From Bacteriovorax sp. MedPE-SWde (GTDB taxonomy: Bacteria > Bdellovibrionota > Bacteriovoracia > Bacteriovoracales > Bacteriovoracaceae): a stretch of DNA of 64,000 nucleotides. A program made the position numbers and the translations under genes. Below are positions 1 to 64,000 of this stretch, one piece after another (the first letter of the stretch is position 1; every line of letters starts with the position of its first letter). Under the pieces are notes generated by a model. The model was given only the letters and a program-made list of their open reading frames with translations. It made no database searches and was not told the DNA's origin. Location of the stretch: NCBI GenBank assembly GCA_001874305.1, contig MPCU01000002.1:248001-312000 (forward strand), in the 5' to 3' direction.

Positions 1-1
1 C

Positions 2-610
2 CATCTCTATGAATCAAAAATGATTGGCGTAAAGGCCGGCGACACTGATTACTCCAAACCGCTTCATGAAATGAGCTTAATGTTTCTCGATAAACTTGGG
101 GACTCGCTAGAGGTTTTAAAAACAGATATGGATGCTGCACTCGATCTGAATGGACTGCTCACGCATATTGAGAATCTCGATAACCTAACAGAAGAGAAAA
201 AGAGTACCAAAACAGATGATGAGATGTCATTTATGATCGTAGACGATGATTATGATGTTCAAGAAATTGTAAAATCATATATATCAGATGCTATTCCATC
301 AAAGTTTCAATTAGAGATGAACGGAAAGGATGCCCTAGAAAAGACAGCAGGCCATAAATTTGACGTTATCATTTGTGACTATAAAATGCCTGTACTTGAT
401 GGAAAGAAGTTTATTGAACAATTAAGATCAACACAAGGTCCAAATCAATATACACCGATAATTTTTCTAAGTGGATATAAGCCTAACTTAGAGGCCAATG
501 CAAATACATGGGAGAATGTATTCTTCATCGAAAAGCCATTTACAGATCATAAGCTTATTTATTATGTGAAATGTTCAATAGAACTTCTGAAGAACTTAGA
601 AGCGGCTTAG
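2..610 (+). CDS. Response regulator, C-terminal part (5' truncated by window edge)
   Basis: The frame is open to the window's left edge, so the true start lies upstream; the first internal ATG is at 20. Counting from that ATG, residues 70-190 form a CheY-like receiver. The acidic pocket is Asp75-Asp77, the phospho-acceptor is Asp120 in CDYKMP, Ser151 follows, and Lys172 sits in EKP. The preceding ~65 residues are not recognised and may end another domain. No output domain follows the receiver. It converges on the hybrid kinase at 612-3005, one base away, and an intrinsic terminator overlaps its stop codon. Partner kinase unknown. Confidence 0.85.
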   Translation, partial: HLYESKMIGVKAGDTDYSKPLHEMSLMFLDKLGDSLEVLKTDMDAALDLNGLLTHIENLDNLTEEKKSTKTDDEMSFMIVDDDYDVQEIVKSYISDAIPSKFQLEMNGKDALEKTAGHKFDVIICDYKMPVLDGKKFIEQLRSTQGPNQYTPIIFLSGYKPNLEANANTWENVFFIEKPFTDHKLIYYVKCSIELLKNLEAA

Positions 611-632
611 TTTAAGCCTCTTCTATTTTTTT
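598..632 (+). terminator. Intrinsic terminator over the end of the response regulator
   Basis: Arms 598-609 and 613-624 pair over 12 positions with one mismatch and a 3-base loop. A run of seven T (626-632) follows on the + strand. The hairpin includes the stop codon of the upstream gene and lies partly inside the last codons of the convergent kinase gene. Confidence 0.7.
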
Positions 633-3005
633 AATCACTCTTACAATATCAATTCTCTTAACCGGTTTAGATAAATACTCATTCATACCGGCCTCAAAAC
701 AACTCTTCTTATCATCTTCAAATGCATTTGCTGTAAGTGCAATAATTTGACAAGGTGATAGTTCTTTACTCTTTTCATATAAGCGAATTTCTTTAGTTGC
801 TGTTAGTCCATCCATTACAGGCATCTGCATATCCATAAGAATATATTCAGGTCGATATTCCTTAAAATACTCAACAGCGGCCTTACCATTTTCAACAACT
901 TCAAAGTCTAAAGCTAGCTTGCCAAGAATTTTAGAGACAACTTTTTGGTTTATCTTATTATCTTCCGCAACCAGTATCGATATCTTTCTATCAAGTAATA
1001 GTTCTTCATTCTTTAACACTTCTTTAAGATCACTTTCTTTTATAAAGCTAAGCGCCTTAATTGTAATATCGAAACTTGTTCCTTTACCGACTTCACTTTT
1101 AACTTGTATAGTACCATTCATGAGCTCTACGAGAGACTTAGTTATCGAGAGACCAAGACCTGTTCCTCCATACTTCCTTGTTATTGATGCATCAGCTTGC
1201 TGAAAAGGTCTAAAGATATTCTTTAACTGATCCTTATTCATCCCAATTCCTGTATCCTTGACAGAGATATTGAGATAGTTGTCTTCAACCTTAATCTCAA
1301 GAGTAACAACTCCCCCTTCTGTAAACTTGATAGCATTGCTTAAGAGGTTATTAAGAATTTGCTTTATTCTAAATTCATCAGAATTAAGATAGGTATCATT
1401 ATGAATATTGTTAACTACGATCAGGTTAGAGTTTTTCTCTTTTGCCTTCACATTAAATGTTAATACTGTTTCATCAAGAATCCTCTTTAATGAGAAGTCT
1501 CTATTTTCTATTTGTATCTTATTAGCTTCTATCTTTGAAAAGTCTAGAATTTCATTAATAAGATAGAGCAGAGTTTCTCCACTACTTTCAAGAAGCTCTA
1601 CTAATTCGCTCTGTTCCTTATCGAGAGAGCTTTGTTTTAAAAGATCTGTCATTCCTAGAACACCATTAATAGGAGTTCTTATTTCATGTGACATATTAGC
1701 TAGGAATGCTGTTTTGAGCTCAGCGGCCTTTCTAATATCATCAATGGCCTTCTTACTAATACTTTCGGCCTTCTTTATTACCGTAATATCATCTATAATT
1801 GCAAAGAAACCTTTAAGGTCATTCTCTTCATTAAAAATTGCCGACATACTTAATGTAATAGGAAGATCAGAGAGGTCTTTTTTAAGGAGTGTCCACTCTC
1901 TATCTTCGACATCACCCTTTCTTGCATTAAATGCAAGAACTTCAAAACCTGCATCAAAGTAAAGTTCATGTATCTTTCCTAACTCACTTGCCCTATCTTC
2001 TAAATTCTTTTCTTCAAACAAGTCCTGAAGATTTAATCCACAAAGTTCATCTTCTGAATATCCTGTAATTTCAAAACTACGCTTATTAGTAGAGATGATC
2101 TGTCCATTAGAGTCTGTCGAAACAAAAAGAAACTTAGTACTATCCATCATAGACTTTCGAAGCATATTCATTTCACTAACTTGAACAGACATTTTCTCTA
2201 GTTCAAGATGTGGTATTAAGAACCATTCAATTCCTTTCTTTCTGGTATAAATAGCTACAAACAAGAAAATAAGAATAAATAATACTGCAAAGATCAAGTT
2301 GAACTGTCTCTTTCTACGTACTAGTTTACTAACATCAAGAAATATAGATAACTTCTTATCTCCAAATATTTCACGATTCTTCTCTATCATTCCTTCTCTT
2401 TGAATTTCAACATTAGAAAAATTAATACCCTTATCAGTTATAGTATAAGGAACTATTTCACTTGTTTGGAAAATCGCATTAGAAGAGAACTCTTGCTCAT
2501 ACTCTAATACTCCTTCACGGTTACCGTGAAAATCCACACCAAAGAGGAACCTAATAAAGATAACGCCCTTCTTTTTAATAAATCTAACATTATAAAGACT
2601 TTCCCCATCCATGATTTTTGAATAAGACTTGTCCCACTTATTCTCTTGACCTGACAGTAGCGTTCCATCAAAGGCGTAGAGAGAAAACTCTCCAGAATCT
2701 CCTTGAATTTCAATATGCTTAAAAAACTCAATCAGTTCAATTGCCCCTACATCCCCTTGCATTAGTCCATTAACAAGAAGAGGTTTCTTTGCAACACTCC
2801 TAAGACCATGGATTCTGCTGGTAACATAAGACTCAACTTGAATAAAGACGATTTCTGACTTCGCCTTCAAGATCCCCTTATATTGTTCAGTAATGATTGA
2901 ATTGAAAATATAATAAGATACACCATAGATTAATACCCCTACAACGAAGACGATGCTCCATATATACTTCGAAAAATCTTGAACTAACTTATTTTCTTTA
3001 TTCAT
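612..3005 (-). CDS. Hybrid sensor histidine kinase (periplasmic sensor, PAS, HisKA, HATPase, receiver)
   Basis: Membrane sensor with built-in receiver. Two membrane segments (about residues 14-34 and 236-253) bracket a ~200-residue periplasmic domain. Then come a PAS domain (~285-405), HisKA with His440 in SHEIRTP, an ATPase domain with N box, DTGIGM and GGTGLGL motifs (~545-650), and a receiver with phospho-acceptor Asp725 and Lys780. No Hpt domain, so a separate phosphotransfer protein is expected. The ATG at 3005 overlaps the end of the upstream binding-protein gene by 8 bases; a TTG at 3008 is possible. The overlap implies translational coupling, so the binding protein probably supplies the ligand signal. 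Confidence 0.93.
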   Translation of the reverse strand: MNKENKLVQDFSKYIWSIVFVVGVLIYGVSYYIFNSIITEQYKGILKAKSEIVFIQVESYVTSRIHGLRSVAKKPLLVNGLMQGDVGAIELIEFFKHIEIQGDSGEFSLYAFDGTLLSGQENKWDKSYSKIMDGESLYNVRFIKKKGVIFIRFLFGVDFHGNREGVLEYEQEFSSNAIFQTSEIVPYTITDKGINFSNVEIQREGMIEKNREIFGDKKLSIFLDVSKLVRRKRQFNLIFAVLFILIFLFVAIYTRKKGIEWFLIPHLELEKMSVQVSEMNMLRKSMMDSTKFLFVSTDSNGQIISTNKRSFEITGYSEDELCGLNLQDLFEEKNLEDRASELGKIHELYFDAGFEVLAFNARKGDVEDREWTLLKKDLSDLPITLSMSAIFNEENDLKGFFAIIDDITVIKKAESISKKAIDDIRKAAELKTAFLANMSHEIRTPINGVLGMTDLLKQSSLDKEQSELVELLESSGETLLYLINEILDFSKIEANKIQIENRDFSLKRILDETVLTFNVKAKEKNSNLIVVNNIHNDTYLNSDEFRIKQILNNLLSNAIKFTEGGVVTLEIKVEDNYLNISVKDTGIGMNKDQLKNIFRPFQQADASITRKYGGTGLGLSITKSLVELMNGTIQVKSEVGKGTSFDITIKALSFIKESDLKEVLKNEELLLDRKISILVAEDNKINQKVVSKILGKLALDFEVVENGKAAVEYFKEYRPEYILMDMQMPVMDGLTATKEIRLYEKSKELSPCQIIALTANAFEDDKKSCFEAGMNEYLSKPVKRIDIVRVIKKIEEA

Positions 3006-4161
3006 CAAAAAGTAACTCTATTTGTCCATTATCGTTAAATTTCGCCATGATATAATTGCTCGAAGACAATGCTTCATGACCGTTTAAGTTATTTTTAGTC
3101 GGGCTAAATGGGCGCTTATAATTCTTAATTAACCCTTGTACATCTCTAACGTTTTCTATTCTCTTTCTTATAGAAGTAGTACTTTTTTCTTTTAGCGCTT
3201 TTATATATAATTTTGTTAGATCGTAGGAATGAACAAAACCACTCTCTCTAGGAATATCTTGTGGCGTTTTAATATGTGGGAAATTTGTCGTAAGTTTGTT
3301 CCATACAGATTTTTGAAATTTGCTTTGTTTTTTATTTCTAAATGAAAAATTTGATTGTATAAATTCCACATGGAGTTTTCTCGACTTTATTAATGCCGAT
3401 AACCTCGCTGTCTTACCTCCAACAATACCCCAATGAGAAAATATTTTTATTTTCGGTAGAATTTCACCAATCGTGTTAAAGATAGTGAAAGCATCTTTAC
3501 TATTACCAACAAAAAAGACACAGTCATTCTTAGCTTTCTTCATGCTTTTTATTAGTAACTGAGATGCTTCTGAAGAAATTCCCCAGTTAAACCATGACTC
3601 ATCAAAAGATAGCTTTCTCTTTTTTAAATCCTTTCCCATATTTCTCTGATTCGATTTACCCCAACCAGTTTTCTCAAGAACGAGCCTTGGTCTCTTGCAC
3701 TTATATTTATTAACCGCCCAAGATGAAATAAAACCTCCCGCCTGAGCATCATCAACAGAGAGTCTATAGATCCAGTTATTCTTACTGTCTCCCCTTGTTA
3801 TTGGTGCACCAGCGGCCCACGGTACAAGAGTAAGAACTTTATTCTTATTTATAAAGTCTCGATTGGAAATTAGAGGTGGACTATGAAGTCCTCCAAAGAC
3901 AACTCTTTCAGTTTTGTCATTAATAACTTTTTTAAAATTTGCTAGAGAACGCCTAGTATTTCCACGATGATCAAGAGGTATGACATTGAATTTAAATTGA
4001 GAATTACTTTCCTCTGCAATGGCCGCTCTTATACCAAGCTCAATACCTTGTGCAGATTCCTTGTGAACAGTATAATCAGCATCAATATAAATATTAACAT
4101 CTTTTGCAAATAAAACTTGATGAATACTGAGCAAGCATATCGTCATCAACAATTTCTTCAT
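2998..4161 (-). CDS. Periplasmic binding protein, branched-chain amino acid (LivJ/Peripla_BP_6) type
   Basis: Signal peptide at residues 1-19 (MKKLLMTICLL...LFA), then a type I periplasmic-binding fold. It resembles LivJ/LivK/AmiC receptors: an early DADYTVHKESAQGIELG segment, a Gly-rich hinge, and a late KALKEK...VRDVQGLI segment. The ATG at 4161 is preferred over the upstream TTG at 4173 because GGAGAGG lies just before it. No permease or ATPase gene is nearby. Instead the gene overlaps the sensor kinase at 612-3005, so it is more likely a ligand-reporting subunit than a transport component. Ligand unknown. Confidence 0.82.
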   Translation of the reverse strand: MKKLLMTICLLSIHQVLFAKDVNIYIDADYTVHKESAQGIELGIRAAIAEESNSQFKFNVIPLDHRGNTRRSLANFKKVINDKTERVVFGGLHSPPLISNRDFINKNKVLTLVPWAAGAPITRGDSKNNWIYRLSVDDAQAGGFISSWAVNKYKCKRPRLVLEKTGWGKSNQRNMGKDLKKRKLSFDESWFNWGISSEASQLLIKSMKKAKNDCVFFVGNSKDAFTIFNTIGEILPKIKIFSHWGIVGGKTARLSALIKSRKLHVEFIQSNFSFRNKKQSKFQKSVWNKLTTNFPHIKTPQDIPRESGFVHSYDLTKLYIKALKEKSTTSIRKRIENVRDVQGLIKNYKRPFSPTKNNLNGHEALSSSNYIMAKFNDNGQIELLFDE

Positions 4162-4224
4162 TACCCTCTCCAATATGATATTCTCAATACTTATCGGAGA
4201 AACTAGAATTTGAATGAAGAAAAT

Positions 4225-5154
4225 TTATTCAATAATTTTTAAAATATTAATACCTTTGACAGTCTTGTGACCAATATATTTTCTCAAGTAATCTTCTAGT
4301 AGGTCTTGTTTTACAACGCCTTTCCCACTTGGGCTAGCATGTCTAAAATAGAGACTTCCATTATCCCTAATGGCCAGACCTTGATGAGAAACATTTATAT
4401 TTGTTCCAATATACTTTTCTAAGTTCCAATTGGGTCTTACAATATTGATGATATCTCCACTATTAATAGAGTTAAAGACTCTTCTTCTTAATTTCTTATT
4501 CTTTTTAAAGATATGTTTAATTGGCATAAATGGAATACTTGCCATCACTGGGTCATATTGATTACCTTCTTCTTGAAGTTCATTTAGTAAGTCTTCTCGA
4601 TCCTCAAGAGTGCTCTTCTCAAGTATAGAAATCCTATCCATATTCATTTTCTTATACCACTCTTTCTTATTAATCTTTGAACTGGCCATTTCGATATACT
4701 TTTCATTAAACACTTCAGTAGTAATATCCTCTATTACACCTAATTCGATATTTTGTGGAATCCAATCGGCACTAGTAAAATGGTTTCTAGTAATAAAAGA
4801 GATCTTTCCATTCTGATAGCGAATCTCAGTTATACGTCTCTTAAAGTCCTCTATATCATCAGCAAGAAGAAGCGCCATAACTGTTTCAACATATGTTGTG
4901 CAATCAAACTCGTCAGTTCTCCACAGAGGGTCCTGATCATATATGGCATCTACTCCCTCACCAAGTGGCCCAAGAGTGTTATAGCTTCGTCCTAGGAATA
5001 CAGCAGATAACTTATTTACCGATTCTGAGATATCCCCATTTCTAGCTTCTAAGAGAGAGTTTATTTCATCTTCATCAAAAACAGAGAATACTTGTAAGGA
5101 AAGTAAAGACATTAAAACAATTGCCAAGTGTCTAAAGTTTGTACACTTCTTCAT
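4225..5154 (-). CDS. DUF1460 family exported hydrolase (NlpC/P60-like fold)
   Basis: Exported protein with a signal peptide to about residue 25. The segment FDCTTYVETVMALL contains the nucleophilic Cys context of DUF1460 proteins, some of which act as cell-wall amidases or endopeptidases. A later His (SHQGLAIRDNG) and the closing region fit the Cys-His arrangement of that family. AGGAG stands 7 bases before ATG 5154. It is divergent from the phosphodiesterase lipoprotein at 5271. A role in trimming prey or self peptidoglycan is plausible but inferred. Confidence 0.82.
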   Translation of the reverse strand: MKKCTNFRHLAIVLMSLLSLQVFSVFDEDEINSLLEARNGDISESVNKLSAVFLGRSYNTLGPLGEGVDAIYDQDPLWRTDEFDCTTYVETVMALLLADDIEDFKRRITEIRYQNGKISFITRNHFTSADWIPQNIELGVIEDITTEVFNEKYIEMASSKINKKEWYKKMNMDRISILEKSTLEDREDLLNELQEEGNQYDPVMASIPFMPIKHIFKKNKKLRRRVFNSINSGDIINIVRPNWNLEKYIGTNINVSHQGLAIRDNGSLYFRHASPSGKGVVKQDLLEDYLRKYIGHKTVKGINILKIIE

Positions 5155-5270
5155 ACATATTCTCCTGTAAAATTCTAGTTATAATATATAGGAGCAAAAT
5201 CCATACCACTTTTAATTCAAGGCGAGATCTATTAATATTTAGAAAATATAAATTTTATAAAGGAATTCTG

Positions 5271-6527
5271 ATGAAAGTGATTTCACTAGCACTACTAGGT
5301 GCTCTTGTAAGTTGTGCTCAAGCACCAAAGTATTTTGTAAAAAAAGACATGCCTGCAAATAGCATCAAGGCACAGAATTCACCTCATATCTTACTTATTT
5401 CAATTGATGGTTATAGATGGGACTATACCAAAAAGTATGCCCCAAAGTTTCTTTCAAAATTTATGAAAGAGGGAGCATCTTTAAAAAGTTTAAGACCTTC
5501 ATACCCTACAAAAACCTTCCCTAATCATCTTTCAATAGTTACAGGTCGCTATCCCATGAATCATGGAATAGTTGCAAATAGATTCTACGCACCGGACTTA
5601 AAAAAATCATATTCTCTCAGAGATAGTAGCGCTGTAACAAATGGTGACTTCTATCAGTCTCTACCTATTTGGGGACTTGCTGAAAGACAACAAATGAGAA
5701 CTGCAACTTACTTTTGGCCTGGATCAGAGGCTGAAGTACAAGGCGAGAGACCTTCATATTATTTAAAGTACAATCATGGTGCTCCTCACTCCGAAAGAAT
5801 AAATACTGTAGAAAAATGGTTTCATCTTAGCAAAGATAAAAGGCCACACTTAGTTACACTATACTTTCATGATGTAGATAGTGCTGGTCATAAGTTTGGT
5901 CCAGATTCACTTCAAACAAAAGAAGCTATAGATAAAGTAGATAAGAGTATCGAAGATATTGTAACGAGAGTAAGAAAGTTAAAGTACCCAGTAAATATAA
6001 TAATTGTTTCCGATCATGGAATGGCCGAACTTAAAAAAGAAAACTTTGAATCAATTATAAAATCAGATGCCACAAAGAATATAATCTCTAGCTTCACAGT
6101 AAAAGGAAAAGGACCAATCATCCAACTTTACAGTAAAGATGAAAGTGAAGCTAACCCAAAGAGTTTTACTCACCTACTTAACAAGAATGCAAAGAACTAC
6201 AAATGTCATCAGGGCCATAAAATTCCGAAGAAGCTTAACTTTAGAAATAAGCCTCGAGTAGGAGATATTGTTTGTATTGCAAATAAGGGCTGGTCCATTG
6301 GAACAAAGAATACTTCTATCCCTAAAGGGAATCATGGTTGGTCTCAATATGATGGTATGGACATGCATGCAATCTTCTATGCACAAGGTCCACAGTTTAA
6401 GAAAAATAAAGTTATTGGAACTCAAGATAATATAAATATATTCCCACTTATGGCAAAAATTCTAAATCTTAAAATTGATACCAAAATCGATGGAAAGCTA
6501 AAGAAAATGAAGTCCCTACTAAAGTAG
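5271..6527 (+). CDS. Type I phosphodiesterase/nucleotide pyrophosphatase lipoprotein (NPP family)
   Basis: Lipoprotein: a short signal ends in LVSC with lipidated Cys15. The alkaline-phosphatase-fold domain shows the NPP signature SIDGYRWD (metal ligand Asp46) and PTKTFPNH with nucleophile Thr82. Further metal ligands appear in HDVDSAGH, SDHGM and KGNHGW. Start ATG 5271 is chosen because AAGGA precedes it and the lipobox follows; an upstream ATG at 5139 would add an unlikely 44 residues. Probable function is hydrolysis of nucleotide or phosphodiester bonds at the cell surface. Same strand as the TonB receptor 83 bases downstream. Confidence 0.9.
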   Translation: MKVISLALLGALVSCAQAPKYFVKKDMPANSIKAQNSPHILLISIDGYRWDYTKKYAPKFLSKFMKEGASLKSLRPSYPTKTFPNHLSIVTGRYPMNHGIVANRFYAPDLKKSYSLRDSSAVTNGDFYQSLPIWGLAERQQMRTATYFWPGSEAEVQGERPSYYLKYNHGAPHSERINTVEKWFHLSKDKRPHLVTLYFHDVDSAGHKFGPDSLQTKEAIDKVDKSIEDIVTRVRKLKYPVNIIIVSDHGMAELKKENFESIIKSDATKNIISSFTVKGKGPIIQLYSKDESEANPKSFTHLLNKNAKNYKCHQGHKIPKKLNFRNKPRVGDIVCIANKGWSIGTKNTSIPKGNHGWSQYDGMDMHAIFYAQGPQFKKNKVIGTQDNINIFPLMAKILNLKIDTKIDGKLKKMKSLLK

Positions 6528-6560
6528 TAAAGTATCCGAAAATATTACACTATTCACCCA

Positions 6561-6606
6561 CCTCATTAAGTATATTAAAATAATTTAATTGATATATTTA
6601 ATGAGG
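6561..6606 (+). promoter_or_regulatory. 15-bp dyad covering the ribosome binding site of the TonB receptor
   Basis: Arms 6561-6575 and 6592-6606 pair over 15 positions (14 Watson-Crick, one G-T) around a 16-base AT loop. The right arm ends in GAGG, the Shine-Dalgarno for ATG 6611. As RNA it would hide the ribosome binding site; as DNA it could be an operator. The transcription start is unknown, so I cannot choose between them. Confidence 0.55.
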
Positions 6607-6610
6607 CCAT

Positions 6611-8533
6611 ATGTTTAGATCAAAGAAGCTACAACTATCTATTTTATCACTTACGCTATCAACTCAGGTCACTGCCTCAAGTGACCCTTTTGACTTATCA
6701 ATTGAAGAGTTAATGTCACTACCAATTAGTATTACTTCTAAGAGAGAAGAAAATCTTTCTAAAGCGCCGGGAATAATCACGGTAATTTCGAAACAAGACA
6801 TAAAGGCCTTTGGAGCGAGAAACCTTCACGACGTGATGAGATTAGTACCAGGAGTTCAACAGGTCTATCCACAATTCGGTCATCGTAGCTCCGTAGCAGT
6901 TCGAGGACAAATTGCAGGAGCTGTAGATAAATACTTTTTAATTCTACTTAATGGTAAACCTCTAAGAGACCCTATTCTTCAAGGGATTGACTCTCCTGTT
7001 TTTGAAGGCATACCTCTTTCATTAGTTGAAAAATTAGAGATAATCAGAGGGCCAGGCTCAGTAATTTATGGATCTAACGCTGTCGCTGGTGTAATGAATA
7101 TAATCACCTCAAACGATGAGATAGCAAAGTCTAATTCCGTCTCTGCAACATATGGCTCATTTGAAACAAAGATTAATGAATTAGTACTTAATACAAAGCT
7201 CTCTAGTGATTCATCTCTGACAGGAGCATTAAGGACTTATGAGACGACAGGCTGGAAACTAGGCTTTACTGATACAAGTAATACGACCTCAAGCTTTAGA
7301 AATAAAAATAGTTCGTGGGGAGGTTTCTTAGAGTTTAACTACGGAGACTTTACAGCAAATTACTTTAAGGCGGATACAAAAGAAAAACAAACTCTCTCAG
7401 TTGCAACCATAGCTACTGCGACAGAGAGGCCAAGTGATAAAGAATTCTTCTCCTTAGATTATACTAGGCAGTTAAATTCTCAATGGAAGCTTCAATCAGG
7501 GATTTCCTCTAATACTTCCAATGTATCAGGATCAACAGAGTATGATGCAGAAGACTCTGTTGTTGAGTTATCTGTACACGGGGATTATCAAAACTACCAA
7601 TTAGATTTTGGACTAAACTACAGACGTAATATTTTAAAGACAACAAAGAATGAAAAGGTATCAAATGTTTATTACAAATCTCTATACTCACAACTCAGCT
7701 ATATTATTAACGATAACTTTGATGCTGTGGCCGGACTACAATTAATTGATCCGCAAATAAGCAAGGTTCAACTCTCTCCAAGATTAAGTCTGATTGGTAA
7801 TTTTAAAAGTGGTCTAGGTACAAAAATTATGTACAGTAAGGCCTATAGTTCACCAACAGGTGTAGAACTCAGTTTAGACCTCCCAGGTCTATTCCAAGGT
7901 GATCCCACTCTTGTTCCTACCACTATTAATAATTTTGATGTGCAAGTCTCCTATCAGAAAGAAAACCTCTACTCTGCTCTAAGCTTCTTTCATTCGATAT
8001 ACAAGAATGTCATTGAATTAGAAGAAGTCACGACAGGTACACCGCTACCAAAAGTATTTAAAAATGCAAAAGAAATTGATTATACTGGTTTTGAATGGGA
8101 GGTTAAGTACGACATTTCAAGTAAATTAAAACTAAATGGATCATATAATTATCAAGTCTCTATAGATGCAAATAATCAAATAAACTCAAGCCTTCTCTCT
8201 AAAACCATGGTTAAGACAGGTTTTATCTATAGACGCTCTACAGACCTAACAGTATCACTTTTTAATACCTATTTTAGTAGACCTACTAATAGAACACCTA
8301 TTACTAATAAATATAATAAAGTCGAAAAAGCTTATTCACATATGAGCCTTAACCTCTCATACAATGTTCAAACATTCTTTAATACGAAGAATAACTTAAA
8401 GTTTAAATTCTTTATTGATAACTTGTTAAATAACGAAGCAATATTCTTGCCAGACCCTACTCTGAGTAATCTCAACACAATGCCAAAAGTTTCAAAGAGG
8501 TCTTACTATGCGGGACTTGACCTAAACTTTTAA
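6611..8533 (+). CDS. TonB-dependent outer-membrane receptor
   Basis: Signal peptide to about residue 23, then a plug domain (~45-165). The plug shows SKREENLSKAPGIITVISKQDI, ARNLHDVMRLVPGV, LNGKPLRDP and IRGPGSVIYGSNAVAGVMNII signatures. The rest is a 22-strand-type barrel ending in aromatic YYAGLDLNF. At 640 residues it is of usual length for vitamin B12/catecholate-type receptors. Substrate cannot be read from sequence and no ABC importer or TonB/ExbBD genes lie nearby. GAGG precedes ATG 6611 inside a strong dyad, suggesting regulated expression. It ends four bases from the convergent gene at 8538. Confidence 0.92.
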   Translation: MFRSKKLQLSILSLTLSTQVTASSDPFDLSIEELMSLPISITSKREENLSKAPGIITVISKQDIKAFGARNLHDVMRLVPGVQQVYPQFGHRSSVAVRGQIAGAVDKYFLILLNGKPLRDPILQGIDSPVFEGIPLSLVEKLEIIRGPGSVIYGSNAVAGVMNIITSNDEIAKSNSVSATYGSFETKINELVLNTKLSSDSSLTGALRTYETTGWKLGFTDTSNTTSSFRNKNSSWGGFLEFNYGDFTANYFKADTKEKQTLSVATIATATERPSDKEFFSLDYTRQLNSQWKLQSGISSNTSNVSGSTEYDAEDSVVELSVHGDYQNYQLDFGLNYRRNILKTTKNEKVSNVYYKSLYSQLSYIINDNFDAVAGLQLIDPQISKVQLSPRLSLIGNFKSGLGTKIMYSKAYSSPTGVELSLDLPGLFQGDPTLVPTTINNFDVQVSYQKENLYSALSFFHSIYKNVIELEEVTTGTPLPKVFKNAKEIDYTGFEWEVKYDISSKLKLNGSYNYQVSIDANNQINSSLLSKTMVKTGFIYRRSTDLTVSLFNTYFSRPTNRTPITNKYNKVEKAYSHMSLNLSYNVQTFFNTKNNLKFKFFIDNLLNNEAIFLPDPTLSNLNTMPKVSKRSYYAGLDLNF

Positions 8534-8537
8534 AGAC

Positions 8538-9959
8538 TTATTTGAATTTAAATTCATAACCTAAGCCTAGAGTATGATTGTAGTCGAGTCGTCCATTACG
8601 ATTCATCTCTTCAACTCCATAGTACTTTGCCCAACGATCTTCATCTTGACCAACCCCGGCCTTAATATAGATAAAGTTATTCTCATTAACAGCAAATCTC
8701 TTGGTAAGTTCTACACCCTTAAGAGTACCATCCTCACTATCAAGGTATTTCTTTTGCTTAATATAAACTCTTGCTTCCCAGTCAGGAAATCTCTTTCCAT
8801 TTTCGCCTACATTATCTAAGAAGACGGCCTTAACTTCACCAGCAACTTGGACAAAACTTTCAGTTTCTCCTAATTGAGAACCTTGGACCGAAGCACTTGT
8901 TGTAGCTGTAACTCTAGTATTAGTTGTTGAATAAACATCAAACTCTTTTCCAAGTTCAATGTAGCCTTCAAAGCCTTTCTTGTCTTTCATATGATCAACA
9001 TAACTATATTCAACTTTTCCTAAGCTATCATGCCAACCTTGCTGAATTGATTTCGCCAATCCACTTGAATCACTCATTGTCTTATGTCTTGCTATTAATC
9101 TTACATAAGCATCATCTTCACCAAGTTGTTTCTTAATTTCAATTTCAACACCATCAATATTTAAAAACTCCTGATACATTTTTCCGTCTTTATCATAGTT
9201 GCGATAGGACTGATATGCCCCTCCTCCATAATAATATACATCACCTGGAACATTCGTAAGTTTTGAATATCCATCAGAGAACTTCCTAATAGAGATTTCA
9301 CCTTTTTCAAATTCAAGAGTAACCCCTCCCTTGATACAAAAAGTCTTCCCTCTATCATCACCTTCAATCCCCTTGGCATGTGTTGTAACACCTGCAGATG
9401 AAAGCCCACCATGTAAGGGATTATCATTACAAGTCATAAGCTCTAGCTTTGTTCCTGTAACGTCACCCATCTTCAAAAAGCCTTCGTCGGCTAGCGCTGT
9501 ACTAATAATTATATCATCATTACGCTTTCTCTGCTCGGCCGACTCAGAAAATTTGAATGTATTGTCTCCAGGGGCCTCAGTGTATCTCTCACATGGATCT
9601 CTTTGCGGAGAAACAATATCATTGGATATTTTTAGCATCTCTAGCCCTGCTTCTAAAACTTCTTCGTCAGTCACCTTAGATAGCTTCTGTGTATTGGCGT
9701 GATTTTTTACGATCTTTTTTAACTTATCATGGTCTTCAGATGGTAGATCAAAGATATGTCTATCTAGCATTCTCTTATAAGCTCTTCGTGGATAACGATA
9801 GGTTTTCCCACGAACTTTGTAGCTATATTCGTCGCTTTTATCATTGTAAAAAAGTGATGATGGTTTGCCTTCAACTTCCCCAAGAAAGAGAAATCCGCTA
9901 CTAGATTCTGCAAACGTAAACTGACATAGAAATACTGATAGAAGTAAGATTTTTTTCAT
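8538..9959 (-). CDS. Exported protein with C-terminal barrel-like region, unknown function
   Basis: I do not recognise the family. A signal peptide (residues 1-17) is followed by a ~110-residue N-terminal part containing KVRGKTYRYPRRAYKRML, a Cys-containing middle, and a C-terminal half of alternating polar and hydrophobic segments. It ends TLGLGYEFKFK, as outer-membrane beta-barrels do. It is probably a surface protein. Ribosome binding site is weak. It stands alone between the convergent TonB receptor and a receiver gene. Confidence 0.6.
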   Translation of the reverse strand: MKKILLLSVFLCQFTFAESSSGFLFLGEVEGKPSSLFYNDKSDEYSYKVRGKTYRYPRRAYKRMLDRHIFDLPSEDHDKLKKIVKNHANTQKLSKVTDEEVLEAGLEMLKISNDIVSPQRDPCERYTEAPGDNTFKFSESAEQRKRNDDIIISTALADEGFLKMGDVTGTKLELMTCNDNPLHGGLSSAGVTTHAKGIEGDDRGKTFCIKGGVTLEFEKGEISIRKFSDGYSKLTNVPGDVYYYGGGAYQSYRNYDKDGKMYQEFLNIDGVEIEIKKQLGEDDAYVRLIARHKTMSDSSGLAKSIQQGWHDSLGKVEYSYVDHMKDKKGFEGYIELGKEFDVYSTTNTRVTATTSASVQGSQLGETESFVQVAGEVKAVFLDNVGENGKRFPDWEARVYIKQKKYLDSEDGTLKGVELTKRFAVNENNFIYIKAGVGQDEDRWAKYYGVEEMNRNGRLDYNHTLGLGYEFKFK

Positions 9960-10005
9960 AAGTAACCCATCGGTATATCCGACAAAGAAACTTAAGTATA
10001 TTTAA

Positions 10006-10377
10006 CTAAGCAACGTCTTTTAAGCTATTTACGATCTCAACTATTTCACCAGTATTAAAGGGCTTCTCTAAGATCTTATAAACCTTATCAACATTTCGAT
10101 CGATGAACTCTTGATTAATAAAGCCACTCATTATGACCACAGGAATATCTCTATTTAAATTATTTTCTTCACTCTTTAAAAACTTAAGTACTTCTTCTGA
10201 AGAAGTATCATCCAATAAAATATCCAGAAAAATACATGAGAGCTGCTTCTCTTTTAAGAGCTCTATTGCTTTGTTGGTATTATCCGCTTGCGAACATTCT
10301 ATTCCAGTTGGCTTAAGTTCCCACTCAATAAAGCTTAAAATATCGTGCTGATCATCTACCACTAGTACTGGGTTCAT
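10006..10377 (-). CDS. Single-domain response regulator
   Basis: CheY-like receiver with no output domain: VVDDQHD acidic pair near the N-terminus, phospho-acceptor Asp in IFLDILLDD, Ser in VIMSGF and Lys in LEKPF. ATG 10377 is selected because GGAGGA lies 3 bases upstream; a longer form from 10404 would have no good ribosome binding site. It may be the target of one of the orphan kinases in the region, but no pairing can be read from sequence. Confidence 0.88.
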   Translation of the reverse strand: MNPVLVVDDQHDILSFIEWELKPTGIECSQADNTNKAIELLKEKQLSCIFLDILLDDTSSEEVLKFLKSEENNLNRDIPVVIMSGFINQEFIDRNVDKVYKILEKPFNTGEIVEIVNSLKDVA

Positions 10378-10459
10378 TGCTCCTCCACATGATAATTCTA
10401 TCATGACACAAGAAAAAACATTGAGTTTATTTAAGAGCTATAATTTTTTAGAGACGTAG

Positions 10460-10822
10460 TTACAATGACTTAGGGGACTTAAACTTCGAAATATACTTTT
10501 CGACATGCTTTACGCCTTCAAGCCTTTTTTGCATCGACTTAGAGACAATACACGATTCGCCTGTACAACTCCCCTCAATACTCTCAAAACACTCTGCGAG
10601 CATTTTAAAATAACTATGTGAACCGATAACGATTTGTTCATTTGTGGCCCCCATTTTGTCTACAACAAGCTTTTGCTCATTCTTAGAGAGGCATTCATCA
10701 ATTCCAAAAACTGTGTATTCGAGAATATATTGTTTCTTGGCCTTAAGGTATGAGTGGGCCGGATTAGCAAAGGCTTCATTGACTAAAATTTGTGCTAGCA
10801 ATATTAAAAGAAGGTACTTCAT
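10460..10822 (-). CDS. Small exported Cys-containing protein, unknown function
   Basis: A 120-residue product with a signal peptide ending around NEAFA. The mature part is Lys/Glu-rich and probably helical, with four cysteines (DECLS, AECFE, GSCTGESC) that could form two disulfides in the periplasm. GGAGAG is well placed before ATG 10822. No family recognised. Its neighbour downstream on the same strand is the single-domain regulator, 82 bases away. Confidence 0.6.
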   Translation of the reverse strand: MKYLLLILLAQILVNEAFANPAHSYLKAKKQYILEYTVFGIDECLSKNEQKLVVDKMGATNEQIVIGSHSYFKMLAECFESIEGSCTGESCIVSKSMQKRLEGVKHVEKYISKFKSPKSL

Positions 10823-10971
10823 GCTCTCTCCAAAACAATTATATTTCCTTTAATGATACCTAGTTTAGATATGCTATTGAAGGTGACCTAATTTACCCAT
10901 AGAGCGACTTTTATCGAGTAAATTTAACAAGGGCCCTACCTTTTAACTCCCCATAGGTATATGAAAGTACA

Positions 10972-11964
10972 ATGAAAATATACAAGATAATCCTAATCAT
11001 TTGCTTTTCACTGAACGCACTATCAATGAATAGACAAGACTTTGAGTCGGTTGTTAACACTGTTATAAGTCCATATATGGATCAACTTGAGACCGTTGGA
11101 AATGAGGTCGAGATTGATCTTAATTGGGACAGTACTTATCCAAATGCAAGTGTCTCATTAAAGAAAGGCAAAGTTATCATGAATTTTCACGGTGCTTTTG
11201 TTAAAGAGAATAACCTAACTAAAGACTCGTTTGCCATAGTCGTATGCCATGAGATCGGTCACCTACTCGGAGGTTGGCCAAAAGTTTTTCCAACACAAAA
11301 GTATACTTCAGAGGCACAATCTGATTACTTTGCAACAGCATCTTGTATTAAGAAGTATTTTAAAGAAACTACGAACTCTAAACCATTAGACTACAGTCCT
11401 CTTGGCCAAGCTCAAAAAGATCTTTGTAATAATGAAGAAAGTTGTCTAAGAGGATTGATCGCAATTGATGAACTTTCTAGTGCATACCCAGGTGACAAGA
11501 ATATCAATTCTTACAGTAATGAAATAGCAAACTTCACAAACTTCAATGATTACCCATCTGCTCAGTGTCGAATTGATACACTTAGGGCTGGTCTCCTATG
11601 TGAGCAAGAAGAGTGCACAAATGGACCGGGAAAGAGGCCAGCATGTTGGTATAATGAGTCTCAAGTAGATATTCCGACTTGGGACTTTGAAGACGGTACA
11701 GAGTATCCAGAAGCACAAATCATGGCGACGGCAGCAAAGGTTTCGCAGCGACCTTGGGGATGTCATGTAGAAATAGATGATATTGCATTTCACGGACCAA
11801 GCTACTTATATCCACTCGATGAAGATGAAATATACAATACAGGTATAGATATAGTTGGCCCATGTGTTGTGAAAGAAGGATCAGACTTCTCAGGCCACAT
11901 TACTAAGGTAAATGACATTCTCTTTCGTAATGTTAACTCGGCAGACAAATCACTAAATCTTTAA
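10972..11964 (+). CDS. Exported zinc metalloprotease-like protein (HEIGH motif)
   Basis: Signal peptide to about residue 18. The zinc motif HEIGH is at residues 93-97. It is followed by SEAQSD, with Glu114 likely as third ligand, as in M48-like gluzincins. The C-terminal half is Cys-rich (CRIDTLRAGLLCEQEEC, CWYNES), suggesting disulfides and secretion. Function is probably extracellular or periplasmic proteolysis. The ribosome binding site is weak. The last 12 bases overlap the convergent nucleotidyltransferase gene. Confidence 0.72.
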   Translation: MKIYKIILIICFSLNALSMNRQDFESVVNTVISPYMDQLETVGNEVEIDLNWDSTYPNASVSLKKGKVIMNFHGAFVKENNLTKDSFAIVVCHEIGHLLGGWPKVFPTQKYTSEAQSDYFATASCIKKYFKETTNSKPLDYSPLGQAQKDLCNNEESCLRGLIAIDELSSAYPGDKNINSYSNEIANFTNFNDYPSAQCRIDTLRAGLLCEQEECTNGPGKRPACWYNESQVDIPTWDFEDGTEYPEAQIMATAAKVSQRPWGCHVEIDDIAFHGPSYLYPLDEDEIYNTGIDIVGPCVVKEGSDFSGHITKVNDILFRNVNSADKSLNL

Positions 11965-12564
11965 AACCTTATAAACTAATTGTTTTAAGAGAATAGAGTC
12001 CGTGGGATTTTTAAGTACTTTTTCAAATTGCTTAAACATCTTCGGATCTTTCTCCTTTAGTGTTGCAAAAGCTAGCTTAGAACCTTCAAACCACATCTGA
12101 TTAAACTTAAAATAAATCGTGAGTAACTCATAGATAAGCCAAGTTCTTCTATAATTTGCTTCGATATCTCCACGATAGGTCCTGTCTAACATTTTCATTG
12201 TCCAACTTTGCCAATGAAGTCTCTCACTTTCACTTAACTCTATTGGACCTTGCTCGAAATGATCATTTATTTTCTCGAGAAGATCTTGTGCATCTCCATC
12301 ACGGTCAAAAAGTACCTTTGCATCTTTAAGGTAAATTAAATTCTCAATATCATTTAAATCAGAAATGGGCCTTAACCAAGCATCCAAATACCTTCCTTCA
12401 AACTCTCGGGTATCTGGAGAAACACCTTCAACATTTGTATAGCAAACAACATCTATGTCACTCTTTGGTGTGTAGTCACCTCTTGAAAGAGATCCATAAA
12501 GTAAAATGATTTTAGGGTTATGTTTAGCGACTAAGTCTTTTGTCAGATTATCAAAATTAAGCAT
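11953..12564 (-). CDS. Nucleotidyltransferase-domain protein
   Basis: The N-terminal ~100 residues carry the Pol-beta nucleotidyltransferase signature GSLSRGDYTPKSDIDVV with the catalytic SDID pair. The helical C-terminal part (YRRTWLIYELLTIYFKFNQMWFEG) looks like the substrate-binding or HEPN-like domain of kanamycin-type or MNT enzymes. ATG 12564 is chosen because it leaves room for divergent promoters with srkA; ATG 12612 in the same frame is possible and neither has a clear ribosome binding site. Substrate unknown; transfer of a nucleotide to a small molecule or protein is likely. Confidence 0.72.
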   Translation of the reverse strand: MLNFDNLTKDLVAKHNPKIILLYGSLSRGDYTPKSDIDVVCYTNVEGVSPDTREFEGRYLDAWLRPISDLNDIENLIYLKDAKVLFDRDGDAQDLLEKINDHFEQGPIELSESERLHWQSWTMKMLDRTYRGDIEANYRRTWLIYELLTIYFKFNQMWFEGSKLAFATLKEKDPKMFKQFEKVLKNPTDSILLKQLVYKVLKI

Positions 12565-12637
12565 GATATATTTTCGCAAATCCCTTAGAGCAAGGCAAGC
12601 TTCTTGACACATATCCCTAGGCCGGGTATCAATATAT

Positions 12638-13675
12638 ATGTCTAAATATGTATGGGGTGATAATGAAACCCAATTCTTCTTTCATTTAAATCCTGATCTC
12701 GTCCTCGATGCTATTGAAGCACTTGGTGTAAAAACTACTGGTCGCTGCCTAACTTTAAACTCCATGGAAAACCGTGTCTATGAAATCGAAGTTGACTCAC
12801 CTTTAATAAATACTGGATCGATAAGTGATAACTTTGTTATTGCCAAGTTTTATCGCCCAGGGAGATGGACAAAGAAGCAAATTCTAGAAGAACATGAATT
12901 CCTAAAAGATCTTAAAGATGAAGAGATTCCAGTTATAGCACCTCATGAATTTGACGGTGAAACTTTATTTAAACTTGAAGGTCACGAGCTCTACTACACA
13001 CTCTTTCCAAAAAGAGGTGGTCGAGCACCAGAGGAAATGGATGAAGAACAGCTTCAAATAATGGGAAGGCTTCTTGCGAGAATCCATAATATAGGAGCAA
13101 GTAAGAAGGCCCAGCATAGAATTGAAATCACTCCAAATAACTTTGGAAGGCAGAACTTAAATTTTCTTATCGAGGGTAAGTTCATTCCTCCACATTTAGA
13201 GAGCATGTATAAAGAAAAGGTCGATAAGCTTTGTAACCTTATAGATCCTCTGTTCAATGATATTACAACCCATAGAATTCATGGAGACTGTCACAAAGGT
13301 AATATTATCTTAAGAGATAATAATCCTTTCTTTATTGATTTTGACGATATGTTAGTTGGACCTGCTGTTCAAGATGTTTGGCTAGTCGTTCCAGGAATCG
13401 ATCAAGAGTCTATTATTGATAGAAATATCTTACTTGAAGCATATGACAGTATGAGAAGCTTTGATTACCAGACACTCAAACTAATTGAACCTCTAAGGGC
13501 CTTACGCTTTATTCACTTTAGTGCTTGGATTGCAAAGAGATGGGAAGACCCAGCATTTAAATTGGCATTTCCACATTACGGAAATGAGACCTATTGGCAT
13601 ACTCAAATAACAGATCTTCATCAACAAATTGACTCAATAGAGAAAGCTTCAATGCCTTCTCCATGGGAGTACTAG
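12638..13675 (+). CDS. srkA: Stress response kinase A (SrkA/YihE/RdoA family)
   Basis: 345 residues, close to E. coli SrkA in length and layout. It has NSMENRVYEIE in the nucleotide loop, VIAKFYRPGRWTKKQILEEHEF with the ATP-binding Lys, catalytic loop HGDCHKGNIILRD, and the metal-binding FIDFDDMLVGPAVQDVW. The C-terminal segment EPLRALRFIHFSAWIAKRWEDPAF is also characteristic. SrkA is a Ser/Thr kinase that counters stress-linked death pathways in the cytoplasm. Divergent from the nucleotidyltransferase; no strong ribosome binding site. Confidence 0.9.
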   Translation: MSKYVWGDNETQFFFHLNPDLVLDAIEALGVKTTGRCLTLNSMENRVYEIEVDSPLINTGSISDNFVIAKFYRPGRWTKKQILEEHEFLKDLKDEEIPVIAPHEFDGETLFKLEGHELYYTLFPKRGGRAPEEMDEEQLQIMGRLLARIHNIGASKKAQHRIEITPNNFGRQNLNFLIEGKFIPPHLESMYKEKVDKLCNLIDPLFNDITTHRIHGDCHKGNIILRDNNPFFIDFDDMLVGPAVQDVWLVVPGIDQESIIDRNILLEAYDSMRSFDYQTLKLIEPLRALRFIHFSAWIAKRWEDPAFKLAFPHYGNETYWHTQITDLHQQIDSIEKASMPSPWEY

Positions 13676-13682
13676 GTTTAGT

Positions 13683-14246
13683 TTAGAGCTCACCCTCGAT
13701 AATCATAGTTCGAATCATCATAAGCTGCTTTCCTAGTTTGTTTTGACCTGTACGATCTCCACAGTCACCCCAGTAGCAGTCATTCTTTGTATGTTCAAAG
13801 ATTACAGAATCACCTGTAGACAAAATAAGCTCCCTTAAAGAATCATACTCAGTGAACTTAGCAAGTAATGCTTTCCACATGATTCCGTCTTTAACTTCTA
13901 ACCAGTCTGTTCTTTTTGGAATTTTTGGATCGCGACCTATCTTTGCGGCCAGATATGGAGACTTCGCTAAGCGAACTCTTTCTTGAAGTTCTTCGATATC
14001 GTATTTATGTGCCTGATAGTAATGCTCACTCGTAGGCCATCTCTTTCCATCAACAGTTATTGGAAATAGCCCAAAATTTGAAAACTCTCCATAAGGCTTC
14101 TTAGTGCTATAAAAGTCTAGGATCTCACCTGTATATGGAATTGGCTTAGTTCTTGTGTAGCGATCATAGTGAGGAGCATCCGCAAAAATATTAAATGTCA
14201 CAAGTAAGATTAATGCCGTACAAATCAGTTTTAAATTAGTATTCAT
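13683..14246 (-). CDS. Exported NADAR (YbiA/DUF1768) domain protein
   Basis: Residues ~42-185 are a clear NADAR domain. They show GEFSNFGLFPI, RWPTSEHYYQAHKY, STGDSVIFEHTKND, YWGDCGDRTGQNKLGKQLM. Family members cleave N-glycosidic bonds in ADP-ribose-like or riboflavin-intermediate substrates, including ADP-ribosylated guanine. Unusually, a convincing signal peptide (residues 1-22, LICTALILLVTFNIFADA) precedes the domain, so the enzyme should be exported. AAGGAG stands 5 bases before ATG 14246. Standalone gene, convergent with srkA. Confidence 0.88.
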   Translation of the reverse strand: MNTNLKLICTALILLVTFNIFADAPHYDRYTRTKPIPYTGEILDFYSTKKPYGEFSNFGLFPITVDGKRWPTSEHYYQAHKYDIEELQERVRLAKSPYLAAKIGRDPKIPKRTDWLEVKDGIMWKALLAKFTEYDSLRELILSTGDSVIFEHTKNDCYWGDCGDRTGQNKLGKQLMMIRTMIIEGEL

Positions 14247-14358
14247 AATGTCTCCTTAAAATCTCGGGCATTGTATCCACAGATCCAGCAAGATGCCAAC
14301 ATACATTTACAACGCATCACGCCTAAACCTCGCTAACACAATGAAGTAACATAGATTC

Positions 14359-14799
14359 ATGCTAAAAAAAATAAATTCTGAAAACTTTGAATACGCAATA
14401 CAATCTGAAGATGGACCATATATTATAAAGTTTGGATCCCAATCTTGCGGACCGTGCCATACAATGAAGCCTGTCCTCGATACACTGGCGCAAAATAATC
14501 CAAGCGTTTCTGTCTATGAAGTCGACACAGATGAATCACCTGAACTTGCAGGTCACTTTGAAATTCGCTCTGTGCCTACAATGCACTATTGCGAAGGAAG
14601 AGAGATCCTATTCTCACAATACGGAGTAACTCCTTTAAGAGATATGCAATATGTCATCGATAACTTCGATGATGAATACTTTAGAGCGAATGGTGAATTT
14701 CAAATAGAAAAGACAAAGAAGAACTACACCTTTGAAATTCTAATTGGTGTAGTTCTATTAGGCGTTGTACTCGCATTTATCTTCGCGTCTCTTACTTAA
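14359..14799 (+). CDS. Thioredoxin-fold protein with C-terminal membrane anchor
   Basis: Residues 1-105 form a thioredoxin domain with active site CGPC (Cys30, Cys33) and the cis-Pro segment IRSVPTMHY. There is no signal peptide. A single hydrophobic segment at about 124-144 ends the protein, so it is probably tail-anchored with the redox domain in the cytoplasm. This is unlike ordinary soluble TrxA (~108 residues). Its last 8 bases overlap the convergent PPC-domain gene. Confidence 0.85.
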   Translation: MLKKINSENFEYAIQSEDGPYIIKFGSQSCGPCHTMKPVLDTLAQNNPSVSVYEVDTDESPELAGHFEIRSVPTMHYCEGREILFSQYGVTPLRDMQYVIDNFDDEYFRANGEFQIEKTKKNYTFEILIGVVLLGVVLAFIFASLT

Positions 14800-15217
14800 A
14801 GCTAATAGGTCGAAACTTATCTTTATCGCCTTTATGTCTTATAAAAGTATGATCAAATACTTCGATCCAGCATTCAACAGTGACGGCAACTTCACCATCG
14901 AACATGTGTCCACCAAAGGCCCTATATTCCTCGTCACTAAGGGAAACATGTAAGTGAACAAAGGGCTCGCCTTCCATCATTGAGATATTTCCTTCCATAC
15001 TGAGAAGCTCAAACTCTTTTTCAAATAGGCGACTTGAGTAGATGTCCTTATGATAGTCATAATAACCTAGCTCAACATTCTCAAGCGCTCCAAGTCCATG
15101 TATTCGAGCACACTTTATATCATTATCAATACAGTATTTCTTTAATGTCTCATTTACCTTTTCACCCCTATCAAGTCTGATAAAGAACTGAGACTCAGTG
15201 AGTTGCTTAACTTCCAT
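14792..15217 (-). CDS. PPC (DUF296) domain protein
   Basis: A 141-residue single-domain protein of the plants-and-prokaryotes-conserved (PPC/DUF296) family. It has CARIHGLGALENVELGYYD, the conserved HLHVSLSD strand, and AFGGHMFDGEVAVTVECWIEVF. Bacterial members are cytoplasmic trimers of uncertain role, sometimes DNA-binding with an AT-hook, which is absent here. ATG 15217 is chosen for the GGAG 8 bases upstream. Confidence 0.85.
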   Translation of the reverse strand: MEVKQLTESQFFIRLDRGEKVNETLKKYCIDNDIKCARIHGLGALENVELGYYDYHKDIYSSRLFEKEFELLSMEGNISMMEGEPFVHLHVSLSDEEYRAFGGHMFDGEVAVTVECWIEVFDHTFIRHKGDKDKFRPISFK

Positions 15218-15264
15218 ATTATTTCTCCATTGGATTATCACAAGACTTATGCCATATTAATCGC

Positions 15265-15540
15265 ATGCGTAAAGAAGTTCAAATAATAGGCCCTCAAATA
15301 TATAATCTCGATGATTTTCATAGAGAGATTTCTCAACTATTGAGCTTCCCTCATTATTATGGAAATAATTTAGATGATCTCCTCGATTGTCTGACGAGTT
15401 ATATTGATCCTAATACAACTATTAACTGGCTCTCACATGATGCTAGTAAAAGACAAATGGGACATGACTTTGATCGTGTTATTGAAGTCTTTCAAACGGC
15501 AAAGAGTTATCGTTCTGAATTTGAATTCTTTTTAAATTAA
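15265..15540 (+). CDS. Barstar-family RNase inhibitor
   Basis: 91 residues matching barstar (barnase inhibitor): IYNLDDFHREISQLLSFPHYYGNNLDDLLDCLTSY, including the YYGNNLDAL-type core that binds the RNase active site. Barstar proteins protect the cytoplasm from secreted barnase-like RNases. No barnase-like gene is visible in the window. The stop codon abuts the convergent gene at 15541 with no spacer. Confidence 0.88.
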   Translation: MRKEVQIIGPQIYNLDDFHREISQLLSFPHYYGNNLDDLLDCLTSYIDPNTTINWLSHDASKRQMGHDFDRVIEVFQTAKSYRSEFEFFLN

Positions 15541-16224
15541 CTACTCAAGTGATTTTTTAATATCATCAAAGTTAAATTCAACTTCACAATTAAAGATTTG
15601 TAAAAAACTATCTAAAACAACGAATGCATTCTTTCCTGCATCTCGATGTTCAAACTTTGAAACCCTTCCCAGTAACCCTTGATTAACATCATTGAGTTCA
15701 TTGTATAGCTTTTCTAATCGAGATATCTTTGTAAGTCTTTCTGGATTCTCCAGGTATTCACCTAAGAGATGAAAGCCCATAACTCTTACTAAAGTTTCAC
15801 GCGATGTAGAAAAGGGAAGATGATTAAGTGCCATACTCTTTAAAAAAGTAAGGTGCGGACATCCACTTAGGGGAAGAACAAGACCGAGAAGAGATCTCAG
15901 CGCCGACTGTATATCAGTATCTGTCGACACCCTTCTCTTTTTTTCAATTACTTCCACATGGCATTGAGCAAAACTATCAAGATCTTTAAAGTGAGATATT
16001 ATATCCATTACCACACTTGCCGCCGGACAATATGTACACTCACTCCCCTTTAAAGGACAATTAGAGCATTTACTATACTCTAGACGAGTTAACTCCTTAG
16101 TCTCTCTATCCAACTCATTTTTTAAAACTAGTTTTCCACTATCATCAACGATTATGGGATATTGATAAACTTCACCATTTGGTAAGTTAAATATATATTC
16201 AAATATTTTGTCTTCTGATGCCAT
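15541..16224 (-). CDS. Cytoplasmic Cys-motif protein, unknown function (possibly DUF6901)
   Basis: 228 residues without signal peptide. The N-terminal part carries a compact CxxC-x6-CxxC cluster (Cys53, 56, 63, 66), probably a metal site, in the context ...SNCPLKGSECTYCP. A helical C-terminal domain follows. I recall similar proteins under DUF6901 but am not certain. ATG 16224 has AAGGA 6 bases upstream. The gene is divergent from the DUF2914 membrane protein across a dyad at 16255-16281. Confidence 0.65.
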   Translation of the reverse strand: MASEDKIFEYIFNLPNGEVYQYPIIVDDSGKLVLKNELDRETKELTRLEYSKCSNCPLKGSECTYCPAASVVMDIISHFKDLDSFAQCHVEVIEKKRRVSTDTDIQSALRSLLGLVLPLSGCPHLTFLKSMALNHLPFSTSRETLVRVMGFHLLGEYLENPERLTKISRLEKLYNELNDVNQGLLGRVSKFEHRDAGKNAFVVLDSFLQIFNCEVEFNFDDIKKSLE

Positions 16225-16254
16225 ATGGATTCCTTGCATCTATTATATGAGCAT

Positions 16255-16286
16255 TTGAGAAAAGAATGAACATTTTCTCAATTTTT
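16255..16286 (+). terminator. Terminator-like hairpin in a divergent intergenic region
   Basis: Arms 16255-16263 and 16273-16281 pair perfectly over 9 bp around a 9-base loop, followed by five T (82-86 of that line) on the + strand. It sits between divergent starts at 16224 and 16355. It could end a read-through transcript from barstar, act as a leader attenuator for the DUF2914 gene, or be a shared operator. Confidence 0.45.
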
Positions 16287-16354
16287 AAGAACTTAATAAA
16301 TTCAGTACATTGCCTAAGCGTATTTTTATTTATATCTGTGATAGTATCGACTCT

Positions 16355-17425
16355 ATGAAAAATGCGAAAGACTTCATTAAGAACTACACATCGGTCATTT
16401 TCTTCTCTGTTGGTTTTCTATTCGATGTATTTACTCTTGGGGAAATAGACGACTCGAGTAATATTCTATTTCAGTTCTTCTATCTAATTTTCGCAACGGC
16501 CTTAATCTCTATCGAATATAGAGGTACTTCAAATATCTCAACTAATAATAAGTTCATTCAAGTTGCTTTTAACTATAGAAAGGATGCCTTTCATTTTTTT
16601 CTAGGTTCGCTACTGAGTAGCTATACTCTCTTCTATTTTAAAAGTAGTAGTATTTCTAATTCATTTATCTTTTTATTCTTTATTGCTCTACTACTAATTC
16701 TTAATGAACTTCCAAGAGTCCAAAAAAAAGGAATAATTGTAAGAACGGTATTACTATATACATGCATTCTAAGCTTTCTAACTTATATAATACCGACACT
16801 TTTTGGATTTAGCGGTGTAGCACTATTTATCTCTTCCTTAGTAATTGGAATAACTCTGTCATACGCGGCTACAAAGGTCTTAAATAAGTATAACGATTCT
16901 CCATATAAGAACTCAAAAGAACTCCTAATTCCCCATTCTATAATTACTGTTATATTTCTCTTCCTATATATCTTCAGAGTCTTTCCGCCAATCCCACTTA
17001 GCTTGAAATATATAGGGATTTATCATGAAGTGATAAAGAAGGATCAAAACTATATAACTAAGGAATTAAGGCCTTGGTGGAAGATCTGGCATAATGGAGA
17101 TCAAGATTTCAGCTATATTCCTGGAGATAAAATCTACGTATTCACCAAGATATTCGCTCCAACAGGCTTTAAAGATAAGGTATTTATACACTGGTTAAAG
17201 AAAGTAAACGGAAGCTATCAAAGTTCTGACAGGATTGCACTCAATGTAAAAGGAGCAAGACGTGAGGGCTATCGTGCATTTGCTTATAAGAAAAATATCT
17301 CTGTCGGAGGCTGGCAAGTGAGAATTGAAACGGCGACACACCTAGAAATTGGCAGGATTAACTTTAATATCACCAAGTCTGAAATATACGAAGGACAAAG
17401 AAAGTACAAGACCCTCACTAACTAG
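16355..17425 (+). CDS. Multi-pass membrane protein with C-terminal DUF2914
   Basis: About seven hydrophobic segments occupy residues ~10-225. A soluble C-terminal domain (~235-355) matches DUF2914: VFTKIFAPTGFKDKVFIHWLKK, and YKKNISVGGWQVRIETATHLEIGRINFNI. The function of DUF2914 is unknown; it is often fused to membrane segments. ATG 16355 is used, but neither it nor a TTG at 16310 has a clear ribosome binding site. It lies 136 bases before luxP on the same strand. Confidence 0.7.
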   Translation: MKNAKDFIKNYTSVIFFSVGFLFDVFTLGEIDDSSNILFQFFYLIFATALISIEYRGTSNISTNNKFIQVAFNYRKDAFHFFLGSLLSSYTLFYFKSSSISNSFIFLFFIALLLILNELPRVQKKGIIVRTVLLYTCILSFLTYIIPTLFGFSGVALFISSLVIGITLSYAATKVLNKYNDSPYKNSKELLIPHSIITVIFLFLYIFRVFPPIPLSLKYIGIYHEVIKKDQNYITKELRPWWKIWHNGDQDFSYIPGDKIYVFTKIFAPTGFKDKVFIHWLKKVNGSYQSSDRIALNVKGARREGYRAFAYKKNISVGGWQVRIETATHLEIGRINFNITKSEIYEGQRKYKTLTN

Positions 17426-17561
17426 ACAAAAACACTCAAGAAGCAGCTTCCAATAGCCGATAATTAACTACAAAATATCTATAAAAAAGTGTGAAAATGT
17501 CATAAACAAATCAAGTTTTATGGTAAAATTGTTTAATCAACTTCTTATCAAAGGTCAAAAA

Positions 17562-18659
17562 ATGAAACGATTAGTTTTATCTACATTTTGCTGTTTTCTA
17601 CTTTCACTCTCATCATACTCCCAGACAAATGATTTCTATACCATTGACGAGTTTTTAAAAGTAAATCCAGAACAAGACCAAAAAATGAAAGTCTTTTCTG
17701 AGATGATTCGATCTAAACCAAATAAAGCTAAAACAACTAAGAAAATTAAAATTGCTGTAATTTATCCAGGTATTCAATTATCTGATTATTGGGTAAGAAG
17801 TCTCAAATCATTTAAGCTTAGACTCGATGAGCTTGGAATTAATTATGAGCTAAAAGAGTACTTTACTCAGGTCGGACAACATAGAAAACAAACAGCAGAT
17901 ATAAAGAATGCATTAAAAGAGAAACCTGATTATATGATTTTTACACTTGCCGTAAGAAAGCATCAAAAACTGATTGGTCGTATTCTATCAGAAAATAAAA
18001 CCAAACTTATACTACAAAATATAACCACTCCCCTAAAGCAGTGGAGCAAGAGTCAGCCTCTACTCTATGTAGGCTTTGACCATATAGAAGGAAGTAAGTT
18101 ACTTGCTAACTACTATAAGAAAAAGCTTAACAATAAAGGGACATATTCAATGTTCTACTATCAAGAGGGCTATATTGCAGATATGAGAGGTACTCAGTTT
18201 ATAAAATACTTTGATAAAATCTCTGATATTAAATTAACAAGTACCTACTATACAGAAGGTAAGTTTGATAAATCCAAAAGTGCCGCCAAATCATTATTAA
18301 AGAAAAAGACGAGACCAAGTTTTATATATGCTTCATCTACGGATATTGCGCTAGGAGCTATACAGGCGATAAAGGCCAAGAAATTAAAGAACCCTCCAAT
18401 CGTTAACGGTTGGGGTGGAGGCTCTAGCGAACTGAAATCTATTATGGCCGGAGACATGACTGTAACGGTAATGAGAATGAATGATGATAATGGTGTCGCC
18501 ATGGCCGAAGCTATAAAGTTAGTTGAACAAGGAAACGAGAGTAAAGTCCCAACTATATATTCAGGAGACTTTGTTCTTGTAGAAAAAGGTATTTCTAAAG
18601 AAGAGATTACTAAATTAAAAGAAAGAGCATTTAGATATTCAGGGTTTTCAAAAAAATGA
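17562..18659 (+). CDS. luxP: LuxP-type autoinducer-2 binding periplasmic protein
   Basis: Signal peptide to about residue 21, then a type I periplasmic-binding fold very like Vibrio LuxP: YPGIQLSDYWVRS, LILQNITTP, LYVGFDHIEGS, GYIADMRG, ASSTDIALGA, NGWGGGSSEL, TVMRMNDD, TVYSGDF-like TIYSGDF, ERAFRYS. The autoinducer-2 contacts I recall for LuxP (Gln77, Ser79, Trp82, Asn159, Arg215, Ser265, Thr266, Trp289, Arg310) all have counterparts at a near-constant offset: Gln72, Ser74, Trp77, Asn153, Arg209, Ser259, Thr260, Trp284, Arg305. ATG 17562 follows AAAGG. The stop overlaps the sensor kinase start by 4 bases (ATGA). Confidence 0.9.
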   Translation: MKRLVLSTFCCFLLSLSSYSQTNDFYTIDEFLKVNPEQDQKMKVFSEMIRSKPNKAKTTKKIKIAVIYPGIQLSDYWVRSLKSFKLRLDELGINYELKEYFTQVGQHRKQTADIKNALKEKPDYMIFTLAVRKHQKLIGRILSENKTKLILQNITTPLKQWSKSQPLLYVGFDHIEGSKLLANYYKKKLNNKGTYSMFYYQEGYIADMRGTQFIKYFDKISDIKLTSTYYTEGKFDKSKSAAKSLLKKKTRPSFIYASSTDIALGAIQAIKAKKLKNPPIVNGWGGGSSELKSIMAGDMTVTVMRMNDDNGVAMAEAIKLVEQGNESKVPTIYSGDFVLVEKGISKEEITKLKERAFRYSGFSKK

Positions 18660-20578
18660 TGAAGCAGCAAAGCAGTCGTAAAAAATTTAATTTTTCCATA
18701 TTAGTAAGTTTAATATTTGTATTACTCTTAGGAATACCTATCTACGGTGTTCTATATACATCGGCTTCACACTCCAAAATTGAAATAGAGAGAGAGCTTA
18801 AAAATGGTCAGGCATACGCATCAAAGTACAACCAAATGCAGGTCGAATTATTCATAAGTCGAATATCGGTTTTTCTACGTTCTACATCTCAAAATATAGC
18901 AGTGATAAATGCATTTACAAATGGAAAGAATATAAATAGAGAGCTAGAAAAAATATATGACTCCGAAAGTGGACAGGATATTGACTTTCTATTTGTACAC
19001 TCTGAAATAAATAATCACCATGGAAATATTTCTTCAAGTCTATATAACACTGATAAGATTTCTAACTTCTTAAACAAGCCAATTTTAAAATTAAATAAAG
19101 ATATTAGAATCGCAATGACTAGAGATGAAGACAATAAACCTCTCGTCTTTGCCTATTCGACACGGCCTATAGTATCTCCAGAATCAGGGGAAGCAATTGG
19201 TGATATAACAGCGGGGATTATTCTAAACAACAATTTGAATATGCTTGAAAGGCTAAAAGAGACGGACAATCTCTTAGATATCGATGCATTCTTTGGAGAA
19301 ACTAAGATACTAGACCTTGCTCACCATAAAGGAACTCACCTATTTACAGATGTCTCTAATAACGAAGTGCTTGTAAAAGGTGATCAAATCATTTCTCCAT
19401 TTAAATTAAACTACATTGGTGCAGAAAATATAAAGTTCTTCTCTACTTATAAGTCCAATGCATTTCAACACTTAAATGAAAAATTTGATAATGAAAAAAT
19501 AATTCTCTTATTTGTAATTATAGGTCTGACCCTGTTATTTTTTCTTATATTTAATATTCTTGTAACAAGGCCACTTACTCGATTAGTTGAATATACTAAG
19601 AGAACTGCCGATTTTTTTAAGGATACAAAGCCAAGCTTTGGTATTATTAATGAGTTTGAGAATCTTGGAGAAGAGTTTTATAAGGCCTTTTCTAAATTAG
19701 CACATTTGAATCAGGGGCTAGAACAGGAAGTTAAAGAAAGAACACTAGAAATAGAAGAAAAGAGAGATCTATTGCAGCAACAGCTTATAGAAGTAAAATC
19801 ACTCCAAGAAAGAATGATTGCACAAGAAAAGCTAACTTCAATGGGTCTACTTCTAGCGGGTGTCTCTCATGAAATTAGAAACCCTCTTAATCTTATTCAA
19901 AACTCTGCACTAATATTAAAAGACATTGTAGAAGAAATAGATGAAGAAAAAGATACTGAAAAGCGATTAGAACTATTCGAAGAACATAAGAATGTTTTTA
20001 ACGAAGTTTCAAATATTGTTATTCAGCACTCTCAAAGATCCACGCGAATTATTAAGTCTATGTTAGATCAGTCTAGAGGAAGTTCTCCAGATAAGACCCT
20101 CGTTGATATAAAAGAAGTTATTTTAACTAACTTAAACTATATAAACAAAGCAACAAATACCGCATTCTATCTAAGGACAGAAATAACAAAAGACTTTGCA
20201 GAAATTGATAAAATTCTTGTATACGAAAGAGAACTTGGCCAAGTTCTAATTAACATACTTGAAAACTCATTCTATGCACTAATCAAAAAGCATGACAAGA
20301 TTGGAGATTCATTTACACCTAAGCTTGAACTCTCTACTGAAGTTATCGACAATAAGATTGTCATAAAGATTAAAGACAATGGAATAGGAATCCCTGCACA
20401 TATTGTAGCGGACATATTCTCTGCATTTAAAACAACAAAGCCTGCTGGAGAAGGAACAGGTTTAGGTTTATCTGTCTCTAAAGATATCATAAAAAAACAT
20501 GATGGAACTATTTCAGTAAACTCTCAAGAAGGAGAATTTACTGAGTTCACGATAAGACTACCAATGATAAAAAAATAA
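18656..20578 (+). CDS. LuxQ-like sensor histidine kinase, non-hybrid
   Basis: Two membrane segments (about 13-35 and 282-304) bracket a ~240-residue periplasmic domain, the size of the tandem-PAS domain of LuxQ. Then come a HAMP-like region, a coiled coil (~350-390), HisKA with His405 in SHEIRNP and a HATPase domain with DNGIGIP and GEGTGLGLS motifs. Vibrio LuxQ also carries a receiver; this protein stops after the ATPase, so it must signal to a separate regulator not found here. The ATGA overlap with luxP implies coupled translation and a LuxP-LuxQ-type complex in the inner membrane. An ATG at 18659 is equally possible. Confidence 0.88.
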   Translation: MMKQQSSRKKFNFSILVSLIFVLLLGIPIYGVLYTSASHSKIEIERELKNGQAYASKYNQMQVELFISRISVFLRSTSQNIAVINAFTNGKNINRELEKIYDSESGQDIDFLFVHSEINNHHGNISSSLYNTDKISNFLNKPILKLNKDIRIAMTRDEDNKPLVFAYSTRPIVSPESGEAIGDITAGIILNNNLNMLERLKETDNLLDIDAFFGETKILDLAHHKGTHLFTDVSNNEVLVKGDQIISPFKLNYIGAENIKFFSTYKSNAFQHLNEKFDNEKIILLFVIIGLTLLFFLIFNILVTRPLTRLVEYTKRTADFFKDTKPSFGIINEFENLGEEFYKAFSKLAHLNQGLEQEVKERTLEIEEKRDLLQQQLIEVKSLQERMIAQEKLTSMGLLLAGVSHEIRNPLNLIQNSALILKDIVEEIDEEKDTEKRLELFEEHKNVFNEVSNIVIQHSQRSTRIIKSMLDQSRGSSPDKTLVDIKEVILTNLNYINKATNTAFYLRTEITKDFAEIDKILVYERELGQVLINILENSFYALIKKHDKIGDSFTPKLELSTEVIDNKIVIKIKDNGIGIPAHIVADIFSAFKTTKPAGEGTGLGLSVSKDIIKKHDGTISVNSQEGEFTEFTIRLPMIKK

Positions 20579-20606
20579 ATATTAAAAACTCAAGGAGGAG
20601 TAAGTT

Positions 20607-21725
20607 ATGTTAAAGAAGACAACAATTGCTTTACTAGTACTAACTGGTTTAAATGTTAGCGCCGCTAAAGGTGGAATAATCATGGCCAAGGATCATATTA
20701 ATTATAAGTTCGGTGGACGACTTATGTTTGATGGTGCCTACTATGATGACGACAAAGTCGACATGCAAAGCGGGACAGAAGTTAGAAGAGCAAGAATGTA
20801 CTTTGCTGGAAAACTAAAAGAAAACTGGGACTTCATTCTTCAAGTTGATTATGCAGGAAACAAATCTACTATTAAGGCCGCTCATATTGGCTACTCTTGG
20901 AATAACTCTAAATTGACTCTTGGAAATCAATTACCTCCATTCTCTTTACAGCTACAAACAAGCTCTAAGTGGCAAACATTTACGACAAGAGCAACTCCAG
21001 TACTAACGCTAAATCCAGATAACTCTTTTGGTCTCTCTTATAAGACCCACAGTGATAAGTTCTTTTTTAAGACCGGTGTATATGGTGGGACAGCATCTAA
21101 CTCAGATAGTAGAGAAAGATTTATACTTGGAGCTAGACTAACAACAGCAAGAAACCTAGGGAAGTCACTTAATCACTTAGGACTCTCTTACCTACACACA
21201 GAAAGGGAAGAGTCAGCATTTAAGTCTAGTAGCGAGACTCATGTAAGTGGATACTCATTTATTGATACAGATACTATATCGAATAGATCATCTGACAGAA
21301 TTGCTGCTGAATATGCATATGTTAACGGTTCCCTATCTGCACAAGCGGAATACTTTCTTACAGATGTAAGAGGAAAAGGACTTAAGAAGACATCATTAGA
21401 TGGATATTATGGTTTTGTAAGTTGGTTCGCTACCGGTGATACAAGAAGGTACTCTAAATCTTCAGGTGCTTTTGGAGAAATCAAGCCTAATAAGGAATTT
21501 GGAAAAGGTGGATCAGGAGCAATTGAAATTGCAGCAAGATATAGCTCACTTGATATGACAGGTAAACTAAATGGCGGAAAACAAGATAATATTGCAGCTG
21601 AATTAAACTGGTACCCAGGTGGTGGTCTAAAATTTATGCTAAACCATACAATGGTTAGTGCAGAAAAAGACAATGATAAAGACAAGCCATCTATCACACA
21701 ATTTAGAGCACAAGTAACATTTTAA
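20607..21725 (+). CDS. Porin, phosphate-selective OprO/OprP type
   Basis: Signal peptide to about residue 20, then an outer-membrane barrel. The N-terminal motif is INYKFGGRLMFDGAYYDDD, followed by EVRRARMYFAGKLKENWDFILQVDY, as in the phosphate-selective porin O/P family. The C-terminus ends in Phe (QFRAQVTF). AGGAGGAG is optimally spaced before ATG 20607, suggesting high expression. It lies 28 bases after the LuxQ-like kinase, so it is probably in the same operon and may admit the ligand. A phosphate preference is not provable from sequence. Confidence 0.85.
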   Translation: MLKKTTIALLVLTGLNVSAAKGGIIMAKDHINYKFGGRLMFDGAYYDDDKVDMQSGTEVRRARMYFAGKLKENWDFILQVDYAGNKSTIKAAHIGYSWNNSKLTLGNQLPPFSLQLQTSSKWQTFTTRATPVLTLNPDNSFGLSYKTHSDKFFFKTGVYGGTASNSDSRERFILGARLTTARNLGKSLNHLGLSYLHTEREESAFKSSSETHVSGYSFIDTDTISNRSSDRIAAEYAYVNGSLSAQAEYFLTDVRGKGLKKTSLDGYYGFVSWFATGDTRRYSKSSGAFGEIKPNKEFGKGGSGAIEIAARYSSLDMTGKLNGGKQDNIAAELNWYPGGGLKFMLNHTMVSAEKDNDKDKPSITQFRAQVTF

Positions 21726-21734
21726 TCAATATTT

Positions 21735-21760
21735 CCCCACTGGTATAATTACTGGTGGGG
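21735..21760 (+). terminator. Stem-loop after the porin gene
   Basis: CCCCAC (21735-21740) pairs with GTGGGG (21755-21760). The stem extends inward through five more pairs, two of them G-T, to a 4-base loop. No T run follows, so it may be a 3' stabilising hairpin or weak terminator ending the luxP operon. Confidence 0.45.
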
Positions 21761-21892
21761 ACTTAAAAAAGCCAGTTAAGACAAGAGTAGGAAGAAAAAA
21801 TGACTTTTTCAAATATTCTATCCTAAAAAGTATTTATTTAAATCTCTCATAATGGCATAATATCTTATGAAATAGTTTTGAAAAGGTATAAC

Positions 21893-22663
21893 GTGATCAA
21901 CTCAAGTTTAATGAAAATTAAAATTCTCACTCTCCTATCTTATATACTAATAGGAGGTTTACAATATTCAAGTTTTGCCCAATCTCGAATTCTTACTGCT
22001 TCAGTTTTTGATATCGCTCCATGGGGATATAAAGATGATCAAGGTAAAATCACTGGAATTGAGTATGAAATAATTCAGGCAATATCTAAAGAAATTAAAG
22101 AAGAAATCAAAATAAACTTAGTTCCTTATAATAGAATGATATATCAATTAAAAAATGGAAATGCAGATTTTGGAATTTTCTTTAGAAGTAAGAAGAGCGA
22201 AACAAGTGCTGAGCCGCTAATAAAGTGGGGAGAGCTTGATATCATCATTATTTCAAAAAAAGGTACACAGATAAAAGACTATAAAGACATTAAGAAGCTA
22301 AAAATAGCAGTACGACTTGGCGGTCTCTTTGATAAGAAATTTGATAATGATAAGACAATATTCAAAGTTAGCCAACGAGACTATGCGGAATCTATTTCTA
22401 AATTAACTGAAGGAAAAGTTGATGCTGTCATCGGAACTGCAGCAACATTATTCTATGAATTAAAAAAACAAAAGGTCGATATAAACTCACTTTCAACTCC
22501 ATTCTATCTTAGCAAAAAAGAAGACTGGCTTCACTTTTCAAGACTCTCTAAGAATAAGCATAAGAAAGAGAAGCTCAAAAATGCCGTTACAAAGCTTATT
22601 AAAGATGGAACTTTTAACAAAATATTTATGAAGTACCTACCTAAGAAATGGCAGCATCACTAG
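21893..22663 (+). CDS. Periplasmic solute-binding protein, family 3
   Basis: Signal peptide ends near SSFAQS. The rest is a type II periplasmic-binding domain of SBP_bac_3 type: DIAPWGYKDDQGKITGIEYEIIQAI, VPYNRMIYQLKNGNADFGIFF, and C-terminal KLIKDGTFNKIFMKYL. Family members usually bind amino acids for ABC import. No permease or ATPase is nearby, so it may deliver ligand to a distant transporter or sense it. GTG 21893 is preferred because AAAAGG lies 6 bases before it; TTG 21878 and ATG 21911 are alternatives. Confidence 0.85.
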   Translation: MINSSLMKIKILTLLSYILIGGLQYSSFAQSRILTASVFDIAPWGYKDDQGKITGIEYEIIQAISKEIKEEIKINLVPYNRMIYQLKNGNADFGIFFRSKKSETSAEPLIKWGELDIIIISKKGTQIKDYKDIKKLKIAVRLGGLFDKKFDNDKTIFKVSQRDYAESISKLTEGKVDAVIGTAATLFYELKKQKVDINSLSTPFYLSKKEDWLHFSRLSKNKHKKEKLKNAVTKLIKDGTFNKIFMKYLPKKWQHH

Positions 22664-22728
22664 AAAACTTGATCTGAGTCAATGTCTTAAATCCCAAACG
22701 TGATAAATTCTTAATATAGGAGTTTACC

Positions 22729-23166
22729 ATGGGTATATATCAGACACAGGCAATCAATCAGCAAAGTGATAAAGTATTAAAACTATCTGTAAAAGGTCTA
22801 AGTGATATTTCAGTCAGTCCTCCCCCTGAATTTGGTGGACCAGAAGGATACCTAACTCCAGAGGATCTTTTTTCAGCAAGTATTTCAACTTGCTTCATTC
22901 TTACTTTCAAAGCGATTTCAAGGGCAAAGAAACTAGACTGGAAGTCTATTGATGTAAAAGTTGAAGCGAAGTTAGAAAAGTCTCAACAAGGACTGAAGTT
23001 TACAACAGTCGACATATTCCCTGTCTTAACAATTTGCTGTAAAGAGAACGTAGATCCTTATTTGGAGCTGTTAGCAAAGGCCAAAGACTCTTGTCTTGTA
23101 ACGAAATCAATGAATTGTGATTTTAGTGTTCATCCAAAAATTAAATTGGAAATGATTAAGAAGTAG
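22729..23166 (+). CDS. OsmC/Ohr family protein
   Basis: 145 residues of the OsmC fold: PPPEFGGPEGYLTPEDLFSASISTCFILTFKAISR holds the first conserved Cys, and LTICCKENVDPYLELLAKAKDSCLVTKSM the second. Members reduce organic hydroperoxides with two thiols in a cytoplasmic dimer. TAGGAG is 6 bases before ATG 22729. Its 3' end overlaps the convergent regulator by 11 bases; OsmC genes are often near thiol-sensing regulators, but this regulator lacks Cys. Confidence 0.88.
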   Translation: MGIYQTQAINQQSDKVLKLSVKGLSDISVSPPPEFGGPEGYLTPEDLFSASISTCFILTFKAISRAKKLDWKSIDVKVEAKLEKSQQGLKFTTVDIFPVLTICCKENVDPYLELLAKAKDSCLVTKSMNCDFSVHPKIKLEMIKK

Positions 23167-23443
23167 CTTTAGAGTCTTTTATAACTTTTATAAAATCACT
23201 AATCTGGCATTCTTTTTCAAGCTCATGCTTGAGGTGTTTATCACTAATAACTTCATAGTTATTATTACGACCAGACTTCGTAACTTTTATGTAATTATCT
23301 CTTACAAGATCAGCAATAATTCTTTGAGTTGCTCTCTCTGTAATTCCAACTTTAACGGACATTTCCCTCACAGTCATATTGGAGTTTATTCCGAGTAAGA
23401 AAAGAACATGCCCGTAATTTGTAAAGAAGGTCCAATTGCTCAC
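23156..23443 (-). CDS. Small winged-helix transcription regulator
   Basis: 95 residues with a MarR/ArsR-like winged helix: HVLFLLGINSNMTVREMSVKVGITERATQRIIADLVRDNYIKVTKSGRNNNYEV gives helix-turn-helix then wing. The start is a GTG at 23443 that overlaps the stop of the upstream gene (GTGA), so the two are translationally coupled. No sensor domain is evident; the partner NTF2-like protein may supply it. Target unknown. Confidence 0.82.
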   Translation of the reverse strand: MSNWTFFTNYGHVLFLLGINSNMTVREMSVKVGITERATQRIIADLVRDNYIKVTKSGRNNNYEVISDKHLKHELEKECQISDFIKVIKDSKATS

Positions 23444-23967
23444 ATTGTTACCGAAGGATTGCTTTCAACAGAGGCCTCGATCACTGGAGTCTCTTGAAAG
23501 AATGGAAGAGAAGAGTGGTGAATATTTATTTTAAGTAGTCCGTCTTCGTCTCTAATATATCCAAAAGTATACTCTACTTTTATTTCCTCTCCGTTATAAT
23601 CAGTGAAATAATAATTACCCATACATTGGGATGTTTCAGCTCCAAGAATCATATCTGTATTTTCAAAACGAATTTCTTTCCAAGGCTGTAAAGCAAAGCC
23701 CTTATCTTCATCGCATTTTCCATTAGAAGCTATGAAATAAGATAATGCCTTTTCTTTCGTATTTCTAAACTGTTCTTCACTTGCTTTAGTCGGTTTAAAA
23801 AGGACATTTGAAAATTCATAGGCATATAATTCAGCAATAAGTAAATGTGCGACCTCAACATAATCTTCTTTTTGTTTGAAAGCACGACCTATATGAATAA
23901 CAGCATCGGCCCATTTATTTTGAACTTTTAAGATATCGGTCTTTGTCATTTTCTTTACATTACTCAT
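23440..23967 (-). CDS. NTF2-like (SnoaL/CaMKII-association-type) protein
   Basis: 175 residues with the cone-fold pattern of NTF2-like proteins: a helical start (ILKVQNKWADAVIHIGRAFKQKEDYVEVAHLLIAELYAYE), then strands KEIRFENTDMILGAETSQCMGNYYFTD, VEYTFGYIRDEDGLLKINIHHSSLPF. Similar proteins are sometimes misnamed phosphoribosyl-AMP cyclohydrolase. AGGA precedes ATG 23967. Coupled to the winged-helix gene, suggesting a ligand-binding partner in one regulatory unit; that role is inference. Confidence 0.7.
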   Translation of the reverse strand: MSNVKKMTKTDILKVQNKWADAVIHIGRAFKQKEDYVEVAHLLIAELYAYEFSNVLFKPTKASEEQFRNTKEKALSYFIASNGKCDEDKGFALQPWKEIRFENTDMILGAETSQCMGNYYFTDYNGEEIKVEYTFGYIRDEDGLLKINIHHSSLPFFQETPVIEASVESNPSVTM

Positions 23968-24153
23968 ATTTTCCTACCTAAACAATTTCAAAACACGACA
24001 TTTAATTCATGTTATATACTTCATATATATCTTATTTAAGTATTATTGTCTACTGTTTTTGGGCCACCCTAACGTACTTTCAATAGGTTGAATTAGTATG
24101 TCATAATATTGTTATTTCATATGCTTAAGCTTGCCACTATTTTGTTAGTAAAG

Positions 24154-24179
24154 TAGTCTCTTAAGAAATATGGAGACTG
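24154..24179 (+). promoter_or_regulatory. Short hairpin over the ribosome binding site of the Tim44-like gene
   Basis: TAGTCTCT (24154-24161) pairs with GGAGACTG (24172-24179) over 8 positions, two of them G-T, around a 10-base loop. The right arm is the GGAG ribosome binding site for ATG 24181. Such a short stem can arise by chance. Confidence 0.3.
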
Positions 24180-24180
24180 A

Positions 24181-25062
24181 ATGAAGAAAATTGCTATAAC
24201 ACTTATTTTACTTATGACTATGACTGAGATTGTTGAGGCCAGATCACGATTTAAGAGATCATTTGGAAGGCGCTCATCTCGAAGCCTATTCTCAAATAAG
24301 AAGAAATCTCCTTCAAGAACTTTCCAAAGAAAGCAAAGTACAAGACCGAAGAAGAATTTTAATAATAATCAAAATACGAATCGTAGATCAGGTGGAAGCT
24401 TTCTTCGAAGCATGGGCGGGGCATTTGCCGGTACTATGTTAGGTGGAATGTTATTTAGAGCATTTGGTATGGGAACAGGGGCCGGAGCTGGCGCCGGAGG
24501 AGGCGGAGGCTTTCTCATTATTCTCTTACTACTTGGTGCTGGAGCATTCTTTTACTTTAGATACAGAAAGCCTGCAATGCAAAGTAGCTACCAATACTCG
24601 GCACAAGATCCTACTCTAGAAACTGATACTGAGGAAGAGACAGATGAGCTTGGACTACTATCAAATACCAACTTCATTAACGATAGAAACAAAGACTTTT
24701 TTTCTATTCAGCATGCATGGTCAAAAAAAGATATTCAAAGTGTTAAGGATATAATGACGACAGAAGTTGCTTCTGAGTTTCAAAATGAAATAACAGAAAT
24801 GGATAACAAGGGTCACACCTCTACTCTTGAAAATTTAATGATTCAACAGTCACAGATCGTCTCGAGTTGGAATGAGCTAGAGCTTCAATGTGCTACTATA
24901 AAATTTGACGTCTCTCTAATAGAGTATGAATCAGATACTAACGGAAATATCGTAAGTGGTAGTAAAGACAGTTATACAGACATTTCAGAGTATTGGACTT
25001 TTACAAAAGCTCCATATGATAGCCATTGGAAAGTTAGCGCAGTCGAAAATGAGGGACTCTAA
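24181..25062 (+). CDS. Tim44-like domain membrane protein
   Basis: Signal or anchor segment at residues 1-20 (EARSRF), then a basic Arg/Ser-rich stretch, a Gly-rich segment and a strong hydrophobic helix (~110-128, GGFLIILLLLGAGAFFYF). The C-terminal ~120 residues match the Tim44/MRP-L45 domain: FINDRNKDFFSIQHAWSKKDIQSVKDIMT and YWTFTKAPYDSHWKVSAVENEGL. This layout is widespread in bacterial Tim44-like proteins, whose function is poorly known but may involve lipid or membrane association. GGAG precedes ATG 24181 inside a short hairpin. Confidence 0.83.
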   Translation: MKKIAITLILLMTMTEIVEARSRFKRSFGRRSSRSLFSNKKKSPSRTFQRKQSTRPKKNFNNNQNTNRRSGGSFLRSMGGAFAGTMLGGMLFRAFGMGTGAGAGAGGGGGFLIILLLLGAGAFFYFRYRKPAMQSSYQYSAQDPTLETDTEEETDELGLLSNTNFINDRNKDFFSIQHAWSKKDIQSVKDIMTTEVASEFQNEITEMDNKGHTSTLENLMIQQSQIVSSWNELELQCATIKFDVSLIEYESDTNGNIVSGSKDSYTDISEYWTFTKAPYDSHWKVSAVENEGL

Positions 25063-25080
25063 GCTTTAGCACTTAGAGTC
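25055..25080. terminator. Shared hairpin at a convergent gene junction
   Basis: GACTCTAAG (25055-25063) pairs perfectly with CTTAGAGTC (25072-25080) around an 8-base loop. It contains the stop codon of the Tim44-like gene and the last codons of the convergent binding-protein gene, so it may terminate both transcripts. Confidence 0.5.
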
Positions 25081-25821
25081 ATATTGGTTTTTATACTTTT
25101 TAAGGATCTTTTCGTAGACACCATTTTCCTTAATTTGCTTAAGACCTCTATTAAAGGTTTCCTTTAATTCGGCATTGTGGGTTTTGATATTCCTTGGAGT
25201 AATCGGAATGATTTTCTTATAAGTAAAGAGACCACTCTTCCCTGGGCCTAAAGACTTCTCGAGTAAATTTAAAAAGATATTCTTATCGGAAATTACGATA
25301 TCGACTCTTTCTTTAGCAAGCATATTCACCATAAGATTTTGGTCATAATTTTCAGTATAATTCCTATTCGATGAAACAGCTCTTTTAAACTCACTTCCAA
25401 GAACTTCCCTTGCCGACTTAAAGGCCCAAACAGTTTTATCTGAGTAGTCTTCCATTTTGTCATAGCTAAGGTTTCTCTTCTTTAGTGAGATTGCACAGTC
25501 GACATAATTTAGAGTGACATCAGAACTATATATTTTAACTTGCTTTTGAAAATAAAGATTATTGTCTCTATTGGAAACTACTATATCAATTTGCTTTTTT
25601 GCTAATAACTTGACCGCTCTTTTATAATGTAAATTCTTATACGTCGCCAAGGAAACCCCCTGACTCTTTAGGGCCTCTGCTACGATTTCATACTCAATTC
25701 CACTCTCTTTAGGAGTAATCAAATAAGGCGCCATAGATTTCGTAAATGCAATTGAAACTTCTTGAGAGTAAGAAGAGATATTCAAGCTAAGTAATATATA
25801 AAATAGTACTCTTTGATACAT
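25066..25821 (-). CDS. Periplasmic solute-binding protein, family 3
   Basis: Signal peptide to about residue 19, then an SBP_bac_3-like domain: MAPYLITPKESGIEYEIVAEAL, YKRAVKLLAKKQIDIVVSNRD, and C-terminal LKQIKENGVYEKILKKYKNQ. It lacks a lipobox and no transporter genes are adjacent. It lies 17 bases after the Hsp70-like gene on the same strand, so the two are probably cotranscribed, an odd pairing with no obvious biochemical link. Ligand unknown. Confidence 0.83.
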   Translation of the reverse strand: MYQRVLFYILLSLNISSYSQEVSIAFTKSMAPYLITPKESGIEYEIVAEALKSQGVSLATYKNLHYKRAVKLLAKKQIDIVVSNRDNNLYFQKQVKIYSSDVTLNYVDCAISLKKRNLSYDKMEDYSDKTVWAFKSAREVLGSEFKRAVSSNRNYTENYDQNLMVNMLAKERVDIVISDKNIFLNLLEKSLGPGKSGLFTYKKIIPITPRNIKTHNAELKETFNRGLKQIKENGVYEKILKKYKNQYDSKC

Positions 25822-25838
25822 ATACGTTAATCATATAT

Positions 25839-27122
25839 CTATTCACAATGTGATTCAATTATTTTTATTTTAGCAAATTCGGCCAATCCATTGATAACTG
25901 ACTGGAATACCTCGCTACTTAAAACCTTATCAGAACCAAATTCACTTAGAAGCATCTCTTGAATATATGGAGATTGACCCGTTCCACCAGTGATATAGAC
26001 CTTATCTATGTCTTTAGACTTTAAATTACTACCTTTAAAAGCATTGAGCATACTTAGCCTAATCTTTGCGATGACATCTTCAATTGAGACTCTATAGCTA
26101 TCCTCGTCTATCTCTTCATTTATTTTTACCCCAGGGTGCTGGAAGGAATATGTTGCGTTTGGACCACTACTTAGAGCAATCTTTGTATTCTCTATTTCAC
26201 TATAAACAGGATAAGCAAGCTGTTCCTCAACCAACACAAATAACTGATCGAGTTGTCTCTTGAACTCATCGTTAATACTATAGTTTTGAATTTCTTTGAG
26301 AAGTTCCCAAGTTTCCCTCTCTCTTAATATGGAAATATGGGCGGGAGAACAGAGGCTTAACATAAGCTTTCGAGGGAACTTTAAAATATTTGTACTAAAT
26401 GGAATTTGGTACTCGATTGTTGATCCAAAATGCTTAGAAATAAAATCCTTCATCATTCTACCGTCAAGGGCATCACCCGCAACAAATAGCCCGTCCATTC
26501 CAAGAACGTCTTTTGAAGAGTAATCCCCACTATGAACATTTAAAATAGTAAAGTCCGAGGTACCACCACCAAAGTCGGCAATAAGAACCTTCTGTTCTGT
26601 CTCTTCTCTATTTAAGTTTAGTCCCGCAGCAAGAGGCTCTGGACAAAAGATAATATTCGTAAAACCTGCAATCTGCGCTGCCTTTAACATTCTGTCTTCA
26701 GCAAGTTTATCACATGAGTCATCAAGGGAATATCTAGCGGGTCTTCCGAGTACGACATTTGTAATTTTCTTACCAGTATGTTTATCGGCCTTAGTTTTCA
26801 TATCTTTTAAGAAGGCACCAACGAGTTTCTCAATAGACATAATACGTCCATGAACTTCAGTTCCCTTGAAGTTTTTCTCGGCAAGGAACTTTTTCACAGA
26901 TCTAAAGAAACGTCCCTCGCCATCATTCTCCTCTCTATTTTCAATAGCATCCTTACCAAAATACCATTCGTTCTTAGAAGGAGTATAAATAATAGACTTG
27001 AGAATATTTCCACCATCGATATCCATTGGAATTAGGGTAACTTCTCCATCTTCTGATATGTGAGATAAGAGAGAGTTAGAGGTCCCAAAGTCGATAGCGT
27101 AAAAATCTTTATTCATAGTCAT
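25839..27122 (-). CDS. Hsp70-family chaperone-like ATPase (YegD type)
   Basis: Actin-fold ATPase with Hsp70 signatures: YAIDFGTSNSLLSHI (phosphate 1), NVVLGRPARY, CPEPLAAGLN, VLIADFGGGTSDFTIL (phosphate 2) and VYITGGTGQSPYIQEML (adenosine). At 427 residues it ends after the ATPase domain and lacks the DnaK substrate-binding domain, like E. coli YegD. ATG 27122 is chosen because GGAG stands 5 bases upstream; another ATG follows two codons later. Cytoplasmic; clients unknown. Confidence 0.88.
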   Translation of the reverse strand: MTMNKDFYAIDFGTSNSLLSHISEDGEVTLIPMDIDGGNILKSIIYTPSKNEWYFGKDAIENREENDGEGRFFRSVKKFLAEKNFKGTEVHGRIMSIEKLVGAFLKDMKTKADKHTGKKITNVVLGRPARYSLDDSCDKLAEDRMLKAAQIAGFTNIIFCPEPLAAGLNLNREETEQKVLIADFGGGTSDFTILNVHSGDYSSKDVLGMDGLFVAGDALDGRMMKDFISKHFGSTIEYQIPFSTNILKFPRKLMLSLCSPAHISILRERETWELLKEIQNYSINDEFKRQLDQLFVLVEEQLAYPVYSEIENTKIALSSGPNATYSFQHPGVKINEEIDEDSYRVSIEDVIAKIRLSMLNAFKGSNLKSKDIDKVYITGGTGQSPYIQEMLLSEFGSDKVLSSEVFQSVINGLAEFAKIKIIESHCE

Positions 27123-27229
27123 AAAATCTCCGATATATATAATAGCAGAAAAGACACCTAAAGGCCTATAACTTGTAAGATTTAACCCCATATATTGCAA
27201 GCGACTCCATTAAGTGCTAATTCAAGTCT

Positions 27230-28201
27230 ATGAATAGTTTTGATCACCATTTAGTACTTGCTCCAATAAGAGGAATTACCAATTATATCTATCGAAATGC
27301 CATAACGAGAAGCTTTGGTGGTGCCGATAGTGCCTTGGCGCCATATATTGTGACGAAGTCTGATGGAGAGCTAAACAAAAGGCAGCTGCACGATGTGACG
27401 GCCTCAATTAATCTTCTGCCTACAGTTGGGCAAGTTCTTACTAAAGAGATTGATCAGTTCCTAGAAGTCGCACATATTTTTGAAGAGCAAGGTGTAGAGC
27501 AAGTTAATCTCAATATGGGTTGTCCATATCCTATGGTTGCAAATCGAACTAAGGGTTCGGGTTTGCTACTACATCCAGAAAAGCTAGATAAGCTTCTTAA
27601 TGGAATTCAAAAAGACTGTCCTCTTCCCTTCTCTGTAAAGATTAGACTTGGACGTGAGGACTGTTCGGAATCAGATACAATAATACCTATTATAAATAAT
27701 AATGGCATCGATGACGTCACTGTACATGCACGAATTGGTAAGCAGATTTATAAAGGAGAAGTAGATCTCGACGGTTTTCAAAGATGCCTTGATCTTCTAC
27801 CTAATCCTCCTTGCTATAACGGCGATATAAAAACCGTTGAGCACTTTAATAGCTATAAGAAGCGATTCCCAACTATAAAGAAATGGATGATAGGAAGAGG
27901 ACTCTTATCAAACCCGGCACTACTTGCACAAATAAAGGGCGAGACTTTTAATGAGTCGGCCTATAGAGAAAAACTGATCACAATGCATAATGAAATAGCA
28001 AAGGGTCACTTAGAATATGATAATGGAAGATCAGACTTTTTAAATAAAATGAAAGGGCAATGGTTCTACCTTAGTGAAACCTTTGAAGACACTCACAAAG
28101 TTTTTAAGAAGATTAAAAAGTCTAGAACTATTGAGCAATACGATGAAGCTATCGAATGGATATTTGAACAAGATATTTCTCTCAATGTCCTTAACGGGTA
28201 A
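27230..28201 (+). CDS. tRNA-dihydrouridine synthase family protein
   Basis: FMN-dependent TIM barrel of the Dus family: LAPIRGITNYIYRNAI at the start, VNLNMGCPYPMVANRTKGSGLL with the catalytic Cys, then VKIRLGRED, VTVHARIGKQIYKG, YNGDIKT and MIGRGLLSNPALL. It reduces uridine in the tRNA D-loop with NADPH. Subclass (A, B or C) is uncertain. The ribosome binding site is weak. Divergent from the Hsp70 gene. Confidence 0.92.
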   Translation: MNSFDHHLVLAPIRGITNYIYRNAITRSFGGADSALAPYIVTKSDGELNKRQLHDVTASINLLPTVGQVLTKEIDQFLEVAHIFEEQGVEQVNLNMGCPYPMVANRTKGSGLLLHPEKLDKLLNGIQKDCPLPFSVKIRLGREDCSESDTIIPIINNNGIDDVTVHARIGKQIYKGEVDLDGFQRCLDLLPNPPCYNGDIKTVEHFNSYKKRFPTIKKWMIGRGLLSNPALLAQIKGETFNESAYREKLITMHNEIAKGHLEYDNGRSDFLNKMKGQWFYLSETFEDTHKVFKKIKKSRTIEQYDEAIEWIFEQDISLNVLNG

Positions 28202-28286
28202 CAACTACCCCGAAGCAGTGCACAAGTTACCTCTCTAAACATAAGAACTATAATGTAATAGATATAAACTTATCATAAAGGGCCTT

Positions 28287-28709
28287 ATGAAGAATTCATC
28301 TTTACTACTTATAGCAACAATTATTCTCATATCAGTAAATACTTTCGCAGACTTTACTGGGACATGGATAGGCTCTGGTGAAACCCAAAGACCAACACGT
28401 GAAGGTTCTTGCAAAGATGTTGAGATTAGATTGATTCAAACACAGAAGAAACTAACTCTTCGTGGAGGTCACTACAACTGTGATGGAATTAGCGCGGAAT
28501 ATCCTTACAGTGTCTTCTCTATTAGAGATGGAAAGCTATATGAAAGAGAAAAGTTTGTTGGAGAAATAACTGATAAGAAAATCAAACTTGTATCTCCAGC
28601 TGATGGATACGAATTAAACTTTAATCTCTATAAAGGAAAACTCTACTTAGTTGAATCTTGGATAGATGGAGACGATTACCTTATTATTGGAGCTGAGTTA
28701 ACTAAATAG
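28287..28709 (+). CDS. Small exported protein, lipocalin-like, unknown function
   Basis: 140 residues with a signal peptide ending NTFADF. The mature part starts FTGTWIGSGE and continues as short beta strands with two cysteines (GSCKDVEIR, HYNCDGIS). This resembles small calycin-like exported proteins that start with an FxGxW motif. No catalytic motif is evident. The last 8 bases overlap the convergent HAD gene. Confidence 0.6.
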   Translation: MKNSSLLLIATIILISVNTFADFTGTWIGSGETQRPTREGSCKDVEIRLIQTQKKLTLRGGHYNCDGISAEYPYSVFSIRDGKLYEREKFVGEITDKKIKLVSPADGYELNFNLYKGKLYLVESWIDGDDYLIIGAELTK

Positions 28710-29301
28710 AGTCCACTTCACTCCAGCGATAAAACTTCTTATCTGCTAAGTCTAGGAGTTCCCTATCTTCTAGTGTATCACCATATGCATAGATTTTATT
28801 AAATTGTGAAAGATCGCAGTAGTCATTAACCTTATCGGCCTTAGCTTTTCCCGAGCAGTCCCCTCTCAGATATTTTCCTGTTAATAATCCATCTCTAACC
28901 TCGAGTTCAGCACAAATTAGTTCAAGACCATTTCGCGAACACCAGTCTTTCAAATATATATCTAGAGAAGCAGAAACAATAATGACTTTGTCTCCATTTT
29001 TTAAATGCTCTTTTATTCGAGTTTTTGCATTTTCTCTGATAACAGTATCAATATAGTTTACAGAAAAATCCCTCGCTTGAATTGATAAATCTTTAAAGCT
29101 ACGTCCTGCAAGTCCAACTTTGACTATCTTTTGTCTTATCGTCGTTCCTTTAACAATTCCAACTTTATAACCAATAAGGTAAGGAAATAATTTAACTCTT
29201 CCTAAAAGAAGTGACTTCTTATCAAGTACAGAGAAGATAAACTTAGTGAAAGTATCTTCAGTAGTTATTGTTCCATCAAAATCAAAAAGTGCAAGATTCA
29301 A
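28702..29301 (-). CDS. HAD-superfamily phosphatase, subfamily IB (SerB-like)
   Basis: 199 residues with HAD motif I FDFDGTITTEDTF, motif II VIIVSASLDIYLKDW, and motif III YAYGDTLEDRELLDLA. Helical cap after motif I is typical of subfamily IB (phosphoserine-phosphatase-like). TTG 29301 is the start; AAAGGA lies 8 bases upstream and no ATG precedes motif I. Substrate unknown. Downstream of the MASE1-CHASE kinase by 52 bases. Confidence 0.88.
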   Translation of the reverse strand: MNLALFDFDGTITTEDTFTKFIFSVLDKKSLLLGRVKLFPYLIGYKVGIVKGTTIRQKIVKVGLAGRSFKDLSIQARDFSVNYIDTVIRENAKTRIKEHLKNGDKVIIVSASLDIYLKDWCSRNGLELICAELEVRDGLLTGKYLRGDCSGKAKADKVNDYCDLSQFNKIYAYGDTLEDRELLDLADKKFYRWSEVDSI

Positions 29302-29353
29302 AGTAGAAGTCCTTTCTTATATTTAAATGATAAAGAAAAGATTATATATGAAG

Positions 29354-32176
29354 CTATGCCTTAGGGAAATACTTATTAAAAATTCTGATTAAATCATCTT
29401 GAGAGACAGGTTTACTTATAGATTCATTCATACCAGATTTTAAATATCTCTCAACTTCATCTTTCATTACTGATGCCGACAAAGACACAATTATCGGCTT
29501 CTTACTAAATTTCTCTCGTATTTTCTTAGTTGCTTCAACACCATCAAGCTTAGGCATATGATAGTCCATAAAAATCAAGTCATAAGAGTTAGCACTATTC
29601 ATCTCTACTGCTTGCTTACCATTTTCTGCTAAATCAGCATCAATCCCAAGGTTTTTAAGAAATTTAAGAATAACAATTTGATTAATTTTATTATCTTCAG
29701 CTACAAGTACTTTACGTTCTTCAATATCAAAACTAGCAACTACATCAGGAGAAAAAGCATCATTCTCTCGTTCACGATTTGATTTTCTAACAACTATTGA
29801 AAAATCAAATACTGACCCTTCTCCTATATCACTAGTAAGACTGACACTACCTTGCATTAACTTTACAAGTTCTTTAATAATAGTAAGACCTAGTCCTGTA
29901 CCACCATATTGCCTAGTCGTTGAAATATCTTCTTGAGTAAATGGCTCAAAGACTTTTTCAAAAGATTCAATAGGCATTCCTATACCTGTATCACTCACAG
30001 TAAAAATGATTCTTATGTACTCTCCGTTTACAGGTGTAACTGTATAAGAAATTGTTATTTTTCCATTCTTAGTAAATTTATTAGCATTACTTAAGAGATT
30101 ATTAAAAATCTGCTTTATTCGGACACTATCTGCAGCAATATATAACTCCTCACTTTTAAGTGAAGTAAATATAATCTCATTATTGCGATTAACGTCATTC
30201 GCCTTTATAAGGTCAATAACATCTTTGATAGCATTATCTAAGCTAAAGGTAACTTCTTCCAAAGTAACCTTACCAGTTTCTAATTTTGTGATATCTAAAA
30301 TATCATTTATTATTAAGAGAAGATCATTTCCTGACTTTCTAATAATATCCACAAGCTTTAAATTTTCTTTGTCTTCAATATGTTGAGATAGAATTTCAGA
30401 CATTCCAAGAATACCATTCATAGGTGTTCTTATTTCATGACTCATATTTGCAAGAAACATAGATTTAGCATTATTAGCACGCACAAGTTCCTCTGTTCGA
30501 CTTGTCACTTTCGACTCAAGCTCTTCATTTGATTCAAATAGAAGGGCCTTAGAGTTTTGTAGTTCTTCAACAAGTTTTTGTATTTTGGATTCTCGACCAG
30601 TAATAAGAAGTAAGAATGAACCGACAACACCACAAACAAAGAGACCACCGACTAGAACAAACCAAGTATACCAAGACTGCTGAGCTTTATAGTAATTTGG
30701 TTCCTGTGAAATAAATATTTCCCACTTTCGATTATTATAATTCATAAGAACCGACTTTGTTAAAAAGCCTGCTGTCTTTGTAACTTTACTGAGTTCTTTA
30801 AATGTCTTGTTCTCTTTATTAGAACTATATAAAACTGTAGATTGGTCTTTGTCAGTCCTGTCGATAATGAAAAACTCTAGTGAGCGTTTATCAATATTTT
30901 TAAAAGTAGCGTTAACAAGGCTATTAATATTAAAGACTCCTACCGTATAGCCAGTTATATTTTTTCTTCTTTCGTAAACAGTATCGATACGTGTTCCATT
31001 TCTATAAATGGGCAAGAATACGAGATGACCAACTTCCTTCTTCTTATCCTGAACAAGATTAATTGAAGCAGTTCCAACGGCATCGTTTATATCACGGGAT
31101 TTTTCCAGGGCCTCTCTTCTTTTGATATTGGATGAAACGTCAAAGCCATGAACTTTCTTATTTCGATTATAAGGCTCTATATAGTCAACGATAACATAAT
31201 GATCACGCTTCTTAGCCTCTATAACTTTACCGAACTTATTTCTTTCTAATACTCTGAAGTTATTAAAACCTGAATTTCTATTCTTTTTTATTAGTTTATT
31301 CTTATCTCTATGCAAGACAATTGGATTCCAAGATAGGGCCAATATTCCTGTATCTCGAGCGAGAATGTCACTTGTAAAATTTGAAAAATCTGCTCTTGTA
31401 ACATGAGTTGAGCCTTTATATAAATTTGTAATTGAGCGAAGAGATTCTATATGTTGTCGAGCATTACTCTTGAACTGATTTTCAATATTCCTAACTCTCG
31501 TTTCAAAATTTTGTATTATTCTTTTTTCATCCCACTTTCTGGCATAGACAAAGAAAATAGTTATTAAACCAAAGAGAATAATGACTGGTAGTGCATAATT
31601 GAGACGACGCAATCTCCATAGTTCAATCTTATTAAAGAAGAATGTGAGAAATAGTGGTGCTGCTACGACTGATCCTATGGAATCACCAACCCACCAAGTG
31701 AATAAAGTGAAAATTGATGCCTGAAGCGGTACTATTCCAGATAATACAAGAGTTAAAACCCCTATGACTGAGCTTGCAATACAAGATATTGGTCCAGCAA
31801 TAACGAAGAACCTGAATATACAGGCGCCATTATCAAGTTCCATCTTACTTTCATCTAGCTTGTTAATTATCCACGCACCAGAGAACGCCTGCAAACTAGC
31901 ACCTGACGCTATCGACATTGCAATTAAAATAGCTCTTATAATTTCATCATTTGTAGAAAGATTTAATAGGTTTGGAATATTAACAAAGAATGAGCCAATT
32001 GCGACTCCAATTACTGCTACAGGACCAAAAACAATCGCCGAAGCAAGAGCAATCCCAGCAGCAGGCCATACGGCACTAGCAAAGCCAGGGGGTATCGCAA
32101 GTAATAACCCCATTCTTCCTGTTACAAAATAGAGTAATGCAATAAATAGAATAATAGCAAATTTGTTATTTTTCAT
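29354..32176 (-). CDS. Hybrid sensor histidine kinase, MASE1-CHASE-HisKA-HATPase-receiver
   Basis: The N-terminal ~190 residues are MASE1: about eight membrane helices with GLLLAIPPGFASAVWPAAGIALASAI. A CHASE ligand-binding domain (~235-430) follows, and another membrane helix (~503-526) leads to HisKA with His580 in SHEIRTP. The ATPase domain has DTGIGMP and GGTGLGLT motifs, and the receiver has Asp871 and Lys in SKPV. CHASE domains bind small extracellular ligands such as cytokinins. No Hpt domain is fused. AGGG precedes ATG 32176. Confidence 0.93.
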   Translation of the reverse strand: MKNNKFAIILFIALLYFVTGRMGLLLAIPPGFASAVWPAAGIALASAIVFGPVAVIGVAIGSFFVNIPNLLNLSTNDEIIRAILIAMSIASGASLQAFSGAWIINKLDESKMELDNGACIFRFFVIAGPISCIASSVIGVLTLVLSGIVPLQASIFTLFTWWVGDSIGSVVAAPLFLTFFFNKIELWRLRRLNYALPVIILFGLITIFFVYARKWDEKRIIQNFETRVRNIENQFKSNARQHIESLRSITNLYKGSTHVTRADFSNFTSDILARDTGILALSWNPIVLHRDKNKLIKKNRNSGFNNFRVLERNKFGKVIEAKKRDHYVIVDYIEPYNRNKKVHGFDVSSNIKRREALEKSRDINDAVGTASINLVQDKKKEVGHLVFLPIYRNGTRIDTVYERRKNITGYTVGVFNINSLVNATFKNIDKRSLEFFIIDRTDKDQSTVLYSSNKENKTFKELSKVTKTAGFLTKSVLMNYNNRKWEIFISQEPNYYKAQQSWYTWFVLVGGLFVCGVVGSFLLLITGRESKIQKLVEELQNSKALLFESNEELESKVTSRTEELVRANNAKSMFLANMSHEIRTPMNGILGMSEILSQHIEDKENLKLVDIIRKSGNDLLLIINDILDITKLETGKVTLEEVTFSLDNAIKDVIDLIKANDVNRNNEIIFTSLKSEELYIAADSVRIKQIFNNLLSNANKFTKNGKITISYTVTPVNGEYIRIIFTVSDTGIGMPIESFEKVFEPFTQEDISTTRQYGGTGLGLTIIKELVKLMQGSVSLTSDIGEGSVFDFSIVVRKSNRERENDAFSPDVVASFDIEERKVLVAEDNKINQIVILKFLKNLGIDADLAENGKQAVEMNSANSYDLIFMDYHMPKLDGVEATKKIREKFSKKPIIVSLSASVMKDEVERYLKSGMNESISKPVSQDDLIRIFNKYFPKA

Positions 32177-32256
32177 GTGCCCTAATTATTAAAATATAGA
32201 GAACATATCGGAATTACATGAAATATGTTTAGCACTATTTCAATAAACCAGGTTTA

Positions 32257-34161
32257 TTACTTTGAAGGAAGTAGTTCATCGAATTGCTCCCTTGTAAGAG
32301 TTAAAGGTGGAAAGTGTCGCCCCATGGCCGACTTCGCATTAAGATTAGCACCGTAAATCATATGTCCAAATACTCTTACATGTTCCTTAATAAAGTACTC
32401 TCTACTTGCTGTACTTAATGATTCAAGTTCATTTTCAAGCTCATCAATTTCAGCTCTCTTATCTTCAAGATCTTCTTTATGATTTTTAACTGATCTGTCA
32501 TATTCTATTTTATATTCATTCTTAGATGGAATAACACGCTTAAGCCCATCCTTATAATCTTTGAGACTTTCGAGTACGTCATAGTGTCTATTACTACCTT
32601 CTTCAAGCTCGAGAAGTTCTTCTTCATAATCTTTTATTATTTGTAAGTATCTTGCATCTCGATCTTTAAAATAATTTTGTTTTCTACTATAAAATTCTTC
32701 AAAGTCCCCAAGCTCGTCATACTCTTTTTCTCTGAGCTGATACTGTCCTCTTTGGAAATCCAAGTCACTATTCATTTTGCTAATAAGCTTTCTTTTCTTT
32801 GCTTCTATAGACTGCTCAAGAAAGTGATCCGTATTTGCGCTAACTTTTTGCACAAGACCTTCGTCATAGATTTTATTCAGTACTTGTGATGACTTTATAA
32901 GTGACTCAGTATAATTTTGAATAGTAGTTATAGAGTTTGTTATTACTCCATGTTTATTCTGTCGATTTCTTGAAACCTCAGCTATCCCTGAAACAACGAG
33001 CCCTTTTCCAAAAGTAATGAAATCAGGTTCAAAGTCTTTAAAGTGTTCATAGGCAAAGAATTTTCCAGTTCTTCCACCACCCGTGAGAATCTCATCGGCA
33101 AATATTGGAATACTTAGTTCATCACACAGAATTCTTAACTCTTTAAGAAATTCTGGTCTATAGGTCTTTAGACCATGTCCGCCAGAGATGGTTTCGATAA
33201 TTATCCCACCAACTTCTTTATAGCTCTCTACTTTGCTTCGAATATCATCAAGCGCAGCTTTTTCAATCTCTTCGAGACGCTTTACTTCTGCTACGTCTTT
33301 AGGATTAAAAGTATAAGTAGAAGGAGTCTTTAGTTTGTATTTATTTTTTTCAGGATTAGAAATAAGAACACTGCTAATCTCCTTCATCTTTCCTCGACCT
33401 CCACCATAGATATTATCAAAGAAGAGGATTTCACCATTTATAGACTTATCTCCACTTCTTCTTCTAGCCACTTGCGTAGCATATTCATAGAGATGATTAT
33501 TCGAGTCTGTTCCTGTTAGAAAGAATTGGATGGCCTCAGTGTTTTGAGGAGCAAGCTTCTCCCATGATTTTTTAAATTCAGCTAAAGAGCCCACAGGATC
33601 GATTTGATCCTCCCCTGCAGCTGAGAGAGAGCTATTTTTAAGTAATTTTGTTAAGTAGCTACTTTCTGTAAAGGTAGGATCATCTTCATTGAGGAGACGC
33701 CACCCCCAGCCTGAATGAAAGTCAGCATATGAGTCTTCTCTTGCTTCTTCCTTTAAAAGCTTAAGAGTAAACTTAGAGGATTTCCCATAATAATTTTCTA
33801 TCTCTTCATCATAGAAGTGATGCTTTATGATTTTCAGATTTTCAGATTTTTTAATTTCTACAATAAGATCATCAACAGTTCCTGTGCCATAAATCTTATG
33901 TAGCACTTCGATCATCTCACTTGAGTATAATGTGAGTCGCGGTCTTTCTTTAGTATAAATTGAAAAGATAACGTCAAGAATATCGAGATTACTGAATTCT
34001 AATTCTGTATCATATCCCATGAACCTCTTAAGGATTGAAAAACAGTTCTCACTACTTGCGCTGGCAAGTCCCCTGTGGCCATAATTTACTTCAACTCGTG
34101 AAGTAGAAATAACTCCAAAAAGTAGAATCGATAATAATAGTAATCGAGGAAATAGATTCAT
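32257..34161 (-). CDS. Exported class III aminotransferase-like protein with coiled-coil insertion
   Basis: PLP-fold enzyme of the class III (omega) aminotransferase family. It has FLTGTDSNNHLYEYATQVARR (cofactor phosphate region, ~214-234), IFADEILTGGGRTGKFFAYEHF with Asp356, and FGKGL with predicted Schiff-base Lys386. It ends HFPPLTLTREQFDELL, as in the small domain. Two oddities stand out: an N-terminal signal peptide (residues 1-20), and ~130 charged helical residues (~455-585), probably coiled coil, inserted before the last domain strands. At 634 residues it exceeds the usual ~430-460. A non-enzymatic role is possible. Confidence 0.82.
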   Translation of the reverse strand: MNLFPRLLLLSILLFGVISTSRVEVNYGHRGLASASSENCFSILKRFMGYDTELEFSNLDILDVIFSIYTKERPRLTLYSSEMIEVLHKIYGTGTVDDLIVEIKKSENLKIIKHHFYDEEIENYYGKSSKFTLKLLKEEAREDSYADFHSGWGWRLLNEDDPTFTESSYLTKLLKNSSLSAAGEDQIDPVGSLAEFKKSWEKLAPQNTEAIQFFLTGTDSNNHLYEYATQVARRRSGDKSINGEILFFDNIYGGGRGKMKEISSVLISNPEKNKYKLKTPSTYTFNPKDVAEVKRLEEIEKAALDDIRSKVESYKEVGGIIIETISGGHGLKTYRPEFLKELRILCDELSIPIFADEILTGGGRTGKFFAYEHFKDFEPDFITFGKGLVVSGIAEVSRNRQNKHGVITNSITTIQNYTESLIKSSQVLNKIYDEGLVQKVSANTDHFLEQSIEAKKRKLISKMNSDLDFQRGQYQLREKEYDELGDFEEFYSRKQNYFKDRDARYLQIIKDYEEELLELEEGSNRHYDVLESLKDYKDGLKRVIPSKNEYKIEYDRSVKNHKEDLEDKRAEIDELENELESLSTASREYFIKEHVRVFGHMIYGANLNAKSAMGRHFPPLTLTREQFDELLPSK

Positions 34162-34244
34162 CCCCTACATATCGGTAAGTCACTGAGAATACTTGAGAAA
34201 AAGACTCTTAAAAATAATCCAATCACTTGTGTGCAATCAAATAC

Positions 34245-35024
34245 TTAGAGGTTCTTTATTCTATCCACAAGCTCAGGATGGTCGATAAAGGGATTACGAT
34301 TTCCCTGTATCTCCATGATCCTATCATTACGTTCTTGGTCTAGCGCTGTAACAGGGTCTTCTTTGTGCCATTTTCTAAGGAAGTACTCTTGAGTATCGTT
34401 AATCTTCTTATTGTATCTTGTCGCAAAGTAAAATAGTGCTCGAGCAATATTTCCTCTAAACTCTGCAGGGGGCTCATAGTAATCGTTTGAACTCCACGCC
34501 ACATGAGCTGGTGTTTTTACCAAGACTCCAAGCCCAGCGTTCTTACATCTACCCTTGGCGGTGTAATAGCTATCAACTTCACCGAAGTTAAAATGCCCTC
34601 TAAGGTGGTTAGCACTCGAATTAACCACAAAGAGGTGGTGAAGATCGCCTTTTTGTAATGGCTTATCAAACTCATTGCTAAACTTACTCTGAGGCCATGA
34701 GTGCTCAATATTTGTCTTACTTCCTCTAGGCATAGAAGTAGGCCCAGCATTATTAAAGACCTTCTTTTCACAGTAAATATCTTCAACGAAGTATCGATCG
34801 TTATCATCTTTCTCAAGGTAGATATTAGTATAGAGGTACTTTCTAGCATCTTTATAAGTATTAAAAGTATGCGACTTACTTGCTATAATCTGAAGTTCTG
34901 TCTTTAGTTCTCCATCTTTTATCTGGCCATTAATTAGGTCGATATCATCTTGAGAATAGTATGAGTTAGCACTTACCGCACTCATAATCATAGACAAAAA
35001 CAAAGTAGCTAAAAGTATCTTCAT
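34245..35024 (-). CDS. Secreted endonuclease I (EndA family)
   Basis: Signal peptide to about residue 19, then an EndA-type beta-beta-alpha-metal nuclease: the catalytic TNIEHSWPQSKFS, GDLHHLFVVNSSANHLRGHFNFGEVD, and RGNIARALFYFATRY. Members cut double-stranded DNA in the periplasm or outside the cell. GAGGAA is 6 bases before ATG 35024 and lies at the end of the ABC-F gene, 3 bases upstream, so the two are cotranscribed. In a predator it would help digest prey DNA. Confidence 0.92.
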   Translation of the reverse strand: MKILLATLFLSMIMSAVSANSYYSQDDIDLINGQIKDGELKTELQIIASKSHTFNTYKDARKYLYTNIYLEKDDNDRYFVEDIYCEKKVFNNAGPTSMPRGSKTNIEHSWPQSKFSNEFDKPLQKGDLHHLFVVNSSANHLRGHFNFGEVDSYYTAKGRCKNAGLGVLVKTPAHVAWSSNDYYEPPAEFRGNIARALFYFATRYNKKINDTQEYFLRKWHKEDPVTALDQERNDRIMEIQGNRNPFIDHPELVDRIKNL

Positions 35025-35027
35025 AAA

Positions 35028-36524
35028 TTATTCCTCAATCTCCCAACCGATTTTTTCTAAGAACTCATCATAGGTCCCATCAAAGAACTCAGCTCTTCCC
35101 TTGTGGAAAATAACAAGTTTATTAGCAATTGCTCTAAGCATAAGCTCGGAATGGGTTACCACAACAACAGCACCACCAAAGTTACCGATTTCAGAAGTTA
35201 GCGCCTCAATTGATTCCATATCGAGATGGTTTGTAGGTTCATCTAATAAGAGAATATTTGATTTGTGGGCCAATATCTTACCTAACATTACTCTACTCTT
35301 TTCCCCACCAGACAAGACAGAGATCTTCTTCTTTGCAAGATCTCCTTCAAACATCATGGTTCCACAAATTTTTCTTGCTTGGGCAAAAGTAAGATCAGGA
35401 TTACTTTCCGTGATCTCATCTTGAATAGTATTATCACTACTTAGTCTTTCAATATTTGTTTGACCAAAATGTCCCATGGACATAGAGGGATGACCAGTTG
35501 TTGAACCAGTCCTTGCCTTTAACTCTCCGGCAATGACATTGAGAAGAGTTGATTTCCCCTTACCGTTTTTACCTATTATCCCTATTCGATCATCACGACC
35601 AATAGTAAGTGATAAGTTTGAGAAGAGGTCTTCTTCAGCAAGCCCTGAGTAAGAAAAACTTAAGTCATTGGCCTCTAGTATGACTTTTCCTGGACACTTC
35701 ATATAGTTGAACTTAAACCCTAGAGTATTCTCATCGCTTAGCTTCTCAAGAGTATCCATTTTTTCAATTTGCTTAGCTCTTGATTGTGCCTGAGCAGCCT
35801 TAGATGCTTTAGCACCAAAACGATCAACAAAGCCTTGAAGCTCCTTCTTTTTCTTTTCTTGGTTTAATCTTGTTTGTTCATACATCTCATCACTGATTAA
35901 AACCTGCTCATAGAATTTAGATGTATTACCCTGATACTTACGAAGTCTCTTTCGAGAAAGACCTGCTGTATGGGTAGTAATTGAATCCATAAAGTCTCTA
36001 TCATGGGTAATGAGTAGGACTTCACCCTTAAATGACTTCAGAAAGCCTCTAAGCCATCGCAAAGAAACAATATCGAGGTAGTTTGTAGGCTCATCTAAGA
36101 GTAAGAGGTTTGGGTTTTGAACAAGTGCTTTTGTTAGGTTTATTCGAACCTGGTATCCACCAGAAAAACTATAGGGATCTTTTTCCAAGTCTTCTTCTGA
36201 AAACCCAAGACCAAAGAGAATCCTCTCGGCCTTCCACCAGTCATATTGCTCATCCTCAGAGAGGACTTGGCAACATTCTTCTAATACCGTAGGTTTAGTG
36301 AAGTTGATATGCTGGTCAAGAGCTCCAATTTTATAGCCTTTTGGAACTTTTATTTCACCACTATCAGCAGTTAGCTCCCCTAGAATAATCTTAAAAAGTG
36401 TCGACTTCCCAGAACCATTTCGCCCAACAAAACCAATACGTTCGCCCTTTCCGATCAGAAGATCTAAGTCATCAAAGAGAACTTGAACACCAAAGTGCAT
36501 AGAAATATTATTTAGTTGGATCAT
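35028..36524 (-). CDS. ABC-F family ATPase (ribosome-associated type)
   Basis: Two ABC cassettes on one chain without membrane segments. Walker A motifs are GRNGSGKST and GKNGKGKST, signatures FSGGY and LSGGEKSR, Walker B LLLLDEPTN and ILLLDEPTN. Between them lies the charged linker with FGAKASKAAQAQSRAKQIEKM. This is the ABC-F architecture, which acts on the ribosome E site; resemblance to E. coli YbiT is good. Start ATG 36524. A housekeeping or antibiotic-tolerance role cannot be separated here. Confidence 0.92.
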   Translation of the reverse strand: MIQLNNISMHFGVQVLFDDLDLLIGKGERIGFVGRNGSGKSTLFKIILGELTADSGEIKVPKGYKIGALDQHINFTKPTVLEECCQVLSEDEQYDWWKAERILFGLGFSEEDLEKDPYSFSGGYQVRINLTKALVQNPNLLLLDEPTNYLDIVSLRWLRGFLKSFKGEVLLITHDRDFMDSITTHTAGLSRKRLRKYQGNTSKFYEQVLISDEMYEQTRLNQEKKKKELQGFVDRFGAKASKAAQAQSRAKQIEKMDTLEKLSDENTLGFKFNYMKCPGKVILEANDLSFSYSGLAEEDLFSNLSLTIGRDDRIGIIGKNGKGKSTLLNVIAGELKARTGSTTGHPSMSMGHFGQTNIERLSSDNTIQDEITESNPDLTFAQARKICGTMMFEGDLAKKKISVLSGGEKSRVMLGKILAHKSNILLLDEPTNHLDMESIEALTSEIGNFGGAVVVVTHSELMLRAIANKLVIFHKGRAEFFDGTYDEFLEKIGWEIEE

Positions 36525-36661
36525 TGTATTCCATGTATATATAAAGTTAAGAAGGATATATTAAGTACTTCTACTGTATTACGGCCAATACGCCAATCTG
36601 CATTTTAAAAGCCTTACTTAATTTCACTTAAAGTAACTTAGATTGACTCCCATTCGGCCAG

Positions 36662-36931
36662 ATGCTAAATCAAGGAATGACTTATAAAATTCCAGAACAA
36701 CCAGAAAATTCATTTCGTATAACTATAGAACTAGAGACGGCAGAGTCTCGACTAGACACAGTTCTTCTTGATGCCCTTAATAAGCAAACAGAGAATGAGT
36801 CTATGCAACAGATGTCAAAAACTAAGCTAAAGAAGTTATTTGTTGAAAAGCAGATATTGATAAAAGGACAGAGCGCTAAGGCAAAGTCCCCTCTTAATAG
36901 CGGAACTACATTTGTAGATATTCTTTTATAA
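36662..36931 (+). CDS. Short S4-like RNA-binding protein
   Basis: 89 residues. RLDTVLLDALNKQ...MSKTKLKKLFVEKQILIKGQSAKAKSPLNSGTTFVDILL has the spacing of an S4 RNA-binding domain, as at the N-terminus of RluA-type pseudouridine synthases. No catalytic domain follows; the gene simply ends. Start ATG 36662 lacks a clear ribosome binding site and ATG 36677 is possible. It converges on the M14-like gene 2 bases away. Confidence 0.62.
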   Translation: MLNQGMTYKIPEQPENSFRITIELETAESRLDTVLLDALNKQTENESMQQMSKTKLKKLFVEKQILIKGQSAKAKSPLNSGTTFVDILL

Positions 36932-36933
36932 TT

Positions 36934-37890
36934 TTATGCTGTCCATTCATCTGGATTAGCAGCGGCCTTTAAAAAGAAATCAATCATAAGAAAATGTCTC
37001 CTCATTGCACGATTAAATCGATGATCCTTTATAGGGTTAAAGAGTCCTAATTTAGAGAAAAGTTGCAAAGGATTCTTTTTTAACCAAATCCAAGATCCCA
37101 TTTCCAAAGTAAGAGGAAGATAGTTCATTGTAGGATGATGTTCTTTTTTATGAAAATATAAGTAGTCCCAAAGGTCACCATGGGTAGTGTAATGATCTGA
37201 TTGTGGCTCAACTTTATAAATATGGTGAGGTAAAGTTCTATCTAGTAGTGACTCTATTCTTTTTAAATTATCGATCCCGTCAAACTTCTTCTTTGAGCAA
37301 GCATATGGATACCAAAGACGATCTTTAAAACCAAAACCCGAGTGAAAATCTATACTAATTGCATTCTTAGAATTGATAACATTATCTTTTACAAAATCAC
37401 ACATGAGCTGTGATTCTTTTTCCATTTGATTTGTATCTCCCCTATACCAAGGGATCTTTGAACTAATAAGTTGGCCTCCTAAAATAGGAAACACTTTTTC
37501 TTTCGATGATATTGGAGAATTACGCATGAGATCTACGCCATTCCCATTAGATCGACGAAAATTCTTAAACCCAACCGGATTTACTATTGGAATAGAAACA
37601 AGTCGAACCTTCTCAAACAGAGCAGCAAAGTTCTTATCCCAATGTAGTCGTTCAATGACATAATTTAAGTAAGCAATAACAACATGCGAGCCAATCTGTT
37701 CAAGACCATGTACACCGCCAAAAAGAGCAAGAACTGGAACCTCAGGATCTTTTGGACCAATTGAAAAACTATGAATATCATATGACTTGTTTTTAAATTT
37801 AACAGAATCTAAAACTTCATGATCTACGATATCAGGAGATCTTTTGACTAATTCTTCAATAAACTCAAATTCATTTTTTAATAGGTTCAT
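36934..37890 (-). CDS. M14-family zinc carboxypeptidase-like protein
   Basis: Zinc carboxypeptidase fold. Candidate zinc ligands are GGVHGLE (HxxE) and SIDFHSGFG, and TLEMGSW carries the catalytic Glu; IPIVNPVGFKNFRRSNGNGVDLMRN matches the substrate-binding Asn-Arg region. No signal peptide, so it is likely cytoplasmic, perhaps on peptides or amino-acyl conjugates. ATG 37890 is used; a TTG at 37935 in frame would add 15 residues. Ribosome binding site is not evident for either. Confidence 0.78.
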   Translation of the reverse strand: MNLLKNEFEFIEELVKRSPDIVDHEVLDSVKFKNKSYDIHSFSIGPKDPEVPVLALFGGVHGLEQIGSHVVIAYLNYVIERLHWDKNFAALFEKVRLVSIPIVNPVGFKNFRRSNGNGVDLMRNSPISSKEKVFPILGGQLISSKIPWYRGDTNQMEKESQLMCDFVKDNVINSKNAISIDFHSGFGFKDRLWYPYACSKKKFDGIDNLKRIESLLDRTLPHHIYKVEPQSDHYTTHGDLWDYLYFHKKEHHPTMNYLPLTLEMGSWIWLKKNPLQLFSKLGLFNPIKDHRFNRAMRRHFLMIDFFLKAAANPDEWTA

Positions 37891-38102
37891 TAATATACGA
37901 TAACATAACAGATCCAAGTATTCTTCATAGAGCAATCTTTATAACCAAGTTTTAAAAGCGTACTATTTATCTATGGTTACCTGTTAAATGTCCCGTATCC
38001 GTTCTAATCACCCCCTAACTTAAGGCGATATCTTTAGAGATTTCAAATGTGTCGAAAGAAGTATAATATTAGATATACAAATAATTTTAACAGGTTTAAA
38101 TC

Positions 38103-38918
38103 GTGCCAGAACTACCCGAAGTCGAAACAATCAAAAAGCAAATAGCGCCAAAACTACCAATAAAAGTAGAAAAGGTGATTCTATCTAATGTCAGTGATTC
38201 AATAGTTAAGACTAAGGACTACCCTCTTAAGTCTTTTACGATTGAGAAGATAGAACGCCAGGGAAAGGTTCTTAGGTTTTATCTGGATGATGGAAGAAGA
38301 ATTATTTCAGGGCTTGGTATGTCTGGTAGTTGGCGTATTTCTAATAATCCGATTGGCGAAAAACATACTCACGTTATTTTTTCGGGAACTAATAGTGATG
38401 GTGATATTCATCTTGGCTATATTGATCCAAGACGTTTTGGAGTTATGCACTTCTTTAATATTGAAAATGAAGCTGATTGGCTGACACGACTTGGGCCGGA
38501 TGTCTCAAAGCCAGAATTTAATGTCGACTACCTTTTAAAGTTAAAAAAAGAAAAGCCTAATAAAGTTATTAAACCATTTCTTCTGGAGCAGCAATTCTTT
38601 GCTGGTGTTGGAAACTATATGGCGTCTGAATTCTGTGCTCATGCAGGGATTCGACCTACCCGTAGAATGAAAACTCTTTCCAAGGCAGATCTTGAGAGAC
38701 TGCTTGAAGCAACTAAAGTCGTTTTAAGTGGAACTATCTCAAATGGAGGGACAACTTTTTCAGGCGGTTATCAGGACGCTTATGGAGATAAAGGAGAAGG
38801 TGTACAGAACCTTGTGGTCTTCTATCAAAAGACCTGTGGTCTCTGCGGCCAAGAAACAGTTAAGAAAGTCACTCTCGCGCAACGTGGAACTTATTATTGT
38901 CCTCACTGCCAAAAATAG
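38103..38918 (+). CDS. mutM: Formamidopyrimidine-DNA glycosylase
   Basis: Starts with PELPEVETI, giving the catalytic Pro2 and Glu3 after Met removal, from GTG 38103 with AGG 8 bases upstream. LEQQFFAGVGNYMASEFCAHAGIRPTRR is the helix-two-turn-helix, GTTFSGGYQDAYG the flexible loop, and CGLCG...YYCPHCQ the C-terminal zinc finger. It removes 8-oxoguanine from DNA. 271 residues is standard length. A perfect TATAAT (38062-38067) upstream is a likely -10 box. Confidence 0.95.
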   Translation: MPELPEVETIKKQIAPKLPIKVEKVILSNVSDSIVKTKDYPLKSFTIEKIERQGKVLRFYLDDGRRIISGLGMSGSWRISNNPIGEKHTHVIFSGTNSDGDIHLGYIDPRRFGVMHFFNIENEADWLTRLGPDVSKPEFNVDYLLKLKKEKPNKVIKPFLLEQQFFAGVGNYMASEFCAHAGIRPTRRMKTLSKADLERLLEATKVVLSGTISNGGTTFSGGYQDAYGDKGEGVQNLVVFYQKTCGLCGQETVKKVTLAQRGTYYCPHCQK

Positions 38919-38931
38919 TGATGCCGCCTTT

Positions 38932-38947
38932 AAAATTAGCTAATTTT
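38932..38947. promoter_or_regulatory. 16-bp perfect palindrome between mutM and a binding-protein gene
   Basis: AAAATTAGCTAATTTT is fully self-complementary. It lies 13 bases after the mutM stop and 16 before ATG 38964. It may be a weak terminator or an operator; the sequence alone does not decide. Confidence 0.35.
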
Positions 38948-38963
38948 GTCCCATAATAGATAT

Positions 38964-39689
38964 ATGCCTAAATTTGGAATGCTGGCCATTCTTATAACCC
39001 TTACTTGTGCAAAACTATCCTTTGCAGACAATATCACTTTAGGTACTTCTAATGCGCCTCCTTACATGATCAAGGAAAGTGACTCAGGGATAGATATAGA
39101 GATTGCAAAAACAGTTCTTGAGAAAATGGGACATAAAGTAACTATCAAATACTTCTCTCTACATCGTGCAAAAACAGAGTTAGAAGAGAAGAAGATCGAT
39201 GCCATGGTGCCACTCTTTAGTTCTGCAGAAAGTGACAAAATCCATGTCTCTGACTCACATGTTCTCTATCGCCCAACCGCTTTCTCTATAAAAGGAAAAC
39301 AGCTTGAAGTTAATTCACTTCAAGACCTCAAAAAATATCGTGTCATGACATTTCAAGGCGCTAAAGGTTACTTCGGACCAGAATTTCAAGAAATTGCAAA
39401 TCAAGCAAAGTCTTATAAAGAGCACTTTGATATGACTAAGCTAGTCATGCTTCTCTATAGACAAAGAACGGATATAGTTCTCTTAGACTATAATATTTTT
39501 CACTACTACCTTAAAGATATTAACTTTAAAAAGAAGGTCGATATCCTAGAAGTTCACGAAATCTTACCTAGGGTTCCGGCCGTTGTAGGATTTAATAATA
39601 AGAAGTTACGTGACCAGTTTAATGAAGAGCTAAAGAAGCTTTATGATGACGGTACGCAACGTAGCATTATCAATAAGTACATCAAGTAA
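38964..39689 (+). CDS. Periplasmic solute-binding protein, family 3
   Basis: Signal peptide to about residue 21 (LSFAD), then an SBP_bac_3-type domain: LGTSNAPPYMIKESDSGIDIEIAKTVLE, HRAKTELEEKKIDAMVPLF and LYDDGTQRSIINKYIK at the C-terminus. No transporter genes are adjacent. It is the third such orphan in the window. ATG 38964 is used; a TTG at 38946 and ATG 38979 are alternatives. Ligand unknown. Confidence 0.83.
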   Translation: MPKFGMLAILITLTCAKLSFADNITLGTSNAPPYMIKESDSGIDIEIAKTVLEKMGHKVTIKYFSLHRAKTELEEKKIDAMVPLFSSAESDKIHVSDSHVLYRPTAFSIKGKQLEVNSLQDLKKYRVMTFQGAKGYFGPEFQEIANQAKSYKEHFDMTKLVMLLYRQRTDIVLLDYNIFHYYLKDINFKKKVDILEVHEILPRVPAVVGFNNKKLRDQFNEELKKLYDDGTQRSIINKYIK

Positions 39690-39713
39690 TTTCAATTCTT
39701 TAAGCACTGCGCC

Positions 39714-39743
39714 TTTCCACTATCATTCAAAATTATCTATACT
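39714..39743 (+). promoter_or_regulatory. Possible promoter of the URC operon
   Basis: TTTCCA (39714-39719) and TATACT (39738-39743) are 18 bases apart, upstream of ATG 39781. The -35 match is weak, so this is tentative. Confidence 0.25.
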
Positions 39744-39780
39744 TTTTGTTTCCGCAATTTTTAATCCTAATGGAGTATAT

Positions 39781-41259
39781 ATGAATAAAGTAGAATTTCC
39801 CAAAGATACAATCCAATGTCCTAACCTTATCGGTGGTGAATGGACTATGGGTAAAGGCGACAAGATTGAAGTCTTTACTCCTTATAACGGAAGCGTTGTA
39901 GGTTTAACTTCGGCAGCTACAAAAGAAGAAGTAACTGTTGCAATCTCAAAAGCAAATGAAGCTGCTAAGAAATGGAAAGCAACACCTCTTAAAGAAAGAA
40001 CACAAACAATGTTCCGTTTTAGAGACATCCTTATAAGAGATATTGATACTATCGCTAATACAATTTCTCTAGAAAGTGGAAAGACACTCCCTGAGTCTAG
40101 AGCTGGTGTTATGAAAGGACTTGAAGTTCTTGAGTTCGCTCTTTCTCTTCAAAACCTTGATGGTGGTGGAAAGATGGAAGTATCACGTGGTGTCCACTGC
40201 GAATACAGAAGAGAGCCACTTGGTGTTGTTGCTTCAATCACACCATTTAACTTTCCAGCGATGGTTCCAATGTGGACTATTCCAATTGCAATCACTCTTG
40301 GTAATGCATATGTGTGGAAGCCATCTGAAAAGACACCACTTACGGCAACTCTAATCGGAAAATCTTTATTAGAGGCAGGACTTCCAGCAGGTGTTCTAAC
40401 TATCCTTAACGGACAAGTAGAAACTGTTAATGAAATTATAGACAACGACGCTGTTAAAGCGGTTGGGTTTGTTGGTTCATCTAAGATTGCAAAACTTGTA
40501 TACCAAAGAGCTACTTCACACGGAAAGCGTGCGCTATGCCTAGGTGGAGCTAAGAACCATATTGTTCTTCTTCCAGATGCTGATCCAGAAATGGCAGGTG
40601 CAGGAATTGCAGATTCTTTTACAGGATGTGCAGGACAAAGATGTATGGCAGCTTCAGTACTTCTAGCGGTTGGTGAAGTTGATAAACAAATTTCTAAAAT
40701 TGTTGAAAGAGCACAAAGCACTACGATCGGAACGAAGATGGGTGCCATCATCACAAAAGAGCAAGTTGAGTTCTTAAACAAAGCAATTGATGCTGCTGTT
40801 GCTGATGGAGCGAAGCTTCTACTTGATGGAAGAGGAATGAAGCCAGAAGGGAATCACGAGGGTGGATACTGGCTAGGGCCAACAATTCTTGATGGTGTAA
40901 AGCCAGGAACACAAGCTGCTATTACAGAGTTATTTGGACCTGTAATCAGTATCGTAAGATGTTCTAACCTTTCAGAAGCTCTAGAAATTGAAAATACAAA
41001 TGAATATGGAAACGCTGCAAGTGTTTTCACAAATAACGGTGCTCTTGCTGAAATCGTTTCACAAAACGCAAGTGCAGGTATGGTCGGTGTAAATATCGGT
41101 GTTCCTGTTCCAAGAGAGCCATTTAGTTTTGGTGGTATCAATGAATCAAAATTTGGTTACGGAGATATTACAGGTGCAAACTCATTGAACTTCTGGTCTG
41201 ACATCAAGAAAGTTACTACTAAGTGGCAGATGCAAAACGATCACAACTGGATGAGCTAA
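39781..41259 (+). CDS. mmsA: Methylmalonate/malonate-semialdehyde dehydrogenase (CoA-acylating) type
   Basis: 492-residue aldehyde dehydrogenase of the MMSDH subfamily. The catalytic Cys288 is in CAGQRCMA, the subfamily signature. The usual general-base Glu of ELGGK is replaced (CLGGAKNH), as expected for CoA-dependent members. SITPFNFPAMVPMW and the FGGINESKFG C-terminal motif agree. GGAG precedes ATG 39781. First gene of the operon with URC1, URC4, upp and udk. The context suggests the substrate is malonate semialdehyde from uracil rather than valine-derived methylmalonate semialdehyde, giving acetyl-CoA. Confidence 0.88.
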   Translation: MNKVEFPKDTIQCPNLIGGEWTMGKGDKIEVFTPYNGSVVGLTSAATKEEVTVAISKANEAAKKWKATPLKERTQTMFRFRDILIRDIDTIANTISLESGKTLPESRAGVMKGLEVLEFALSLQNLDGGGKMEVSRGVHCEYRREPLGVVASITPFNFPAMVPMWTIPIAITLGNAYVWKPSEKTPLTATLIGKSLLEAGLPAGVLTILNGQVETVNEIIDNDAVKAVGFVGSSKIAKLVYQRATSHGKRALCLGGAKNHIVLLPDADPEMAGAGIADSFTGCAGQRCMAASVLLAVGEVDKQISKIVERAQSTTIGTKMGAIITKEQVEFLNKAIDAAVADGAKLLLDGRGMKPEGNHEGGYWLGPTILDGVKPGTQAAITELFGPVISIVRCSNLSEALEIENTNEYGNAASVFTNNGALAEIVSQNASAGMVGVNIGVPVPREPFSFGGINESKFGYGDITGANSLNFWSDIKKVTTKWQMQNDHNWMS

Positions 41260-41289
41260 TAAAACATTTTTGAGAGAGATGGAGAAAAT

Positions 41290-42567
41290 ATGACAAAAGA
41301 AGAAATCAAAAACATGAAGTTTGAAAGAGCAAGTCACGTTGTTCTTACTTCACACATTAATCAGATTTTTAAAGAATCTATCCCAGTAAATTGGGGTGAA
41401 AAAGATCCTAAAAAAAGAGGACCTGTTATTGCAACTATTTCTGAAAAAGAAAATAGAAATGCAATCGGTTCACACAGTGGTTCTTATACAGTATATCGTG
41501 CCCTATCAATTGCTAAAGGTGACTTTCCAGCTGATCATAAGCCAGACCTAGAAAATACTCATGCAACATCAATGATTGGTCCACATGATTCATGGAAAAA
41601 CTCTGACTCCCTTGTTTCAATTGATCCATGGGGTGGACATGTCCAAGATATCTTTAAAGAAGAGATTAAGTCTGGATTAAATATCAAGCCAACTATTGCA
41701 GTTACACAAGCGAGACTTCAATTACCAGAAATCTATGATGCTATCGAAAAAGGTCGTCTAAAGCCTGATGGAAAGATCATTACAGAAAATGGTGATGTGG
41801 CAGTTACAAAAGTTGCCCTAGAACCAGTTTGGTATCTACCAGGAATCGCCAAAAGACTTAAAGTTTCTGAAGGTGAACTAAGAAAGATTCTATTTAATGA
41901 AACTGGAGGAATGTTTCCAGAGTTAGTTACAAGACCAGATCTTAAAGTACTACTACCACCAATTGGTTCTTCAACGGCCTATGTATTTGGTGACGTAAAT
42001 AAATTAGCAGACCCAAGTGTTGAGCTTTCATGTCGTGTACATGATGAGTGTAATGGATCAGATGTATTTGGTTCAGATATCTGTACATGTCGCCCATACC
42101 TTACTTATGGAATTGAGCATGCTGCTAAAACAGCACAAAATGGTGGTGTTGGACTTGTTGTCTACTTTAGAAAAGAAGGACGTGCACTAGGTGAAGTAAC
42201 AAAATTCCTAGTCTATAACGCAAGAAAGAGACAAGAAGGTGGAGATTCTGCTGCAAACTACTTTAAGAGAACAGAATGTGTTGCAGGTGTTGAAGACGCT
42301 CGTTTCCAAGAGTTAATGCCAGATATTCTTCACTACTTTGGTGTTAAGAAAATCCACAACCTTCATTCAATGTCTAACATGAAATACGATGCAATCGTAG
42401 GAAGTGGTATTGAAGTTGTTAACAGAATTTCTATTCCAGATGAACTAATCCCAGGGGATGCAAACGTAGAAATGGAAGCTAAGAAAGCTGCTGGTTACTA
42501 CACTGAAGGAGACATTAAAGACACTTCAGACCTTAAAGATGTTCAAGGTAGAAAGTTAGAAGAATAA
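41290..42567 (+). CDS. URC1 family, GTP cyclohydrolase II-like
   Basis: The C-terminal half is RibA-like. Zinc ligands Cys254, Cys265 and Cys267 lie in HDECNGSDVFGSDICTC with the canonical C-x10-C-x-C spacing, followed by YFRKEGRALGEVTKF and the GSGIEVVNRISIP segment. About 200 extra N-terminal residues distinguish it from RibA and are typical of URC1, which is required for uracil catabolism in fungi and bacteria and thought to open the pyrimidine ring. GGAG precedes ATG 41290, 30 bases after mmsA. URC4, upp and udk follow, which rules out a simple riboflavin role. Confidence 0.9.
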   Translation: MTKEEIKNMKFERASHVVLTSHINQIFKESIPVNWGEKDPKKRGPVIATISEKENRNAIGSHSGSYTVYRALSIAKGDFPADHKPDLENTHATSMIGPHDSWKNSDSLVSIDPWGGHVQDIFKEEIKSGLNIKPTIAVTQARLQLPEIYDAIEKGRLKPDGKIITENGDVAVTKVALEPVWYLPGIAKRLKVSEGELRKILFNETGGMFPELVTRPDLKVLLPPIGSSTAYVFGDVNKLADPSVELSCRVHDECNGSDVFGSDICTCRPYLTYGIEHAAKTAQNGGVGLVVYFRKEGRALGEVTKFLVYNARKRQEGGDSAANYFKRTECVAGVEDARFQELMPDILHYFGVKKIHNLHSMSNMKYDAIVGSGIEVVNRISIPDELIPGDANVEMEAKKAAGYYTEGDIKDTSDLKDVQGRKLEE

Positions 42568-42585
42568 GAAATTAGGAAATATTAT

Positions 42586-43785
42586 ATGAATGAACAAATC
42601 ACATACCTTCTAAGTGCAGCAGCTATTCGTGAAAGAACGAATAAGCTCTACGAACTTACTAAAGAAGGAAAAACAAATTTTGAACTCCATGAAGAAAAAC
42701 TTCCAGAAGTAGCTTCATATGTTCTTGATGTTATAAAAGACAACTACCCTACTCTTGAAATTCCATTTCATTCAAGATGGGGACACTTTCAAGTTGGAAG
42801 TATAGATAGAAATAGTAAGCTTGATGAAAAGTTAAGCTCTGTTGATCCGATTGAAAAAGCCAGAACTAAGCTTGATCTTGTTATCACTTCAGTTCTACTT
42901 GATGCTGGAGCTGGTCCAACTTGGTCATTTGACGAAGATGGTACAAAGTTTAATCGCTCAGAAGGGCTTGGGGTTGCAAGTTGGCATATGTTTATGAATG
43001 GTGCCTTTAGCTCTAGTGACGCTCTTAAAGCTGATGCTACAACACTTCAATCAATTACTGGTTCTGATATTGAAAAAGCATTTCAAGTAAGTGATTCAAA
43101 TCCTCTTGTAGGAGTTGATGGTAGAGCAAGTCTACTTTGTGCTCTTGGAAAATGTATTGCTAGCAAACCAGAAGTCTTTAAAGACGGAAGACCTGGAAAT
43201 ATCATTGACCATATGATCGCAACGAAGGGAATGAAGTTTGAAGCTGAAGATCTACTTAAAGCTGTTCTTTACAACTTTGGAGACATTTGGCCTTCAAGAA
43301 TAAATGTAGACGGAATAAACCTTGGAGATGTTTGGAATCATCCTCTTCTCGGTGAAAAAGACGACCTAAACTCTCTTGTTCCTTTTCACAAACTATCTCA
43401 GTGGCTTACTTACTCATTAGTTGAGCCAATTGAAGAAGCTGGCGTTGTCGTACACTCTGCAAGTAAAATGACAGGATTAGCTGAATATAGAAATGGTGGT
43501 CTACTTATAGACACTGGTCTTATTTCTCTTAGAGATAACTCTTTAATGGATGTAGCTCATAAGCCAGATAGTAATGTCATTATTGAATGGCGTGCTCTTA
43601 CTATCGTTATGCTAGATAAAATCGCTGACATTGTTAGAGATACTCTTGGATTTAGCAATGAAGACTTTCCTCTTGCAAAAGTTTTAGAAGGTGGAACTTG
43701 GTGGGCCGGAAGAAAGGCCGCAAAAGCAAAGAGAGAAGACTCTTCGCCTCCGCTTAAACTCGACAGTGATGGTACAGTTTTTTAA
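42586..43785 (+). CDS. URC4 family (DUF1688)
   Basis: 399-residue DUF1688 protein: LLSAAAIRERTNKLYELTKEG at the start, IPFHSRWGHFQVGSIDR, VITSVLLDAGAGPTWSFDEDG, RSEGLGVASWHMFMNGAFSS and a C-terminal EGGTWWAGRKAAKAKRED. URC4 is essential for the URC uracil-degradation route in yeast; its exact reaction is, to my knowledge, unsettled. 18 bases after URC1; AGGAAA precedes ATG 42586. Cytoplasmic, no signal peptide. Confidence 0.9.
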   Translation: MNEQITYLLSAAAIRERTNKLYELTKEGKTNFELHEEKLPEVASYVLDVIKDNYPTLEIPFHSRWGHFQVGSIDRNSKLDEKLSSVDPIEKARTKLDLVITSVLLDAGAGPTWSFDEDGTKFNRSEGLGVASWHMFMNGAFSSSDALKADATTLQSITGSDIEKAFQVSDSNPLVGVDGRASLLCALGKCIASKPEVFKDGRPGNIIDHMIATKGMKFEAEDLLKAVLYNFGDIWPSRINVDGINLGDVWNHPLLGEKDDLNSLVPFHKLSQWLTYSLVEPIEEAGVVVHSASKMTGLAEYRNGGLLIDTGLISLRDNSLMDVAHKPDSNVIIEWRALTIVMLDKIADIVRDTLGFSNEDFPLAKVLEGGTWWAGRKAAKAKREDSSPPLKLDSDGTVF

Positions 43786-43811
43786 TTAATTAGTTTTTTA
43801 AGGTAGTAATT

Positions 43812-44441
43812 ATGACAAAGAAATATACAGAAGTTAAACATCCAGTTCTTCAACACAAACTGTCGATGTTAAGAAATAAAGATACGAACTCTATTGGTTT
43901 TAGAGGACTAATGAATGAGCTAGGGAAATTCCTAGCTTATGAATACTCTAAGAACCTAAAGACTGAAAACTTTGATATTGAAACTCCGCTTGCTAAAACA
44001 AAGGGAGTTAGACCGACTCAGTACCCAACAATAGTAAGTATTATGAGAGCTGGTAACGGAATGATTGAAGGTGTTTTAGAAACTCTTCCGTTTTCATCGG
44101 CGGGTCATATTGGAATCTATAGAGATAAATTCATCAATAATACTGTTGAATACTATTTCAAACTTCCATCTGGAAGCAAGGGAAGAGACCTTCTTCTTAT
44201 AGATCCGATGCTTGCAACTGGTGATACTGCAATTGCTACAATTGATAGATTAAAGCAATACGAAGTTGGAAAGATAACAATGATGTGTGTTCTTGCAAGT
44301 CCACAAGGGATTGAGAGACTTCACCATTTTCATCCAGATGTAGAAATTCTATGTCTTAGTAAAGAAGAAGGTTTAAACGAACAAGGTTATCTCCTTCCTG
44401 GTATCGGTGATGCTGGAGACAGACTCTATAACACGAAGTAG
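43812..44441 (+). CDS. upp: Uracil phosphoribosyltransferase
   Basis: 209 residues of the phosphoribosyltransferase fold. SIMRAGNGMIEGVLETLPFSSAGHIGIYRD and the PRPP-binding LLLIDPMLATGDTAIATIDRL match UPRT, and the C-terminal YLLPGIGDAGDRLYNTK is the uracil-binding segment. It makes UMP from uracil and PRPP, the proposed entry step of the URC route. AAGG precedes ATG 43812, 26 bases after URC4 and 5 bases before udk. Confidence 0.93.
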   Translation: MTKKYTEVKHPVLQHKLSMLRNKDTNSIGFRGLMNELGKFLAYEYSKNLKTENFDIETPLAKTKGVRPTQYPTIVSIMRAGNGMIEGVLETLPFSSAGHIGIYRDKFINNTVEYYFKLPSGSKGRDLLLIDPMLATGDTAIATIDRLKQYEVGKITMMCVLASPQGIERLHHFHPDVEILCLSKEEGLNEQGYLLPGIGDAGDRLYNTK

Positions 44442-44446
44442 GTCTT

Positions 44447-45061
44447 ATGAACGATACACTAATAATTGGAGTTGCGGGTGGAAGTGGTTCAGGAAAAACT
44501 ACTTTTGCCTCACGTTTACAGGATTTGATTGGCCCTGAGAACTGTGGAGTTGTCGGACAAGATAGCTACTATATCGACCAATCGAATCGTTTTGACCATG
44601 ATGGTGGATCGGTTAATTTTGATCACCCAAATTCCCTCGACTTTAACCTTATGGGAGAGCACCTCTCATATATAAAGCAAGGGCAGGATATAGAAATACC
44701 TATTTATGATTTTGCGACTCATTCGAGAAAGGAAGAGACCCTTCTCTTTACTCCAAAAAGAATCGTATTCGTTGATGGTATTTTAATCTTTTCACAAGAT
44801 CCTGTTTTAGCACAGCTCGACCATAAACTCTTTATCGATTGTCCAGAAGACTTGAGATTTAGCAGACGACTTAATAGAGATGTCAAAGAGAGAGGAAGAA
44901 CTCCAGAAGGAGTTCAAAACCAATTTCTTAAACAAGTTAAGCCAATGCATGATGAATTTGTAGAACCTTCAAAGAATCATGCTTGTGACATTGTCACGGT
45001 TGATGACTTTGATGAAAAGCTAAAGAAATGGGCAGATTTAATTTCACAAAAATTTCTATAA
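44447..45061 (+). CDS. udk: Uridine kinase
   Basis: 204 residues with P-loop GVAGGSGSGKTTFA, then VVGQDSYYIDQSNRFDHDGGSVNFDHPNSLDF and LFIDCPEDLRFSRRLNRDVKERGR lid region, as in uridine/cytidine kinases. It phosphorylates uridine to UMP with ATP, giving a second entry to the URC route from nucleosides. AGG lies 6 bases before ATG 44447. Last gene of the operon, closed by a strong terminator. Confidence 0.92.
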   Translation: MNDTLIIGVAGGSGSGKTTFASRLQDLIGPENCGVVGQDSYYIDQSNRFDHDGGSVNFDHPNSLDFNLMGEHLSYIKQGQDIEIPIYDFATHSRKEETLLFTPKRIVFVDGILIFSQDPVLAQLDHKLFIDCPEDLRFSRRLNRDVKERGRTPEGVQNQFLKQVKPMHDEFVEPSKNHACDIVTVDDFDEKLKKWADLISQKFL

Positions 45062-45065
45062 TATA

Positions 45066-45091
45066 AAAGAGCTTCGTATGAAGCTCTTTTT
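45066..45091 (+). terminator. Intrinsic terminator of the URC operon
   Basis: Arms 45066-45075 and 45080-45089 form a perfect 10-bp stem with a GTAT loop and end in a T run. It lies 4 bases after the udk stop and separates the operon from the ABC exporter. Confidence 0.85.
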
Positions 45092-45114
45092 GATTCAATA
45101 ACAAGGAAAACAAA

Positions 45115-46890
45115 TTGTCACAAGAATCACCTATAATTGCCCTATGGCAACACTTCACATATAAAAGAGCAAAAGTTATTGAAGCATCTCTATATTCAAT
45201 TTTAAATAAGATCTTCGATATTGCTCCTCCTCTACTTATTGGTCTAGCGGTAGATACAGTAGTTAAGAAAGAGAATTCCTTTATTGCTGATTACGGTGTT
45301 ACAAATCACCTCCATCAGATGTATCTTCTAGGTTTTCTTACTTTTATCATTTGGGCACTTGAATCATTCTTTGAGTTTCTCTTAAAAGTAAGATGGCGCC
45401 ATATTGCTCAAGAGGTTCAACATTCATTAAGAATGGAAACCTACGAGCATCTACAAAATCTCCACATGTCATTTTTTGAGAATCAAAATACTGGAAACCT
45501 GACAACAGTTATGAATGATGATGTCAATCAACTGGAGAGATTCTTAGATGTTGGAGCAAATGAAGTTATCCAACTACTCACAACGGTAATTTCAATCGGG
45601 ACGATTTTCTTCTATATATCACCTACTATTGCATCTCTATCTTTTCTGCCTGTGCCATTTATCCTCTGGGGCTCTTTCTACTTTCAAAGAAGGATTGCTC
45701 CTCGCTATATTGGAGTAAGAGAAGAGGCAGGAATGCTTGCAAGTATGCTAGTAAATAACCTTGCAGGAATGGCAACGATCAAATCCTATGTTGCCCAGGC
45801 CTTTGAAAGAACTCGTTTAGATAAGCAAAGTTCTGCTTATGCTCTATCTAATAAGAAAGCAATTGTACTTTCATCATCATTCTCACCTCTTATTCGAATG
45901 GTTGTTCTTTGCGGTTTCCTCTTCGCACTAGTTCTAGGTGGTATTCATGTATTTGAAGGAAAACTCGAAGTTGGGTCCTACTCAGTTCTTATCTTCTTAG
46001 TCCAAAGGCTACTATGGCCTCTCACAAGACTTGGTGAAACCTTTGATCTCTATCAAAGAGCAATGGCCTCAACAAATAGAGTAATGGATCTCTTAAAGAC
46101 TGAAGTTAAAATTAATGACGGAAGTAAAACTCTTGAAGAAGCAGGCTTTAAAGGAGCAGTCTCTTTTAATAATGTCTCCTTTTCATATGACAACGGTGCA
46201 AATGTTCTCAAAAATATTAATCTCGAGATATCACCAGGTAAAACGGTTGCCCTAGTTGGAACAACAGGATCAGGAAAAAGTACTATCCTAAAGCTACTTC
46301 TTAGGTTCTACGACATTACTGACGGCGAAATACTAATTGATGGCCACAATATAAAAGATCTCGCACAAGATAACCTAAGATCTCTTCTAGGCTTTGTTTC
46401 TCAAGATACATACCTCTTTCATGGAACGGTTCTAGAAAATATTCTCTATGGAAGTTTTGATAAGAATAGAGATGATGTAATCGAGGCCGCAAAAATGGCT
46501 GAGGCCCATGACTTCATAATGTCACTGCCTGACGGTTACAATACGATCGTTGGCGAGAGAGGGCAAAAGCTTTCAGGTGGTCAAAGGCAGAGGATCTCAA
46601 TATCAAGAGCTCTTATTAAGAATCCTCACCTCTTTATCTTTGATGAAGCGACAAGTGCAGTCGACAATGAAACTGAAGCTGCGATTCAGAGATCTCTTGA
46701 GAAAATAACTAAAGAGAGAACCACAATTATGGTTGCCCATAGGCTTTCAACTATTAAGCACGCCGATATGATCTATGTACTAGAAAATGGTGAAGTATTA
46801 GAGAGTGGAAACCATCAAGAGCTGGTTAGTAAAAACGGAATGTACAAAGCTCTATGGCAGGTACAGACTGGATCATTATCTAATAATTAG
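45115..46890 (+). CDS. ABC exporter, fused membrane and ATPase domains
   Basis: 591 residues: six membrane helices (~1-320) then an ABC cassette with GTTGSGKST, LSGGQRQR signature, LFIFDEATSA and the H-loop MVAHRLSTI. This is a half-transporter of the MsbA/LmrA/HMT class that works as a dimer. Substrate cannot be read; lipid, drug or metal conjugate export are all possible. Start is TTG 45115, supported by AAGGA 7 bases upstream and no better codon. It follows the URC terminator, so it has its own promoter. Confidence 0.9.
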   Translation: MSQESPIIALWQHFTYKRAKVIEASLYSILNKIFDIAPPLLIGLAVDTVVKKENSFIADYGVTNHLHQMYLLGFLTFIIWALESFFEFLLKVRWRHIAQEVQHSLRMETYEHLQNLHMSFFENQNTGNLTTVMNDDVNQLERFLDVGANEVIQLLTTVISIGTIFFYISPTIASLSFLPVPFILWGSFYFQRRIAPRYIGVREEAGMLASMLVNNLAGMATIKSYVAQAFERTRLDKQSSAYALSNKKAIVLSSSFSPLIRMVVLCGFLFALVLGGIHVFEGKLEVGSYSVLIFLVQRLLWPLTRLGETFDLYQRAMASTNRVMDLLKTEVKINDGSKTLEEAGFKGAVSFNNVSFSYDNGANVLKNINLEISPGKTVALVGTTGSGKSTILKLLLRFYDITDGEILIDGHNIKDLAQDNLRSLLGFVSQDTYLFHGTVLENILYGSFDKNRDDVIEAAKMAEAHDFIMSLPDGYNTIVGERGQKLSGGQRQRISISRALIKNPHLFIFDEATSAVDNETEAAIQRSLEKITKERTTIMVAHRLSTIKHADMIYVLENGEVLESGNHQELVSKNGMYKALWQVQTGSLSNN

Positions 46891-46915
46891 ATAGGATAAA
46901 CAATTACATTATAAT
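46877..46915 (+). promoter_or_regulatory. Palindrome and -10 box upstream of a small secreted protein
   Basis: TATCTAATAATTAGATA (46877-46893) is a perfect palindrome with a 1-base centre, spanning the exporter's stop codon. A perfect TATAAT lies at 46910-46915; a -35 box at the usual distance would fall within the palindrome, though the match to TTGACA is poor. This layout fits an operator over a promoter. Confidence 0.4.
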
Positions 46916-46926
46916 TTACAGTGACA

Positions 46927-46980
46927 CTCTCCTATCCTATATTCCGTCTAACTTAACGAGATGACATAGAGATAGGAGAG
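46927..46980 (+). promoter_or_regulatory. Leader hairpin sequestering the ribosome binding site
   Basis: CTCTCCTATC (46927-46936) is perfectly complementary to GATAGGAGAG (46971-46980), with 34 bases between. The right arm contains the AGGAG site for ATG 46984. If transcription starts near 46922, as the TATAAT suggests, the hairpin would span almost the whole leader. Confidence 0.5.
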
Positions 46981-46983
46981 ATC

Positions 46984-47343
46984 ATGAAGGCATTACTAAT
47001 AACACTAATTACATTTTCAGCAATAGCTAGTGACGTATGTGGGACAAGCTCTCTATATAAATTAAGAAACGAATCAGACTATAAAGAAGTTCATGCCTCG
47101 AAGGTATTATTCACAGAAAAAGAATTCAATAAAGTTCCTGAGCTAAATGACGGTTTTGAATATGAAAGCTGTAAAGAAGCAATTAAGCGTGTTGACCTAA
47201 AGCACAAAGTAACAGGTGAATTCGTATCACTCTTTTACACAATTGAAGATGAATGTGATGGTGGAAACTCATACGGTGCTGTAATGAACACTGACGGTGA
47301 GTTCTTCGCAACTATCCAAGATAGCTATATTGAGTGTAACTAA
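46984..47343 (+). CDS. Small exported Cys-containing protein, unknown function
   Basis: 119 residues with a signal peptide ending IAS (about residue 15). The mature ~104 residues hold four cysteines (DVCGTSS, ESCKEA, DECDGG, IECN), probably two disulfides, and an acidic C-terminal half. No family recognised. AGGAGAG before ATG 46984 is the right arm of a 10-bp leader hairpin, suggesting post-transcriptional control. Converges on the outer-membrane protein at 47362. Confidence 0.62.
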   Translation: MKALLITLITFSAIASDVCGTSSLYKLRNESDYKEVHASKVLFTEKEFNKVPELNDGFEYESCKEAIKRVDLKHKVTGEFVSLFYTIEDECDGGNSYGAVMNTDGEFFATIQDSYIECN

Positions 47344-47361
47344 GATCTCGTAGCTCTTAGA

Positions 47362-48717
47362 CTAGAATAAGAATTTCAAACTGGAGTAAACAGCATCGTT
47401 TGCACGGTATGCGGCCCAATAAGAAGTATCCTCAGGTGATTTTATAAGCTCCATACCTACATTGAACGATGCTCTATTGAACATACTGTAGTTTACTTCA
47501 GCTTTTAAAATATTATCACGTCTTTCGATATCATACTTCATATCGATCATAACATTGAAGAAGTCATCAAAGTAATAACGAACTCTACCACCAACAGCTC
47601 TTTTCCACTTAACAGTCTCTGAGTAGAAATCATCACTCCCACGATCATTATCTGTTACATTGTGAATGTAGTTTACAGAAAGCATGTATGAGCCTCTGTT
47701 TAAATTTGCTGATGTATGAAAATAACTCTCTTTATCGTAAGCAGGCTTAATTGAGAAATACTCAGATTCAAAAACCTTATTATTTTGTTTAAGTGTTCCA
47801 AGGTCTAGAATGTCGAAGTCTTTTCCAAGTTTAGCATTTGGGTCATTCACATCAAATCCAGCAACCATTCTTACAGAACCAAATCTTTGTCTATACTGAA
47901 GTCCATAAACTGCATGATGATTTACAATTGGGTTTGCTACAACTTCTACTCTTGATAAATCTTCGGCCATATAGGCTTCAGCATTCATTCTAATATTACC
48001 TTCTGGCTTGTATAGAAAGTAAGCTGAGACTTCACTTCTATCTTTATCCCAAGCATAAGCAAGTCTTGCTCCAAGGGACTTCTTTAGAAGAATGTCTCGT
48101 GCAATATCTGGATCATTTAATGAAAAGTGTAATGGAATCTCTTGTCCTTCAATTACTGTTGCCTCAGGTGGAGATCTTACCCACTCAGAGTTACTGCTAA
48201 CTTTTCCATCTTTTATTTCTACAGCTGGGTTTAGAGAAGGTACGTTTAAATAAGAGAAGAAGAAAGACGCTGTTACGTTCGTAGACAGTCTCTTGTCATA
48301 CTGAACTCCGACTAAGCCTTCTTTTTTCTCACCAAGAAGATAGAACCCTTGATTTGAGTTTATATTTGAGAGTAGCCAGTACTCTTCGTTCTCATTCCAA
48401 TTTAAAACTTGCCTACCAACACTTAGTCTACTTTCTCTATCCGTCCACTCCATATAGGCCTCAGGAACAGAGAAATTAAACTTATTTTCATTATTAACAT
48501 ATAGTCTAAAGTCTCCATCAATATGAGACTTTGAATTTAATAGTTCACCATCGGCCACAACACTAATTGCTGTCCAATCGTCGAATTGAGTTTGCTTCTC
48601 AGGACTGTTTAATCTTTGAAATTTCTCATATGAAAAATTACCTGTAATTTCGGCCGCTTGTATTTGAATTGGACCTGCTAAGATCGCAAGAATAGTAAGT
48701 AAATTAGATATTTTCAT
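47362..48717 (-). CDS. Outer-membrane porin-like protein
   Basis: Signal peptide to about residue 22 (IQAAE), then repeated amphipathic strands over ~430 residues ending YRANDAVYSSLKFLF with terminal Phe. SHIDGDFRLYVNNENKFNFSVPEAYMEW and ESRLSVGRQVLNWNENEEYW resemble large outer-membrane channels related to DUF1302 or alginate-export porins, but the match is loose. Substrate unknown. Divergent from the giant lipoprotein gene across 152 bases. Confidence 0.68.
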   Translation of the reverse strand: MKISNLLTILAILAGPIQIQAAEITGNFSYEKFQRLNSPEKQTQFDDWTAISVVADGELLNSKSHIDGDFRLYVNNENKFNFSVPEAYMEWTDRESRLSVGRQVLNWNENEEYWLLSNINSNQGFYLLGEKKEGLVGVQYDKRLSTNVTASFFFSYLNVPSLNPAVEIKDGKVSSNSEWVRSPPEATVIEGQEIPLHFSLNDPDIARDILLKKSLGARLAYAWDKDRSEVSAYFLYKPEGNIRMNAEAYMAEDLSRVEVVANPIVNHHAVYGLQYRQRFGSVRMVAGFDVNDPNAKLGKDFDILDLGTLKQNNKVFESEYFSIKPAYDKESYFHTSANLNRGSYMLSVNYIHNVTDNDRGSDDFYSETVKWKRAVGGRVRYYFDDFFNVMIDMKYDIERRDNILKAEVNYSMFNRASFNVGMELIKSPEDTSYWAAYRANDAVYSSLKFLF

Positions 48718-48869
48718 AAGCCCATTTAAGCAAAAGAAACACGATATTGAAAGTTTTATTAACGCACCGTGTAATTATGACCCACACAGGGCTTTATCCT
48801 TTCCAATTTGCCATAATTTTCCTAAACTCTATAGTGTTAACTAATAAATTTACCGGAGACCAACATAAC

Positions 48870-51800
48870 GTGTTGAAATTGCAGTCAGTCTTAACATTTA
48901 TCCTACTTTCGCTGATGATCACATCTTGTGGTTACCTCGGTGACGCTCCTGTAAAGGATTCTAGGATATTCGTTTCTGACGATTTGGCCGCTGGTTGTAA
49001 GATTGATACTGACAGAATCAAGAATATCTTCGAAGAAATCATTAAAAGAGACCTTGAGTGTGTAAAAACTCAACTAGATAAGTTTAAATTCGTAAGAAGT
49101 GTTGATCCAAACATCTTAACTGAAGCAGATATCCAAAGATTTGTAAGAAAGTTCTTTGATGACTCTGACGATGTCATTGATGGTCTAAACCTTTTATTCC
49201 AACTTAATACTCTTCTACTAAGAGACGAGCCAGGTGTAATGACACGTGGGAATATTGAGCCTTTCTTTGACTTACTTATTATCGTAAACCGCGATGCAGT
49301 TGAAATGATCGACATCATGGACCTTATGAAAGATGAAAAGGACAAAGAGGTCTTTTGGAAGCTTCGTGCAAGACTAGAAAAAGTAATAAAGAGATTTGCA
49401 GATAGTATTAATGGTATTGTTGCTAGCCGTGGAGGTTCAGCACAGAGTATTAATATTGAAGATCTTATTCTTCAGCTAACTAAAGACCTTGATGATTTTG
49501 AACTAGGAAGAGAGCTTCTTAACTCAATACTCTTTGTTAAAAAGTTATTTCTTGGTGGTTCAAGAGAGTTTATCAATACGACAGAAATTTCAAGACTATT
49601 TAAGTTATTCCCAGTTTTTGGAATGAATGTATTTGATGTTTTCCTTCTTAAAGAAGAAGTATTTGAAAAAGAAACTGAATACTATGAGCATATCGCAGAT
49701 AATCTTGAGTTACTAAAGTATCATATCTTTGAGCACCAAAATGAAGAGATTATCCTAAGTATTACTGACCTTGATAGAATCATCGATCAATTTGTTAAAG
49801 ATGAGAAGGAATCAACTCTTCTTAGTATCTTTAGCGATGCAGAAGATACAGCTGATGAGCTTAAAAAGATTATAAGAAGTTTTAAAAGAGATCTTGTAGG
49901 TGGAAACCCAGAGACTTTTACATATCGTGATGTTGAAGTATCACTTGCCTTCCTTAACCTAGGGATAAGATCATTTGAAAAGATTTCGAACCTAACAGAT
50001 ATCCTTGATGGTATAAAAGATAAGACCCTAGAAGAAAAGCTCGTTATTAAGAGAACATTTCTTACTAGCTTCAATGAGCTTTCTCAAAAGGCAAAAGAGC
50101 TAATCGAAGGTAACCAAGACATCCCTACAGAGATGAAACTTCTAAAGTTTATCCAATCTCTTGCAGAGGATACTGACCTCATTAATATTGACCCACAACT
50201 ACTTAACTCTATGTTCTCAATTAAGGTTGCGACAGTAGGTGGAAAAAGAGAGACAGTAACAATGTCTGAGTTACTCAAGGCACTAGATAGAGCTGAAGAC
50301 TTTGCAAAGCTCTACTATGACCTTCAGTACCTTAGTGAAGACTACTTTGACCTGTCGGACAAAGTTAAATTCTCATTCTTTGAACTTCAAATTGAGGGTC
50401 TCAAAGGACTTCTTCTTGAAGATTCAGAAGTTGAGAATGTTATCACGGTGGCAGACGTTAATATCATCATTGATCAATTCTTTAACGAGACAGATGAAGA
50501 TAGAGAAAAGGCAGTTCAACTTAAGGCCTTCTTACTAAACTTTAAAGATAATGTTCTTTCTACAGATAAAGATCACTTTAACTTCTCAGAGTTACAAGCA
50601 ACTGTTGACTTTGCTCTTCTAGGGTTTAAAGCGCTTGTATTTACAACTTTCCATGAAGATCTAAAAAAGAAGGTTGATGCAGGTGAAGAAGATAAGAGAA
50701 TCGCAAAAATTAAGTATCAGCAAGAATTTGCAAAACTTATCGCATTCCTTAAAACAATACTTGATAATGACAAATTCTTAGAAAAAGAAATTGATCTCTA
50801 TAACTTTGTAGATGAGCTTAGAAATTCGACATTAGTATTAGATGTTGAAGTAGACCTTATCCTTTCAGGACTAAACTTTAAGTCACTAGTACTTGGTGGT
50901 GAAAACAATACTCTTAGAAAAGAAGAGCTACTCTATACAGTTTCAGTATCGTCTAAGATTTCTTCGATGCTATTTGACCTTACTTTTAATGAGCTCGACA
51001 AACTAGAGCCTAAGAAAGAACTATTCAAACTTATCCTTGATAATCTCCACAATGCTAGAGATATCATGCCACCGACATATGGTAAGAAAGTATTCTTCAA
51101 TGTTAAAGATGGTTTAAAATTTGGTGATGAGCTTATCAAATTTATTAATAAGAAATCAGAGAACCCAAAAGATGAATCTGAATTGGTTATGCCAAGTAAC
51201 TTTAAGAGAACAGTTATAGACTTCTCTGAGAGATACCTAGACCCAACAGGAAGAGCTAACCTATCTTATGGATCACCTTGTCGTCCAGACCCTGCTAATC
51301 CAGGAAAGTACATCTGCTCACAAGAAGATCCACCAAATAGTGAAGAAATTGACCTTGAGGTCACTAGTGTTAACTTCAATAAACTTTTAGATATTGCAGA
51401 TGGTGCAATTCAAGCTCTATATTTTGGTGAAGTAACTTTTGACCACTTCGAAGAAAAACTACTTGATCCGAAGCCAGTAAAAATAGACTTCTACCCTAAC
51501 CTACCAGAATATGCTGATATTGATGATAAGCATATGATTGGTCTTAAGAAGTCTTTCTCACATATTGCTTATAAGTTTAGATACTTTAGAAATGGTGATA
51601 ACTACTCGACGTATCAGAGAAATATCATTAGAAATAGAGAAGGTTTCACTTCACTTGTTCTCATGAGACACGTTCTTGTTCATGCTCTCTACGCTTATGG
51701 CCCAGAAGGTTTCACAGGAGACCCTACAACGGCCAAGGGAATTGAGATCCACCACGTACAAGAGCTACTAGTTGGAATCAAATCTGTACTAGAAGAAATT

Positions 51801-52706
51801 GATCTGTGGACATCTAACTTTGAGACATTTGGTCAAAATATTTTACTTCTTGCCGATCTATTCCAGGCAAGATCAAATGGTGACCTTTTTATCAACTTAG
51901 ACGAAGCGAGTGAGTTTGTAGAGTTACTATTTACTTCGGCAACGCTAAGTACAGCAATGATAGATACTCTCTCTGCAAAATGTGAGACGACTCTAAATGA
52001 AGATGGAAAACAACAAGTTAATACAAATTGTGTAAGAAAGAATTTCTTTAGTGCTCTATTTGATGACTTAAAATTACAGAAATACTTCCCTAGGCTTTAT
52101 AAGTATAAGCAATCATCATCTAATAAAGAAATGATTGATTATATAAAAGGAGTTGAGGGATTTGCTAGAGATGTTCCTAGTCTTGACCAGCCTTGGGAGA
52201 AAAGAGATTTCTCTCTCGTTCTAGCAGCAATGATTAATATTGAATCTACATTTTTAAGATTTGATACATACTATGACAATGTACTAGATTTTAATGAGCT
52301 ATTAAGTGCTCTTAAGGTCTACAAGAATGCGATCATTATGCTCGCAAAACTAGAAGGAAGTAATAAGAAACTAGCAAGAACAGTGTTCTTCTACATGGTT
52401 AAATATATGAAGGCACCATCACCAGTTACGGTATGGTCTTTAGATAAGATTTTTAAAGCACACTTTAAGAAAATAAAAGCAAAGAGAATTAATATTGGTA
52501 TTCTTCTTTTCTACTTAGTTAATAACGCTGAGGAATCAAAAGAAAAGTCTAATAAGAATATGGACTCTCCAAATCTATCGGACCTTGGTCCGGGCTTAGC
52601 AGACTTCTTCGACGCTCTTGCACACAAGACAGGACAAGAAATTGAAAGACTTGCAAAGAGTGTGCAGAACATGTACCAGAATGCCATGAACTTCCTAGGT
52701 TTCTAA
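48870..52706 (+). CDS. Giant repeat lipoprotein, unknown function
   Basis: About 1278 residues from GTG 48870 (GGAG 11 bases upstream). A signal ends in lipobox LMITSC with lipidated Cys20. The body is almost wholly helical and built from at least eleven degenerate units of ~40-110 residues. Each contains a turn like FLGG....I[ST]..E[IL] followed by a Leu-rich helix: examples begin near residues 222, 338, 449, 558, 670 and 994. The turn resembles an EF-hand loop without most calcium ligands. A Cys-containing segment (~800-815) breaks the pattern. No known family recognised. The NYN gene follows 14 bases later. Confidence 0.75.
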   Translation: MLKLQSVLTFILLSLMITSCGYLGDAPVKDSRIFVSDDLAAGCKIDTDRIKNIFEEIIKRDLECVKTQLDKFKFVRSVDPNILTEADIQRFVRKFFDDSDDVIDGLNLLFQLNTLLLRDEPGVMTRGNIEPFFDLLIIVNRDAVEMIDIMDLMKDEKDKEVFWKLRARLEKVIKRFADSINGIVASRGGSAQSINIEDLILQLTKDLDDFELGRELLNSILFVKKLFLGGSREFINTTEISRLFKLFPVFGMNVFDVFLLKEEVFEKETEYYEHIADNLELLKYHIFEHQNEEIILSITDLDRIIDQFVKDEKESTLLSIFSDAEDTADELKKIIRSFKRDLVGGNPETFTYRDVEVSLAFLNLGIRSFEKISNLTDILDGIKDKTLEEKLVIKRTFLTSFNELSQKAKELIEGNQDIPTEMKLLKFIQSLAEDTDLINIDPQLLNSMFSIKVATVGGKRETVTMSELLKALDRAEDFAKLYYDLQYLSEDYFDLSDKVKFSFFELQIEGLKGLLLEDSEVENVITVADVNIIIDQFFNETDEDREKAVQLKAFLLNFKDNVLSTDKDHFNFSELQATVDFALLGFKALVFTTFHEDLKKKVDAGEEDKRIAKIKYQQEFAKLIAFLKTILDNDKFLEKEIDLYNFVDELRNSTLVLDVEVDLILSGLNFKSLVLGGENNTLRKEELLYTVSVSSKISSMLFDLTFNELDKLEPKKELFKLILDNLHNARDIMPPTYGKKVFFNVKDGLKFGDELIKFINKKSENPKDESELVMPSNFKRTVIDFSERYLDPTGRANLSYGSPCRPDPANPGKYICSQEDPPNSEEIDLEVTSVNFNKLLDIADGAIQALYFGEVTFDHFEEKLLDPKPVKIDFYPNLPEYADIDDKHMIGLKKSFSHIAYKFRYFRNGDNYSTYQRNIIRNREGFTSLVLMRHVLVHALYAYGPEGFTGDPTTAKGIEIHHVQELLVGIKSVLEEIDLWTSNFETFGQNILLLADLFQARSNGDLFINLDEASEFVELLFTSATLSTAMIDTLSAKCETTLNEDGKQQVNTNCVRKNFFSALFDDLKLQKYFPRLYKYKQSSSNKEMIDYIKGVEGFARDVPSLDQPWEKRDFSLVLAAMINIESTFLRFDTYYDNVLDFNELLSALKVYKNAIIMLAKLEGSNKKLARTVFFYMVKYMKAPSPVTVWSLDKIFKAHFKKIKAKRINIGILLFYLVNNAEESKEKSNKNMDSPNLSDLGPGLADFFDALAHKTGQEIERLAKSVQNMYQNAMNFLGF

Positions 52707-52714
52707 TACCAGGA
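52693..52714 (+). promoter_or_regulatory. Small hairpin linking lipoprotein stop and NYN ribosome binding site
   Basis: TCCT-A-GGT (52693-52700) pairs with ACCAGGA (52708-52714) with one bulged A. It encloses the lipoprotein's TAA in the loop and includes part of the AGGAG for ATG 52721. It may couple translation of the two genes, or be chance. Confidence 0.25.
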
Positions 52715-52720
52715 GAAAAA

Positions 52721-53272
52721 ATGATTGAAATTAACATAAACCAAACTGTCGCGATTCTTGTCGACGGCAATAATATTGAACGAAGCATTCATAATCTTAC
52801 TCAAAATAAGAATACGATGATTAACTTTGATACACTTATTCCAAACCTACTAGATGAGAGAGGTCTCAACAGACTAATCTATTTTAGAGAGGGAAAGAAT
52901 ATATCTTCAAAGCTTACGGAAAGACTACATAACCACTACTATGGTTCTGTTATCCCTTGTCACAAAAGCGCTGATATTCCATTAACAATTAAGGCCATGC
53001 AGCTTGCAAGTAAGGTTGATACGATTGTTATTCTATCAGGTGACTCTGACTATATAGAGCTCGTCAGACATCTTAAATCAGAAGGAGTAAGAGTTGAGAT
53101 TGCCTCAATCCCAGAAACTACTTCGGGGATGTTAATTGATGAGTGTGACTTCTATCATGCAATCACAGAAGATGATTGGTTTGAGCTTGCACCACAAAGA
53201 ACACAAAAAACCCAAAGGCCAAAGCCACAAAAGACTAAGAAGCCCAATCGTCCATCAAATAAGAAGTCTTAA
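52721..53272 (+). CDS. NYN-domain (LabA/DUF88) RNase-like protein
   Basis: Residues 1-145 form a PIN-like NYN domain: VAILVDGNNIERSIHN with the first catalytic Asp, DTIVILSGDSDYIELVRHLKSEGVRVEIAS with the DSD acidic motif, and LIDECDFYHAI. The last ~30 residues are a Lys/Pro/Gln tail, probably binding nucleic acid. Family members are predicted or proven ribonucleases. AGGAG precedes ATG 52721. Overlaps the convergent NUDIX gene by 18 bases. Confidence 0.88.
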   Translation: MIEININQTVAILVDGNNIERSIHNLTQNKNTMINFDTLIPNLLDERGLNRLIYFREGKNISSKLTERLHNHYYGSVIPCHKSADIPLTIKAMQLASKVDTIVILSGDSDYIELVRHLKSEGVRVEIASIPETTSGMLIDECDFYHAITEDDWFELAPQRTQKTQRPKPQKTKKPNRPSNKKS

Positions 53273-53791
53273 GTATTTTAAAAGAGATAGAAGAGATAGA
53301 GAGTGATCAATACGATTGCCCTCTATCAATTCACTTATCTTAGATTTATCAATTCTTTCTAATTCTATTTCTTCAAGTGGATCAAAGGACTGTTGACCTG
53401 AGTCTTTACAGTTATCTGCGAGATAAACATGACAAGTATTTGTCATAAAGGCCGGATTAACTTTAACCTTACCAAGGTCTTTCCAGTCATTACTTATATA
53501 ACCAGTTTCTTCTTCCAGCTCTCTTTTTGCCGCAGCTAATGGGTCCTCACCTCTTTCAATTGCACCAGCAGGTGTCTCAAGAGTGATTTCATCAGCCCCG
53601 TGTCGATACTGCTTAACAAGTATAAGCTGTCCCTCTTCAGAGATTGCTACAACATTGACCCAGTCAAGACAGGATACAATATCAAAGACACCAGACTTAT
53701 CGCCATCAGGTGAAGTAGATTCGATCGTCTCATATTTAAAAACATGAGCTCTCATTATTTCTTTTCTATTTTTAGTCGACCACTTTTTCAT
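53255..53791 (-). CDS. NUDIX hydrolase, ADP-ribose pyrophosphatase-like
   Basis: 178 residues with a complete Nudix box GAIERGEDPLAAAKRELEEETGY, preceded by KQYRHGADEITLETPAG and followed by FMTNTCHVYLADNC, a pattern of ADP-sugar pyrophosphatases. AAGGT lies 6 bases before ATG 53791. Last gene of a five-gene operon starting at 58266, 9 bases after its neighbour. Substrate is probably a nucleoside diphosphate linked to a sugar. Confidence 0.88.
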   Translation of the reverse strand: MKKWSTKNRKEIMRAHVFKYETIESTSPDGDKSGVFDIVSCLDWVNVVAISEEGQLILVKQYRHGADEITLETPAGAIERGEDPLAAAKRELEEETGYISNDWKDLGKVKVNPAFMTNTCHVYLADNCKDSGQQSFDPLEEIELERIDKSKISELIEGNRIDHSLSLLSLLKYLRLLI

Positions 53792-53800
53792 AATACGACC

Positions 53801-54394
53801 TTAGAAGTCCATTAAGATTACGCCCTCTTCAGGATCTTGTTTTTCCATGAGGTCTTGATTAAATCTATCTCTAACTTCTAGATAACGAATAAAGTGTTTT
53901 TCACCGATACGCTTCTTCAAAACTTCATCATACTTAGTTTTAATATCTTTTTCGAATTGTCTTTCTTGCTCAGTTGGATTGTAGCTATATGAAGCGCCAT
54001 ATTTTGCTTCCATTTCCTTGTGAAAGCTTTCAAATGCTCGAACCTTATCATTATCAAGTCCAACTTTCATTTTCTTATATTCTTTATACATTTTTTCTTC
54101 AAGACCAAACTCTTCTAAGAAGAGCTTCTTTGTTTTATCATTCCAAGCAGATTCAATTTCATCAAACTTAGCGTCCCAGCCTTCCATTTTAGCTTCAATA
54201 TTCTTATCTGTATTTAGACTCTTGGCCTTGATGACACGGGCACTTTGTGCGGCCTTCTTCTTCTCAATTTCTTTCTTGGCCTCTTTAGTAACAGGAGTCT
54301 CTTTTTCAACTTCTATTTTACTGTCTTTGCTAAAGAACACATAAGCACTTACACCAAGTGCAACTATCGCGAATAAGCTAACTACTTTCTTCAT
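53801..54394 (-). CDS. Membrane-anchored helical protein, unknown function
   Basis: 197 residues: an N-terminal hydrophobic anchor (residues 1-20, no Cys) then a highly charged helical domain rich in Lys and Glu, with likely coiled-coil around 30-110. The pattern KTKKLFLEEFGLEEKMYKEYKKMKVGL and RYLEVRDRFNQDLMEK recalls helical scaffold or chaperone-like periplasmic proteins, but no family is recognised. ATG 54394 is preferred (GGAG upstream). One base separates it from the GDPD stop, so translation is probably coupled. Confidence 0.6.
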   Translation of the reverse strand: MKKVVSLFAIVALGVSAYVFFSKDSKIEVEKETPVTKEAKKEIEKKKAAQSARVIKAKSLNTDKNIEAKMEGWDAKFDEIESAWNDKTKKLFLEEFGLEEKMYKEYKKMKVGLDNDKVRAFESFHKEMEAKYGASYSYNPTEQERQFEKDIKTKYDEVLKKRIGEKHFIRYLEVRDRFNQDLMEKQDPEEGVILMDF

Positions 54395-54395
54395 A

Positions 54396-55127
54396 TTAAT
54401 TTTTCTCCGGGGGTATAAATCCTTCAAATATTATATTATCACAAAGTTCCCTACTTTCTTCATAGAGTTTCAAATCATCAATAGTCCAAAAGATTATCTT
54501 TCCATGTGTAAGCAATTTAATTAAATAGTATTGTGCAATATTAAATGTTTTATAATCGAGACCTATATAATCAGGTCTTATAATAGGAGCAAAGGCCATA
54601 TATTGCAGAACCTTCTTTTTACCAAGTCCAAGCTCAGTACTAGAAAAGTCACTCGTAGTAAGTAATCCCAAGACAGTATTTGGATAATGCTCCCTAATCC
54701 ATCTTAGAGTTAGTGGATTAAATGACTGAATAGCAAAGTCGCCTTTATACTGATAAAGAGACTTCATTACTTGGGCCTCGAGCTCTCCGTTGTGATGGGT
54801 TACTTTTAACTCAACAATAATTGGGACTCTTCCATCTACAAACTCTAGAACTTCATTGAGAGTAGGAATTCTTTCTTCTGTTTCTTCGAGTGTTAACTTT
54901 TTTAGACTACTTAAGATGTACTGAGATACTTTTCCTCGGCTTCCCGTCATTCTCTCAAGAGACTCATCGTGAAAGACAACCGGTATGCCATCTTTTGAAA
55001 GATGAACATCTAATTCAATAATGTAATTATTCTCTATGGCCTTTGAAAATGCGGCCATAGAGTTCTCAGGAGTTTCTTCATCATGTAGCCCGCGATGGGC
55101 AATTGGTCTCTCTAGATAAAAAGTCAT
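54396..55127 (-). CDS. Glycerophosphodiester phosphodiesterase (GDPD)
   Basis: 243 residues with IAHRGLHDEETPENSMAAFSKAI, IELDVHLSKDGIPVVFHDESLERMTG and a C-terminal IFWTID(D)L segment, the standard GDPD barrel with its His-Glu-Asp metal site. It lacks a signal peptide, like cytoplasmic UgpQ. It releases glycerol-3-phosphate from deacylated phospholipids. Nine bases after the cytochrome gene. The presence of this gene in an operon with aldehyde dehydrogenase hints at lipid breakdown products, by inference. Confidence 0.9.
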   Translation of the reverse strand: MTFYLERPIAHRGLHDEETPENSMAAFSKAIENNYIIELDVHLSKDGIPVVFHDESLERMTGSRGKVSQYILSSLKKLTLEETEERIPTLNEVLEFVDGRVPIIVELKVTHHNGELEAQVMKSLYQYKGDFAIQSFNPLTLRWIREHYPNTVLGLLTTSDFSSTELGLGKKKVLQYMAFAPIIRPDYIGLDYKTFNIAQYYLIKLLTHGKIIFWTIDDLKLYEESRELCDNIIFEGFIPPEKN

Positions 55128-55136
55128 AGAGATATT

Positions 55137-56822
55137 CTACAATGTTTTTAAGAACATTATGAGATCTTTTTTATTTTCCTTTGTAAGAAGTTCTCTTCCC
55201 TGTTTATCAGTAAAGATTCTTCTAAAGTGACCAGTATTTCTAAGACCTTTTTTAGCCGTATTAAAGAACGCTTCTTTAATCTTTCTCTTCTTAGGTACTT
55301 TATTTCCTACAGGAAAGCCTACACATTCACTATCAAAGTCCTCGGTCTTACTCTCAGCAGGTATTTGATAGAAAGTCTTTGTTCTCTTCGCTGGGTTCGT
55401 CATTAAGTCACATAAACTAGGAATAGCATTGTTATGGAGATAAGGGTATCTCGACCAAATTCCAACAAGTGGCGGTGGAACATATCCCTTTTGAGGAACA
55501 ACGACGGTCTTCATCATCTTTGAAATCTGTAATTCGTTGAGTGCAGAAGCAAATGCCTTAGTACCAAGGTAGCGACCAGGGTCAGTACCTACATCTTTTA
55601 CAGGTGTCTTCTTATGGTACTTTACATTTATTGTTTTAATACGATCTACTAGAGGTAACTCATCTGAATAATCAAGAGACCATGCTTTAGTATATTGTCC
55701 ATGACATTTCTGGCATCTATTTTCAAAGATCTTCTCCCCTCTTTTAGCTGATGGAATATTAATTGAAGATGTTGGAAAGAAATCAGTCCAAAGAGGAGCT
55801 TTAGTCGAGAATGCAGCTGCAGTTAACTCTCTAACGGCCTTTTGGTTATCTTTCATCCAGCCTTCTAATTCTTTTAAGTCTGTACCTCTTCCTAGTTCAT
55901 TCCATAGAAAGTTTGTATAAATAGGGTTTCCTGCAACAATAGATCCATCAGACAACCATCTTGTCTTATATTTCAGATTCCACCAAACCGCTGGCTTAGA
56001 GTCTGCAACCTCATGAGAGAGAATATTTGATCTAGGAAATATCTGATTTATAGGCTTCTTAGAAGCATAAGGGTCCTTTGCCCTTCGAGCCAGAGAGAGA
56101 GCAACTTGTGGTAGCGAAGTATCCAGACCGAGAACCTGGGGTCTAACGACACCTACCGCTCCAAGGTTCTTCTTTGTCCTCTTAAGCATTTCAACTTCTT
56201 CATCAGTAGCACCTGTAATTTTTTGAAAAGACTTAGGTGGAACAAATGGCATAAACTTCTTGGCCATTTCGAATAAACGATTCGCCTTCACTACTTTATT
56301 TGTTAATCCTATTACACTCGTACCAAAGAGGTTTGCAGAGTGGCATGTAGCACAGCTAAATGTAAGACCCTTTCCCCACTTTGTATGAACAATTGAAGCT
56401 CCCATGTAATAATCAGGTTTATGTCCTTCAGGATAAGGAATACGGTAAATTCCCTCTGCATCTTCATCATTATATTGGTTAAGCCCTAGCCACTGATACA
56501 GTCCTTCGATACTTTCTATACCAGTTGTTTTTTCGCCTATTTTAGCTAGTATCATTTTCATGAGGGAGTTATCTTTCTCTTTAAAGAAGTTAACCATTGG
56601 TTCGTAAGGAATGAAGAGGCCTGAGACTTCAACAGGATAAACTAGAGCATGCTTTAGTCCTTCTTGCGTGACTTCTTTAAATTCCTCTTCAGATAACTCA
56701 TAAAGATTCTCTCTATTTGTACCAGGAGTAATTTCAACACTATCAGACCAATCTGGCTCTATTGAAGCAAAGCTTAAGCTATTAAATTGAAGTAATAATC
56801 CTAATAATACTATTTTCTTCAC
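55137..56822 (-). CDS. Exported dihaem cytochrome c protein
   Basis: 561 residues with signal peptide to about residue 20. Two CxxCH haem sites stand at 157-161 (CATCH) and 370-374 (CQKCH), each preceded by typical class I cytochrome context, the second with RGEKIFENRCQKCHGQ. Between and after them is a large unassigned region; VGIWSRYPYLHNNAIPSLCDLM resembles dihaem peroxidase/MauG relatives. Start is GTG 56822 with GGGAG upstream, 10 bases after the aldehyde dehydrogenase. Periplasmic electron transfer or oxidation likely. Confidence 0.82.
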   Translation of the reverse strand: MKKIVLLGLLLQFNSLSFASIEPDWSDSVEITPGTNRENLYELSEEEFKEVTQEGLKHALVYPVEVSGLFIPYEPMVNFFKEKDNSLMKMILAKIGEKTTGIESIEGLYQWLGLNQYNDEDAEGIYRIPYPEGHKPDYYMGASIVHTKWGKGLTFSCATCHSANLFGTSVIGLTNKVVKANRLFEMAKKFMPFVPPKSFQKITGATDEEVEMLKRTKKNLGAVGVVRPQVLGLDTSLPQVALSLARRAKDPYASKKPINQIFPRSNILSHEVADSKPAVWWNLKYKTRWLSDGSIVAGNPIYTNFLWNELGRGTDLKELEGWMKDNQKAVRELTAAAFSTKAPLWTDFFPTSSINIPSAKRGEKIFENRCQKCHGQYTKAWSLDYSDELPLVDRIKTINVKYHKKTPVKDVGTDPGRYLGTKAFASALNELQISKMMKTVVVPQKGYVPPPLVGIWSRYPYLHNNAIPSLCDLMTNPAKRTKTFYQIPAESKTEDFDSECVGFPVGNKVPKKRKIKEAFFNTAKKGLRNTGHFRRIFTDKQGRELLTKENKKDLIMFLKTL

Positions 56823-56832
56823 ATCTCTCTCC

Positions 56833-58266
56833 CTAATAAATTAAGAGTCTTGATTCACTCATTTCATCAATCGTATAAGTTATGCCTTCTCGCCCAAGTC
56901 CAGAGTCCTTGATTCCGCCGTATGGCATATTATCAATCCTAAAGCCCGGTACATTATTAATTAGTAGTGCACCTACTTCAATTTTTTTAAAAGCGTACTT
57001 CATCTGACTTAATTGATTTGTAAATAGGCCCGCCTGAAGACCAAACTTAGAATCATTGACTAGCTCAACAGCATCATCAAAGTAGTCAGTTCTTTCAACT
57101 ATAATCACAGGACCAAAGATTTCTTCCGAGACAACTTTCATGTCAGGAGTTGTATCCGTTAAAATTGTTGGAGCATAGATATTGTGCTCTTCATCTAATA
57201 TATGCCCACCAATAAGAACGCGAGCTCCGCCCGCAACAGCTTCTTGAACCCATAAGTGAATTCGCTCTAAATGTTGTTCATCAATTAGTGGACCGTTGAT
57301 TACTTCTTTTTTCGCAGGATTACCGCTTTCAACTTCTTCTGTTAGTTGTAGTAATTTCTCAACGCACTCATCATAAACAGAAGAATCTATATAAACTCTT
57401 TGGGTAGAAATACAAACTTGACCAGAGTAAAGGAAAGCTCCTGGAATAATTTGCTGACAAGCTAGATCTATATCAGCAGAATGATCAACGATGACTGCCG
57501 CATTCCCACCTAACTCTAATATAACTTTTTTCTTTTCCGCTTTAGACTTTAAATCCCACCCAACTTGTGGAGAACCAGTAAAAGAGAAAATCTTTATTCG
57601 CTCTTCTGATAACATTCTTTGGGCCACATCATTTTCACATATAACAATATTAAGTGCCCCTGCTGGATAGCCTGCTTTAGTTATAAGATCAGCAAATGCA
57701 AGAGTAGTTAATGGTGCATACGGAGATGGTTTTAAAATAACAGAATTACCGATGGCCAAGGCCGGGGCAATTTTATGAAGAGCTAAATTCAGAGGAAAGT
57801 TAAATGGAGAAATACACCCCACAATACCCACAGGAAACTTCTCACTAAAAGCAGTTTTTCCACTACCTACTCCAAAGTTCATAGGAACAACTTCCCCACA
57901 AATTCTTCTGGCCTCTTCTGAAGCATATTGTAGTGTCGTTATACAACGATCAACTTCTGCTTTAGCGTACTCAATTGGCTTACCTGCTTCAGCACTTATC
58001 AACTGAGCAAAAGCTTCTCTTTGTTCTATTAAAAGTACCTGAAGTTTTTCAAGCATTTCACTCTTCTTACCAGCATCCCAATTACTCATTTGTTCAAAAG
58101 CAATTTGAGCGATATCCACTGCTGAATCAAATTGATCAGAGCTTAAATAAGATATTTCAGCTAGCAAAGAATGATTATATTTATTCTTAACTCTAAGAAC
58201 GTCATTAGAGTGACCTTGAATCCACTGATTACCTATGAAACTCGAATTACGAAGAAAACTATGCAT
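56833..58266 (-). CDS. NAD(P)-dependent aldehyde dehydrogenase
   Basis: 477 residues: SPFNFPLNLALHKIAPALAIGNSVILKPSPYAP cofactor region, general base Glu251 in ELGGN and catalytic Cys285 in GQVCISTQRV, with PYGGIKDSGLGREG at the end. Unlike mmsA it keeps the Glu, so it is a hydrolytic ALDH. Substrate unknown. ATG 58266 is immediately preceded by the U tract of a hairpin, with GGTGG in the hairpin arm as the only ribosome-binding candidate. First gene of the operon running to 53255. Confidence 0.9.
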   Translation of the reverse strand: MHSFLRNSSFIGNQWIQGHSNDVLRVKNKYNHSLLAEISYLSSDQFDSAVDIAQIAFEQMSNWDAGKKSEMLEKLQVLLIEQREAFAQLISAEAGKPIEYAKAEVDRCITTLQYASEEARRICGEVVPMNFGVGSGKTAFSEKFPVGIVGCISPFNFPLNLALHKIAPALAIGNSVILKPSPYAPLTTLAFADLITKAGYPAGALNIVICENDVAQRMLSEERIKIFSFTGSPQVGWDLKSKAEKKKVILELGGNAAVIVDHSADIDLACQQIIPGAFLYSGQVCISTQRVYIDSSVYDECVEKLLQLTEEVESGNPAKKEVINGPLIDEQHLERIHLWVQEAVAGGARVLIGGHILDEEHNIYAPTILTDTTPDMKVVSEEIFGPVIIVERTDYFDDAVELVNDSKFGLQAGLFTNQLSQMKYAFKKIEVGALLINNVPGFRIDNMPYGGIKDSGLGREGITYTIDEMSESRLLIY

Positions 58267-58294
58267 AAAAAAACCACCATTGAAATATGGTGGT
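58267..58294 (-). terminator. Hairpin with U tract abutting the aldehyde dehydrogenase start codon
   Basis: Read on the minus strand, arms 58294-58287 and 58280-58273 form an 8-bp perfect stem with a 6-base loop. Six U (58272-58267) follow, then ATG 58266. It ends the zinc-ribbon gene transcript or attenuates the aldehyde dehydrogenase operon. Confidence 0.7.
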
Positions 58295-58338
58295 CATTGT
58301 ATCTAAAAAATATTTAAAGGGTCAATTAATGATAGTAA

Positions 58339-58578
58339 TTAATAGTCGAAATCATCTTCACCATGCTGTTGCTGAAGCTCTTTTTTTAGAATGACGTTAT
58401 TGAGAAGAAACTTTCTTTCTCCATTAAGAAATAGCTTCATACTACAAAGGTAGCAAAGCTTAACACTCACCTCTCTTCCTTCAAAAGAGTTATAAAGCTT
58501 GGCCTTCTCTAAGCTCGATCTGATAGGACCGTTTGATAATGACCAGTTTGTTCCTTTAGCTATACATGCGTCACACAT
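58339..58578 (-). CDS. Small zinc-ribbon-like protein
   Basis: 79 residues with two CxxC pairs, MCDAC at the very N-terminus and CYLCSM mid-protein, spaced ~38 residues, so probably one zinc site. The rest is basic with a hydrophobic strand, VILKKEL. Soluble and cytoplasmic. AGGTG precedes ATG 58578. Family not recognised; a nucleic-acid or protein-binding role is possible. Confidence 0.65.
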   Translation of the reverse strand: MCDACIAKGTNWSLSNGPIRSSLEKAKLYNSFEGREVSVKLCYLCSMKLFLNGERKFLLNNVILKKELQQQHGEDDFDY

Positions 58579-58824
58579 AATTACACCTCATCTTCTATTC
58601 TCTATATATTTTATCGGATATTTCTAAACTTTCTTTATTTTTATTGTAACTATCTTGCAATATCAGTGAGTTATAAGTTTTGAACATGTTCCAACGTGTC
58701 AATAAACTATGTTTTCATGCCTCAAATGATGCAGTGTAGATGTAATTTTAGGTAAATAACTTATGGCCAGTAAAATTGGGCCTGTGATAGATTTAAGTGT
58801 TTAATAATTCTAGGAGATTACACC

Positions 58825-60813
58825 ATGTCCACAAAGCTTAACCCGCTTAAAATAAAGAATAAACTTGCTAACAACCCTACAGGAGCTCCAAAGTTCGCAG
58901 TAGAGGTTAAGAATAATAAAGGCGAATCAATCCAAGTTGGTGACCCAAGAATCACAAGAGGTCTATTGGCCCTTATGAATCAACACGCCACTATCGGTGG
59001 TGCTGCTTGCCACTGGGGTGGACCGGCAGCATTTTCAGAGATGATGAGCTCCCTTCATGGACTAATGTTCACAAAAGAGGGGCAGTGGTTTGATAATTAT
59101 AATTTTGTAAACGATGCAGGCCATGCTGAAAATGGAATCTATGCTCTTAGAGCAAACTTAGGTTTTGATAATTTAAACTTTGAGGCGCTAAGAAAGTTCA
59201 GATCAATCGATAGTAAACTTACTGGCCACGGTGAAGCTCACCTAAATCCAGAAGGTGTCTTTATTAGTAACGGTCCTCTTGGTTCAGGACTTCCTCAAGC
59301 ACAAGGTCTTGCAATAGCAGATAAACTTATTGGTCACGATAGAGTCACTCTCTGTGTAATCTCTGATGGAGGTTGTATGGAAGGAGAGGCCAAGGAATCA
59401 ATTAACGCAATCCCAGGTCTAGCTAAGAAAGACAAGCTCAATCCATTTGTTATGATTATTTCTGATAATAACACAAAGCTTGGAGGAAGAATCTCTGAGG
59501 ATAGCTATGAGATGAGTTCTTCTTTTGATTCATTAGCGACTCTAGGTTGGGATCTTGTTAAAGAAGATAATGGTCATGATCTACAAAAAGTTTTCACTAC
59601 ACTTGAAAGTGCTATTGAAGCTGCGAAAAAGAACCCAGCAAAACCTGTTGCTGTAGTTATAAAAACAATAAAAGGTTACGGAGTTAAATCAACTGAAGAA
59701 AGTGCTTCTGGTGGACATGGTTATCCATTAAAAGCTTACGATCCAAAGTTAGTCGAATTCGTACAAGAAATCTTTGAAGGTAATGCTCCAAAAGAGTTAA
59801 CAGATTGGGCAGAAGAGATTCTTTCTCAAAAACCTGAAGCTGCTAAGAAAGATCCTAATGCCGTTGCAAAAGAAAAAGTTCAACCTGGTTTGGCCAATGC
59901 AACTATTCGTGCGACAGAAGAAGGACTTCCAGTATTTTCAGTATCAGCAGACCTTCAAGGTTCAACAGGTATAAAAGCTTTTCACGCAAAATACCCTGAG
60001 AGATTCATTGATATTGGAATTGCAGAATCTAATATGGTTTCGACAGCAGTAGGACTTGCGAAACAGGGACTAATTCCAATCGTTGATACATTTGCTCAGT
60101 TTGGTGTAACTAAGGGTAACCTTCCTTTAATTATGTCACAGCTTTCACAAGGGCCAGTGATTGCACTATTTTCTCACACAGGTTTTCAAGATGCAGCAGA
60201 TGGAGCATCTCACCAATCAACAACATATTTTTCAGCTGTAAGTGGTATTCCAAATACAACAGTCATCTCTCTATCTTGTAAGAATGAGGCCGACGCTTAT
60301 ATGTATGAAACAATTAAAAGGTACCAAGCGGCAGCTGAGTCTGGAAAAACTCCAGAGACAACAATCTTCTTCTTTGGTAGAGAGTCACATCCAGTAAGTT
60401 ATGATGAAAGCTTAACTTATGAGTGGGGAAAAGCTCAGGTACTTAAATCAGGAACAGATGGTCTTGTTGTTACAAGTGGACCACTTGTCGATCAAGCTTT
60501 AAAGGCACACGACATTCTAAAAGAGCAAGGAAAGAATCTTGCTGTAATTAATAACCCATTCATTAATCAAATTGATATTAAGACTATTGGTGAAGAACTT
60601 AAGAAATCAGGAAATAAGCTGATTACTCTTGAAGATCATCAGGTAGTTGGTGGAGCTGGAGCAATGCTAGTTCATGCATTAAAGCTTGCTGGATATGAAT
60701 TTGAAGTTGTCTCTCTTGGTAACAAAGGTGAATTTGGTCAATCGGCCTATAAGGCAATTGAGCTCTACGCTAATCACGGAATGGACGCACAAGCAGTTAT
60801 AAACTCACTATAA
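58825..60813 (+). CDS. tkt: Transketolase, divergent
   Basis: 662 residues with three transketolase domains. The thiamine-diphosphate motif is SDGGCMEGE followed by IISDNNTKLGG. GHAENGIYALRANLGF, TGHGEAHLNPEGVFISNGPLGSGLPQAQGLAIA, GIAESNMVSTAVGLAKQGLIPIVDTFAQFG and SHTGFQDAADGASHQS correspond to the conserved His and catalytic pyrimidine-domain segments. N-terminal GAACHWGG replaces the usual SGHPG, so the substrate channel may differ. It links C5, C3 and C7 sugar phosphates in the pentose phosphate pathway. AGGAG is well placed before ATG 58825. Confidence 0.85.
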   Translation: MSTKLNPLKIKNKLANNPTGAPKFAVEVKNNKGESIQVGDPRITRGLLALMNQHATIGGAACHWGGPAAFSEMMSSLHGLMFTKEGQWFDNYNFVNDAGHAENGIYALRANLGFDNLNFEALRKFRSIDSKLTGHGEAHLNPEGVFISNGPLGSGLPQAQGLAIADKLIGHDRVTLCVISDGGCMEGEAKESINAIPGLAKKDKLNPFVMIISDNNTKLGGRISEDSYEMSSSFDSLATLGWDLVKEDNGHDLQKVFTTLESAIEAAKKNPAKPVAVVIKTIKGYGVKSTEESASGGHGYPLKAYDPKLVEFVQEIFEGNAPKELTDWAEEILSQKPEAAKKDPNAVAKEKVQPGLANATIRATEEGLPVFSVSADLQGSTGIKAFHAKYPERFIDIGIAESNMVSTAVGLAKQGLIPIVDTFAQFGVTKGNLPLIMSQLSQGPVIALFSHTGFQDAADGASHQSTTYFSAVSGIPNTTVISLSCKNEADAYMYETIKRYQAAAESGKTPETTIFFFGRESHPVSYDESLTYEWGKAQVLKSGTDGLVVTSGPLVDQALKAHDILKEQGKNLAVINNPFINQIDIKTIGEELKKSGNKLITLEDHQVVGGAGAMLVHALKLAGYEFEVVSLGNKGEFGQSAYKAIELYANHGMDAQAVINSL

Positions 60814-60820
60814 TATTAGA

Positions 60821-60852
60821 GAAGAAGTTGGCTATGCCGACTTCTTCTTTTT
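60821..60852 (+). terminator. Intrinsic terminator after transketolase
   Basis: Arms 60821-60832 and 60836-60847 form a 12-bp stem (one G-T) with a 3-base loop, then five T. It lies 7 bases after the transketolase stop and overlaps the final codons of the convergent kinase. Confidence 0.85.
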
Positions 60853-62103
60853 CTCTCTTCTTTTCTTCTTCTTTAAAGCAACAAGTAATGACTCATCAAG
60901 CTTCTCTAGAGTTATTGGCTTTGAAATAAACCCGCTCATACCTGCATTAAAACACGCATCTTTATTTTCTTTGAACGCATTTGCAGATAGTGCATAAATA
61001 ACAGGTAATTTAGAAATTGGAATTTCTTCTATTAATTTCTCGCTTGCCTCCAGCCCTGTCATATTTGGCATGTGGATATCCATATAGATAATGTCATAGA
61101 CTTTATCTGTCGCAAACTCTACCGCTTCAACTCCGTCCTGAGCTTGATCAGGAACTACCCCATACTTCTTAAAAGACATCATCGCGACCTTTCTATTAAT
61201 AGCATTATCATCAACAACTAATACACTTAAAGAAGTAAAGTCATGACTCTCCTCTTTTTCATCTTCGATTGCAGGAGGGTGAGACATTTCCATTGGAACA
61301 ACAATGGAAAAGGTTGTTCCCTGTCCTTGCTTTGAGGTCACAGAGATTTTACCAGAAAGTAGCTCTGTTAAACTCTTCGTTATGGAAAGTCCAAGACCTG
61401 TACCACCAAAGTTTTTGAATGTAGATTTTGATTCTTGCTGATACTGCTCAAATAGAGAGTCAATCTTATCTTCGGCAATACCAATACCAGTGTCAGCTAT
61501 TACAATACTCAACTGTCCAAGCTCTGTATCATAGTTCAGGTTGATTGAAACTCCACCACACTCTGTAAACTTATAAGCATTACCAACAATATTAAAGAAT
61601 ATCTGCTTTAATCTTATTTCGTCAGAGTAGAAGTAGAATGGTGTTTCATTGTCTATTTTATACTTAAGATAGATATCTTTATCTTCAAATTGTTTCTTAA
61701 AAGAAAAAGTTACGTCTTTTAAAAGAGTCCTAATATCAAATGGTGCATAATCTAGCTCTAGCTTTCCTGATTCAATTTTAGAGAAGTCTAGTATGTCATT
61801 AACAACACCAATTAGTAGATCACCAGAGTTATTAACAATATCTACAAGCTCTTCTTGTTCCGAACTTAGTGTACTTTCTCTCAAGAGTTTTGAAGCAACG
61901 ATGACACCATTAAGCGGAGTCCGAATCTCATGAGACATAGTAGCAAGGAAGTTTGACTTCGCTTTCTCGCGCTGTTCTACATTTAAAGAGTCTTCACGTA
62001 ATTGCTCGCAATCTCTTTGAAGCTCTTTATTCTTATAAATCAAATATATAATGATCGGCACTGAAACAAGTACCGGTATTAATGCAATTCCCATAAGGTA
62101 CAT
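60832..62103 (-). CDS. Short hybrid histidine kinase (HisKA, HATPase, receiver)
   Basis: 423 residues. One membrane anchor (~4-22), then a short coiled segment, HisKA with His58 in SHEIRTP, an ATPase domain with ADTGIGI and GGTGLGLS motifs (~158-272), and a receiver with Asp342 and Lys in SKPI. No input domain is present, so the stimulus must come from a partner. The C-terminus ends in a Lys/Arg tail. Start may be ATG 62103 or 62094. 31 bases after a small unknown gene on the same strand. Confidence 0.88.
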   Translation of the reverse strand: MYLMGIALIPVLVSVPIIIYLIYKNKELQRDCEQLREDSLNVEQREKAKSNFLATMSHEIRTPLNGVIVASKLLRESTLSSEQEELVDIVNNSGDLLIGVVNDILDFSKIESGKLELDYAPFDIRTLLKDVTFSFKKQFEDKDIYLKYKIDNETPFYFYSDEIRLKQIFFNIVGNAYKFTECGGVSINLNYDTELGQLSIVIADTGIGIAEDKIDSLFEQYQQESKSTFKNFGGTGLGLSITKSLTELLSGKISVTSKQGQGTTFSIVVPMEMSHPPAIEDEKEESHDFTSLSVLVVDDNAINRKVAMMSFKKYGVVPDQAQDGVEAVEFATDKVYDIIYMDIHMPNMTGLEASEKLIEEIPISKLPVIYALSANAFKENKDACFNAGMSGFISKPITLEKLDESLLVALKKKKRREKKKKSA

Positions 62104-62134
62104 ATCGGGAACAAATACAAATAGTTGAAAATAT

Positions 62135-62335
62135 TTAGTTTAGTAGAGTGTAAGACTCACCTTTTAAGCGAATTTCGACCTGATTATCTGAGATTTTATC
62201 CCCATGGCTGGCCAGCCAACTTTTCGCAGACTCTCTAGCAAACACTTCAGCATCATAGACATCAACGTCTTCATTAATCTCAAAGATAAGCTTGCTATCT
62301 TCAATCATAACCTTAGCTCTGTAGTGTTCTGTCAT
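62135..62335 (-). CDS. Small protein, unknown function
   Basis: 66 residues from ATG 62335, which overlaps the TAA of the upstream phosphatase gene by one base (TAATG) and has GGGGAG upstream. The product is short, acidic and mixed alpha/beta (RAKVMIEDSKLIFEINEDVDVYDAEVFARESAKSWL...). Translation is almost surely coupled to the phosphatase. No family recognised. Confidence 0.62.
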   Translation of the reverse strand: MTEHYRAKVMIEDSKLIFEINEDVDVYDAEVFARESAKSWLASHGDKISDNQVEIRLKGESYTLLN

Positions 62336-62784
62336 TAGAATTCTCCCCAGTCGCACTGAAGGCATACAAGTCCTAGGTCTCGCCACATTTTAACGACACT
62401 CTTTCTGTCGTCTAAAACGAAGAGGATATTATACTGCTCAACAATGTAATTATTATATACCTCACTCTTTATGACGCTGTCACTTCTGTGGTCATCTAAA
62501 TTTCTCATATAGAGGTAACTATATGAAATGTCATGTCTTTCTAACCAGGACTTCGTTTCTTCTTTGTATTTTTCTTCTCTACCAGTCACAATAATGAGCT
62601 CATGCCCCCTTTGACTCATTGCGCACATTAATTCCTTACACCAATCATGTAGGTCATCTTCACCAAGACCGCCATAGAAGGAATCCCAATCTTTAATTTC
62701 TCCATTGAGGTGATGAACCCGATGGTCACAATTAGTTAAAGTCCCATCAAGATCAATTATTATTGCGCTCTTCTTCTGAGACAT
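62335..62784 (-). CDS. HAD phosphatase, polynucleotide 3'-phosphatase-like
   Basis: 149 residues with HAD motif I IIDLDGTLTNCDHR, motif II LIIVTGREEKYKEETKSWL and motif III FVLDDRKSVVKMWRDLGL. The layout, with no separate cap, matches the phosphatase domain of T4 polynucleotide kinase. It may process 3'-phosphate ends of RNA or DNA, or another phosphate substrate. ATG 62784 overlaps the upstream stop by one base (TAATG); AGGTGG lies upstream. Confidence 0.78.
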   Translation of the reverse strand: MSQKKSAIIIDLDGTLTNCDHRVHHLNGEIKDWDSFYGGLGEDDLHDWCKELMCAMSQRGHELIIVTGREEKYKEETKSWLERHDISYSYLYMRNLDDHRSDSVIKSEVYNNYIVEQYNILFVLDDRKSVVKMWRDLGLVCLQCDWGEF

Positions 62785-64000
62785 TAGGAATCCACCTCAT
62801 GCTCATACTTTTCAGATATAAGTCCTTCAAGGTCTTTAAAGCAAAACTCATCAGGAGAGATTGAAGGCAAGATAGTTAGGTGAATTCTTCTCTTAGAAAA
62901 GATATTCGTACCTTTAAAGGCCCCTGGTTGAGAATGAGAGAAGTAACTCCCCCACGCACCATTGATTACAATTGGGACAACTCTTGCTCCAGTTTTATCT
63001 ACAATTTTTTTAATTCCTGGTTGAAATTTTCTTAAGCTACCATCTCTAGTAAGATAGCCTTCAGGGAAAATCCCAAGGCATCTCTCTTCATCTAGTGCCG
63101 TATCCATTTTTGCAAAGGCATTGTCTAGAAGATCAGGGTTTTCTTTTCTTGTCGCAACAGGAATTAGTTTTGCTGATTTAAAGAATAGCTTTGCTGGAAA
63201 AATATTATAGTAAGTATGGTCGATAACCCAACGAATTGGCCGTGGCGAAATCGCCATAATAAACAGCCAATCTACAAAACACACATGATTTGATGCAACG
63301 ATTACCGGTCCATGACCAGGAATATTTTCTTCACCATCAACATCAAGGTCGTACATTACCTTTGTTAAAAGCTGAGCAATAAATCTCCATGTCTCTTCTG
63401 AATAAAAAGCAAACATTAGACAAGAGTAAATAAGGTTCGCCATCGCCATGATACCGAGAATATTTGGAAGACTAACTTTTAGCCCATGAAGAACCATTAA
63501 CATTACAGCTGCTAGAACCATGAATACAGAGTTCCAAATATTATTTGCAGCAATTGTTCGAGCTAGGAACTTAGGTCTTGCAGAGCGCTGCATATGAGCT
63601 TGTTGTGGGATAATAAACATTCCACCAAATGTCGTTGTAGCAAGTAAATCAAAGAGGATTCTAATTGAGCCATCTTGTTGAAAGAACTCTGAAACACTCA
63701 AGAGTCCTACTTTACTTCCCGACCAACTTCCAGCAACCCAGAACATATCAAAGAGAAAGAGAGACATACCAACAGCTGCAAGGGGAACCATTCCAACCTC
63801 AACTCGCTTACCAGAGAGTTTATTACAAAAGAAAGAACCAACGCCCATTCCAATTGTAAAAGTTGCTAAGAAAATTGTTCCAACTAACTCAGAGCCATAG
63901 AAGAGATCTTTAACGAGTGCAGGAAGAAGTGAAAGAATTGCAGCACCAAAGAACCAAAACCAAGAGATTCCAAGAATTGCGTGCATCACACTTTTTTCCT
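62784..64000 (-). CDS. MFS transporter-PlsC acyltransferase fusion (5' truncated by window edge)
   Basis: The frame is open to the window end, so the gene starts beyond 64000. The visible N-terminal ~210 residues are several membrane helices of an MFS transporter (LGISWFWFFGAAILSLLPALVKD). They are followed by a PlsC acyltransferase domain with ASNHVCFVDWLF (NHxxxxD) and GIFPEGYLTRDGSL. The combination resembles LplT-Aas systems that take up and re-acylate lysophospholipids at the inner membrane. Heads a TAATG-coupled set with the next two genes. Confidence 0.87.
   Translation of the reverse strand, partial: EKSVMHAILGISWFWFFGAAILSLLPALVKDLFYGSELVGTIFLATFTIGMGVGSFFCNKLSGKRVEVGMVPLAAVGMSLFLFDMFWVAGSWSGSKVGLLSVSEFFQQDGSIRILFDLLATTTFGGMFIIPQQAHMQRSARPKFLARTIAANNIWNSVFMVLAAVMLMVLHGLKVSLPNILGIMAMANLIYSCLMFAFYSEETWRFIAQLLTKVMYDLDVDGEENIPGHGPVIVASNHVCFVDWLFIMAISPRPIRWVIDHTYYNIFPAKLFFKSAKLIPVATRKENPDLLDNAFAKMDTALDEERCLGIFPEGYLTRDGSLRKFQPGIKKIVDKTGARVVPIVINGAWGSYFSHSQPGAFKGTNIFSKRRIHLTILPSISPDEFCFKDLEGLISEKYEHEVDS

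What the first reader, a model, noticed from the sequence alone, without database searches (positions are those of the whole stretch)
17562..21725. LuxP-LuxQ-type autoinducer-2 sensing operon with a porin in a probable predator
The binding protein keeps counterparts of the LuxP autoinducer-2 contacts I recall (Gln72, Ser74, Trp77, Asn153, Arg209, Ser259, Thr260, Trp284, Arg305) at a near-constant 5-6 residue offset from Vibrio numbering. It overlaps by ATGA a two-helix kinase with a ~240-residue periplasmic domain, as in LuxQ, but without the LuxQ receiver. A porin follows. LuxPQ is classically a Vibrionales system, so its presence here suggests eavesdropping on bacteria or on prey. No luxS is visible in the window.
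Basis: partly seen in the sequence, partly recalled or inferred. Interest (0 to 1): 0.85.

Follow-up and report, generated by a model that had tools for sequence, protein, structure and literature searches.

The report
Autoinducer-2 receptor in a predator's relative
A bacterium from the family of the marine predator Halobacteriovorax carries a convincing copy of the LuxP-LuxQ receptor that Vibrio uses to sense the signal autoinducer-2, but lacks the usual enzyme that makes that signal, so it probably listens to other bacteria.

Summary
Window 17562-18659 encodes a LuxP orthologue: 45-49% identical to V. harveyi LuxP, with all nine recalled autoinducer-2 (AI-2) contacts kept, including the Arg pair. 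Its model matches LuxP structures at Z 41-44 against 30 for the best sugar receptor. The overlapping kinase carries a LuxQ periplasmic domain (PF09308, E 1e-10; model Z 18-19 to LuxQ, next 13.7) on a HisKA/HATPase core without a receiver. A porin follows 28 bp later; kinase-porin order is kept in a second species of the genus.

No luxS is found in this 99.7%-complete genome or in 129 genomes of its order; SahH is present. A same-family assembly is, by exact chromosome length, Halobacteriovorax marinus SJ, whose LuxPQ sits at another site.

Two corrections. LuxP is not Vibrionales-only: relatives occur in Campylobacterota, Desulfobacterota, Oceanospirillales and Alphaproteobacteria, about half without luxS. 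The window's copy does not group with Vibrio's.

Most likely an AI-2 'listener' two-component receptor. A 2024 survey already named B. marinus SJ an AI-2 listener, and a 2025 study reports AI-2 binding by non-Vibrio LuxP proteins. Ligand, regulator and any link to predation are untested.

The parts
17562..18659 (+). luxP: periplasmic AI-2-binding protein (365 aa, Sec-type signal peptide by eye; an upstream in-frame ATG at 17520 is also possible)
   Evidence: E 4e-97 to V. harveyi LuxP; nine contacts Q72 S74 W77 N153 R209 S259 T260 W284 R305 kept; model pLDDT 93, Z 43-44 to LuxP
18656..20578 (+). luxQ-like sensor histidine kinase (639-640 aa) overlapping luxP by ATGA; no receiver domain
   Evidence: PF09308, HisKA, HATPase_c; NCBIfam LuxQ_Vibrio E 7e-30 over residues 11-352 but far under its cut-off; overlap seen in sequence
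18755..19498 (+). LuxQ-type periplasmic sensor domain (about 245 aa between two transmembrane helices)
   Evidence: PF09308 hit residues 43-205, E 1e-10; model pLDDT 90, Z 18.9 to V. cholerae LuxQ 3c38
19841..20566 (+). kinase core: HisKA with phosphoacceptor H404 in SHEIRNP, N box 532, G boxes 573 and 597
   Evidence: Pfam HisKA 395-475, HATPase_c 523-636; motif positions
20607..21725 (+). porin of the OprO/OprP type (Porin_O_P), likely co-transcribed with luxPQ
   Evidence: PF07396 E 4e-49; 28-bp gap with AAGGAGGAG; 68% identical orthologue directly after the LuxQ orthologue in G049
21878..22663 (+). conserved neighbour: SBP_bac_3 periplasmic binding protein (start codon uncertain)
   Evidence: PF00497; same order in G049, 66% identical
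22729..23166 (+). conserved neighbour, OsmC-like by eye
   Evidence: orthologue at the same place in G049; family call by sequence pattern only

Best explanation
This is a LuxP-LuxQ-type receptor. LuxP catches AI-2, most likely the borate form S-THMF-borate, in the periplasm. LuxP pairs with the dCache-like periplasmic domain of the co-encoded kinase, and ligand binding changes the kinase/phosphatase balance at H404. Because the kinase has no receiver, phosphate would go straight to a separate, unlinked response regulator rather than through a LuxQ receiver-LuxU-LuxO relay. The bacterium has no luxS and recycles S-adenosylhomocysteine with SahH, so the signal would come from other bacteria. 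Shown: protein families, folds, conserved pocket residues, gene order, absence of luxS. Inferred: ligand identity, LuxP-LuxQ contact, direction of the switch, the regulator, the regulated genes and the porin's role.
For: LuxP identity and pocket. LuxP branch clearly apart from E. coli RbsB and LsrB. LuxP model Z 43.8 (1zhh_A) and 43.0 (1jx6, AI-2 complex), next non-LuxP 29.6. LuxQ domain by Pfam and structure. Kinase-porin-SBP-OsmC order kept at 63-68% identity for kinase, porin and SBP in G049, whose contig ends where luxP would lie. No luxS in the genome or in 129 genomes of the order; SahH present. Adjacent LuxP and LuxQ-domain partner recur across several phyla. PMC12268683 reports AI-2 binding by three LuxP proteins from proteobacteria and deferribacterota.
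Against: No binding test exists for this protein. LuxP structures with other borate esters exist (4yr7, 4yp9), so the same pocket can hold more than AI-2. The LuxQ domain is far diverged (about 10-22% identical to relatives outside the genus). No response regulator lies beside the kinase, and the genome has about 105 receiver domains, so the output is unknown.
Confidence: 0.78

Rival explanations
1. Same receptor architecture, but the natural ligand is another borate ester of a sugar-like diol (or a sugar), not AI-2; in lineages without luxS the pocket reports something other than bacterial signalling.
For: LuxP binds 1-deoxy-xylulofuranose-borate and a formose-derived analogue in solved structures. 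About half of the non-Vibrio carriers lack luxS.
Against: All nine AI-2 contacts are identical to V. harveyi here. Non-Vibrio LuxP proteins tested elsewhere bind AI-2 (PMC12268683).
Confidence: 0.15
2. The LuxP is a chemotaxis or transport sugar receptor next to an unrelated kinase.
For: LuxP belongs to the ribose-binding superfamily (Peripla_BP_4).
Against: Tree and structure place it with LuxP by a wide margin. No ABC transporter genes are adjacent. The kinase has the LuxQ-specific sensor domain, and the LuxP/LuxQ-domain pairing recurs across phyla.
Confidence: 0.03
3. The operon was taken recently from Vibrio prey.
For: Halobacteriovorax predators attack vibrios (PMC5760749), and many LuxP sequences known are from Vibrio.
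Against: Vibrionaceae LuxPs form a 100/100 clade that excludes the window. Holding the window with Vibrio is rejected, p-AU 0.014. G+C of luxP and luxQ (0.33, 0.32) is slightly under the window mean of 0.36 and like the flanks. An orthologous cluster with 63-68% identity exists in another species of the genus.
Confidence: 0.04

Closest known systems
Vibrio harveyi / V. cholerae LuxP-LuxQ
   Same: LuxP with all nine AI-2 contacts; LuxQ periplasmic domain; luxP-luxQ adjacent or overlapping gene pair
   Different: Kinase lacks the receiver; different kinase core; no luxS; a porin follows; branch outside the Vibrionaceae clade
Halobacteriovorax LuxPQ (genus code g16; G043 has the length of H. marinus SJ)
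   Same: Same family, luxP-luxQ pair, no receiver, no luxS; a 2024 survey lists B. marinus SJ as an AI-2 listener (PMC11069264)
   Different: Different genomic site (between gpsA-like and kdsC-like genes), different kinase core (PAS found in one), no porin; LuxP 40-47% identical
LuxP with LuxQ-domain GGDEF protein (Sulfurospirillum MAG, L027)
   Same: Nearest LuxP in the tree (96/89)
   Different: Output is a diguanylate cyclase; two contact positions differ (Gln to Glu, Ser to Ala); genome has luxS
TorT-TorS
   Same: Periplasmic binding protein feeding a sensor kinase
   Different: TMAO system; LuxP model matches TorT only at Z 25.5
LsrB, RbsB
   Same: Same superfamily of periplasmic binding proteins
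   Different: Contacts not kept; part of transport operons

Membership tests
LuxP AI-2 receptor | Closest to LuxP rather than to sugar receptors in sequence, tree and fold | tested here: met
   E 4e-97 against 1e-10 for the next protein; tree; Z 43.8 against 29.6
LuxP AI-2 receptor | Nine AI-2 contacts including the Arg pair facing borate | tested here: met
   All nine identical; the contact list itself is from memory of the 1JX6 work
LuxP AI-2 receptor | Binds S-THMF-borate | not testable with these tools
   Needs purified protein; three LuxP proteins from proteobacteria and deferribacterota are reported to bind AI-2 (PMC12268683)
LuxQ | LuxQ periplasmic domain between two transmembrane helices | tested here: met
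   PF09308 41.9 bits, cut-off 25.7; Z 18.9 to LuxQ
LuxQ | Hybrid kinase with C-terminal receiver (Vibrio LuxQ equivalog) | tested here: not met
   No Response_reg; NCBIfam LuxQ_Vibrio 103.6 bits against cut-off 1200. So not a Vibrio-type LuxQ; it shares the input half
LuxPQ quorum-sensing circuit | luxS in the same organism | tested here: not met
   None in genome or order
LuxPQ quorum-sensing circuit | LuxU/LuxO relay | tested here: inconclusive
   Genome has 14 Hpt matches and about 105 receivers; no LuxU or LuxO orthology test was made
LuxPQ receptor | LuxP binds LuxQ periplasmic domain and switches kinase to phosphatase | not testable with these tools
   Only gene overlap and recurrence of the pair across phyla support it

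The most novel reading that the evidence does not exclude
A predatory bacterium that does not make AI-2 uses LuxPQ to sense AI-2 from its prey, or prey density, and through the kinase tunes attack or growth and the adjacent porin.
Probability: 0.3. Interest if true: 0.8.

Novelty: new member of a known kind. Interest (0 to 1): 0.5.

Why it matters
If it binds AI-2, a luxS-lacking relative of marine predators has a dedicated receptor for a signal made by many of its potential prey, which makes 'predator eavesdropping' directly testable with a defined gene pair. More generally, a 2025 paper still states that LuxP is exclusive to Vibrio (PMC12503165), whereas the LuxP plus LuxQ-domain input recurs in several phyla joined to kinases, c-di-GMP enzymes and a phosphatase, often without luxS.

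Tried and rejected
Ribose or other sugar receptor: rejected by tree, contacts and fold margin. Recent transfer from Vibrio: AU test p 0.014. Simple vertical descent with Halobacteriovorax LuxPQ: neither shown nor excluded (p-AU 0.115); site and kinase core differ. Linked response regulator: none adjacent; nearest receivers in the window are about 7 kb upstream (10030-10368, minus strand) and about 9 kb downstream (29381-29710, in a long open frame). Two close paralogous kinases elsewhere have single-domain receivers next door, this one does not. Promoter and terminator scans gave no more hits than shuffled sequence. The LuxQ-domain tree has many long branches and is not used for fine placement.

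Full report
What is there. Window 17562-18659 encodes a 365-aa periplasmic binding protein. It hits V. harveyi LuxP structures at E 4e-97 and the next protein at 1e-10; identity is 47-49% in pairwise and structural alignments and 45% over the full-length family alignment. Over 86 LuxP rows these positions average 97% conservation against 62% for all positions, and none of 100,000 random sets of nine reached that. W82, N159, R215, T266, W289 and R310 are invariant. E. coli RbsB keeps only one Arg of the set, and LsrB none.

The partner kinase starts inside the LuxP stop codon (ATGATGA). It has two transmembrane stretches (by eye) enclosing about 245 residues, a LuxQ periplasmic domain (PF09308, 41.9 bits, cut-off 25.7), HisKA and HATPase_c, and ends three residues after the ATPase domain, so it has no receiver. 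H404 lies in SHEIRNP, and the N and G boxes are present. A Porin_O_P gene follows 28 bp later behind AAGGAGGAG.

Structure. The LuxP model (pLDDT 93) matches LuxP entries at Z 40.9-43.8, including 43.0 for the AI-2 complex 1jx6; the best other protein, a ribose receptor, scores 29.6. The sensor-domain model (pLDDT 90) matches LuxQ entries at Z 17.8-18.9, and the next sensor domain at 13.7. A shared fold shows no function, but here the margin over the wider superfamily is large for both proteins.

Genome and relatives. The genome (3.76 Mb, 99.7% complete) has no luxS, nor has any of 129 genomes of its order; SahH is present. LuxP occurs in all five genomes of genus code g16 in the same family but, in the window's own genus, was found only here. 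A second species of the window's genus, G049 (78% complete), has the kinase at 63% identity at a contig end, followed by orthologues of the porin (68%), the SBP_bac_3 protein (66%) and the OsmC-like protein; its luxP would lie beyond the contig end. In three Halobacteriovorax-type genomes read in full, luxPQ sits elsewhere, between gpsA-like and kdsC-like genes (named by eye), with a different kinase core (a PAS domain was detected in one) and no porin.

Spread of the family. A genome-collection scan found 288 LuxP relatives; of the best 80, 44 are Vibrionaceae and 36 are not (Campylobacterota, Desulfobacterota, Oceanospirillales, Alphaproteobacteria, others). Of 27 non-Vibrio partner genes scanned, 13 are histidine kinases without a receiver, 6 have a receiver (two with Hpt), 5 are GGDEF or GGDEF-EAL proteins, one is a SpoIIE phosphatase and two are undetermined; PF09308 was detected in 25, and the other two, from Halobacteriovorax-type genomes, score weakly in a whole-genome search. 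luxS was found in 17 of 34 non-Vibrio LuxP genomes searched; many are metagenome assemblies, so absence there is uncertain. In the tree the Vibrionaceae form a fully supported clade without the window; the window pairs with a Sulfurospirillum LuxP (96/89). Grouping the window with Vibrio is rejected (p-AU 0.014); grouping it with Halobacteriovorax is not (p-AU 0.115). Both tests were run after a first tree had been seen, and long branches are in play, so the p-values are a guide only.

What was already known. Early surveys found LuxPQ complete only in Vibrionales but noted LuxP homologues in Oceanospirillales and Desulfo- species without luxS (PMC524169, PMC2561040). A 2016 review lists LuxP in Desulfovibrio (PMC5187520). 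A 2024 survey lists Bacteriovorax marinus SJ as an AI-2 listener (PMC11069264). A 2025 survey counts 267 LuxP proteins and reports AI-2 binding by three from proteobacteria and deferribacterota (PMC12268683). Another 2025 paper still states LuxP is exclusive to Vibrio (PMC12503165). I found no paper describing the kinase partner in this lineage or the range of outputs, within a library that lacks most subscription journals.

Mechanism. By analogy to Vibrio, where AI-2 bound to LuxP turns LuxQ from kinase to phosphatase (PMC524169), I infer the same input here, with direct transfer to an unlinked response regulator because the receiver is missing. The source of AI-2 would be other bacteria. The porin may be co-regulated or may admit the ligand; this is speculation, resting only on its conserved place. 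Quinolone signals of Pseudomonas are reported to inhibit Bdellovibrio predation (PMC8461301), which shows that such cross-talk is plausible, not that it happens here.

Limits. There are no binding, interaction or expression data; the regulator is unknown; the organism's own predation is inferred from its family only.

Noticed in passing
L027, L057, L058, L062, L086, L009: LuxQ periplasmic domain next to LuxP but fused to GGDEF, GGDEF-EAL or SpoIIE outputs instead of a kinase: a modular AI-2-type input outside Vibrio.
   Followed up: partly
G000:C12:56815-58125 and G000:C12:227562-229067: Close paralogues of the window kinase core (about 37-40% identical) each have a single-domain receiver gene directly after them; candidates for the type of regulator used.
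   Followed up: no
L041 and L047 (Motilimonas): LuxP genes without a LuxQ-like gene directly downstream.
   Followed up: no
L072:6086-7033: Marinobacterium jannaschii: a 315-aa frame after LuxP with the LuxQ periplasmic domain and no output domain; possibly frameshifted or truncated.
   Followed up: no
L027 LuxP (Sulfurospirillum MAG), 4947-6011: Nearest LuxP to the window carries Glu for the Gln contact and Ala for the Ser265 contact; ligand preference may differ.
   Followed up: no
window 21878-23166: SBP_bac_3 and OsmC-like genes keep their order after the porin in a second species of the genus.
   Followed up: partly
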